Positions 1 through 37,559 of a DNA stretch of 37,559 nucleotides are shown here, in pieces. Location: NCBI GenBank assembly GCA_022509005.1, contig JAFLUC010000016.1:1-37559 (forward strand), given 5' to 3'. Every line of letters starts with the position of its first letter. The first letter of the stretch is position 1. The position numbers and the translations under genes are program-made. The notes under the pieces are model-generated. The model was given only the letters and a program-made list of their open reading frames with translations. It made no database searches and was not told the origin of the DNA. Source of the DNA: Oscillospiraceae bacterium. GTDB taxonomy: Bacteria > Bacillota > Clostridia > UBA1381.

Positions 1-56
1 TACATATATTCTATCATAATAAATTCCTTTTTTCAATAAAAATATTATAATTGTTC

Positions 57-84
57 TTGACATTACAGAATTTTTCTTTATAAT
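57..84 (+). promoter_or_regulatory. sigma-A promoter of the lipid kinase gene
   Basis: A perfect -35 hexamer TTGACA (57-62) and a perfect -10 hexamer TATAAT (79-84) are separated by 16 bases. The ATG of the lipid kinase follows at 125, after a GGAG ribosome binding site near 114. No operator-like repeat is visible around it, so constitutive expression is likely but inferred. Confidence 0.85.
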
Positions 85-124
85 AAATAGTGTAGATTTA
101 TTATACTTCATAAGGAGTGGCTTT

Positions 125-1024
125 ATGAGCAAAAAAATATTATTCATATTTAATCCGCATTCCGGCAAAGGACGTATCAAAACCTTTCTTTTCGATATAG
201 TAGATATTTTTACAAAAGCAGATTTTGAGGTCACGGTATATCCTACTCAGAATCCCGGTGACTGCACAGAAAGAGTATCCCGTCTTGATGATGACTTTGA
301 TATCATCGCGGTATCAGGCGGCGACGGCACACTTAAAGAGGCTGTAAGCGGTATGGTCACGCTCAGTCCTGAAAAACGCCGTCCTATAGGCTATATTCCT
401 TCCGGCACTATGAATGATTTCGCATCGGGTAACGGTATTCCTAAGGTGATGACAGACGCTGCAGAGGCTATAATTTCAGGTCGGAAAGTAAGATATGATA
501 TAGGCAGCTTTAACAGCAACAGCTTCATTTACGTTGCGGCCTTCGGCGCGTTTACAGATGTCCCGTATGACACTCCCCAGTATGTAAAAACCTTGTTCGG
601 ACCGGTGGCATACTTCCTTGAGGGCATAAAACGTCTTCCTAAGCTTAAAGGCATACATGTAAAGATAGATACATATGAGGGCGAAACAGTTGAGGAAGAC
701 GTTCTTATCTGTCTTATAATGAACTCCACAAGAGTTGCAGGCTTTGAGATAAGCGAATTTTACGATGATATTGATACAGATGATGGAATTTTTGAAATAG
801 TGCTTATCCCGAAAACTGACAATATACTTGATGTCGCTTCTGTAATCACAAATATAAAAAACGGAGAACGTGACAAGGACGGCACACGAGTAATAAGCAC
901 AAAGGGTGCAAGAATAACCACAGATGAGCCTGCGCGCTGGACGCTGGACGGCGAATTCGGCGGCGAAGAAACCACCGTCGATTTCGAGGTTGTTCACGAT
1001 GCCGTTGAATTTATTATAAAATAG
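125..1024 (+). CDS. YegS/DgkB-type diacylglycerol (lipid) kinase
   Basis: This 299-residue protein belongs to the diacylglycerol kinase catalytic-domain family (YegS/BmrU/DgkB), which phosphorylates diacylglycerol or related lipids at the inner membrane face using ATP. The nucleotide-binding SGGDGT signature lies at residues 64-69, the GTMNDFA motif at 94-100, and the N-terminal FNPHSGKG motif at 9-16. The length of about 300 residues is normal for the family. A GGAG ribosome binding site precedes the ATG. The family alone does not distinguish DgkB (recycling of diacylglycerol from lipoteichoic-acid synthesis) from other lipid kinases. It is first in a two-gene unit with the membrane protein 17 bases downstream. 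Confidence 0.88.
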   Translation: MSKKILFIFNPHSGKGRIKTFLFDIVDIFTKADFEVTVYPTQNPGDCTERVSRLDDDFDIIAVSGGDGTLKEAVSGMVTLSPEKRRPIGYIPSGTMNDFASGNGIPKVMTDAAEAIISGRKVRYDIGSFNSNSFIYVAAFGAFTDVPYDTPQYVKTLFGPVAYFLEGIKRLPKLKGIHVKIDTYEGETVEEDVLICLIMNSTRVAGFEISEFYDDIDTDDGIFEIVLIPKTDNILDVASVITNIKNGERDKDGTRVISTKGARITTDEPARWTLDGEFGGEETTVDFEVVHDAVEFIIK

Positions 1025-1041
1025 AATAAAAGGAGATATTT

Positions 1042-1560
1042 ATGAACTCACTTATACACGCATTAATGGACAGCATGACTGCCCACCACATCCCGCATCA
1101 GGCAATCACATTTATCATATCTATGATACCGCTCTTAGAGCTGCGCGGCAGCATCCTCGTCGCCGGTGCGGCTTTGCAGCTTCCGTTTGTATGGACATTC
1201 GTTACAGCGGTAATAGGAAATATGCTTCCTATCCCGTTCATACTTCTTTTCATAGAAAAGATTTTCAATTGGATGAAAAAGTCAAAGAGCCTTTCAAGAT
1301 TTCCGAACTGGCTTGAAAAAAAGGCATTAAAAAAATCGGATCAGATAAAAAAATACGGCTATTTAGGTCTGTTCCTTTTCGTTGCCATTCCGCTCCCGGG
1401 TACCGGGGCATGGACAGGAAGTCTCTTAGCAGTGCTGTTCCGACTGAACCGTAAAAAGAGCCTGTTTTTCATCTTTTTAGGTGTTCTTACCGCCGGACTT
1501 ATAATGTCACTTGTAAGCTACGGTGCTATAAACGGTATTATTTCATTGTTTACAAGATAA
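1042..1560 (+). CDS. small multidrug export family membrane protein (COG2426-like)
   Basis: A 172-residue integral membrane protein with hydrophobic segments near residues 20-40, 50-70, 108-135 and 145-168. The SMIPLLELRGSI segment near 27-38 and the IPLPGTGAWTGS segment near 116-127 are typical of the small multi-drug export family (PF06695/COG2426). The family is named by annotation, and the transported substrate is not established. It lies 17 bases after the lipid kinase with an AAAGGAGAT ribosome binding site, so the two genes are probably co-transcribed, and a strong terminator follows directly. A role in lipid or envelope homeostasis with its neighbour is only a guess. Confidence 0.8.
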   Translation: MNSLIHALMDSMTAHHIPHQAITFIISMIPLLELRGSILVAGAALQLPFVWTFVTAVIGNMLPIPFILLFIEKIFNWMKKSKSLSRFPNWLEKKALKKSDQIKKYGYLGLFLFVAIPLPGTGAWTGSLLAVLFRLNRKKSLFFIFLGVLTAGLIMSLVSYGAINGIISLFTR

Positions 1561-1605
1561 AAAGAGAAGCTGTGGGGTTCGGTATCCCACAACTTCTCTT
1601 TTTTT
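1561..1605. terminator. bidirectional rho-independent terminator
   Basis: AAAGAGAAGCTGTGGG pairs with CCCACAACTTCTCTTT around a short loop with one mismatch. A T-run follows on the plus strand and an A-run precedes it, giving T residues on the minus strand. It lies between convergent genes and overlaps the last bases of the minus-strand gene ending at 1604, so it probably serves both operons. Confidence 0.88.
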
Positions 1606-2257
1606 ACATTACTTCTTTATGATCAATCAGCATTCGCTTTCGGTGAACCGCGACAAATGTTGACCCAAAGCCCTCACAGTATTTTTCCATCGCCGACACT
1701 ACGGTTTCTGGGCGCAGATTATACTGGCTGCCACAGGATACAAGCATACGCACAGTTTGTATTCCATTTTCAAATCCGATATTTTCCAACTCAAAAATAT
1801 GCGGACGTATATCTGAATCACTTATGCCCTTTTTTGTTTTCTTCGGCACGATAAGCTCTGTCTGAGACATTATATAGTCTACATCCCCGGGAATATTGCA
1901 TTCAATTTCCACGATATATTCAGCCATATTTATTTGTGTCAGATCAATTTCCTTCGCCTTTAGCCTTTGTGACTTATAGAACGTAAAGCCGGGCGGCATT
2001 GCGCGGTTAAGCTCTGCGGTTACCTGTTCATTATTAAGTCCTGTTATAAGTCCGACCTTCATATACTCACATTCGCTTGTGACAGCCACCGGAAGCGGCT
2101 GCGCGATTGTCATTACCGGATGCGGATTAAATCCCTGCGAGAACTCGAAATTCAGCTTCGAACGCCTTACAGCGCGGTGGAAGCATCGTACAAAATCGAG
2201 ATGCGAAATGAACTTTACACGGTCATCTCGGCCATATTTCAGGATAAACTTACTCAC
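1604..2257 (-). CDS. DUF2344 (TIGR03936) radical-SAM-associated protein
   Basis: A 217-residue protein of the DUF2344/TIGR03936 family, recognised by its KYGRDDRVKFISHLDF opening and the SQGFNPHPVM motif. The family occurs beside, or fused to, TIGR03960 radical SAM proteins, as here, and its biochemical role is not established. I place the start at a GTG (2255-2257) because AAGGAGG lies 9 bases upstream of it, inside the preceding gene. The in-frame ATG further upstream at 2302 has no ribosome binding site and would add unrelated residues. The gene overlaps the upstream radical SAM gene by 8 bases. It is the last gene of the operon and ends inside the terminator, so the rng and rplU genes that often follow this pair in Clostridia are not adjacent here. 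Confidence 0.85.
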   Translation of the reverse strand: MSKFILKYGRDDRVKFISHLDFVRCFHRAVRRSKLNFEFSQGFNPHPVMTIAQPLPVAVTSECEYMKVGLITGLNNEQVTAELNRAMPPGFTFYKSQRLKAKEIDLTQINMAEYIVEIECNIPGDVDYIMSQTELIVPKKTKKGISDSDIRPHIFELENIGFENGIQTVRMLVSCGSQYNLRPETVVSAMEKYCEGFGSTFVAVHRKRMLIDHKEVM

Positions 2258-4124
2258 TTTGTGCTTCCTCCTTATCGCGTTTTTCAAAGCACACGCCGGC
2301 ACCGAAACGCGCTGCGCCGCAGCCGGAGCATTTTTCGCGGCAATGCGGGGTTGTTATGCTCTTTTTCGCTTTTTCGTTCTCGTTTATAAGAAATTCTTTA
2401 GTGACTCCGACATCTATATGATCCCACGGCAGAATCTCATCATAGGATCTCTCTCGCGCGGCATAGAAATCAGGATCAAGACCGCAGTCTGTTATTGCCC
2501 CGAGCCACTTATCATAATCGAAAAACTCTCCCCACGCGTCAAACTTACATCCGCGCTTAACGGCTTCTATAATAGCCTTGCATAATCGTCTGTCGCCTCG
2601 CGAGAACACGCCCTCAAGATAGCTTGTCTTATCGTCATGATAGGTAAAGCGCAGTCGTTTTGAGGGTATATTTTCCTTTATAAACTGCTGCTTGCGTCTG
2701 AGCTCCTCCCTCGAGTTCATAGGAAACCACTGAAATGCCGTAAACGGCTTCGGAACAAAGCTGGATGCGCTCATTGTAATATTTATTGACTTCGCGCGCT
2801 CCTCTTTCGGTATTTCAAAATATACATCAAGTATTTTCTTTCCTATATCCGGAATTCCCAATAAATCCTCATCTGTTTCTGTGGGCAGTCCGATCATAAA
2901 ATATAGCTTTACGTTTGTCCAACCTCCGTCAAACAAAAGCTTAGTTGATTTTAAGACATTTTCTTCTGTTACATTCTTATTTATCACGTCGCGCAGTCTT
3001 TGCGTTCCCGCTTCACAAGCAAATGTGATGCCCGATTTTCTCACCTTCTGAACACGTTCCATAAGCTCAAGCGAAAAATTGTCTATTCTGAGCGACGGAA
3101 GCGAAAGACCGATTTTCTTTTCCTCCGTTATCTCCAAAAGTCCTTCTGTAAGCTCCTTGAGCCCTGAAAAATCGCTTGTTGAAAGTGATGAAAGAGAAAT
3201 TTCATCAAAGCCGCTGCAGGAAAGCAGGCTTTCGGCAAGGTTTAAAAGCGTTTTAGGCTTGCGCTCTCTTAACGGACGGTATATGTATCCCGCCTGGCAG
3301 AAACGACAGCCGCGCAGACAGCCGCGCATAACCTCAAGCATAACTCTGTCATGTATTACCTCGCCAAACGGAACTATAATAGTATCAGGGGCCGGAGTTT
3401 TATCGAAATCTTTCACTATGCGCTTGCGAACAGTTTCAGGCGCATGAGGATTGTTGCACGTTATGCTCTTTATTGTACCGTCATCATTATAATCAACATC
3501 ATAAAATGAAGGAACATAGATACCCTCTACATTTTCGGCAAGTCGTTCGAGAAGCTCTTTTTTAGATTTCTTCCCTTCCTTCTTCCATTCCTTCAATATC
3601 TCCATTGTTTCGTGAACCTGATCCTCGCCCTCGCCAAGCATAAAGAAATCAAATATATCCGCAATCGGCTCAGCATTATACGCACACGGTCCACCGCCGT
3701 ATATGATCGGATATTCCTCGCCGCGCTCCGCAGCCATAAGCGGAATATCCGCAAGATCAAGCATATTCACAATATTTGAATAGGAAAGCTCATACTGTAA
3801 CGTAAAGCCGAGCATATCGAAATGCGTTACCTCGTCGCCCGTTTCAAGCGCGAAAAGGCGCATACCATGCTTTCGCATTTCCTGCTCCATATCATCCCAC
3901 GGCGCAAAAACACGCTCGCAGTATGTGTCCTCGCGCGTGTTTAATGCATGATATATGATCTTCATTCCGAGATGCGACATCGCAACCTCGTAAACATCCG
4001 GAAAACAGAAGCCGAAGCGGATATCAACCTTCTCTGGATCTTTCATAACCGCGTTCATTTCACCGCCTGTATAGCGTGTCGGCTTCATTACGCCCGAAAG
4101 AATTTTATCCTTTAATGTTATCAT
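2250..4124 (-). CDS. TIGR03960-family radical SAM protein
   Basis: A 624-residue protein of the B12-binding-like/radical SAM family TIGR03960. The N-terminal part (about 1-230) resembles the Rossmann-type domain of methylthiotransferase-like proteins and contains the YGGGPCAYNAEPIADIFDFF segment near 142-161. The radical SAM cluster motif CX3CX2C is at Cys269, Cys273 and Cys276. The C-terminal tail has further clustered cysteines (CREKCSGCG) that may bind metal or a second cluster. The substrate is unknown. The family pairs with DUF2344 proteins, and that partner is the next gene. The start overlaps the stop of gerW by 4 bases (ATGA), indicating translational coupling. Confidence 0.88.
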   Translation of the reverse strand: MITLKDKILSGVMKPTRYTGGEMNAVMKDPEKVDIRFGFCFPDVYEVAMSHLGMKIIYHALNTREDTYCERVFAPWDDMEQEMRKHGMRLFALETGDEVTHFDMLGFTLQYELSYSNIVNMLDLADIPLMAAERGEEYPIIYGGGPCAYNAEPIADIFDFFMLGEGEDQVHETMEILKEWKKEGKKSKKELLERLAENVEGIYVPSFYDVDYNDDGTIKSITCNNPHAPETVRKRIVKDFDKTPAPDTIIVPFGEVIHDRVMLEVMRGCLRGCRFCQAGYIYRPLRERKPKTLLNLAESLLSCSGFDEISLSSLSTSDFSGLKELTEGLLEITEEKKIGLSLPSLRIDNFSLELMERVQKVRKSGITFACEAGTQRLRDVINKNVTEENVLKSTKLLFDGGWTNVKLYFMIGLPTETDEDLLGIPDIGKKILDVYFEIPKEERAKSINITMSASSFVPKPFTAFQWFPMNSREELRRKQQFIKENIPSKRLRFTYHDDKTSYLEGVFSRGDRRLCKAIIEAVKRGCKFDAWGEFFDYDKWLGAITDCGLDPDFYAARERSYDEILPWDHIDVGVTKEFLINENEKAKKSITTPHCREKCSGCGAARFGAGVCFEKRDKEEAQSE

Positions 4125-4504
4125 TCTTCCTCTTTATCCTTCTTAAAAATACCTGTTATCTTGTCAACCATATCAGGCGCATAATCTATAAGCTTTTCAA
4201 CTATTGACTGGCTCTCGCTTGTTGCAACAAAACGGATGCTGCCGGATTTTGTAATAACAAGAAAGCCCTCCGGCTTAATAGAAGCGCCCGCGCCTACTCC
4301 GCCTCCGAACAAGTTGTTGCCTGCAGCATCAGTCTCTTTGAACTCGGAGCCGCCGCCGCCAACACCGAACGCTACCTTCGCAATAGGAATGATCATAGTT
4401 CCGTCAGGAGCCTTTACCGTATCGCCTATGATACTTTCAGCTGTGAACATACCGTCCATTGAGTCGATGGCCGTCTCAATAAGATCTTTAATCGGGTTTG
4501 CCAT
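4121..4504 (-). CDS. gerW: GerW/YtfJ family sporulation protein
   Basis: A 127-residue protein of the GerW (YtfJ) family, with the characteristic GDTVKAPDGTMIIPIAKVAF stretch followed by a Gly-rich segment (FGVGGGGSEF) and a C-terminal GFLVI..SGSIRF portion. In Bacillus the forespore protein YtfJ affects spore germination, but its molecular role is unclear. An AGAGGAG ribosome binding site precedes the ATG. It overlaps the DUF2953 gene by 17 bases upstream and the radical SAM gene by 4 bases downstream. The ytfJ/DUF2953/scpB neighbourhood is conserved among spore formers. The gene supports an endospore-forming host. Confidence 0.9.
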   Translation of the reverse strand: MANPIKDLIETAIDSMDGMFTAESIIGDTVKAPDGTMIIPIAKVAFGVGGGGSEFKETDAAGNNLFGGGVGAGASIKPEGFLVITKSGSIRFVATSESQSIVEKLIDYAPDMVDKITGIFKKDKEEE

Positions 4505-5171
4505 TGTTAATTCTCCTCTCTTGTATCTGAGCTTTATTGATTTTCATGAATTTTATAAGCAGCGGCACGCTATGTCTCAATGCTATAATTGCCAGCATAA
4601 TTATTCTGCCTATGCTTGTACTTAACTTTATTTCTGTTTCAGCAAAAATATGCGGATCATCAAATGCCGGTTTAATTTCGGTTATATGCTTTTTAAGCCT
4701 CATTTTTCTGTCCATAACGCCGATAACATTGAATATGAACGCTGATGCAGCTCCGAATATAAGTGCTGTTTCCATTGCGTCATCCACACCCAAAACAAGC
4801 TTTATTCTAAGCTTATTTATTTTAACCATGCGTTTAAACATATATCCCAAAACAGCGTATATTGTTTCTTTGATAGCGCTTATATTTTCGCGTACGAATG
4901 CTATGATATCCTTTGGCGAAACAGCTTTTTTATTTTCTTTCTTGTCTTCTTTGTTTTTTTCTTTCTTATCTGTCTTGTCTTTTTGCACGGTTTCTTTTTT
5001 ATCAGGCTGCCGATCCTTCTTCGGTCCCCCGATTCTTATAAATCCGTATTTAAGACTAAAATCCTGTTCAATTTCATTATGATACCGAAAATAAAATCTG
5101 CATGAAATGGGTATAGAGAAAAGAATTGCAAAAACCGCAATTATTATTGCAATTACAATCAATGCCGTCAT
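4488..5171 (-). CDS. DUF2953 domain membrane protein
   Basis: A 227-residue protein with an N-terminal membrane segment (residues 1-24), a beta-rich FRYHNEIEQDFSLKYGFIRI region typical of DUF2953, and a highly charged Lys/Glu/Asp linker at about 55-90. A helical region follows, with hydrophobic stretches near 135-150 and 185-205. DUF2953 proteins are found beside ytfJ and scpB in spore-forming Firmicutes and have no assigned activity. The ribosome binding site is AGGAGGG, 7 bases before the ATG. It sits between scpB (23-base gap) and gerW (17-base overlap). Confidence 0.78.
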   Translation of the reverse strand: MTALIVIAIIIAVFAILFSIPISCRFYFRYHNEIEQDFSLKYGFIRIGGPKKDRQPDKKETVQKDKTDKKEKNKEDKKENKKAVSPKDIIAFVRENISAIKETIYAVLGYMFKRMVKINKLRIKLVLGVDDAMETALIFGAASAFIFNVIGVMDRKMRLKKHITEIKPAFDDPHIFAETEIKLSTSIGRIIMLAIIALRHSVPLLIKFMKINKAQIQERRINNGKPD

Positions 5172-5194
5172 GCCTCTTCCCTCCTAAAATAAAC

Positions 5195-5785
5195 TTATTC
5201 TGTTATTTTCGTATCCTCTGCCATGTCATCATCGATAATTGAAAGCTGTTCTCCTACAGCTTCAAGCTCCGGGATAGTATTTTTGAAGCTTATCGGCGGC
5301 AGATCACGCGGCGTACGCAGACCAAAGCATCTCAAAAATGTATCTGTTGTTCTGTAAAGAATCGGTTTTCCGGGAGCATCAAGCCTTCCCGCTTCTTCAA
5401 TAAGCCCTCTTTCATAAAGCCTGTTTACACATCCGTCGGAATTTACGCCGCGAATTTTTTCAACCATGCCCCGCGTTACAGGCTGCTTGTACGCGATTAT
5501 CGCAAGCGCCTCCATTGCGGCGTTCGAAAGCGGCTGATTGCGCTGCTCGCCGAGTATCTCACGGATATATGTATAATATTCCGGTCTCGAGCATATCTGA
5601 TAACCATCCGAAATATCTATAATGTTAAAGCCACGGTGATCGTTATTATATTCCTCTTTCAACGCCGCAACCGCTGCTTCAACCTCATCTATAGGTTTTT
5701 CAAGCACTACCGCAAGCTTTGCCGCCTTCACAGGCTCACCTGCGGCGAACAATATACCTTCAATGGCATATTTGATATTTTCCAT
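5195..5785 (-). CDS. scpB: segregation and condensation protein B
   Basis: A 196-residue ScpB, the winged-helix subunit of the SMC-ScpAB condensin that organises and segregates the chromosome. Family features include the KYAIEGILFAAGEPV N-terminus, the AMEALAIIAYKQPVTRGMVEKIRG core and the LGRLD-type GRLDAPGKPILYRTT segment. A short acidic tail ends the protein. It starts 1 base after the scpA stop with no good ribosome binding site at normal spacing (GGGGAAGGA is about 18 bases away), which suggests translational coupling to scpA. Confidence 0.96.
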   Translation of the reverse strand: MENIKYAIEGILFAAGEPVKAAKLAVVLEKPIDEVEAAVAALKEEYNNDHRGFNIIDISDGYQICSRPEYYTYIREILGEQRNQPLSNAAMEALAIIAYKQPVTRGMVEKIRGVNSDGCVNRLYERGLIEEAGRLDAPGKPILYRTTDTFLRCFGLRTPRDLPPISFKNTIPELEAVGEQLSIIDDDMAEDTKITE

Positions 5786-5786
5786 T

Positions 5787-6524
5787 TTATGACACCATTA
5801 AATCCTTCCCCGATGATATTATAAACTCACGTCGGTTCTCATCATAATCGGCGCGTATCCGCCTAAGCTTTATCATTTCAAGAACCGCTAAGAACGTGGC
5901 AATCATTTCCGGTCTTGAATCCTCCTCGCTGAACAACGATGAGAACACCACCCTGTTTCTTCTATGCAGCACCTTGCATATCTTTTCAACCATATCGTCC
6001 ACCGATACCTTTTCACGTCCTACAATACCGGAAAACGCACGTTTTTCCGGCTTTGCCCTTCTTATACGGCGCTGATATATGCTGTTAAAAGCATCGGCAA
6101 GCTCACTGAGCTCATGATGCCTTGTATATTCCGGCACGGGGAACTTGATTGGCTCCTCCTCACGGAATACCATGAATTTTGACGAGAATTCACTCTTTCG
6201 CATTTCCAATGATGCTTCTTTGAATTTTTTATACTCGTAAAGCCGGCGCGCAAGTTCCTCGCGAGGATCCTCCTCGTCCTCTTCCTCCTCGTCCTTGGGA
6301 AGAAGCATTTTTGATTTTATATATAATAGCTGTGACGCCATAACGATAAATTCACTTGTGTCATCAAGTCTTGATTTCTCTATTCCATCAATCGCTTCAA
6401 GGTACTGATCCGTTATTTCTACTATAGGGATGTCCCATATACTCACCTTATTCTTTTTTATAAGCGTAAGCAGCAGATCGAGCGGTCCTTCAAAGGTATC
6501 AAGCGTATATTTCAGTTCCTCCAT
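5787..6524 (-). CDS. scpA: segregation and condensation protein A
   Basis: A 245-residue ScpA, the kleisin that bridges the SMC heads. It begins with the hallmark LDTFEGPLDLLLTLIKKNK motif (residues 8-26), followed by IVEITDQYLE and SQLLYIKSKMLLP. An acidic linker lies at about 78-90 (EDEEEEDEEDP-like), and the C-terminal winged helix includes LAVLEMIKLRRI. It begins immediately after the stop of the peptidase gene, without a strong Shine-Dalgarno sequence, so coupling is likely. Confidence 0.96.
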   Translation of the reverse strand: MEELKYTLDTFEGPLDLLLTLIKKNKVSIWDIPIVEITDQYLEAIDGIEKSRLDDTSEFIVMASQLLYIKSKMLLPKDEEEEDEEDPREELARRLYEYKKFKEASLEMRKSEFSSKFMVFREEEPIKFPVPEYTRHHELSELADAFNSIYQRRIRRAKPEKRAFSGIVGREKVSVDDMVEKICKVLHRRNRVVFSSLFSEEDSRPEMIATFLAVLEMIKLRRIRADYDENRREFIISSGKDLMVS

Positions 6525-7229
6525 TTATACGACCAACCCCACTATAGCCATACTCATTCTTGTCAGCAGTTCCATAAAGAAGCCTACTCCTGTGCCTATA
6601 AACCGGCTGAAAACTCCGCTGAGCGAAAGAACAATTATCAGTATGAAGCTGTATCGCTCATACTGCTGCAGCTTGAAGTATGCCGAGTTTGACAGGAACA
6701 ATCCGAGAACTCTTGAACCGTCCAGCGGTGGTATAGGAATTAAATTGAATACCATAAAGCAAAGATTTACGCTTGCAAAAAGCGATATAAAGCTCATTAT
6801 ACGCAGCAGCATATCCGGCTGCGAATTTATAAAATAAGATACTGATGAATCCTTATACTGAAACTGACCTGTTTTGCATCCTATTATGATAACCGCTGTA
6901 TAAATAAGCATAGCAATAAACGCCATGAGCAGATTTGAAAGCGGACCGGCTGCCGCTGTGATTGCCATGCCTCTCTTTGGATTTTTATAATACCTCGGGT
7001 TTATCTGTACCGGCTTTGCCCATCCGAAGCCGGTAAGTACCATAAGCACCGCACCTATAGGATCGAGATGTGCAAGCGGGTTGATTGTGAGCCGTCCCGT
7101 TAGTCTCGGTGTAGGATCGCCCAGCTTTGATGAAATAAATCCATGCGAAAGCTCATGAAATGTAAGTGCTATAAGCACGATCGGTATCATTATTATTTTT
7201 TGCATTATATATGCAGATGAAAAAAGCAT
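6525..7229 (-). CDS. site-2 protease family (M50) membrane metallopeptidase
   Basis: A polytopic zinc metallopeptidase of the M50/site-2 protease family (YwhC-like short form), 234 residues from the chosen start. The zinc motif HELSH lies near residue 24 and the second metal-ligand motif NLIPIPPLDG lies in the C-terminal third, with four or more hydrophobic segments. I chose the ATG at 7229, which has GGAG 6 bases upstream and aligns with the usual short hydrophobic N-terminus. The longer ATG at 7259 would begin only about 10 bases from the predicted transcription start and has no ribosome binding site, and an ATG at 7241 is also possible. It is the first gene of a seven-gene operon and typically precedes scpAB in Firmicutes. 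Confidence 0.9.
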   Translation of the reverse strand: MLFSSAYIMQKIIMIPIVLIALTFHELSHGFISSKLGDPTPRLTGRLTINPLAHLDPIGAVLMVLTGFGWAKPVQINPRYYKNPKRGMAITAAAGPLSNLLMAFIAMLIYTAVIIIGCKTGQFQYKDSSVSYFINSQPDMLLRIMSFISLFASVNLCFMVFNLIPIPPLDGSRVLGLFLSNSAYFKLQQYERYSFILIIVLSLSGVFSRFIGTGVGFFMELLTRMSMAIVGLVV

Positions 7230-7276
7230 AACTATCTCCATTCCGCCGCCATGCGGCATAATATAAACTCAACTAT

Positions 7277-7305
7277 ATTATACAGTGTTTTTCCATTTTT
7301 GTAAA
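7277..7305 (-). promoter_or_regulatory. sigma-A promoter of the peptidase-scpAB-gerW-radical SAM operon
   Basis: On the minus strand TTTACA (7300-7305) and TATAAT (7277-7282) are separated by 17 bases. It lies 9 bases downstream of the hepT stop codon with no terminator between them, so transcripts from the toxin-antitoxin unit could also run into this operon. Confidence 0.8.
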
Positions 7306-7314
7306 GTAGTTTAT

Positions 7315-7653
7315 TTAATCAATATATTTGTCAAGTTGTGTTCGCAGCAATGGTAAATCCTCGTGAATTGTATCCCAGACAATTCTCATATTAACACCGG
7401 CATATCCGTGTACAATTCTGTTTCTCATTCCGTATAACTGCTTCCATGGTATTGTTTTAATTTCATCTTTAATATCAGAGGTTAATGATGTTTTAGCAAG
7501 TTCGCCTATCTGCATAAGATTAAAAACGCAGGCCTCCACTCTCATTGAATCACTCTGAAAACTTTCTAAATCCAAACACTCTGCACAATACTTTAATATC
7601 GATATTATGTGATTATAAATTTTATTCAGCACCTGTTTATCCTTGCTGTCCAT
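7315..7653 (-). CDS. hepT: HepT-like HEPN toxin (DUF86)
   Basis: A 112-residue all-helical HEPN domain protein of the HepT/DUF86 family. The catalytic RX4HXY signature is intact (Arg77, His82, Tyr84). In characterised HEPN-MNT pairs this is an RNase toxin, and the Tyr is the residue AMPylated by the MNT partner. Family members act as RNA-cleaving toxins controlled by the antitoxin encoded next to them. Its start overlaps the mntA 3' end by 17 bases and has a GGGGTG ribosome binding site about 9 bases away, so the pair is co-expressed. Activity in this host is inferred. Confidence 0.9.
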   Translation of the reverse strand: MDSKDKQVLNKIYNHIISILKYCAECLDLESFQSDSMRVEACVFNLMQIGELAKTSLTSDIKDEIKTIPWKQLYGMRNRIVHGYAGVNMRIVWDTIHEDLPLLRTQLDKYID

Positions 7654-7945
7654 ATATCAGCACCCCGCTTCCGGCAATTTCATTGTCCACCTCTGAACCG
7701 TTTTTTATTTGGGTTATATCAATTAAATCCACATTTTTATCGAGCGAAGTACTAACATCCTCCAGCAGTCCAAAAAATCTTAGTCCCTTTAGCCCGCTGT
7801 CAACGAGAATATCAATATCGCTGTTCGCCTCGGCGCTGCCTTTGGCATAAGAACCAAACAAAACTGCTTTTCTCACATTATAATTCATAAATACAGGCTG
7901 TAATATATCTTTAATTTGCTGTGTTGTGTATATCTGATCTGTCAT
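7637..7945 (-). CDS. mntA: MntA-like nucleotidyltransferase antitoxin
   Basis: A 102-residue minimal nucleotidyltransferase. The GSX10DXD motif is complete (Gly31-Ser32, Asp43, Asp45), with a third acidic candidate at Asp73. In the characterised MntA-HepT system this enzyme transfers AMP groups onto the tyrosine of HepT and neutralises it. The ATG at 7945 is chosen because AGGAG ends 9 bases upstream. The in-frame ATG at 7954 is directly against that AGGAG and could not use it. It lies upstream of hepT with a 17-base overlap. Confidence 0.9.
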   Translation of the reverse strand: MTDQIYTTQQIKDILQPVFMNYNVRKAVLFGSYAKGSAEANSDIDILVDSGLKGLRFFGLLEDVSTSLDKNVDLIDITQIKNGSEVDNEIAGSGVLIYGQQG

Positions 7946-7985
7946 TACTCTCATCTCCTACCAAGATTATATAAACTCTTATTGT

Positions 7986-8014
7986 ATTATATCAAACATT
8001 CCGTATTATTTCAA
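7986..8014 (-). promoter_or_regulatory. promoter of the mntA-hepT operon
   Basis: On the minus strand TTGAAA (8009-8014) and TATAAT (7986-7991) are 17 bases apart. A second candidate overlaps it (TTGATA 7990-7995 with TATAAT 7966-7971, 18-base spacer), but its start point would fall on the ribosome binding site, so the first pair is preferred. Confidence 0.65.
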
Positions 8015-8045
8015 TATAAAACTCATATTTTTTCCTGTTCTTAAT

Positions 8046-8069
8046 CAAAAAGAGCCGCGCTGCGGCTCT
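8046..8069 (-). terminator. terminator of the sleB-ypeB operon
   Basis: An 8-bp perfect GC-rich stem (AGAGCCGC with GCGGCTCT, 3-base loop) is followed on the minus strand by TTTTTGATT. It lies just after the ypeB stop codon. Confidence 0.85.
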
Positions 8070-8076
8070 ATTACTG

Positions 8077-9429
8077 TTAAATTGTCAATACACCCTCTGG
8101 CGATTCGATGAGAAGAAGGATATCCTCCTCTCTGCCTGTTTCGGCATTTACATACACGATAAAGTTTTTACCCATGTATGCGCCCTTGAACTCATAGCAC
8201 AGCACCTCTCGCAGCGAATCCTTCGGTATTACCGCAAGCGACGCGACGCTGACATCAAGATGAGCTGAAACACACGCCTTTGCCTCATCGTCATTAAGCA
8301 CCGCGCCGGACACGTCACGCACATGGTGATTCATAAGATATCCCTTTGACTCCATACCTATCACGTCGCCGCTGTCTAACGCAACCTTTACCTTTATGAG
8401 ATCACTGTAACATTTAACGCCGTCCTGAGAGTATGCAAAATTTATTGTTGCAACATTATCGCCGGATTCGTAATAGCTGCTTACCATATCTCTGAAACCA
8501 TGCTCTTCAAGAAAGCTTTGCGCCCGCTCTGTCGCTTTATCAATATTATACTTGCTTTTGCTCACATCGCGGTGTTCAAGGAAATACAGAATATACCCGC
8601 CTTTTTTGGTCACGCTTATTGTCAGATGATTGCCGTTTTCAGACTTACCGAAACAATACGCGTCAATTGCGGTGTTTGTCATTTCATTTTCAAATTTCAG
8701 ATTTTTGCCTCTGTCGCCGAGAAATTCTGCAGCGCGGCGCATAGCCTCTGCCTGCGATATCTCCTCCGCGTCCTTTATCATATATGATTCCTGATTTTCT
8801 ATGTGTTCCGAAAACGGCCCGTCGTATATAAGCGACGGATAGCCCTCAAAGGATTTTTCTACATTTTCAAGATCGGCTAATATTCCGCCGTCATCGGCAA
8901 ATGCCTGAATTATAAGTGACGCGTCCGCCGTCTTTAAATCGAGCTCACCCGAATATATTTTTTGCTCCATCTCACTCAGATTCCTGCCGAGCTTTGACGC
9001 GTACTCGTTCAATTTATTTAACGTGTCATATTCCTCATCCGTTATCGTTTCGCCGTTAATCATTTTCTGAGTCAGAACAAACGTATAATCTCCCACCTGT
9101 GAAAGGAATTTAGCCGTATTTTCAAGATTTACATCCTCCTGCGGCAGCTCACCGAAGCATGATTTGGCCGCAGCGGACTGCATGAAAATTTCGTTTGAAA
9201 TAGATGCAAGCTGCGACGGTGATGACGCGATCTGCGCCTTACTAAGCAGAGAATCTATATTATTTACATAATCCGTAAGCTCAAAAAAAGCTCTGTCATA
9301 GCCGTTATTTACGGCAGTGTCAAGATTTTTATTCCTGTTATAGCACCTTATCCACATTATAATTGCAAATATAAGAGCAAGTCCCAGAATCGTATATACT
9401 GCCGCATGTATTTTATTTGTTTTTGACAT
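8077..9429 (-). CDS. ypeB: germination protein YpeB
   Basis: A 450-residue YpeB. It has one N-terminal membrane anchor (about residues 10-27), a helical region up to about 200, and C-terminal PepSY-like repeats of which the last ends near VYVNAETGREEDILLL. In Bacillus, YpeB is required for the presence of the cortex-lytic enzyme SleB in the spore, and the two are interdependent. Here it lies 11 bases downstream of sleB with an AAAGGAGGG ribosome binding site. The length matches the family. It is expected to be made in the forespore. Confidence 0.93.
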   Translation of the reverse strand: MSKTNKIHAAVYTILGLALIFAIIMWIRCYNRNKNLDTAVNNGYDRAFFELTDYVNNIDSLLSKAQIASSPSQLASISNEIFMQSAAAKSCFGELPQEDVNLENTAKFLSQVGDYTFVLTQKMINGETITDEEYDTLNKLNEYASKLGRNLSEMEQKIYSGELDLKTADASLIIQAFADDGGILADLENVEKSFEGYPSLIYDGPFSEHIENQESYMIKDAEEISQAEAMRRAAEFLGDRGKNLKFENEMTNTAIDAYCFGKSENGNHLTISVTKKGGYILYFLEHRDVSKSKYNIDKATERAQSFLEEHGFRDMVSSYYESGDNVATINFAYSQDGVKCYSDLIKVKVALDSGDVIGMESKGYLMNHHVRDVSGAVLNDDEAKACVSAHLDVSVASLAVIPKDSLREVLCYEFKGAYMGKNFIVYVNAETGREEDILLLIESPEGVLTI

Positions 9430-9440
9430 AATACCCTCCT

Positions 9441-9884
9441 TTACCTACAAAACCTATGCTTGCCAATCTGAACGATTAATTCGCGCGACCATATCCATGA
9501 GTTAGTCGCGGTATCGGGGTTGAAATAATATATCGCACCGCCTGACGGATCCCAGCCGTTCATGGCGTCCCGACATGCCTTGTACACCGTAGAATTCTCG
9601 CTTATGGCAACATTGATCTGCCCGTCTGAAACAGCGGTAAATGCTCCGGGCTGATATATTACGCCGGAAATAGTATTTGGAAATGATGAATGCTTGACTC
9701 TGTTGAGTATCACAGCTGCCACTGCAACCTGACCGGCATAAGGCTCGCCTCTTGCTTCTCCGTTAACCGCACGCGCTAACAGCTGCGCGTCGGAGCTTGC
9801 GGCGTAAACATGCACGGATGGAAACCGTATAATCGCAAGAAACATAATTACAGACATTGTTATTATTGATACTATCTTTTTCAT
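9441..9884 (-). CDS. sleB: spore cortex-lytic enzyme SleB (catalytic domain only)
   Basis: A 147-residue secreted cortex-lytic transglycosylase/hydrolase (Hydrolase_2 fold). A signal peptide covers about residues 1-28, and the catalytic domain follows with the NGEARGEPY motif (catalytic Glu43 by analogy with SleB), AAVILNRVKHSSFPN, and GAIYYFNPDTATNSWIW. Bacillus SleB carries an N-terminal peptidoglycan-binding domain that is absent here, so the protein is short like CwlJ. Pairing with ypeB identifies it as SleB. The ATG at 9884 is chosen because GGAGG sits 6 bases upstream, and an upstream ATG at 9926 lacks one. Confidence 0.92.
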   Translation of the reverse strand: MKKIVSIITMSVIMFLAIIRFPSVHVYAASSDAQLLARAVNGEARGEPYAGQVAVAAVILNRVKHSSFPNTISGVIYQPGAFTAVSDGQINVAISENSTVYKACRDAMNGWDPSGGAIYYFNPDTATNSWIWSRELIVQIGKHRFCR

Positions 9885-9914
9885 TTTTATCCTCCATAAA
9901 AAAATGATTTTTCT

Positions 9915-9945
9915 TAGTATGTTCATCTATGTATAAAATTATTAA
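9915..9945 (-). promoter_or_regulatory. candidate sigma-G promoter of sleB-ypeB
   Basis: On the minus strand CATACTA (9915-9921) fits the sigma-G -10 consensus CATNNTA, and TTAATA (9940-9945) is close to the -35 TGAATA at an 18-base spacing. Known sleB genes are sigma-G controlled, which supports the reading. No sigma-A hexamer pair is apparent in this interval. Confidence 0.5.
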
Positions 9946-9959
9946 AACTGTTAAGAATT
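9931..9959 (+). promoter_or_regulatory. weak candidate sigma-F promoter of spoIIR
   Basis: GTATA (9931-9935) matches the sigma-F -35 element. At 14 bases distance GTTAAGAATT (9950-9959) is a partial match to GGNNANNNTR, lacking the second G. spoIIR is a sigma-F gene in characterised spore formers. The match is poor, so this is a suggestion only. Confidence 0.25.
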
Positions 9960-9997
9960 TATTTGCTAACATAAAAAATAAGAAAGGATTTAATACA

Positions 9998-10573
9998 ATG
10001 AAAAAATTTATATTCCCCGCAGTATTTTTAACTATGCTTATACTCTCAGTATTCGCATATGCTAAAGACGCTTCAGACAATCTTAAAGACTCGCTCGTTC
10101 GGCTGCATATCATTGCAGAGAGTGACTCGGATTATGACCAAAGCATTAAGCTTGCAGTCCGTGATGAGGTGCTTAGCTCCGTAAAGAATGTTGACCCGGA
10201 GAATACAGCCGCATTCACCGCCCACGCCGAGGCAGCAGCAAATGAATATCTCGAAACTAATAATATCCCTTACCGCGCCCATGCAGAATATGGATTGTTT
10301 GATTTTCCCGTGAAGCAGTATATGAATATAACCCTTCCCGCGGGAAGGTATTACGGAGTGCGAATAATCCTCGGCAGCGGTTCAGGGCAAAATTGGTGGT
10401 GCGTAATGTACCCGCCGCTATGCGTGAACGGAAATAATGCGTATGCCGATGATAAAGCCGAAACGGAATTAAAAAAGCATCTGCGTGACGATACATACGA
10501 TATCATCACGTCAGATGCCAGCAAAAAGCAGGTACGCTTCCGCATTGTTGATTTTATTAATTCGCTGCGATAA
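9998..10573 (+). CDS. spoIIR: stage II sporulation protein R
   Basis: A 191-residue secreted SpoIIR. It starts with a signal peptide or anchor (about residues 1-22), followed by the family motifs LKDSLVRLHIIAESDS, IKLAVRDEVL and the C-terminal YYGVRIILGSGSGQNWWCVMYPPLC region. In sporulation the forespore secretes SpoIIR across the septum to trigger SpoIIGA processing of pro-sigma-E in the mother cell. I chose the ATG at 9998, which has AAAGGA about 9 bases upstream and directly precedes the signal peptide. An in-frame ATG at 9929 would place unrelated charged residues before it. It is divergent from sleB and followed by a terminator. Confidence 0.94.
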   Translation: MKKFIFPAVFLTMLILSVFAYAKDASDNLKDSLVRLHIIAESDSDYDQSIKLAVRDEVLSSVKNVDPENTAAFTAHAEAAANEYLETNNIPYRAHAEYGLFDFPVKQYMNITLPAGRYYGVRIILGSGSGQNWWCVMYPPLCVNGNNAYADDKAETELKKHLRDDTYDIITSDASKKQVRFRIVDFINSLR

Positions 10574-10574
10574 G

Positions 10575-10610
10575 CAAAAAAATAACGGCACAAATGTGCC
10601 ATTATTTTTT
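10575..10610. terminator. bidirectional terminator between spoIIR and kdgK
   Basis: GGCAC/GTGCC with a 4-base loop, extended by A/T pairs around one mismatch and flanked by an A-run and a T-run, so it can act for both converging genes. Confidence 0.82.
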
Positions 10611-10616
10611 ACTTAT

Positions 10617-11666
10617 TTATCTTTGTACACGTCCCGAGCCGTCTCCGCCGGCAAGTGTTTCAACTTCTTCTCTTGTTACGAGGTTGAAGTCACCAGGAAT
10701 TGTGTGCTTAAGAGCTGATGCTGCAACAGCATACTCGATAGCAGCCTTCATACGGTCAACAGGAGCCTTGTCCGCATTGTCAAGAAGACCGCAGATAAGT
10801 CCGCCTGCAAATGAATCGCCGCCGCCTACACGGTCAACGATCGGGTTGATGTCATATCTTCTTGAACGATAGAACTCTCTTGAAGCACCGTCCATGATAC
10901 ATGCTGACCAGCCGTTATGTGAAGCTGAGAATGACTCTCTGAGTGATGAGATCACGTACTGGAAGTTGAACTTATCGCACATCTGGTTGAAGATATCCTG
11001 ATAGCCTGCCATCTCAAGCTCGCCGCTTGTAACGTCAGTCTCGCCCGGCTTGAAGCCGAGAACCTTTTCAGCATCCTCTTCGTTGCCGATACATACGTCA
11101 ACATACTGCATGAGGTTTGTCATAACCTTCTGAGCCTTCTCTGATGACCAAAGCTTCTTTCTGAAATTAAGGTCACATGAAACTGTTACGCCATGAGCCT
11201 TAGCTGCTTTACAAGCCGCCTCTGTAACCTCAGCCGCAAGGTCTGATACAGCAGGAGTAATACCCGTGAAGTGGAACCAGTCTGCACCCTCAAAGATTGC
11301 GTCGAAATCAAAATCATCAGCTGTAGCTGTAGCGATTGATGAATTAGCGCGGTCATATGTAACATTTGATGGACGCATTGAAGCACCTGTCTCAAGGAAA
11401 TATATACCTAATCTATCGCCGCCCTCTGCGATATGCTTTGTTTCTACGCCGTATTTTCTGAGCGCTGCAATTGCGCACTTACCGATCGGGTTCGCCGGAA
11501 CCTTTGTTACGAATTCAGCGTCATGACCATAGTTTGCGAGTGATACAGCAACGTTTGCCTCGCCGCCTCCATAATTTATATCAAACTGTGTTGCCTGAAT
11601 GTACTTCTGATTTCCGGGTGTTGAGAGTCTCAACATGATTTCACCCATTGTTACTACTTTTGCCAT
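10617..11666 (-). CDS. kdgK: 2-keto-3-deoxygluconate kinase (PfkB family)
   Basis: A 349-residue PfkB-family sugar kinase. It begins VVTMGEIMLRLSTPGNQKY and has a substrate-side GGGEANVAVSLANYG motif near residues 32-46 and the catalytic GGGDSF motif at 281-286 (catalytic Asp284 by family). Adjacency to a KDPG aldolase makes 2-keto-3-deoxygluconate the likely substrate, yielding KDPG; another PfkB specificity cannot be excluded from sequence alone. It lies 39 bases downstream of kdgA with AAAGGGG about 12 bases before the ATG. Codon use is strongly biased (regular GAAGC/CTTGC-type choices), which suggests high expression. The pathway points to uronate or pectin catabolism. Confidence 0.88.
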   Translation of the reverse strand: MAKVVTMGEIMLRLSTPGNQKYIQATQFDINYGGGEANVAVSLANYGHDAEFVTKVPANPIGKCAIAALRKYGVETKHIAEGGDRLGIYFLETGASMRPSNVTYDRANSSIATATADDFDFDAIFEGADWFHFTGITPAVSDLAAEVTEAACKAAKAHGVTVSCDLNFRKKLWSSEKAQKVMTNLMQYVDVCIGNEEDAEKVLGFKPGETDVTSGELEMAGYQDIFNQMCDKFNFQYVISSLRESFSASHNGWSACIMDGASREFYRSRRYDINPIVDRVGGGDSFAGGLICGLLDNADKAPVDRMKAAIEYAVAASALKHTIPGDFNLVTREEVETLAGGDGSGRVQR

Positions 11667-11705
11667 AGTTAATATTTTCCCCTTTCGATTATATAGCAGT
11701 TAAAA

Positions 11706-12356
11706 TTAAAGAGCAGCACGAGCAGCCTTGATGTTTGCGATAAACTTCTTAGCCGTCTCTGTGATTGCCGCATAGTCACCTGTCTTAGCACCCTTTGTGA
11801 GTGATGATCCTGCGCCTACTGCAACAACGCCTGCCTTGATCCAGTCGCCAACGTTATCAGCATCAACGCCGCCTGTAGGCATCATCTGAGCCTGCGGAAG
11901 CGGACCCTTGATGTCCTTGATGATTGTCGGACCGAAGAGATCTGCCGGGAATATCTTAACTATATCAGCACCTGCCTCCATAGCTGTGATTACCTCTGTG
12001 ATTGTTGCGCAGCCCGGCATATACGGAACTCTGTAACGGTTACAAAGCTTTGCTGTTTCCGGATTGAATGCCGGTGAAACGATGAAGTTTGCACCTGCGA
12101 GTATTGCTACTCTTGCTGTCTCAGGATCAAGAACAGTACCAGCGCCGAGCATCATCTCGCCGTTCGGATACTTCTCAGCCAACGCTGCAATAACCTTATC
12201 AGCGCCAGGTACTGTAAATGTAAGCTCAATACCGTTACAGCCGCCTGCAAGACAAGCGTCGCTGATTTTTATAGCTTCCTCTGCACTGTTAGCGCGAACA
12301 ACTGCAACAAGACCACAGTCAGTAAGCTGCTTTAATACATCTTCTTTTTTTATCAT
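11706..12356 (-). CDS. kdgA: KDPG/KHG aldolase (Eda type)
   Basis: A 216-residue class I aldolase of the 2-keto-3-deoxy-6-phosphogluconate/4-hydroxy-2-oxoglutarate family, cleaving KDPG to pyruvate and glyceraldehyde-3-phosphate. The Schiff-base Lys134 sits in IVKIFPADLFGP and the catalytic Glu44 in GIELTFTVPGA; GAGTVLDPE and MPTGGV are also intact. The ATG at 12356 is chosen because AAGGAGG lies about 9 bases upstream; an in-frame ATG at 12401 lies at the promoter and is not credible. It is the first gene of kdgA-kdgK and divergent from holB. The eda name would be equally correct. Confidence 0.92.
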   Translation of the reverse strand: MIKKEDVLKQLTDCGLVAVVRANSAEEAIKISDACLAGGCNGIELTFTVPGADKVIAALAEKYPNGEMMLGAGTVLDPETARVAILAGANFIVSPAFNPETAKLCNRYRVPYMPGCATITEVITAMEAGADIVKIFPADLFGPTIIKDIKGPLPQAQMMPTGGVDADNVGDWIKAGVVAVGAGSSLTKGAKTGDYAAITETAKKFIANIKAARAAL

Positions 12357-12391
12357 TGGATTTTTCCTCCTTGCATATTTTAGATAATTAT

Positions 12392-12420
12392 ATTTTAACA
12401 TATTTTGTACAACATTTCAA
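12392..12420 (-). promoter_or_regulatory. kdgA promoter with a palindrome in its spacer
   Basis: On the minus strand TTGAAA (12415-12420) and TAAAAT (12392-12397) are separated by 17 bases. The spacer contains the perfect 8-base palindrome TTGTACAA (12405-12412), where a bound repressor would block RNA polymerase. Regulation by a uronate-responsive repressor is inferred, and no regulator gene is nearby. Confidence 0.62.
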
Positions 12421-12438
12421 GTATAAGATTTAATTTTA

Positions 12439-12467
12439 TTGATTTTTTGTTAAAAATATGGTACAAT
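12439..12467 (+). promoter_or_regulatory. sigma-A promoter of holB
   Basis: TTGATT (12439-12444) and TACAAT (12462-12467) are separated by 17 bases, shortly before the GGGAGGTG ribosome binding site of holB. Confidence 0.7.
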
Positions 12468-12492
12468 ACATTTATAAGGGAGGTGAGGCCCT

Positions 12493-13473
12493 ATGTACGG
12501 CTATGATATTTTCCATGATGACATTATGAATACGCTTATAGGCAATCAAAGAAACGGTACTAATGCAAACACATATATATTTGAAGGAGTTAAAGGGCTT
12601 CGCACTTATGAGGCAGCACTCCTTTTTGCAAAATCTCTCGTATGCAATAATCCCGCCTCTGCCCCATGCTGCAGCTGCAGCTCGTGCACAGAGGCTCAGG
12701 CCGGCGTGCATCCTGATATTATTCATGTGAACCGTGAAAAAGACAGAGCGTCACTCGGTGTAAATCCGATAAGGGCTATGATAACCGAATGTATGATAAA
12801 GCCTTTTTTCGATCATCATAAGGTATTTATTATAAAGGAAGGGGATCTGCTTACAACCGAGGCGCAGAACGCATTCTTGAAAATAATAGAAGAACCGCCC
12901 GAATATGCTGTTTTCATTATCATATGCACCAATTCTGAAATATTACTTGAGACCGTCCGTTCAAGGTCGATAACCGTGAGCTTCCCGCCTGTCAGTGACG
13001 CGGCGGTGAGACGCTATATAGAAAACAAATACCCTGACGAGCCGCGTATAGATTTTCTTGTTAAATATTGCTCCGGCATCCCCGAAGCGGCGGATGACGT
13101 AATTTTAAGGGAGGATTTTGAAGTTCTTCGTGACGAGGTACTGAGTCTTGTGCCGAAAATACTTTCTCAGAAAAAAATCTATGCATTTGATGTCGCCGAT
13201 TATTTTGAAAAGAATAAGACAATTGCAGGTGAGTTGTATGATATGCTGCTTATGTACTTAAGAGATGCGCTCATAACCTGCATGGGAACTCCGGATAAAA
13301 TCGTAAACACCGATAAATCCGATAAAATAAATATTCTCGCGTCAACATATACGTCAGAGCTTATTTCGTGCGCCATAGATGAAATAATAGCAGCGCGCCA
13401 AATGCTTGACAGATACGTTAAGGTATCTGCTACCGCACTGCACGCCGCGCTTAAAACGCGCAAAAGCTATTGA
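12493..13473 (+). CDS. holB: DNA polymerase III delta' subunit
   Basis: A 326-residue clamp-loader delta' subunit. The P-loop region is degenerate (GVKGLRT, residues 32-38, no GKT), as expected for a subunit that need not hydrolyse ATP. A zinc-binding cluster follows (Cys51, Cys59/60, Cys62, Cys65). TTEAQNAFLKIIEEPPEYAVFI and the RSRS sensor segment are typical. It loads the beta clamp at the replication fork. A GGGAGGTG ribosome binding site precedes the ATG. In Bacillus, holB is followed by ricT; here ricT is about 12 kb away. Confidence 0.92.
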   Translation: MYGYDIFHDDIMNTLIGNQRNGTNANTYIFEGVKGLRTYEAALLFAKSLVCNNPASAPCCSCSSCTEAQAGVHPDIIHVNREKDRASLGVNPIRAMITECMIKPFFDHHKVFIIKEGDLLTTEAQNAFLKIIEEPPEYAVFIIICTNSEILLETVRSRSITVSFPPVSDAAVRRYIENKYPDEPRIDFLVKYCSGIPEAADDVILREDFEVLRDEVLSLVPKILSQKKIYAFDVADYFEKNKTIAGELYDMLLMYLRDALITCMGTPDKIVNTDKSDKINILASTYTSELISCAIDEIIAARQMLDRYVKVSATALHAALKTRKSY

Positions 13474-13505
13474 TGAATCAAAGATGATTTGTTAGAAGTT
13501 ACCAT

Positions 13506-13532
13506 AAAAATCATTAATTAATGATTTTTTTT
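13506..13532 (+). terminator. AT-rich terminator after holB
   Basis: A perfect 24-base palindrome with 12-base arms (left arm AAAAATCATTAA, 13506-13517) is followed by more T residues. The stem is AT-only apart from one G-C pair, so strength is uncertain, and the perfect symmetry could also bind a regulator of the peptide gene just downstream. Confidence 0.5.
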
Positions 13533-13533
13533 G

Positions 13534-13562
13534 TTGACTTCTACTATGATTTGTGATATAAT
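13534..13562 (+). promoter_or_regulatory. strong promoter of the 54-residue peptide gene
   Basis: TTGACT (13534-13539) and TATAAT (13557-13562) are separated by 17 bases, with the start codon 31 bases beyond the -10. Confidence 0.8.
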
Positions 13563-13571
13563 GACATTATA
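13557..13571. promoter_or_regulatory. palindrome over the -10 and start region (candidate operator)
   Basis: TATAATG-A-CATTATA is a perfect 7-base inverted repeat around a central A. It begins with the -10 hexamer and extends to the predicted transcription start. Such a position would suit a repressor site, but AT-rich symmetry can arise by chance around a TATAAT box. Confidence 0.35.
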
Positions 13572-13592
13572 AATCATATTGGAGGTCGTTTC

Positions 13593-13757
13593 ATGAAAAA
13601 TCTATACACAAAACCGGAATTAAAAATATCTGTATTTGGATCGGAAAATGTTGCTACAACAGCATCTAATCCCAATGTACAACAGATTAAAGATGAGTGG
13701 AAGGATTTTGCAAGTATAACAGAAACTCGTTTTGCGGATCTCAAATATGTTAATTAA
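13593..13757 (+). CDS. small peptide of 54 residues, unknown function
   Basis: A short open frame with a strong GGAGG ribosome binding site 7 bases before its ATG, its own TTGACT/TATAAT promoter and its own hairpin terminator, so it appears to be a genuine independent gene. The product begins MKNLYTKPELKISVFGSENV, continues with a Thr/Ser/Asn-rich stretch (ATTASNPN, residues 21-28), and ends in a charged, probably helical part (QQIKDEWKDFASITETRFAD). It has no signal peptide, membrane segment or cysteine. The opening resembles small KPEL-type orphan proteins that I associate with gut Clostridia; that is an impression, not a search. No modifying enzyme or transporter lies alongside. Confidence 0.72.
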   Translation: MKNLYTKPELKISVFGSENVATTASNPNVQQIKDEWKDFASITETRFADLKYVN

Positions 13758-13766
13758 AAAACTATC

Positions 13767-13795
13767 AAAGGAGCTGCTTATTTTGCAGCTCCTTT
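13767..13795. terminator. terminator after the peptide gene, also serving the U32 operon
   Basis: An 11-bp perfect stem (AAAGGAGCTGC / GCAGCTCCTTT) with a 7-base loop. It lies between convergent units, 9 bases past the peptide stop codon and 9 bases past the end of the minus-strand U32 gene. Confidence 0.85.
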
Positions 13796-13804
13796 ATGGA
13801 TTAC

Positions 13805-15031
13805 TTAACTTTTAGTCTTTCTGAGCATCGCGCCCTCACATACAGGCTCGTATACGTTCATCGTTACTATCTGCTCCGGGTGCGGCGCAACCGTTATCGG
13901 CTGCCCTTCCTCGTCCCGCATATCCTCAGCCGTTATTGTAATATACGGCTTCATAGGCTGCAGTATTTCAATCTCGTCGCCCTCAAAAAAACGGTTGCGC
14001 TGGGTGACGGTCATTCTCCCCGTTGCGGCATCATATGACTTTACTATACCTATAAGCTCATAATCGCGTATATACGAGCTTGTTTCATACACCTGAGCGT
14101 CCGCTCCAGGCTTCCCGAAATAGAAACCGGTTGTGTACGGGCGGTGACTCACCTTGCAAAGCTCTTTAAGCTCGTCCGGATTAAATTTATAGTTCTCGGG
14201 ATCTTCAAAATACCGGTCTATCTCTCGTCTGTACGCACCTACAACAGTCGCGACATAAAATGCGGTCTTCACTCTGCCCTCTATTTTAAGACTTGTAATT
14301 CCCGACTGTATAAGCTCCGGGATATGCTCAATCGTACACAAATCCTTTGAGTTAAAGATGAACGTGCCTCGCTCATTCTCCTCTATCTTGAAATATTCTC
14401 CCGGTCTTTTCTCTTCCACAAGTGAATAATTCCAGCGGCACGGATGTGCGCACGCGCCCATATTTGAATCGCGGCCTGTCATGTAATTTGAAAGCAGGCA
14501 CCTTCCCGAATATGATATACACATTGCGCCGTGTATGAACGCTTCAAGCTCTAAATCCTCGGGTATATTTTCACGAAATTCCGCAATTTCTTTAAACGAC
14601 ATCTCTCTGCCTAAAACAACGCGGCTGGCTCCCATTTTATGCCACATGATCGCAGTCTTATAGTTTGTATTGTTCGCCTGTGTGCTGACGTGGATCGGGA
14701 TCTCCGGTGCAAGCTCACGCATCATCCCGAACATTCCGAGATCGGCTATGAGAACAGCGTCAAACCCTAAAGGTCTGATTTCCTTTATAAATTCCTCGAA
14801 CTGTTTTATATCCGCATTATGCGGAATGATATTCGCGGTAAGATATACCTTTTTCCCTCTGTCATGGGCATATTTCAAGCCCTCCTTCATATCATCAAGA
14901 GAAAAATTCTCGGCTGCAACGCGCAGTGAAAACGAGCTGCCGCCGATATATACCGCATCAGCACCATAATCAATTGCTGTTTTCAGTTTTTCAAGACTGC
15001 CTCCAGGGGCAAGTAATTCAGGTTTCTTCAT
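13805..15031 (-). CDS. U32 family protein (peptidase U32 / TrhP-like tRNA hydroxylation protein)
   Basis: A 408-residue member of the U32 family. The PELLAPGGSLEKLKTAIDYGAD N-terminal barrel strand and the signature ELEAFIHGAMCISYSGRC (163-178) are intact, and Cys171, Cys178, Cys194 and Cys198 form the probable iron-sulfur site. Although named peptidases, bacterial members such as TrhP/RlhA act in RNA hydroxylation (5-hydroxyuridine at tRNA position 34, or 23S rRNA). Which role applies here is not resolved. The ribosome binding site is AAAGGA. It is the last gene of the long minus-strand run, 11 bases after the Gly/Ser-rich gene. Confidence 0.88.
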   Translation of the reverse strand: MKKPELLAPGGSLEKLKTAIDYGADAVYIGGSSFSLRVAAENFSLDDMKEGLKYAHDRGKKVYLTANIIPHNADIKQFEEFIKEIRPLGFDAVLIADLGMFGMMRELAPEIPIHVSTQANNTNYKTAIMWHKMGASRVVLGREMSFKEIAEFRENIPEDLELEAFIHGAMCISYSGRCLLSNYMTGRDSNMGACAHPCRWNYSLVEEKRPGEYFKIEENERGTFIFNSKDLCTIEHIPELIQSGITSLKIEGRVKTAFYVATVVGAYRREIDRYFEDPENYKFNPDELKELCKVSHRPYTTGFYFGKPGADAQVYETSSYIRDYELIGIVKSYDAATGRMTVTQRNRFFEGDEIEILQPMKPYITITAEDMRDEEGQPITVAPHPEQIVTMNVYEPVCEGAMLRKTKS

Positions 15032-15042
15032 ATTTATATCCT

Positions 15043-15543
15043 TTATATCAAATCAATACCATATCCATATACTCGTATGGTTTTCTTTGAGCTGTCTATA
15101 GCTGTCAATGCCGTGTCTGAACCGCAGCTTCCCGATAATCGAAAGCTTACTGCAAACGAGCCAGTACCGCTGCCTGACCCGTAATATACCGAATATGCCG
15201 CAAAAGAGCCGCTCCCGAATGTACCGGAGCCTAAACCCGATCCTGACGACACAAATGAGCCGCCTGAACCTGAGGATACCGCAGCAACCACTGTCATAGG
15301 TACTCTTGTATCTATTCCATATTCCGACTTGTATTGGGGATAGATCCCTTCAAAGCTCATCCCTGCAGCATCCGCTTCCCGGCGGCTGCACTGCACAATC
15401 ACCTTTACCGGACCGATCCTGTCAAAACTTACACCGTGTACCTTTGGTATGTTAAATACACCTGCACATAAAGTAATATGCCGGACTCCCTCAGTAATCG
15501 CTGTATCAAGCTCGCTCTGTCTGTAAACAATCGTGTCTGCCAT
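15043..15543 (-). CDS. Gly/Ser-rich protein, unknown function
   Basis: I do not recognise this 166-residue protein. Residues 1-80 form a compact-looking domain (VYRQSELDTAITEGVRHITLC, then IGPVKVIVQCSRREADAAGM and IYPQYKSEYG). Residues 88-145 are a low-complexity array of Gly/Ser units with interspersed aromatics (SGSGGSFVSSGSG, GSGTFGSGSFAAY), followed by a short beta-like tail. There is no signal peptide, so it is cytoplasmic or is incorporated into a structure such as a spore or surface layer by another route. It lies 64 bases after the stalk/leucine-rich-repeat gene and 11 bases before the U32 gene. The ribosome binding site (GGGG, 8 bases away) is modest. It shares Ser/Gly composition with the tail of the kinase two genes upstream. 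Confidence 0.7.
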   Translation of the reverse strand: MADTIVYRQSELDTAITEGVRHITLCAGVFNIPKVHGVSFDRIGPVKVIVQCSRREADAAGMSFEGIYPQYKSEYGIDTRVPMTVVAAVSSGSGGSFVSSGSGLGSGTFGSGSFAAYSVYYGSGSGTGSFAVSFRLSGSCGSDTALTAIDSSKKTIRVYGYGIDLI

Positions 15544-15607
15544 AACACTGCCCCTATCTCTTAATGCTATTAATCATATTTTAAATATATATTCAGTAAA
15601 CAAACAT

Positions 15608-16648
15608 TTATTCCGATTGATAATGTATCTCCGCAGACTTATATTTAGCTATTGAATCAGCCTTGACATTCGTCTCTGTTAAACCAATTCCTACCCACTG
15701 CATCCGAGTACCTGTATAGTATATATCTGTGATACTATTACAATCAGCAAATGCGCTCATCGCCATATAAACAACACTTTTCGGAATTCTTATACTTTTC
15801 AGCGAGCTGCAGCCCGATAAAGCATTTCCCTTTATTTTTTGCGCGCCGTTCGGCAGCTCTATACTCGACAGCGATTTACAACCGGCAAATGAATATTCTC
15901 CCAGATTGATTATTGTATCGCCTAATTCTACACTTTGCAATGATGTACAATTATAGAATGCATAATTACCGATTGATGTAACGCCGCTGTCTATAACTAC
16001 CTTTTGTATATCTTTTCCTGCATATGCCGGCAGATTATCTGATGAATAATCCCACATATCACCGGTTCCGCTTATTCTCAGAACTCCTTTATTAACCTTA
16101 TATGTCAGATTATCTCCGCATCTGTTATAATCAACCGTGACAGTCTTGGTTTCCGGTATCCAGCCTACATCTGCGCCCATAGTTTCGGCAATTATACGCA
16201 CCGGTACAAGTGTACAGTCTGTTTCGTCAATGTACGGTGCTTCAGGCATATGATATTCTTCCGCTACTACAAGCAGCTTGTTTGGATCTGTGCTTTCCTC
16301 ATATACGCTGTTTTTTGATTTATACAATGAATGTGAACCAAGATAGAGGTCTATTCTTATGTCCTCATCTGATTTTATTGCCCATATTCTGAACCACTCT
16401 TCACCCGATTCATTTGTTCCCTTATTGTATGAAACAGAGAATCCGAGTGCCTCAAATATGAGTCTGAACGGAACCATTGTAGTACCGCTTCCTATTATTC
16501 TTGGGAAGCCTTCATCAAACACCAGTTTTTCGTCATTTACTACAATACTTATACCGTCATCAGCCGATACCGGAATTGTACAATAACTAAAAATCATCAC
16601 CGCGGATATCAGTACCGCAAATACTTTTTTTATATTTTTGATTAACAT
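15608..16648 (-). CDS. secreted stalk-domain and BspA-type leucine-rich-repeat protein
   Basis: A 346-residue exported protein. It has a signal peptide (about residues 1-29, ending PVSAD), then a copper-amine-oxidase N-terminal-like stalk domain (about 30-175; TMVPFRLIFEALGFSVSY and TLVPVRIIAETMGADVGW are its two hallmark repeats). BspA-type LRR_5 repeats follow from about 190 to 325 (SGVTSIGNYAFYNCTSLQSVEL and similar). Such domains mediate surface adhesion or ligand binding rather than oxidation; no catalytic residues are expected. The ATG at 16648 is chosen for AAGGAGG 9 bases upstream. The frame stays open to 17041 only because it reads through the kinase repeat DNA in another frame. It lies 31 bases after the kinase gene. 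Confidence 0.88.
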   Translation of the reverse strand: MLIKNIKKVFAVLISAVMIFSYCTIPVSADDGISIVVNDEKLVFDEGFPRIIGSGTTMVPFRLIFEALGFSVSYNKGTNESGEEWFRIWAIKSDEDIRIDLYLGSHSLYKSKNSVYEESTDPNKLLVVAEEYHMPEAPYIDETDCTLVPVRIIAETMGADVGWIPETKTVTVDYNRCGDNLTYKVNKGVLRISGTGDMWDYSSDNLPAYAGKDIQKVVIDSGVTSIGNYAFYNCTSLQSVELGDTIINLGEYSFAGCKSLSSIELPNGAQKIKGNALSGCSSLKSIRIPKSVVYMAMSAFADCNSITDIYYTGTRMQWVGIGLTETNVKADSIAKYKSAEIHYQSE

Positions 16649-16679
16649 ATTACATGTCCTCCTTAAAATTAAATATTTT

Positions 16680-18791
16680 TTAATCATATTGTCCGCCCTC
16701 ACCATACTGTGATCCGTGCGAAGCCGATGAGCCGCCGGAGCTGCTGCCGCTTGATGTACTGCCGCCGGAACTTCCGCTTGATGTGCTGCCTGATGAACTA
16801 CCTCCGCTTGATGTACCGCCTGACGAGCTCCTTCCGCTTGATGTGCTGCCTGATGAACTACCGCCGCTTGATGCGCTGCCCGATGAGCTTCTGCCGCTTT
16901 GAGTATTGGTTGAACGATTTGAAGATGTGCCGCCGGATGATTTGCTGCTTGATTTGTTACCAGAAGCCGAAGACGCGTTCCCGCTTGAACTACTCTTCCC
17001 CGCTGCACTGTTTGCCGCCGCGCTTTTTGCTGCCGCTTCATCAGCTGCTATCTGAACTGCGGTATTATAAGCTGTGTTCATATTATCCACTGCCGGCTGC
17101 ACTGTATCTGTATAATACTGCTTTGCAGCCTTCACATCATCTGATCTTTCAGTTGATTCTGCTTTTTCTTTAAAATTGTTTATTGCCGAAGTCAGCTCAT
17201 TCTCCTCATTGGTAAAGTGATCGTGATTGACGGTGTTATCATTCTGAGCCTTTTCAAGCACTGCATTGGCTTCAGATAACAATGTATCAAGCTCTGCCTG
17301 CCCTTCTTCGACTTCCTTTTTTTCTTTTTCTGACATGACAACCGTTACTTTAATTGTGCCGCTGTAGATATTTGTTTCTTTCTTGGAAGTGTCCGCACTA
17401 TATTCATATGTAATTTCAGCCGATCCGACGTCTGAACATAAAATATATATTTCTCCATCTTCATTGACAATTTGCACTACATCGGTATTGCTGCTTTCGG
17501 CATTGATGTCAGCTTCGCTCTCCAAAGACAAAACATCAAGTATTGCCTTTTTACTGCCGTCCTCAAGCTCAAGCTCAATATCATCTGAAACGATTTTATT
17601 TTCTATATGACTGTTTTCTTCTCCGTCTGTATGACTGCCGATTATTTTATAAGCTGCTATACCGATTCCTGCAATAACCGCGATAATGCACAAAATGCAT
17701 ATCGTCACACGAATACCTTTTTTACCCTTGTTATTTCCGGAAGTATTTGTTCTTTTTTCCTTTTTCTGTTTCGTATTTTTTTCTTCTCTATTCAGATTCG
17801 GATTCGTGTTCGGATTCAGATTCGGATTCGTATAACCTGTATTTACCGGATTAATACCGATAAATACCGATGACTTTTTTCTCTTTAAAAGCCTTTCAAG
17901 ATCTGATCTCATATCTTTGGCATTACTGTAACGATCCTGAGGAGAATACGCGCAGGCCTTCATTATGATCCTCGCAAGTTCATCCCCCGCATTGGCAGGT
18001 CTCGGGATAGGCTCTCCTGTCATGCGCCTTGCCATCGCGCTTTCGCCATTTGCAAATGTTCTGTCAGTTCTGAATGGTTCCATGTTATTGTTAAGTAATC
18101 TGTACATAACAATTCCCAATGAATATATATCAACACTTGCATTGTATTCCTGACCTTTATATATCTCCGGCGCCATATATGTATATGTACCCTTTTGAGA
18201 AAGACCTCCTGAGGTTTTCTCCAAGGTTCTGGCAACACCAAAATCACCAAGCTTAAAATCACCTATATCAGACATAAAAATATTACTCGGTTTTATATCT
18301 CTGTGTATAATATTGTGATTACGGCAGACTTCAAGTGCCTTGCAGATATCTATGCCAAGCTTGATAACATCCTGCGAGTTGGGGGCATGCTGGGAAAAAT
18401 ACTGATTCATAGGAGTAAGAAGCTCCATTCTTATAAATATATCCCAGCCTATGCCTTCACTTCTTTTTACAACATCATGGTCCTCATAGCTCACAATATT
18501 ACTGTGTCCTCTGAGCTTTGACATGATCTGAAACTCTTTAATGAACTCTTCAACAAAGCCGTAGAAATATGATGTAACGCTCTGCTCATCAAGATCATAG
18601 TTGTCCTCACGATAGCTTCGAAGCTCGTTTTCATTGTTCGGAATTGATATAACCTTAAGAGCAGATTTCATATTGCTGAAATCTTTTCGTTCAATCTCGA
18701 AAACAGTTCCGTAAGCGCCTCGGCCGAGTTCTCTTGTTATACGCCATTTACCATCGATAGGCTCATATCTCTTGTAATCATTATCTGCCAT
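16680..18791 (-). CDS. transmembrane Ser/Thr protein kinase with Big-like ectodomain and Ser/Gly tail
   Basis: A 703-residue Hanks-type kinase. The cytoplasmic kinase domain spans about 16-300, with the glycine loop GRGAYG (23-28), Lys46, the HRDIKPSN catalytic loop (163-170) and DFG (183-185), all intact. A juxtamembrane region with an Asn/Pro repeat (about 321-334) leads to one membrane segment (about 360-384). The outside part has a Big_2-like beta domain (about 400-480), a helical region (about 485-590) and a Ser/Gly/Thr repeat tail (about 596-703). PASTA repeats, usual in PrkC/Stk kinases, are missing, and no PP2C phosphatase is adjacent. The ribosome binding site is AGGAGGTGAT. It lies 20 bases after the glucosaminidase gene. 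It probably senses the envelope. Confidence 0.9.
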   Translation of the reverse strand: MADNDYKRYEPIDGKWRITRELGRGAYGTVFEIERKDFSNMKSALKVISIPNNENELRSYREDNYDLDEQSVTSYFYGFVEEFIKEFQIMSKLRGHSNIVSYEDHDVVKRSEGIGWDIFIRMELLTPMNQYFSQHAPNSQDVIKLGIDICKALEVCRNHNIIHRDIKPSNIFMSDIGDFKLGDFGVARTLEKTSGGLSQKGTYTYMAPEIYKGQEYNASVDIYSLGIVMYRLLNNNMEPFRTDRTFANGESAMARRMTGEPIPRPANAGDELARIIMKACAYSPQDRYSNAKDMRSDLERLLKRKKSSVFIGINPVNTGYTNPNLNPNTNPNLNREEKNTKQKKEKRTNTSGNNKGKKGIRVTICILCIIAVIAGIGIAAYKIIGSHTDGEENSHIENKIVSDDIELELEDGSKKAILDVLSLESEADINAESSNTDVVQIVNEDGEIYILCSDVGSAEITYEYSADTSKKETNIYSGTIKVTVVMSEKEKKEVEEGQAELDTLLSEANAVLEKAQNDNTVNHDHFTNEENELTSAINNFKEKAESTERSDDVKAAKQYYTDTVQPAVDNMNTAYNTAVQIAADEAAAKSAAANSAAGKSSSSGNASSASGNKSSSKSSGGTSSNRSTNTQSGRSSSGSASSGGSSSGSTSSGRSSSGGTSSGGSSSGSTSSGSSGGSTSSGSSSGGSSASHGSQYGEGGQYD
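16737..16893 (+). repeat. tandem repeat encoding the kinase Ser/Gly tail
   Basis: Degenerate 30-base units are arranged as a 60-base higher repeat. 16771-16800 and 16831-16860 are identical over 30 bases, and the units between and after them differ at a few positions. Read on the minus strand they encode repeated SSSG(S/G)TSSG motifs. This kind of array is prone to length change between strains. Confidence 0.85.
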
Positions 18792-18811
18792 TGTAGCATC
18801 ACCTCCTGTTC

Positions 18812-20590
18812 TTAATATGATATTGTTATTGCATTTGAACCTGCATATACAGGGATCTCATACGATATCTGCGCACCCGGCAGTTGGGCAAACAGTTTTT
18901 CAAGCAATACAGCCTGGGCAGTTGCCCAAGTTATATCCGAAGCATACAAGTGCTGACCCGGATTATCCGGATTCCAGCGCATCTTATAGAGCGTATTCTG
19001 TCGTCCATTTGGACTGTTAATATACATCTCGCTTATCCATTTTGCTCCGCCCTTAATGGCAGCGTCAACACTGGTCCAGCCAAGCTCGTATGCTTTCGCT
19101 GTCGCTGTTGCTATAGTATCAGTATCGGTTGCTCTTATACCATATACATTGTATACGCGAGTACCGTTTATCAATACTCCATTTGCGAGCTGAGAGGTTC
19201 CGTATCCGGTCTCAACACAAGAATGAGCAACAAGATAGAGCTCGCTTATGTTGTATTCTCGCGCCGCCTCAATGAACACATCCGCCTTTCCGCTCAATAC
19301 TCCCTTGCCTTCGAGGAATGAGGCAAGCACATCACGGCTTATACCGTTATACTGTGAAAGGTCCATAAACTGATATTTATATGCGCCCTCGCCGAATTCG
19401 TTAGGATCAAGATACATTCTGACCTGTTCTCTTGTCGCGGCCTTTATTGACGAACCGTCATTATACTTAGGCGCCGCGCCCATCTGCATATCTGCCATCA
19501 TATCAAGCGAATGGGCATATGCGGTATATTTAATTCCACCTGTTATATTGTAGCTCGGGTTAATATCGATCTCCGGTCCTGCCGTTCCGCCTGTTACTGT
19601 AATCGTAATTGAATCCGACGGTCCGTCTGTACTCTTTGCTGTGATTTCTGCCGTACCGGCTTTAATCGCCTTGACTGTGCCTGTCTGTGACACTGTCGCG
19701 ACAGACGTATCAGAGGACGACCATCCTACATTCAGATTACGCGCATTTAAAGGTAAAACCGAGGCTAGTCCTGTCCATGTCTCACCTGTATTGAGCGTTA
19801 TATCATCCTTATTTACTATCTCAACAGATTGTGCCCTTATAACCTCATTTATTACATTTACAAAGCATTTTGCGGTATAGTTCCCGTCCTCAGTTGTTAT
19901 AACGATCTCTGTGAGTCCGGTTTTCCCCGGCTTAAGATGACCTGTCTGGTCAACAGTTACTATCTCCTCATCCTTTGATCTCCACTGTACCGCTGTATTT
20001 GAAGCATTTGCCGGAATGAGCGTTGCTTCAAGCCGCATTCCTGTATCAGTGGTATAAAGATTAACAGTGCTTTTATCAAGAAATACTCCTGTTACAGGCT
20101 GGATTATCTGAAGATAGGCTTTTGCCTGATTTCCTGTATAATCATTTTTAACCGTCAGCTCCACGCTTCCTGGATTCTTCACAATAATATTCCCCTGAGA
20201 ATCGATTTCAGCCACCGCAGGGTCCGAGGATATGAATTCTAATGTCCTGTCCTCAATTATTATAGGGTATAATTCAGCATCCAGCTTTAACGTCTCCTGT
20301 GCTCCGTCCTTCATCGTTACAGTATTTTCATACCATGAAAGGAATATTGCGCTTTTAGGCGCATCGCCCCTTAACATTCCCGTATCAAACATGGGAAACC
20401 TTGTTATTATATGGTCATACTCTGTTTTATTATACCGTTTGTGATCATTTACCGTCTTTATTGCAATCGAAGCAAAGACTATTATTATTATAAATGCCAC
20501 ACCAAGCACACACATTTTTTTTCGTGTCAGATGACGCTTAATATTTTTGTAGAGTTTCTTTATATGTGCCATGATAATTTTATTTAACAA
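18812..20590 (-). CDS. membrane-anchored Big_2 repeat protein with glucosaminidase domain
   Basis: A 592-residue exported protein with one N-terminal membrane segment (about 26-45) after a basic stretch. Three Big_2-type immunoglobulin-like domains follow (about 75-160, 165-250, 255-335; e.g. SSDTSVATVSQTGTVKAIKAGTAEITA), then a C-terminal LytD-type N-acetylglucosaminidase domain (about 345-570) with the likely catalytic Glu460 in VAHSCVETGYGTSQLANG. It should cleave the glycan strands of peptidoglycan outside the membrane. The start is TTG at 20590: ACGGAG lies 8 bases upstream, formed by the end of gatD, while the in-frame ATG at 20572 has no ribosome binding site. It begins 5 bases after gatD. 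Confidence 0.88.
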   Translation of the reverse strand: MLNKIIMAHIKKLYKNIKRHLTRKKMCVLGVAFIIIIVFASIAIKTVNDHKRYNKTEYDHIITRFPMFDTGMLRGDAPKSAIFLSWYENTVTMKDGAQETLKLDAELYPIIIEDRTLEFISSDPAVAEIDSQGNIIVKNPGSVELTVKNDYTGNQAKAYLQIIQPVTGVFLDKSTVNLYTTDTGMRLEATLIPANASNTAVQWRSKDEEIVTVDQTGHLKPGKTGLTEIVITTEDGNYTAKCFVNVINEVIRAQSVEIVNKDDITLNTGETWTGLASVLPLNARNLNVGWSSSDTSVATVSQTGTVKAIKAGTAEITAKSTDGPSDSITITVTGGTAGPEIDINPSYNITGGIKYTAYAHSLDMMADMQMGAAPKYNDGSSIKAATREQVRMYLDPNEFGEGAYKYQFMDLSQYNGISRDVLASFLEGKGVLSGKADVFIEAAREYNISELYLVAHSCVETGYGTSQLANGVLINGTRVYNVYGIRATDTDTIATATAKAYELGWTSVDAAIKGGAKWISEMYINSPNGRQNTLYKMRWNPDNPGQHLYASDITWATAQAVLLEKLFAQLPGAQISYEIPVYAGSNAITISY

Positions 20591-20595
20591 TATTT

Positions 20596-21321
20596 TTACT
20601 CCGTAAATCTTTTTACAATATATTCATTCGCCGTGTTCTCCAGCTTATCATCGAGCTCTGAAAGACCCTCAAATCCGGGATATTTATGCTTCAGAGCATT
20701 TCTAAGAATATAGTCGCACAGCTTCGGATTCTTAGGAAGAAGCGGTCCATGCAGATATGTTGCGACAACATTCTTGTAAACAACCCCTTCTACGCCTGAA
20801 TTTTCTTCGTTTCCATAGCCATAAACCACTCTTCCGAGCGGCTTATGAGAGCCTATATATGTTCTTCCGCCATGATTTTCAAATCCGACGATCTTCTGAT
20901 CAATAAAATCCGCTTCAAGAACTATATTGCCTATAAGACGCTTTTTGCCCTGCTCCGTATATATATCCAGTATTTCAAGCCCTTGTATTGTTTCATCCTC
21001 AAGCTTGTAATATTTACCGAGCAGCTGATAACCTCCGCATACGGCAACAAGTGAACCGCCGTTTTCAACAAAAGCATGAAGCTCCTGTTTATGTTCGAGA
21101 AGTCTTGAGCACACAATTTTCTGCTCTCGATCCGAGCCGCCGCCCAGAAATACTATATCTATATCCGATATATCAAAACCTGTATCATCACAGGTGTATG
21201 ATACAACCTCAGCTTCTATCCCGCGCCATAATAGTCTGCGTTTAAGACATTCAATATTCCCTCTGTCGCCGTAAAGGTTAAGGAGATCGGGATATAAATG
21301 CATTATTTTAATTTTCATCAT
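20596..21321 (-). CDS. gatD: lipid II isoglutaminyl synthase, glutamine amidotransferase subunit
   Basis: A 241-residue class I (triad type) glutamine amidotransferase of the CobB/CobQ-like family. The nucleophile Cys is in SLVAVCGGYQLLGKYY and the conserved His is in VVATYLHGPLLPKNP. Paired with MurT it supplies ammonia to convert D-Glu of the lipid II stem peptide to D-isoglutamine. The ATG overlaps the murT stop by 4 bases (ATGA). A second ATG one codon later (21318) is equally possible. Length and order match known murT-gatD operons. Confidence 0.93.
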   Translation of the reverse strand: MMKIKIMHLYPDLLNLYGDRGNIECLKRRLLWRGIEAEVVSYTCDDTGFDISDIDIVFLGGGSDREQKIVCSRLLEHKQELHAFVENGGSLVAVCGGYQLLGKYYKLEDETIQGLEILDIYTEQGKKRLIGNIVLEADFIDQKIVGFENHGGRTYIGSHKPLGRVVYGYGNEENSGVEGVVYKNVVATYLHGPLLPKNPKLCDYILRNALKHKYPGFEGLSELDDKLENTANEYIVKRFTE

Positions 21322-22649
21322 GCCTTCTCTCCCCTCTCAAGCTCCTTAAGCACAGCCTCAGTAGGATACAGCGCCGTATAGTTGACAAGCACATATACAA
21401 CCTCATTGTCTGTTTTAAGCGCGGCCTTAACTGCCTCCTTCATGCTGTCGGTCATCATATCCACATCAATACCGGCATATTTAAATCGCAGAGTTATATC
21501 ATAAACTCTTATTCCGGTTGTTGTAAGCGTATTTAGATTTTCATCCTTTATTTTATGGAAGTCAACATCCCACAGCCATGAAACATCTCTGCCGTCATTT
21601 GCGAGGTCATTGATCGCAATAATAACATCTTTTTTACGCTCATCCGTGTTAACGGTTGATATAGCCTGATTAAAGCCCGCGGGATTCTTTGAAAGACTAA
21701 GAATTACCGGCTTACTGAAGCTGAATTCCTGCATTCTGCCTATCTGTGGCTTATACGCTTTAAGCAGACCCGCAAAATCCTCTGTTCCCTCGCCCGCTAT
21801 ATCCATAGCGGCATAAACTGCGGCAAGATTATATATGTTATAGAAGCCCTTATAGTTGACCTCCATAGGCTTACCGTTTATCGAGAACCTTATTGGTGTT
21901 TTAAGCGATACGTCCTTTACGTCATATTGCGGACGAGGACGCGTGTAACCGCAGTTCGGGCAATTAAATTTTCCAAGCTGACTATAATGATAATACTCAA
22001 AATCAAGCTCCCGACCGCATATAGGACAGAAACGACCTTCCTTGGTATCATCCACCTGCGGGAGAACCTTTTCGGAGATCCCGTAATATGACGCGCTGAC
22101 TCCTTTTTCTCTGCCGAACTGTACGCAAAGCGGATCATCGGCATTCAAAACAAGCTTAACGTTTCCTGCCTCTTTTATAGCTCTCTTGATAATATCAACC
22201 GTAATGTCAATTTCACCGTAGCGGTCGAGCTGATCACGGAACAGATTTGTTATAACCATTATATCAGGCTTAACCTGTTTAAACACGATAGGAGTGTATG
22301 CCTCGTCTATCTCGAGACATGCGTAATCGGCGTCTATCTTTCCGAAAATGCTTGCGGCCTGCAGATATGCTGTCGCAACTCCGCTGAGCATATTGGCACC
22401 AAGTCTGTTGCAGAGCACTTTGTAGCCCTTTGCTTCAAGAGCGGATGCCATAAGATTGTTTGTTGTTGTTTTTCCGTTTGTTCCGCAGGTTACAATAACC
22501 TTCTTCTTTACAATTTTATTTATATCATTTACAAGAGTCGGGCATATTTTAAGTGCAAACGCGCCCGGACTTGATGAGGATTTTTTTCCTATAATTTTAC
22601 CGGCAACAGTAAGGAGCTTACCTGCCCATATAGCGATTAGCTTTCTCAA
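21318..22649 (-). CDS. murT: lipid II isoglutaminyl synthase, MurT subunit
   Basis: A 443-residue Mur-ligase-like ATPase. The P-loop TCGTNGKTTT lies near residue 55. A zinc ribbon is inserted in the central domain (CPICG...CPNCG), and the C-terminal DUF1727-type region includes NDLANDGRDVSWLWDVDF, whose Asp is required in characterised MurT. With GatD it amidates lipid II, which affects peptidoglycan crosslinking and resistance to lysozyme-type attack. The start is TTG at 22649: a stop codon (TAA) sits immediately upstream in frame, no ATG follows in the first codons, and GGGAGG lies about 11 bases away. It follows the clostripain-family gene by 23 bases. Confidence 0.93.
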   Translation of the reverse strand: MRKLIAIWAGKLLTVAGKIIGKKSSSSPGAFALKICPTLVNDINKIVKKKVIVTCGTNGKTTTNNLMASALEAKGYKVLCNRLGANMLSGVATAYLQAASIFGKIDADYACLEIDEAYTPIVFKQVKPDIMVITNLFRDQLDRYGEIDITVDIIKRAIKEAGNVKLVLNADDPLCVQFGREKGVSASYYGISEKVLPQVDDTKEGRFCPICGRELDFEYYHYSQLGKFNCPNCGYTRPRPQYDVKDVSLKTPIRFSINGKPMEVNYKGFYNIYNLAAVYAAMDIAGEGTEDFAGLLKAYKPQIGRMQEFSFSKPVILSLSKNPAGFNQAISTVNTDERKKDVIIAINDLANDGRDVSWLWDVDFHKIKDENLNTLTTTGIRVYDITLRFKYAGIDVDMMTDSMKEAVKAALKTDNEVVYVLVNYTALYPTEAVLKELERGEKA

Positions 22650-22672
22650 TTACCGCTGACCCTCCCTTTCGG

Positions 22673-24586
22673 CTATTTTGATGAAGTGATCCTGCCCTTC
22701 TTGGAATTAAACGAAACAGCATTACTTGTATGCTCTGCTCCGTAAATATCCTCCGCAGTATATGTCAATGCATATTCACCGTCTTTTATTTGTTTCTCGT
22801 TGATTACAGCTGTGCCTATTCCCATGCGCACTGCGCTTCCCTCGACATACTTTGAAGTGTCCTGACCGTATTCCTCATATATCGGAGTGACAACATCACC
22901 CGCTTCAAGCTCTGTGACTTCTCTTTCAGCCATACCGGTATACTTTCCCACGCCCTTCCAGACGCCGAGGAATTTATAGGTTCCTGCCTTTTTTCCTGTT
23001 TTCACTTTTACCATTCGTATATTTTTCAGTTCACCTGACTGTATAACAGGTATTGAATATACATCGTAATCCTTATTACTGCTCACCCGATACATTGAAA
23101 CAGGCGTACCGCCGAGCATGGGAATTTTATTTTTCACTGTATGTGAATATCCTTTTTGTGCGGAATCAAATTCCACAGAATAATCTCTATAGAGAAAAAC
23201 ATATTTTCCTGTGTTTTTGTTATACATGTAATAATTGACTCCGGCTCTCTTGAACATATCTATATTATTTGAAGTCATGCTGAAGGTTCCCGACGGATCA
23301 TAGGATGCATCTATACTTATGTCTTGACTGACCTCATTATACTGCTGCCAAGCCGCGGAATCCTCGTAATTATATCTCCGGTCTTCAACTCCGGGGTTTA
23401 TACAGGTTTTTTCAATGAACTCAAGATAATTTTCACTGTCGCATATATCCCGATATTTGCTTATTTCAGCAGCCTTATAATCAGAGGGATAAAATACGCC
23501 CAGTCCGGAAAGCTCCGTACGGTATTGATTTGTCTTCTTGTACACAACAGCATCGGAAATTGCTGTTTTCAGATTTGAAGCAGCCCTTTCTGATCTGTTT
23601 TCAAGCGCGTCGGCAAGACTGCCTGTATCTATAAGATTTGAATAGCCTTCCCATTGTGAATTTCCGCCGAGATATTCAAGATTATTTAATGAGCTTTGCA
23701 AAGTGCGCAGATTTACATACGTATCTGCAGCATCTGCCATTACCATTGCCATACTGTCAAAGGTTTGCGCCAGCTTTGAATATTTTGTTAAATCAGTTAC
23801 TGCCATTGATACAAAATACTCTTCGGCATCAGCGGCATTATCCGAAACACCATCGCAAATCTCCTTACCTACCTGAGCAGGAGACGCGGAAGGATTTTCC
23901 GATAAGTATTTGAACAGCTTCTTATAATCCCAGCCATCTGACGGAATTATATCCTCTGACGCTACCATATAATCAGCATACAGCGACAGTGCAGAAGCTG
24001 TTTCGATATTTGACATTAAACTCGCGTCAAAGCCTATTATATCCATTTTTACATCAAGGCTGCCAAATGCTGATTTCAATTCATTGAGTGACAAGCTGTC
24101 GAACTTATAATTTGAATCATACGCAACTCCGCCGACAGGTCCGCCGCCATGATCCCATATAACCGTCATATAATGCTGGGCCGGGTAATTTTCAATGCTC
24201 CAGGATAAAAACCCGGTAAGTGTGTCAGGGCTTCCCATGTTCTTTGACGATGACTGATTTATCAGTCTGATACCGTTCTTCTGGACAATAAAATCCTGCT
24301 GATAATCGCTGTATATATCCGATATATCCCATGAACGGCTCCCGCCTGTTTCCACTATAACATTTATATTCTCCGGCAGATTATACGCAAGAGAGCTGAG
24401 CACACGACTTGCGCTGTTATTCTCTTCTTCAAGCTTGGATCCGCACATATAAAGCATAACCGTCCAGCTCTCGCCCGTTGACGCTCTTCTCGAAACCTCA
24501 TCCTGCACGATTACGCCGCTTTTGCATCCGCATAAAAGAAGTATTAATGCTAGCATAACACTAATTATTGTATTTCTTTTTCTCAT
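22673..24586 (-). CDS. clostripain-family (C11) lipoprotein with catalytic Cys replaced by Ser
   Basis: A 637-residue secreted protein of the C11 (clostripain-like) family. The N-terminus is a lipoprotein signal (LLLCGC, probable lipidated Cys21). The caspase-like fold opens with SWTVMLYMCGSKLEEE, the catalytic-His motif is TVIWDHGGGPVGG (His146), and the strand that normally carries FDACLM reads IIGFDASLMSNIETA, with Ser189 (AGT codon, 24020-24022) at the nucleophile position. The His-to-nucleophile spacing is as in active members, so the alignment is secure. It is therefore either inactive, perhaps a binding or decoy protein, or unusual. A beta-rich C-terminal region follows from about 430. 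The ATG at 24586 gives the lipobox at the right place, though its ribosome binding site is weak. Confidence 0.85.
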   Translation of the reverse strand: MRKRNTIISVMLALILLLCGCKSGVIVQDEVSRRASTGESWTVMLYMCGSKLEEENNSASRVLSSLAYNLPENINVIVETGGSRSWDISDIYSDYQQDFIVQKNGIRLINQSSSKNMGSPDTLTGFLSWSIENYPAQHYMTVIWDHGGGPVGGVAYDSNYKFDSLSLNELKSAFGSLDVKMDIIGFDASLMSNIETASALSLYADYMVASEDIIPSDGWDYKKLFKYLSENPSASPAQVGKEICDGVSDNAADAEEYFVSMAVTDLTKYSKLAQTFDSMAMVMADAADTYVNLRTLQSSLNNLEYLGGNSQWEGYSNLIDTGSLADALENRSERAASNLKTAISDAVVYKKTNQYRTELSGLGVFYPSDYKAAEISKYRDICDSENYLEFIEKTCINPGVEDRRYNYEDSAAWQQYNEVSQDISIDASYDPSGTFSMTSNNIDMFKRAGVNYYMYNKNTGKYVFLYRDYSVEFDSAQKGYSHTVKNKIPMLGGTPVSMYRVSSNKDYDVYSIPVIQSGELKNIRMVKVKTGKKAGTYKFLGVWKGVGKYTGMAEREVTELEAGDVVTPIYEEYGQDTSKYVEGSAVRMGIGTAVINEKQIKDGEYALTYTAEDIYGAEHTSNAVSFNSKKGRITSSK

Positions 24587-24638
24587 TAAAATCCAACTTT
24601 CCGATAAATTAACAATAACCATTGATGCGAACGAAATA

Positions 24639-24686
24639 AAGGGCGGTATGTCATCCAAAGCATACGGATGACAGATACCGCCCCTT
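24639..24686 (-). terminator. hairpin after the ferredoxin gene
   Basis: GGGCGGTAT-GTCATCC pairs with GGATGAC-AG-ATACCGCCC, a 16-bp stem with a 2-base bulge and an 8-base loop, followed on the minus strand by CTTTATTT. The T-tract is imperfect, so some readthrough into the downstream lipoprotein gene, which has no evident promoter of its own, is plausible. Confidence 0.7.
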
Positions 24687-24698
24687 CACGATATTAGA

Positions 24699-24872
24699 TC
24701 ATTCTGCTGCCGGTGCGCCAACCGGGCATGCGCCTTCGCAAGCACCACACTCAACACATGTATCTGCATCGATTATGTATGCTGCATCACCCTCTGAAAT
24801 CGCACTAACAGGGCATTCAGCTGCGCAAGCACCACAGCTGATGCATGTATCCGCATCAATTTTATAAGCCAT
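24699..24872 (-). CDS. 2[4Fe-4S] ferredoxin
   Basis: A 57-residue clostridial-type ferredoxin, a low-potential electron carrier for anaerobic metabolism. Two CX2CX2CX3CP motifs are complete (CISCGACAAECP at residues 10-21 and CVECGACEGACP at 39-50), each half preceded by the same IDADT sequence, showing the internal duplication typical of the family. A near-perfect AAGGAGGT ribosome binding site lies 6 bases before the ATG. It is monocistronic, with its own sigma-A promoter and a hairpin downstream, consistent with high expression. Confidence 0.96.
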   Translation of the reverse strand: MAYKIDADTCISCGACAAECPVSAISEGDAAYIIDADTCVECGACEGACPVGAPAAE

Positions 24873-24923
24873 AGTTTTACCTCCTTGGAATTATAATATT
24901 TCAGACTATTTTGTCTTAATATT

Positions 24924-24952
24924 ATTATACCATGCTTTTCGCCGAACTTCAA
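24924..24952 (-). promoter_or_regulatory. sigma-A promoter of the ferredoxin gene
   Basis: On the minus strand TTGAAG (24947-24952) and TATAAT (24924-24929) are separated by 17 bases; the ATG follows about 50 bases on. Confidence 0.78.
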
Positions 24953-25008
24953 GTGTAAATTTAAAACTTTTTATTTTTTTCAAAATAAATGGCTCATGCT
25001 TTTAATTT

Positions 25009-26106
25009 TCAGTTATCCTTATGGTCTGTCTGATGAGGTCTTTTTTTGTAACGTCTTGTACGGTTTGGTTTAACTGGACCCTTACGCTCCGTTCCCTTGT
25101 TCTCCTGTATAGGATCTTTTACTTTTTTCTCTGATTGTTTCGGTTTTTTATCCTTGTTATCATCAGTTCTCTGTTTGTATCTATTGTTTTTATGCTGATG
25201 CTTTTTCTTATCGGAAGGCTTTGGTTCATTAAACGAATCTGCCATCACCATCATATCTGGCAATATTTCATCCTCAGGCTTTGCATCGCTGCGCGCCTCT
25301 CCCGGCGGTGTTATTTCAGAAACATCAAAATCCTTCATAACAGTTTCTTCGTTTTTCTCAAAGCGTACCTTTACTCTTCCTTGGAGAAGAGCCACGCTTG
25401 CGACTGTTCCCTCACCTTCGGGGGTGTTTACTGTTGAGCCGACTTTTGGAGATTCTGCGATAAGCTCCTCATATGTGTCCTGTTCATATTTAAGGCAGCA
25501 CATAAGCCTGCCGCACGCGCCTGAAATCTTCGACGGATTAAGCGAGAGTCCTTGCTCCTTTGCCATCTTTATTGATACCGGAACAAATTCGCCAAGGAAC
25601 TGGGAGCAGCACAGGTTTCTTCCGCATACTCCGATTGAACCTAACGTTTTCGATTCATCTCTTACGCCTATCTGCCTCAGCTCTATCCGTGTTCTGAACA
25701 CAGCCGCGAGATCTTTTACAAGCTCACGGAAATCCACTCTGCCGTCAGCAGTAAAGTAAAACAGTATCTTGCTTCCGTCAAATGTATATTCAACCTCTAT
25801 CAGCTTCATATCGAGGTGGTGATCCGCTATCTTTTCAAGACATATTCTATATGCCTCTTTTTCCTTTTCCTTATTATCCTTATAGCGCTCGGTATCTTCA
25901 TCAGTTGCTATGCGCAATACCGACTTCAGCGGTTTCACTACAACAGCTTCATCAACCTCTTTAACACCGAGCGTTACCTCTCCGTATTCAACGCCGTGAC
26001 TTGTTTCCACAATCACGTGCATACCGCGCTTTATATCAAGGTCCAAAGGATCGAAATAATACATCTTTCCGACCGGTTTAAACCTAACTCCTATAATCTT
26101 AGTCAT
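25009..26106 (-). CDS. ricT: RicT (YaaT), PSP1-domain subunit of the Y-complex
   Basis: A 365-residue RicT/YaaT protein. The PSP1 domain (about 1-270) contains the cysteine motifs GVCGRNLCCSQFLGEF and GACGRLMCCLKYE, which in the Bacillus RicAFT complex help hold [4Fe-4S] clusters and regulate RNase Y-dependent mRNA maturation, sporulation and biofilm formation. A strongly basic, Lys/Pro/Gln-rich tail (about 290-365) extends beyond the core and may contact RNA. I start it at the ATG at 26106 with AAAGGA 6-7 bases upstream, rather than the in-frame GTG at 26121. It overlaps the preceding membrane-protein gene by 8 bases. Confidence 0.92.
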   Translation of the reverse strand: MTKIIGVRFKPVGKMYYFDPLDLDIKRGMHVIVETSHGVEYGEVTLGVKEVDEAVVVKPLKSVLRIATDEDTERYKDNKEKEKEAYRICLEKIADHHLDMKLIEVEYTFDGSKILFYFTADGRVDFRELVKDLAAVFRTRIELRQIGVRDESKTLGSIGVCGRNLCCSQFLGEFVPVSIKMAKEQGLSLNPSKISGACGRLMCCLKYEQDTYEELIAESPKVGSTVNTPEGEGTVASVALLQGRVKVRFEKNEETVMKDFDVSEITPPGEARSDAKPEDEILPDMMVMADSFNEPKPSDKKKHQHKNNRYKQRTDDNKDKKPKQSEKKVKDPIQENKGTERKGPVKPNRTRRYKKRPHQTDHKDN

Positions 26107-26569
26107 TTTTATTCCTTTCACAGTCTATCTTTGCTATAAACTTTTCCGACGGCTGTATTATGACGCCGCGCTTTTCACCTTCCTTATCGGTGAATTCTAT
26201 AAATAACAGCTTCTTAGTGCTGAAAACTGTTTTCCTCATATTATACGGGCGCTTCGGAAATGCTGCCGGTCTTTTGCCATAGCTCGTATTCGTTATATTT
26301 TTACATAACAGCTCGATCTCTTTATTGCGCTTGCCGATCATCCGGTTCACTCGCAGCCTGCCCGATTTTACTGTATATGTAAATCTTGCGGAATATCTTG
26401 TCATCACAAAAAAGCCGAAAACGCAGAATACCAGAATCGAAATGACTCCGCCTGCGAAATAATAGCTTCGGAAGAGGGTCATGATTATACCGCATACAAA
26501 ATACAGCGCCGCAGCCCACAGCATGGCAAAACCGAATTCCTTTCCGCCTGCCGTAACCTCCTCTTTCAT
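26099..26569 (-). CDS. small membrane protein, PH-domain-like, unknown function
   Basis: A 156-residue protein with two hydrophobic segments (about residues 15-34 and 38-57) followed by a soluble beta-rich part (about 62-150; FTYTVKSGRLRVNRMIGKR, KLLFIEFTDKEGEKRGVIIQPSEKFI) that resembles bacterial PH-like domains. No function is assigned. The ATG at 26569 is preceded by AGGCGGTG. The in-frame ATG at 26599 would coincide with the predicted transcription start and is rejected. It is co-transcribed with ricT. Confidence 0.72.
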   Translation of the reverse strand: MKEEVTAGGKEFGFAMLWAAALYFVCGIIMTLFRSYYFAGGVISILVFCVFGFFVMTRYSARFTYTVKSGRLRVNRMIGKRNKEIELLCKNITNTSYGKRPAAFPKRPYNMRKTVFSTKKLLFIEFTDKEGEKRGVIIQPSEKFIAKIDCERNKND

Positions 26570-26605
26570 ATCTGTACACCGCCTTTCTGATGACAACACT
26601 ATTTA

Positions 26606-26634
26606 ATTATAACTCATTTCCTGTTTGATGTCAA
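26606..26634 (-). promoter_or_regulatory. sigma-A promoter of the ricT operon
   Basis: On the minus strand a perfect TTGACA (26629-26634) and a perfect TATAAT (26606-26611) are separated by 17 bases. This decides the start of the downstream gene (26569). Confidence 0.88.
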
Positions 26635-26638
26635 TAAA

Positions 26639-27649
26639 TTATCTGTTAATAATCTCGGTTATGTTATTAATCTTTATTGACAGCGTTCCGTCTTCATTTG
26701 TTATAATTTCAATATAATCAGGGTTTTTATAGTATTCGGGCGGGAATGAAAGATTAACGCCTGTATCTGTTACAAGCTTTATATCGGATGTCATTTTCTT
26801 TGTGAGATATTTTGATACCTCAACCATTTTCGGAACTCCTGCCCTTTCCAGCTTCTCGGAAAACTCGTCACGCATTGCCGGGAGTCCTTCAAATACCTTC
26901 TCGGCCACCTTCTCGGTGTCTACATACGAAAACTCGTTTTCTTCAATGCTTTCAGTTACATATTCCTTTATCCTTGCCTGCGTTTCTATTGTATCCGCGC
27001 CGTTTTCAAGCGCAACCTTTTTTGCGATCCGCTTCACTGTATTGGCGCTTTCACGCGGTGATATCTCAAACTCACATTCTAAGAGCAGTTCTGACATTAT
27101 GTCAACAGTGTCACCGTCAATCTTCACATTTCGCCCTGCGTATCTGAGCTCGTCTGTTTTCAGGTTTATAAACGCGCTGTCGGCTATCTTCTGCGATACC
27201 GGCGGCAAGATCGCATAGTGGTTTATTATATTATTAAATATCTTGCCCTCCTCCTGTATAACAGAATGGGTTACGCCTATTTTATTGTCGCATTTCAAAA
27301 TACCTATTATATTTTCTTCATTTACAACAAATTCTACAACGATAAGATCGGCGGATTTAGGCTCCTCCGAAGCTGAAATGGCCTCATAAAGACGCTCGGC
27401 TGCCGTTTGTGACAGCTCAACAAAGGTTGTCTCCCCCGCCGCATACTGATGAAGCTTAGCGCGAAAACCGCTTGTTTCCTTGAACTGCGCAGGGCGCAGT
27501 GATGAAGAATCATATATTTTTTCTATATGCTTTGTTATAAACGTATTGATCTCCGCATTCTCCACATCAAGAGGCTCGTCCGAGAACACGTTAATGCCCG
27601 AATTTGTATCAAGTATGTGAAGAATTGCCTTTTTTAATCCTACTATCAT
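26639..27649 (-). CDS. 37-kDa nucleoid-associated protein (NdpA/YejK family)
   Basis: A 336-residue protein of the NA37 nucleoid-associated family (NdpA/YejK). It is recognised by its AILHILDTNSG N-terminus, FVVNEENIIGILKCDNK central strand, NIINHYAILPPVSQKIADSAF segment and the C-terminal KLVTDTGVNLSFPPEYYKNPDYIEI motif. Characterised relatives in gammaproteobacteria bind DNA and topoisomerases, but its role in Clostridia is not established. It lies 27 bases after the serine hydrolase gene with an AGGAGAG ribosome binding site, as the last gene of the operon that also encodes RecD2. No clear terminator follows; the next promoter is only a few bases away. Confidence 0.85.
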   Translation of the reverse strand: MIVGLKKAILHILDTNSGINVFSDEPLDVENAEINTFITKHIEKIYDSSSLRPAQFKETSGFRAKLHQYAAGETTFVELSQTAAERLYEAISASEEPKSADLIVVEFVVNEENIIGILKCDNKIGVTHSVIQEEGKIFNNIINHYAILPPVSQKIADSAFINLKTDELRYAGRNVKIDGDTVDIMSELLLECEFEISPRESANTVKRIAKKVALENGADTIETQARIKEYVTESIEENEFSYVDTEKVAEKVFEGLPAMRDEFSEKLERAGVPKMVEVSKYLTKKMTSDIKLVTDTGVNLSFPPEYYKNPDYIEIITNEDGTLSIKINNITEIINR

Positions 27650-27676
27650 TATATTACTCTCCTATATGTTTATATA

Positions 27677-28531
27677 TTACTTCTCTACATATTCATATAT
27701 CACTTCGGAAGTTTCGCCAAAAAACGGGATCTGACCGTATGAATCATCAAGACCATCGCCTATCATTACAAGAATATATGGCCCCGACGGAGCATATACT
27801 ATTGCCGCATCGCCCTGAACATATTCAAGCTCACCTGTCTTATTCGCGGTTTCCACACCCTCCGGCACACCTGACGGCAGCTTCTGCGTATGCTGCTGCT
27901 GTTTCAGATAGTTTAATATTTTTTCCGAATATTCCGGTGATATGATCGTTCCGTCCAGTATTCTGTGCAGATACGTGCCGCAGTCATTTACAGAGGTAAA
28001 GTTATAGTTCTTGTGCTCACCCTTAAAAAACTGTCCCGTATCGGCAAAGCCTTCGTTCTGCGCAGTTGTCGTTACAATATTCATGCCGTTTGTGTATGAG
28101 CCGCCTCCGATTTTCCTTGCAAGATCTGACCATGAATCATTGTCGCTGTATGTAAGCATTTTCCTTATTTCATCCTCAGTCGTGGAGGAAATTGACATCC
28201 TCCCGTTAGCCGCTTGATTGTAGACAGTCTCTGCCACAAAAAGCTTTATAAGACTTGCAGAATATACCTGATGGCTGTTAATCGATATAATATCACCCGT
28301 TTCATAATCCTCGAAATAGAGTGACCAATCGCCCTCTTTACTTTCGAGCATACTGATAAGAATATTTTCTAGTCTCGTATAATCCGGTTTTGGTTCCGGT
28401 GTCGGAGCGGGTGCAGCAGACATAGTTGAAATTCTTGCGTCTATAAACTGTTCCTCCGAACTTTCCGACGCTAAGAAAAAACATGAGCAAAGAACGGCTG
28501 CTATTATGCATAACAAAAGCTTTTTAACCAT
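27677..28531 (-). CDS. class A beta-lactamase-fold serine hydrolase
   Basis: A 284-residue exported protein of the penicillin-recognising Beta-lactamase2 family. The N-terminus is a signal with a possible lipobox (LCSC, Cys17), followed by a Pro-rich linker (about 38-50). Active-site motifs are SLIK (Ser93, Lys96), SDN (129-131) and KTG (231-233). I see no clear Glu166-type omega-loop residue, so it may be a peptidoglycan carboxypeptidase or non-lactamase hydrolase rather than a resistance enzyme. Its start lies in the recD2 3' end (8-base overlap), with AAAGGGA 9 bases away. Confidence 0.84.
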   Translation of the reverse strand: MVKKLLLCIIAAVLCSCFFLASESSEEQFIDARISTMSAAPAPTPEPKPDYTRLENILISMLESKEGDWSLYFEDYETGDIISINSHQVYSASLIKLFVAETVYNQAANGRMSISSTTEDEIRKMLTYSDNDSWSDLARKIGGGSYTNGMNIVTTTAQNEGFADTGQFFKGEHKNYNFTSVNDCGTYLHRILDGTIISPEYSEKILNYLKQQQHTQKLPSGVPEGVETANKTGELEYVQGDAAIVYAPSGPYILVMIGDGLDDSYGQIPFFGETSEVIYEYVEK

Positions 28532-30755
28532 TTTCGCTGTTCCCTTTCTTCATTTCTATCAGTCTTTCATTGAGACCGGTAAACCGTTTTGTATATGAGT
28601 TGTTGTTTGTCATATTGATTATGGTACGCTCGCTTCCGACCAGAATTACCATTCTTTTTGCTCGTGTTATTGCAGTATAGAACAGATTTCTGCTCATAAG
28701 CATCGGAATATATGAGCACACCGGTATTACCACAAACGGAAATTCGCTGCCCTGACTCTTGTGTACCGTTATCGCGTATGCCAGATCAAGCTCGTCCAGA
28801 CTTGCAAATGGATACTCAACCGTCTTATCCTCGTCAAACGTTATCAGCATATACTTTTCACTCTGGTGAATGCTGTTTATAATACCCATATCACCGTTAT
28901 AGATACCACTGCCCTTTTCTCCATCGTTATCTGTATACTCCATATCATAGTTATTCCGCGTCTGCATAACCTTGTCGCCTTCACGGAATATCGTCTTGCC
29001 GTATTTATACTCCTGTCGGCCGCTCGCGGCTGGATTTATCACCCTTTGCAGGCTGCGGTTCAGCTCTACTGTTCCGGCAACACCTTTTTTCATCGGAGTC
29101 AGCACCTGAATATCATTTATAGGATTCAGAGAATACGTATCAGGCAGTCGTCTCTTATAGAGTTCCAGAACTGTTTCAACAGCCTTTTCAGGCGTGCTGC
29201 GCCGCATAAAAAAGAAATCCTTTGTATGGTCTCTTAGCTCGGGTACTTCACCCCTGTTTATTTTATGCGCATTTAATATGATAAGACTTTCCCGTGACTG
29301 ACGGAATATCCTTGTAAGCTTTATTACAGGAATTGTTTTTGACTCTATCATGTCATAAAGCACATTTCCCGGTCCCACTGACGGAAGCTGATCGCTGTCG
29401 CCTGAGAATATAACCTTGCCCCCCGGCTTTACCGCGCGCAGAAATGATGCCATGAGCTGTGTATCTACCATGCTCACCTCATCAAGTATCACAACGTCTG
29501 CGGACAGCGGGTGTTCCTCATCATAGCTGAATACATGTCCGTCGCCCGAACGCTGTGCGCACAGCAGACGATGTATCGTTTTAGCTTCCCGCCCCGAAAT
29601 CTGACTCATCCGCTTTGCCGCGCGCCCTGTCGGTGCAGCAAGCGCAACTTTGAGCTTAAGCTTTTCCATAAGACGTATCACGGTATTTATTGTCGTCGTT
29701 TTACCTGTACCCGGACCGCCTGTGAGAATCATGCAGTTTCCGGATAATGCTGTTACAACAGCATCTCTCTGCTCCGGCGCAAGCTTTATCCCCTGCTCGC
29801 GCTCAAAACTGTCTATCTCGATCTCGGCCTCCTCCTCAGTCATCGTATATTTCCCTTCTGAATTCCCCATAGCCGTAAGTCTTCTGGCAATATACGATTC
29901 GTCATGGTAAAAACCATAAAGGAAGCACGCATCGGTATTTTCAATATTATCTATAATTATATCACGTGCCGCAAGCAGCTCCGACAGCGCGTTTAAAACC
30001 TCGATTTCATTTACGTTGAGTTCATAGGTAACATGTTCAATAAGCAATGATTTCGGCAGATATACATTACCGTTTGAATAGCCTGCCTCCCGAAGAAAAT
30101 ATTTTATTCCGCTCTCTATACGCACCGGATTATTCTTCGGCAGTCCCATGCTTGACGCGATATTATCCGCAGTTCTGAAGGATATTCCTTCTATAGAATT
30201 TGAAAGAGAATACGGATTTTGCTTGATTTTTTCAACCGCGTTCGCGCCGAGTATTCTATGGATCTTTACCGCGGTTCCCGGCGATATATTATATTGCTGC
30301 AAAAACATTATTATGTTCTGAACGGCGCGCTGCTCGTTAAATGACTGGCTTATCATCATTGCCTTATCCTTGCTTATGCCTTTAAGCTTTGCCAAACGCT
30401 CCGGCTCTGCCGCGATAACATTAAATACATCATTGCCAAATTCATCAAAAAGCTTCTTGGCGGTTGCCTCGCGGACACCCTTTATAACACCGGAACCCAG
30501 GTATTTTATAATGGCCTGCTCATCGGACGGCATAACGGTTCTGTACAGCTCCACCTTGAACTGTTCGCCGTACTCAGGATGCGTCACCCACTCGCCTGTG
30601 AGCTCTGCGTTCTCGCCCTCTGATATTCCTGGCATATAGCCTACTGCGTAAAATTGTCCCTCTGCTTTGGAGTCCACCTCACATATTACATAGCCGTTAT
30701 CAGGATTACTGTAAACAATATTTTCAATTACCGCATTTATAATAAGTCTGCTCAT
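28524..30755 (-). CDS. recD2: RecD2-type DNA helicase
   Basis: A 743-residue superfamily 1B 5'-3' helicase, of normal RecD2 length. It has the N-terminal OB-like YSNPDNGYVICEV region, helix-hairpin-helix repeats (about 85-200), Walker A in LTGGPGTGKTTTINTV (about 345-355), the Walker B segment DVVILDEVSMVDTQLM, and the C-terminal AITVHKSQGSEFPFVVIP and FYTAITRAK motifs. RecD2 acts without RecBC in Firmicutes, in replication-fork and repair processes. The start overlaps the decarboxylase stop by 4 bases (ATGA). Confidence 0.95.
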   Translation of the reverse strand: MSRLIINAVIENIVYSNPDNGYVICEVDSKAEGQFYAVGYMPGISEGENAELTGEWVTHPEYGEQFKVELYRTVMPSDEQAIIKYLGSGVIKGVREATAKKLFDEFGNDVFNVIAAEPERLAKLKGISKDKAMMISQSFNEQRAVQNIIMFLQQYNISPGTAVKIHRILGANAVEKIKQNPYSLSNSIEGISFRTADNIASSMGLPKNNPVRIESGIKYFLREAGYSNGNVYLPKSLLIEHVTYELNVNEIEVLNALSELLAARDIIIDNIENTDACFLYGFYHDESYIARRLTAMGNSEGKYTMTEEEAEIEIDSFEREQGIKLAPEQRDAVVTALSGNCMILTGGPGTGKTTTINTVIRLMEKLKLKVALAAPTGRAAKRMSQISGREAKTIHRLLCAQRSGDGHVFSYDEEHPLSADVVILDEVSMVDTQLMASFLRAVKPGGKVIFSGDSDQLPSVGPGNVLYDMIESKTIPVIKLTRIFRQSRESLIILNAHKINRGEVPELRDHTKDFFFMRRSTPEKAVETVLELYKRRLPDTYSLNPINDIQVLTPMKKGVAGTVELNRSLQRVINPAASGRQEYKYGKTIFREGDKVMQTRNNYDMEYTDNDGEKGSGIYNGDMGIINSIHQSEKYMLITFDEDKTVEYPFASLDELDLAYAITVHKSQGSEFPFVVIPVCSYIPMLMSRNLFYTAITRAKRMVILVGSERTIINMTNNNSYTKRFTGLNERLIEMKKGNSENG

Positions 30756-32098
30756 TTAACCACTTCTATTCTGCTGTTCTGCACTCCTGTAAGCGCCGCG
30801 CCCGACGCTTCAAGCAGCTTTATATATTCAATCTGTTCTCTTGTTATTTTCTCGCCAGTTATAACAATTGCCGTTCCCGGAGGATATGCGGTTATGACAT
30901 CAGCAGAAATTCTGTTTTGCGCCTCGTCAAGCGCGATCCTTTCCGTATCGCCATACCATCCGTCGGCCGGTGAAATAATACCGGCTCTTGCCGGCGGCAA
31001 TTTCAAAACAGGCTTTTCCGTTCTTTTAGGAACTATATCCGTTATATCCCGTAACGCGCTGAACAGCGCCATAAAGTCTGAATGCTTATTCCATGGCGTT
31101 GCAATCAGAACTATATTAAGATAATCTGCCATCTCCACGTCTATCCCGAAATGCTCCGAAAGCATTTCACTGACCTTAAAGCCTGTGATTTCATATTCTG
31201 AAAAATTAAGAACAATGCGTGTTATATCATCATTATCAAAAACGCGTATATCAGAAGCGCGGGCTATTGCCTCCCGAAATCTGCTGCATTCATCTGTTAT
31301 ATCCATATATTGCCGCTTTGCAAGCTGCGCCCGCGCGATATCGGCAGATGCCGCTATCGGATATGACGGGCTTGATGTTTCAAACGCCGCAATCGAGTGC
31401 CTCACACGATCTATGCTGATTCTGTCACTGCATATATGAAGATATGCTGCGCCTGTCAGAGCGTTCAGGGTTTTATGCGCGCTTTGGCAGACCATATCCG
31501 CTCCAAGCTCCGTCGCTGATTCCGGAAAAGCGTCCGAGCCGATAAAATGCGCGCCGTGCGCTTCATCAACGAGGAGCGGAATTCCGGCATCATGGCATGT
31601 TTTGGCAAGATACTGTATATTCTTTACTATACCATAATAGTTGGGAGATGTAACAATTACCGCCTTTATATCGGGAGTAAGCTCTATATCCTCATTACGC
31701 GTGGGAATTAGATAATCCTCGTCATAGCGTACCGGCATTATTTTCATCCTGAAACCGCATACTGCGCAGGTGTTGATTACACTCATATGACAATCTGCGG
31801 AAGCTAAAACAGTATCTCCGGGCTTTAAAACCGATGAAAGCATAACCTGTACTCCGGCGGTTGAACCGCATGTCAGTATAAAGCTTTGCTTTGATCTATA
31901 CAGTTCGGCAAGCAGCTCGTTTGCCCGCTTTACTTCATCACTTTCGTGATGCAGATCAACCGTTGATGCAAGCTCGGTTACATCGCATTTCTGCAGATCC
32001 GGAGCCAGTCCGCGCAGATTCTTATGTCCCGGCATGGCAAATGATGTTCTGTTTTTTCTGTAGTGTGCTTCGAGCTTTGAATAAATAGGCAATTCCAT
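30752..32098 (-). CDS. PLP-dependent Orn/Lys/Arg decarboxylase-type enzyme (YaaO-like)
   Basis: A 448-residue fold-type I PLP enzyme of the short, YaaO/SpeA-like group of Orn/Lys/Arg decarboxylases. Motifs include SFAMPGHKNLRG at the N-terminus, CGSTAGVQVMLSS for the PLP phosphate, LLVDEAHGAHF and the Schiff-base Lys in CQSAHKTLNALTGAAYLH. Substrate (arginine, lysine or another amino acid) cannot be told from sequence. It is first in the operon decarboxylase-recD2-hydrolase-NA37, with GGGGGAG before its ATG. In Bacillus, yaaO lies near tmk, holB and ricT, and those links have been rearranged here. Confidence 0.88.
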   Translation of the reverse strand: MELPIYSKLEAHYRKNRTSFAMPGHKNLRGLAPDLQKCDVTELASTVDLHHESDEVKRANELLAELYRSKQSFILTCGSTAGVQVMLSSVLKPGDTVLASADCHMSVINTCAVCGFRMKIMPVRYDEDYLIPTRNEDIELTPDIKAVIVTSPNYYGIVKNIQYLAKTCHDAGIPLLVDEAHGAHFIGSDAFPESATELGADMVCQSAHKTLNALTGAAYLHICSDRISIDRVRHSIAAFETSSPSYPIAASADIARAQLAKRQYMDITDECSRFREAIARASDIRVFDNDDITRIVLNFSEYEITGFKVSEMLSEHFGIDVEMADYLNIVLIATPWNKHSDFMALFSALRDITDIVPKRTEKPVLKLPPARAGIISPADGWYGDTERIALDEAQNRISADVITAYPPGTAIVITGEKITREQIEYIKLLEASGAALTGVQNSRIEVVK

Positions 32099-32119
32099 CT
32101 CATACTCCCCCTATTATAC

Positions 32120-32148
32120 ATTATACTAAAAAAATATAACTTTGTAAA
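32120..32148 (-). promoter_or_regulatory. sigma-A promoter of the decarboxylase-recD2 operon
   Basis: On the minus strand TTTACA (32143-32148) and TATAAT (32120-32125) are separated by 17 bases, about 20 bases before the start codon of the decarboxylase gene. Confidence 0.8.
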
Positions 32149-32154
32149 GAGATG

Positions 32155-32183
32155 TTGAATTATTTTTAGAAATATGATAAAAT
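32155..32183 (+). promoter_or_regulatory. sigma-A promoter of the nitroreductase gene
   Basis: TTGAAT (32155-32160) and TAAAAT (32178-32183) are separated by 17 bases. The two divergent -35 elements in this intergenic region are only 6 bases apart, so the two promoters may compete. Confidence 0.68.
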
Positions 32184-32222
32184 ATTAACATATTATACCA
32201 AACAGTAAAGGAGTATTTTATT

Positions 32223-32792
32223 ATGAACGTATATGATGCCGTGAAATCACGAAGAACCATACGAAAATTCAAGCAGGAACCGATAAAAAAAGAGGATATA
32301 ATTCAGATCATCGACTGCGCAAGGCTCGCGCCCTACGGAGCAAATCTGCAGCCGCTTAAATTCGCTGTTATAGAAGATGAAACCCAAAGACGCGATATTT
32401 TCCCGATGATAAAATATGCCGGCTATCTCTCCGACTGGAACCCGGAATTTCGTGAATGCCCTCCCGTATTTATTGCTGTACTCAACGATACCTCGCTGAA
32501 ACCTACAGACAAAGCAGAATGTGACAGCGGCGCGGCAGTTATGAGCATGATCCTTGCCGCTGAGGAGCTTGGTATAAATACATGCTGGCTCGGCGCTATT
32601 GACAGGAGCGGCATAAAACAGGCGCTCGGCATAGACGATAAATATGATATTACCTATCTGCTCGGACTCGGTTACGGCAGCCAGACAGGTGATGTGTTTG
32701 ACATGACAGACAGCGTTAAATATTATTTTGACGAGAATGGAAATGTTCATGTCCCGAAACGGACAATGGACGAGGTTTTGATTGAGATATAA
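32223..32792 (+). CDS. nitroreductase family protein (FMN-dependent)
   Basis: A 189-residue nitroreductase-fold flavoprotein. The FMN-binding N-terminus (VKSRRTIRKFKQEPI, residues 7-21, and RLAPYGANLQPLKFAVI), the dimer-interface region and the ITYLLGLGYGSQ segment near 155-166 fit the family. Physiological substrates of such enzymes are usually unknown. Its own promoter and an AAAGGAG ribosome binding site indicate a monocistronic unit. The hairpin at 32821 follows it. Confidence 0.88.
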   Translation: MNVYDAVKSRRTIRKFKQEPIKKEDIIQIIDCARLAPYGANLQPLKFAVIEDETQRRDIFPMIKYAGYLSDWNPEFRECPPVFIAVLNDTSLKPTDKAECDSGAAVMSMILAAEELGINTCWLGAIDRSGIKQALGIDDKYDITYLLGLGYGSQTGDVFDMTDSVKYYFDENGNVHVPKRTMDEVLIEI

Positions 32793-32820
32793 CTTGTGTT
32801 TTGAAAAAATAAGTGACAAA

Positions 32821-32846
32821 AAAGGGGCTGTTGCAACAGCCCCTTT
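32821..32846 (-). terminator. strong terminator of the giant esterase gene
   Basis: A perfect 26-base palindrome with GGGGCTGTTG in the left arm is followed on the minus strand by TTTTTTGTC. It lies 15 bases past the stop codon of the minus-strand gene. On the plus strand the tail after the stem is less T-rich but may also stop nitroreductase transcripts. Confidence 0.88.
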
Positions 32847-32861
32847 GAATTTGTTGTTTGA

Positions 32862-35800
32862 TTAGTTGAACAATGATGTGATCACGCTCTGGTTAGGACC
32901 TACAGTCACTTCACCTACACTATCAGTAAATGTATATGTAGCGTTAGCATTAACAACATCACCCATCTCTAAGTTGACAAGTCCGCATGCTACAACCGCT
33001 GCCCAGCACTGTGCCGCATTATATGTCAAGTGCAGACCGTCTGATACAGCATATACGCTTCTGAATGCGTCTTTGTTTCCGCCGAAACGTGTCTCATAGT
33101 AGTTATAGCTTGCCTGTGACAGATCAATATATGCTGTCTGTGTGTTTTCTGCAACTTCTTCCATAACTCCCGTCCATGATACGCTTGCGCCATATGTATG
33201 AGCTGAAGCGTTCGGTGATACGAGAACCGGAATAGCACCATTTGCCTTAGTACCATCGATCATAGTATTAAGTGCAGCTGTCATGATTTCCTTGCTATCA
33301 TAAGTTCTATCATTGTAACCACTCTCAATAAGAACTATATCGCCTGTCTTAGCACTTGCTGCAATCTGTGTGAACGCTGTTCCAACCAATCTATTTGCAG
33401 TTGAACCGGAGTTTGCAAGGTTGATAATCTCAACATCATCTGTCAGATACTTGTCAAGAAGCTGACCCCAACCTGTCTGCCAGTTGCTGTCCGGACCTGA
33501 TGCGCCGTTATAGTAGATACATGCAAGTGAATCGCCGAGTACATAAACCTTCTTCACTCTATTTACGTTTGACGGTGACTTTGTGATTGTAAGCGTAATA
33601 TTCGGAGCTCCTGCCTCGTCATCCTTGGTAATGTTAGCAACACCCTCGTTTACAACAACATCATTAACGGTAAATGTGTTAACAGCGCTGCCGCCCTGGA
33701 GAATATTATTAACAATCATCTGTTTATTCACATAAACGTCTGTTCTTGCACCGGTATCTGTAACTGTGAAGTTATATGAGCCTGCCGGAATAGCAATCTC
33801 ATATCCGCCGCCGAGGGTTCCAAGCTTAGCCGGATCGCCTATAGCATACTCGAATACCGGAGCAACCTCAACGCTTGCTGCTGTGCCGCTATATGTCGGA
33901 ACTGCAACAGTATTTCCGTTTGCCTGAACAGTTGCCTGAGCGAGCTTATTCTTGTTTGCATCAGCAACAGTTACAAGATAGCCTGTAATAGCATCGCTCT
34001 TTATAAGGCTTGAAATATCAACTGTTGATCCTACTGTATTGGATGTTATTGAATATGTCGCAACAGTTACATCAACTGTCAATGTGCTTTCTTTTCCGCC
34101 GTTATTAATTTTAGCGGTGATTGTTGTTGTACCTGCGCCAACAACAGTTAATTTGCCATCTTCTGTAATAGTAGCAACACCTGTGTTGCTTGATGACCAC
34201 TTAGCTGCCGGAAGAAGTGCTGCAACGTCATCGCCGAAGCTGTCAACAGCCTTCTCTACTTTGTATGTTCCGCCTGTAGTATCTCCTACCACATATGCGC
34301 GCGGACCTGAAATCTCAACATCTGCATTTGTGAATTCCTGGAAATCTCCAATTGTTACTTTGAGTTCAGCATTCTTTTCTTCATTTTTATCGCTTACTGC
34401 TGTGATAGTATATATTCCTGCTTCTGCATCGTCATTTACAGTAAGCTTACCTGTGTTATCAATTGTGATGCCTCTAACATCACCCTCAATTGCCCATATA
34501 AATTCTTCATCAGGAACTATAACAGACTGACCGAGTGCATACTGCTTCTCAATTGTCTGTCCTGAAACCTTAGCAAAATCAGCATCGCCGATAATTGAAA
34601 GATAATTTGTATCAGGCTCCTGAACAGTTATGCTGTTAACTGCTACACCGCCGTAGGTTCTGTACTGACCCATCTGGAAACCTGTAAGGGTATTAGCCTC
34701 GGCAACGATCGGGATTGAAATAGTGGTCGAACCTGTAGCTACTGATATAGACTTGTTTTCCTTGTCAATAGTAAATGTTACATCAAATGCCTTGTTATCA
34801 TATTCTGTGATAAGAGTTTCACCATTTGTAAACTGGTTAATATCTCCGCTCTGATTCATTGCACTGTTACCGCTCCAGCCGGTCCATGCCTTTACAGTAC
34901 CGTCTGATGTAAGCTGTAAACCTACAAACTTACCGCTGCTTGTTATCAATGCGAAGTTCGAGTTACCCTCTGTATAATTCATCTGCATATTAAGCTTAAC
35001 GCTTGAAATATCCGGAAGCGCTATTGAAGATGCAAGATTTACGGAAGCGTTTCTTGTACCGTTAGCAACATTCCAAGCAATCGGCTCATAATAGATTATA
35101 TCCATGTTACCGATATAGAGAGTCTTTGTTACCTTAACGCTTCTGAGACCCTCGTTATTAGCTGTAACTGTTGCAATTACATCATAAGCCTTAACCTGAT
35201 CATCGCCTGCGCTGAATGCCTGCGATATCGAAACAACGCCGTCCTTGATTGTTACACTCGGATCAGCCTCGTCTGAGCCTGCCGGATAAATAGCCCAATC
35301 TAATGTGTACTCGTCCTCAGTCATTGCAACGCCGTACTGGTCTACAACGTTTACAGTGTATGCATCTGTTGTTTTTGCAGTATCATCCTTAGGAGCAGCG
35401 ATGAATGTCTGACCACCCTCAACTACTGTTAATTCTTCATGAGGATTCTTCATGTAGTTCATAGGCGCAAGAGCAAACTCAATATTCTGAGTATTTGAAT
35501 TTACAACTACTGTCTTTACGTCATTATCGCCCATACCCTCTGTATGCTCATAACCTGACTTTGAAGCGGTTATCTCATATGTTCCGTTCGGAACAGCGAT
35601 TGTAAGAGCGCCCTCAGCGTTTGTTGTAAATGTCGCTGCGCCAATTGATATTGTAGTTTCAGAAACTGCTGTTATATTAAGAATACCTGTGTCAGCAGCC
35701 TTCTTAACAACCTTCAAGTTATCAATAGTATGTGTACCTGAACCGTGATAGAAGGTCATGCCTGTGAATGTTGTAGCTGCAAGATCAGCAATTTTGCTGT

Positions 35801-37559
35801 TTACAACCTGATCAGCACTGTTCAATACGATTAAATACTGTTTGTTAGCAGACTTATCAAGAATAATTCTTACCTTTGTTCCGCCATTGAGATCAGCAGT
35901 TGTGATTTCACCGTAGCCTGTTACTGTAAATGTCTGTGTAGCTGCGATGTCAAAGCTCATTTCAAGAACCTCGCCGTCAGCTAAAGCGTCTACTGTCGGA
36001 ACACCTGCAGATTCAGCGAAGCTGAAACCAATACCTCTGCTGTTTGTCGATTCGCCCGGTGATGAGATATAAAGTGCGCCGTTTGAAATGCTTGCATAAC
36101 AATTTATAGCGCCGTTAGCTCTACGTCCTGCAGTATATACAATGTCACCCTTTGTTACAGGATCCGGAGCGTTTTCAACATCGTTACCTGCTGATCTGAT
36201 GATCTCACCGTCCGCATAATCAAACGGCTCGTTGATGTATACCGTTGTATTCGGATCCTCTGTCGGAGGAGCTGTCGGCTTCTCTGTCGGTTTCTCTGTC
36301 GGTACCGGAGTCGGAGCCGGTGCCGGTGTAGAGTCATAAACAGCTGTTACTGTGATATCCTTTGTTATAACAACGTCAGCTGTAAGCTCCCAGCCCTCGC
36401 CGTCAACTATCCATTTAGCTGTCTTTGTCTCTTCTCCTGTTGAAACAGGCTTCATACCTGTAAGGCTATCCCACAGGAGATATCTAACTGTATCCGCATC
36501 TGCCGGAACGTCAATTGTGCCGCCTGTAATCTCAGCAGCTGTTGCGCTTATTGATTCAAGCGTACCATCTTCATTATATGTAACCTTTATAATTGTTGCA
36601 GCAGTTACACCTTCTGCAAGTGTATAAACCTTCTTTGAAGGAGCTGCCGGAATCTTATCTGCCGGAACCTTTCCGTTTACTGTCTCAACTATTGTACCGT
36701 CTGGGAAGGTTACTGTATATTCTAATGCCGGCATATCTGACGGAGCATCTGTCGGTATAGCCGTCGGAGCATCTGTCGGCTTCTCTGTCGGAACTTCTGT
36801 TGCCGGTACCTCTGTAGCCGGTGCCTCTGTAGCCGGTGCCATAGTCGGAACAGTCGGTGCCTCGTCTAACTCTGCAACTGTGAAGTTATCGATTGTATCT
36901 GTCTTCTGACGACCTGTACGGAAGTATACCGTATTAACATTCGTCACTTTTTCTGTAAACTCATATACTGTAACAACCGGAGCTGCCATTGTGGCAATAC
37001 CCTCTCCGTTATCCTTTTCTGTTGCAGTAATTATAGCTTTGCGTGCTACGTTATCTACTTCGATCGTTACCTCATATGTTGCCTCTGTATTTGTAATACC
37101 AAGTGCTGATACTACATATGCAATACCAAGACCATTTGTATATGCCTGTGCCCATGTTACATCGTTATCATCATATGAAAGCAATGCAATTTCACTTGCA
37201 TCATTGCCGGTAGCTGTGCCTGTGGTTGAAGTGTAATCAAATGTCACCTTAAACATCTTTTCAGCAGCGCCTGCTACTGTTGTAACATGCTTACCGAAAT
37301 ATGTGTTATTTTTAGTGGCTGATACATATGATACGATTTTACCGTCCTTTACCTGGAGCGAGTTTGAATCATCGCCGCCGAAGTTGGTGAACCAACCTGC
37401 AAGAGAACCTGACTCGTATGAGTTTGTACCCTTTTCAACAACCATATCCTCGTCAAAGCTGTCTGTTCCCTCTGCAATCGGAGGAGCCGGTGCTTCTGTT
37501 TCTACCGGATCTGTCGGCTGCTCTGTTTCTGCCGGATCTGTCGGCTGCTCTGTTTCTGC
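32862..37559 (-). CDS. giant modular extracellular protein with C-terminal SGNH (rhamnogalacturonan-acetylesterase-like) domain, 5' truncated
   Basis: The frame is open to the window edge, so the N-terminus is outside; 1565 residues are visible. An internal ATG at 37445 is not the start, since coding continues upstream. From the N-terminal side: a Thr/Pro/Glu repeat linker, a LamG-like beta domain (about 37460-36860), a Pro/Thr linker (about 36860-36740) and a beta domain. A second Pro/Thr linker (about 36320-36240), a second LamG-like domain (about 36240-35700) and a carboxypeptidase-regulatory-like domain (about 35690-35470) come next. Ig-like modules including a Big_2 repeat then run to about 34050. 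The end (about 33560-32950) is an SGNH hydrolase: GDSL block with Ser near 33529, NSGSTANR, IESGYND, and DGLH with the catalytic Asp/His. This best matches CE12 rhamnogalacturonan acetylesterases. No SLH or sortase motif is visible. Confidence 0.85.
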   Translation of the reverse strand, partial: AETEQPTDPAETEQPTDPVETEAPAPPIAEGTDSFDEDMVVEKGTNSYESGSLAGWFTNFGGDDSNSLQVKDGKIVSYVSATKNNTYFGKHVTTVAGAAEKMFKVTFDYTSTTGTATGNDASEIALLSYDDNDVTWAQAYTNGLGIAYVVSALGITNTEATYEVTIEVDNVARKAIITATEKDNGEGIATMAAPVVTVYEFTEKVTNVNTVYFRTGRQKTDTIDNFTVAELDEAPTVPTMAPATEAPATEVPATEVPTEKPTDAPTAIPTDAPSDMPALEYTVTFPDGTIVETVNGKVPADKIPAAPSKKVYTLAEGVTAATIIKVTYNEDGTLESISATAAEITGGTIDVPADADTVRYLLWDSLTGMKPVSTGEETKTAKWIVDGEGWELTADVVITKDITVTAVYDSTPAPAPTPVPTEKPTEKPTAPPTEDPNTTVYINEPFDYADGEIIRSAGNDVENAPDPVTKGDIVYTAGRRANGAINCYASISNGALYISSPGESTNSRGIGFSFAESAGVPTVDALADGEVLEMSFDIAATQTFTVTGYGEITTADLNGGTKVRIILDKSANKQYLIVLNSADQVVNSKIADLAATTFTGMTFYHGSGTHTIDNLKVVKKAADTGILNITAVSETTISIGAATFTTNAEGALTIAVPNGTYEITASKSGYEHTEGMGDNDVKTVVVNSNTQNIEFALAPMNYMKNPHEELTVVEGGQTFIAAPKDDTAKTTDAYTVNVVDQYGVAMTEDEYTLDWAIYPAGSDEADPSVTIKDGVVSISQAFSAGDDQVKAYDVIATVTANNEGLRSVKVTKTLYIGNMDIIYYEPIAWNVANGTRNASVNLASSIALPDISSVKLNMQMNYTEGNSNFALITSSGKFVGLQLTSDGTVKAWTGWSGNSAMNQSGDINQFTNGETLITEYDNKAFDVTFTIDKENKSISVATGSTTISIPIVAEANTLTGFQMGQYRTYGGVAVNSITVQEPDTNYLSIIGDADFAKVSGQTIEKQYALGQSVIVPDEEFIWAIEGDVRGITIDNTGKLTVNDDAEAGIYTITAVSDKNEEKNAELKVTIGDFQEFTNADVEISGPRAYVVGDTTGGTYKVEKAVDSFGDDVAALLPAAKWSSSNTGVATITEDGKLTVVGAGTTTITAKINNGGKESTLTVDVTVATYSITSNTVGSTVDISSLIKSDAITGYLVTVADANKNKLAQATVQANGNTVAVPTYSGTAASVEVAPVFEYAIGDPAKLGTLGGGYEIAIPAGSYNFTVTDTGARTDVYVNKQMIVNNILQGGSAVNTFTVNDVVVNEGVANITKDDEAGAPNITLTITKSPSNVNRVKKVYVLGDSLACIYYNGASGPDSNWQTGWGQLLDKYLTDDVEIINLANSGSTANRLVGTAFTQIAASAKTGDIVLIESGYNDRTYDSKEIMTAALNTMIDGTKANGAIPVLVSPNASAHTYGASVSWTGVMEEVAENTQTAYIDLSQASYNYYETRFGGNKDAFRSVYAVSDGLHLTYNAAQCWAAVVACGLVNLEMGDVVNANATYTFTDSVGEVTVGPNQSVITSLFN
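37493..37559 (+). repeat. 27-base tandem repeat coding for a Thr/Pro/Glu linker
   Basis: Two full copies and the beginning of a third of a 27-base unit, read on the minus strand as AETEQPTDP-type repeats. The first copy differs at a few bases and the array continues past the window. Such perfect tandem copies are a common source of length variation and assembly collapse. Confidence 0.8.

Follow-up and report, generated by a model that had tools for sequence, protein, structure and literature searches.

Clostripain and PmC11 are clan CD cysteine peptidases of MEROPS family C11, with a catalytic His-Cys dyad. PmC11 was made inactive by C179A (PMC4850288), and in another C11 enzyme, PNT1, a Cys-to-Ser change (C136S) prevented complementation and inactivated the protein in vivo (PMC4850289). 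The S1-pocket Asp of PmC11 is Asp177 (PMC4850288). Dead proteins are known from another family of clan CD: the pseudo-orthocaspases (family C14, PMC6426788) are prokaryotic pseudoproteases in which Cys changed to Ser, His was lost, and the changes are fixed in lineages. They have a caspase p20 domain instead of a C11 domain and are found mostly in Cyanobacteria and Alphaproteobacteria. Degenerate LytM regulators (EnvC, NlpD, and DipM), which have an unrelated metallopeptidase fold, are extracytoplasmic dead peptidases that dock wall hydrolases; inactive LytM peptidase domains regulate autolysins, as for DipM (PMC10336132). A literature search limited to non-subscription papers turned up no description of a pseudoprotease lineage in family C11.

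We analyzed a 37,559-nucleotide stretch of DNA from an Oscillospiraceae bacterium (the window). It encodes a protein, here called pseudo-C11 (Table 1), that a sequence-only reading had described as a clostripain-family lipoprotein with the His motif WDHGGG intact and with Ser in place of the catalytic Cys (FDASLM). That description holds. The same reading left two options, a pseudoenzyme or a rare Ser-variant enzyme, and our comparison with relatives argues for the first: pseudo-C11 very probably represents a conserved pseudoprotease lineage, with catalysis lost across a whole bacterial family.

Table 1. Features of the pseudo-C11 gene and of its neighbors, with positions in the window.
Feature	Positions	Strand	Evidence
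Pseudo-C11 lipoprotein gene	22673..24586	-	ATG at 24586, stop at 22673; 637 aa; open frame with lipobox and Pfam PF03415
Lipoprotein signal peptide, lipobox LCGC, Cys21 (codon 24524-24526)	24524..24586	-	Sequence; Cys21 in 36/36 orthologues
C11 (caspase-like) domain, residues 39-395	23402..24472	-	Pfam; Foldseek top matches 6mzo, 6nag, 9cip, all C11
His146 in WDHGGG, catalytic-His position	24149..24151	-	In 11/36 orthologues and 37/37 intact C11
Ser189 (AGT) in FDASLM, nucleophile-Cys position	24020..24022	-	Ser in 23/36 and Cys in 2/36 orthologues (both without His); Cys in 37/37 intact C11
Asp187, equivalent of PmC11 S1-pocket Asp177	24026..24028	-	In 36/36 orthologues and 37/37 intact C11
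C-terminal beta-strand-rich domain, residues 396-637, no known family	22676..23401	-	No Pfam hit above the cut-off and no PDB hit by sequence
Intrinsic terminator of upstream ferredoxin gene	24639..24685	-	Fold -32.5 kcal/mol, z -5.3, then UUUAUUU
Gene for a small 2x[4Fe-4S] ferredoxin (57 aa), probably in a unit of its own	24699..24872	-	Translation, two CxxCxxC motifs
ricT (PSP1/YaaT family), constant upstream neighbor	25009..26121	-	NCBIfam RicT_YaaT 319.5 bits; upstream in 35/36 orthologue loci
Small membrane protein, ~160 aa, usually in front of ricT and pseudo-C11	26099..26599	-	No Pfam or NCBIfam match
murT, lipid II isoglutaminyl synthase subunit	21318..22649	-	Pfam MurT_C; directly downstream in 15/15 genus members
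gatD, glutaminase subunit of MurT's synthase	20596..21321	-	Pfam GATase_3, NCBIfam GatD; adjoins murT in 13/15 genus members
SagB-like glucosaminidase, Big_2 domains, N-terminal membrane segment	18812..20590	-	Pfam Glucosaminidase and Big_2; 15/15 genus members

A lipoprotein with a C11 fold

By its sequence, the window's protein is a member of the C11 fold family and not of the active C11 peptidases: the His-Cys dyad is absent, with Ser for Cys. It matches Peptidase_C11 (PF03415) at 134.7 bits (the Pfam cut-off is 25.8), and all 23 of the orthologues that were scanned also match this family. It does not qualify as clostripain proper, scoring 35.5 bits versus a cut-off of 550 for the NCBIfam equivalog TIGR02806. 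Its signal peptide and lipobox Cys21 mark it as a bacterial lipoprotein. In the family profile alignment, Ser189 takes the place of the nucleophile Cys in clostripain (9cip, FDACLM), 6mzo, and 6n9j, and there is no other Cys at the nucleophile position (the neighborhood is F186-D187-A188-S189-L190-M191); a shifted alignment that hides a Cys at this site was rejected.

Structure prediction agrees with the family assignment. A full-length AF2 model, built from four sequences, is of poor overall quality (mean pLDDT 59.8); the C11 part is better than the rest, with many blocks at pLDDT 60-90. The confident structural matches of this model are C11 structures only (6mzo, 6nag, 9cip, and others), and the best Foldseek match is 6mzo (E = 1e-17, TM to target 0.71). 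The C-terminal domain is also found in intact C11 proteins of other Clostridia; a model of this domain (mean pLDDT 44.7) was too poor for a fold search. A search for viral relatives found none.

In common with clostripain and PmC11, pseudo-C11 has the fold, the PF03415 domain, and the S1 Asp before the nucleophile, while the HG motif is common to only part of the pseudo-C11 lineage. It differs from them in that the Cys is replaced, and often the His too, and in having a lipid anchor and an extra C-terminal beta-rich domain. In layout it resembles intact C11 proteins from other families of Clostridia, many of which are full-length lipoproteins with a signal peptide, C11 domain, and C-terminal domain. 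Those that are largely alike in layout, often with a lipobox (L109-L128 and L035), all have His and Cys and, unlike pseudo-C11, none of them lies beside ricT.

Loss of the catalytic dyad

We collected 36 full-length orthologues (the window's protein and 35 others), from 36 genomes in eight genera, among 70 genomes of the bacterial family that the window's genome belongs to. For comparison, we used 37 other C11 homologues, 20 of which were sampled across the same class (Clostridia-type genomes). All 37 of these have both the His and the Cys, versus none of the 36 orthologues. Site 146 of the orthologues is H (11), A (7), Q (5), E (4), D (4), S (3), or G (2), and site 189 is S (23), G (5), P (3), C (2), A (2), or N (1). 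Both carriers of Cys189 (L010 and L023) lack His146. Conversely, the 11 orthologues that keep His146 always pair it with Ser189, and another 12 have Ser189 without His146. Within the window's genus, and at one syntenic locus, the residues at sites 146 and 189 are His+Ser, Ser+Cys, Glu+Gly, Asp+Gly, or Asp+Asn, and the conserved role can therefore do without the dyad. We also asked if the mutual exclusion of His and Cys could reflect selection against activity; with only two Cys members, it is not significant (chance of about 0.2, from the first 23 sequences).

A sequencing error behind Ser189 is ruled out by relatives with Ser in both AGC and AGT codons. Where site 189 is Ser, its codon is AGY in the window's genus and in L018, and TCN in three other genera. 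Because these two groups of codons are not one step apart, Ser189 likely arrived at least twice independently.

In a tree that was computed without the two catalytic columns, the 36 orthologues form one clade (support 94/92). (The joining of the long branches L074 and L035 may be an artefact, which does not affect the 36-member clade.) Over the whole tree, site 189 changed at least 10 times and site 146 at least 12 times. For close pairs of orthologues with measurable dS, dN/dS was 0.04-0.14, so this is a maintained protein and not a decaying pseudogene. Overall, the lineage is monophyletic, it is under purifying selection, and its catalytic residues are gone, as expected for a lineage of pseudoenzymes.

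Much else is retained. The lipobox Cys, Asp157, and Asp187 are found in all 36 orthologues, Gly147 is found in 35, and Tyr46 is likewise kept. Besides sites 146 and 189, the clearest position that is fixed in intact C11 proteins and lost here is Trp144, which is missing from about half of the orthologues. There are also new near-fixed positions, among them Leu165, Pro232, Cys244, and Leu272. Cys244 (codon 23855-23857) is present in 35 of 36 orthologues and is variable in intact C11 proteins. We considered a disulfide or an alternative nucleophile involving Cys244 and Cys48 (codon 24443-24445), but several members with Cys244 lack Cys48, so there is no conserved pair, and none of the possible partner Cys residues is as conserved as Cys244.

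Two other C11 genes turned up in these comparisons. L074 (G075:C32) is a second, intact full-length C11 lipoprotein with His and Cys, in a genome whose pseudo-C11 has Ala and Pro at the two catalytic sites. G239:C1:202625-203686 is a C11 homologue with one in-frame TGA, which is either a broken gene or an assembly error.

Gene neighborhood and a possible role at the cell wall

The sequence-only reading had placed pseudo-C11 at the head of an operon for cell wall modification. This stands for the window's genus but not for other genera, in which the constant neighbor is ricT. Of the 36 orthologue loci, 35 have ricT as the direct upstream neighbor. In the window, a ferredoxin gene and a strong terminator stand between ricT and the C11 gene, which therefore probably starts its own transcription unit, and murT starts 23 bases past the C11 stop. 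(A perfect sigma-70 consensus, TTGACA-17-TATAAT at 26634-26606, is in front of the gene for the small membrane protein.) Within this genus, pseudo-C11, murT, gatD, and the gene for the SagB-like glucosaminidase (176.5 bits for NCBIfam SagB, under the cut-off of 425) likely form an operon. Outside the genus, murT, gatD, and the glucosaminidase gene form a cluster that is separate from pseudo-C11. Across the family, murT is present in 35 of the 36 genomes with the pseudoprotease versus 7 of the 34 genomes without it; this co-occurrence follows phylogeny, may be mere shared ancestry, and is weak evidence.

In two genus members, L052 and L053 (G012 and G008), gatD is absent between murT and the glucosaminidase gene and is on another contig, with murT still beside pseudo-C11. 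One SagB-like glucosaminidase gene (G014:C39:57643-59397) has an in-frame TAG, from a broken gene or an assembly error. Also, an LRR / Cu_amine_oxidase_N open reading frame in the window (15608-17041, minus strand) shares 362 bases with the upstream kinase open reading frame; it looks likelier that translation begins at an internal start leading into a signal peptide (MIKKYLILRR... or MLIKNIKKVF...).

We propose that pseudo-C11 descends from active C11 proteins of like layout and kept the fold, the membrane anchor, and the S1-pocket Asp. It most likely acts on the outer face of the membrane, by binding instead of cutting. The intact caspase-like pocket and the C-terminal beta-rich domain may dock a partner, which could be a wall enzyme or a stretch of basic peptide, and this docking would scaffold or regulate the turnover of peptidoglycan. 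By analogy with EnvC and DipM, the first candidate for a partner is the co-encoded SagB-like glucosaminidase. The analogy is a working one: the partners of the LytM regulators were shown experimentally, whereas those of pseudo-C11 are suggested by gene neighborhood only. A role as a scaffold or regulator at the cell wall is plausible, and we lean modestly towards this explanation as a whole (a pseudoprotease that binds and so affects peptidoglycan turnover). The step that names a wall partner is a guess and, taken by itself, is rather unlikely to be correct.

It is also possible, if somewhat doubtful, that pseudo-C11 is a pseudoprotease unconnected with the cell wall. It could be a surface sensor or a binding lipoprotein that is associated with the ricT locus or with nutrient peptides, and the proximity of murT-gatD would then be incidental. 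Indeed, murT-gatD-SagB is adjacent in just the window's genus, while elsewhere the fixed neighbors, in nearly all loci, are ricT and the small membrane protein, neither of which points to the wall. Also, some genomes of genus g15 (G068, G070, G076, G077, G079, and G080) keep murT-gatD-SagB without pseudo-C11, which are apparent losses of the latter. On the other hand, the genes retain the order C11-murT-SagB in 15 of 15 genomes of the genus despite C11 identities of only about 40-55%, and in genus g4, the murT-gatD-SagB cluster is about 8 kb upstream of pseudo-C11 on the same strand. Furthermore, ricT has a housekeeping role in the cytosol, and in the window its unit is separated from that of pseudo-C11 by a terminator.

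Residual activity, paralogues, and implications

The rare Ser-variant enzyme that had been suggested for the window's protein is very unlikely. This could be a true serine peptidase, in which the Ser-His dyad of the His146+Ser189 subset (10 members from the window's genus and L018) cuts slowly or acts on a special substrate, the activity having been lost later in members that lack His. In favor of this, and against all orthologues being pseudoproteases, the 11 members with His and Ser keep the whole active-site neighborhood: every orthologue that keeps His has Ser, and W144, D145, G147, G149, D187, and P215 are invariant in these 11. The combination is also found in two distant lineages, as L018 is just 36% identical. 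However, 12 members have the Ser without the His, and relatives from the same genus and the same locus have Asp or Glu with Gly, or Asp with Asn, so the orthologous role needs no dyad. Within the genus subclade, ~39% of the domain columns (140/358) are equally conserved, which makes the retention of both residues unremarkable, and the same substitution, C136S, inactivated PNT1. Hence we would be very surprised if the His+Ser subset were a serine version of C11, that is, a clan CD fold with a Ser-His dyad whose nucleophile was swapped in nature.

Pseudo-C11 is present as a single copy in 15 of the 16 genomes of the genus, and in 12 of those 15 it is the sole C11 protein. The window's genome has one intact C11 protein of another type elsewhere (L002, with WDHGGG and FDACLM), and a second C11 of this type also occurs in G001 and G009. 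It is highly unlikely that pseudo-C11 serves an active C11 paralogue as a regulatory subunit or decoy, in the way that cFLIP serves caspase-8, since a conserved function cannot depend on a paralogue that most of these genomes lack, and incomplete assemblies could account for a few of the absences but not all of them.

If pseudo-C11 is a pseudoprotease lineage, as we believe, then a layout that looks active across Clostridia is dead in one family, always at the same locus, where both residues were lost repeatedly, which is a clean case. It would offer a natural setting for testing how secreted proteases become binding proteins. It is also a warning against annotating pseudo-C11 genes as clostripain proteases. 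And should its connection with MurT-GatD and the SagB-like glucosaminidase prove true, pseudo-C11 would add an unrecognized regulator of the Gram-positive cell wall.
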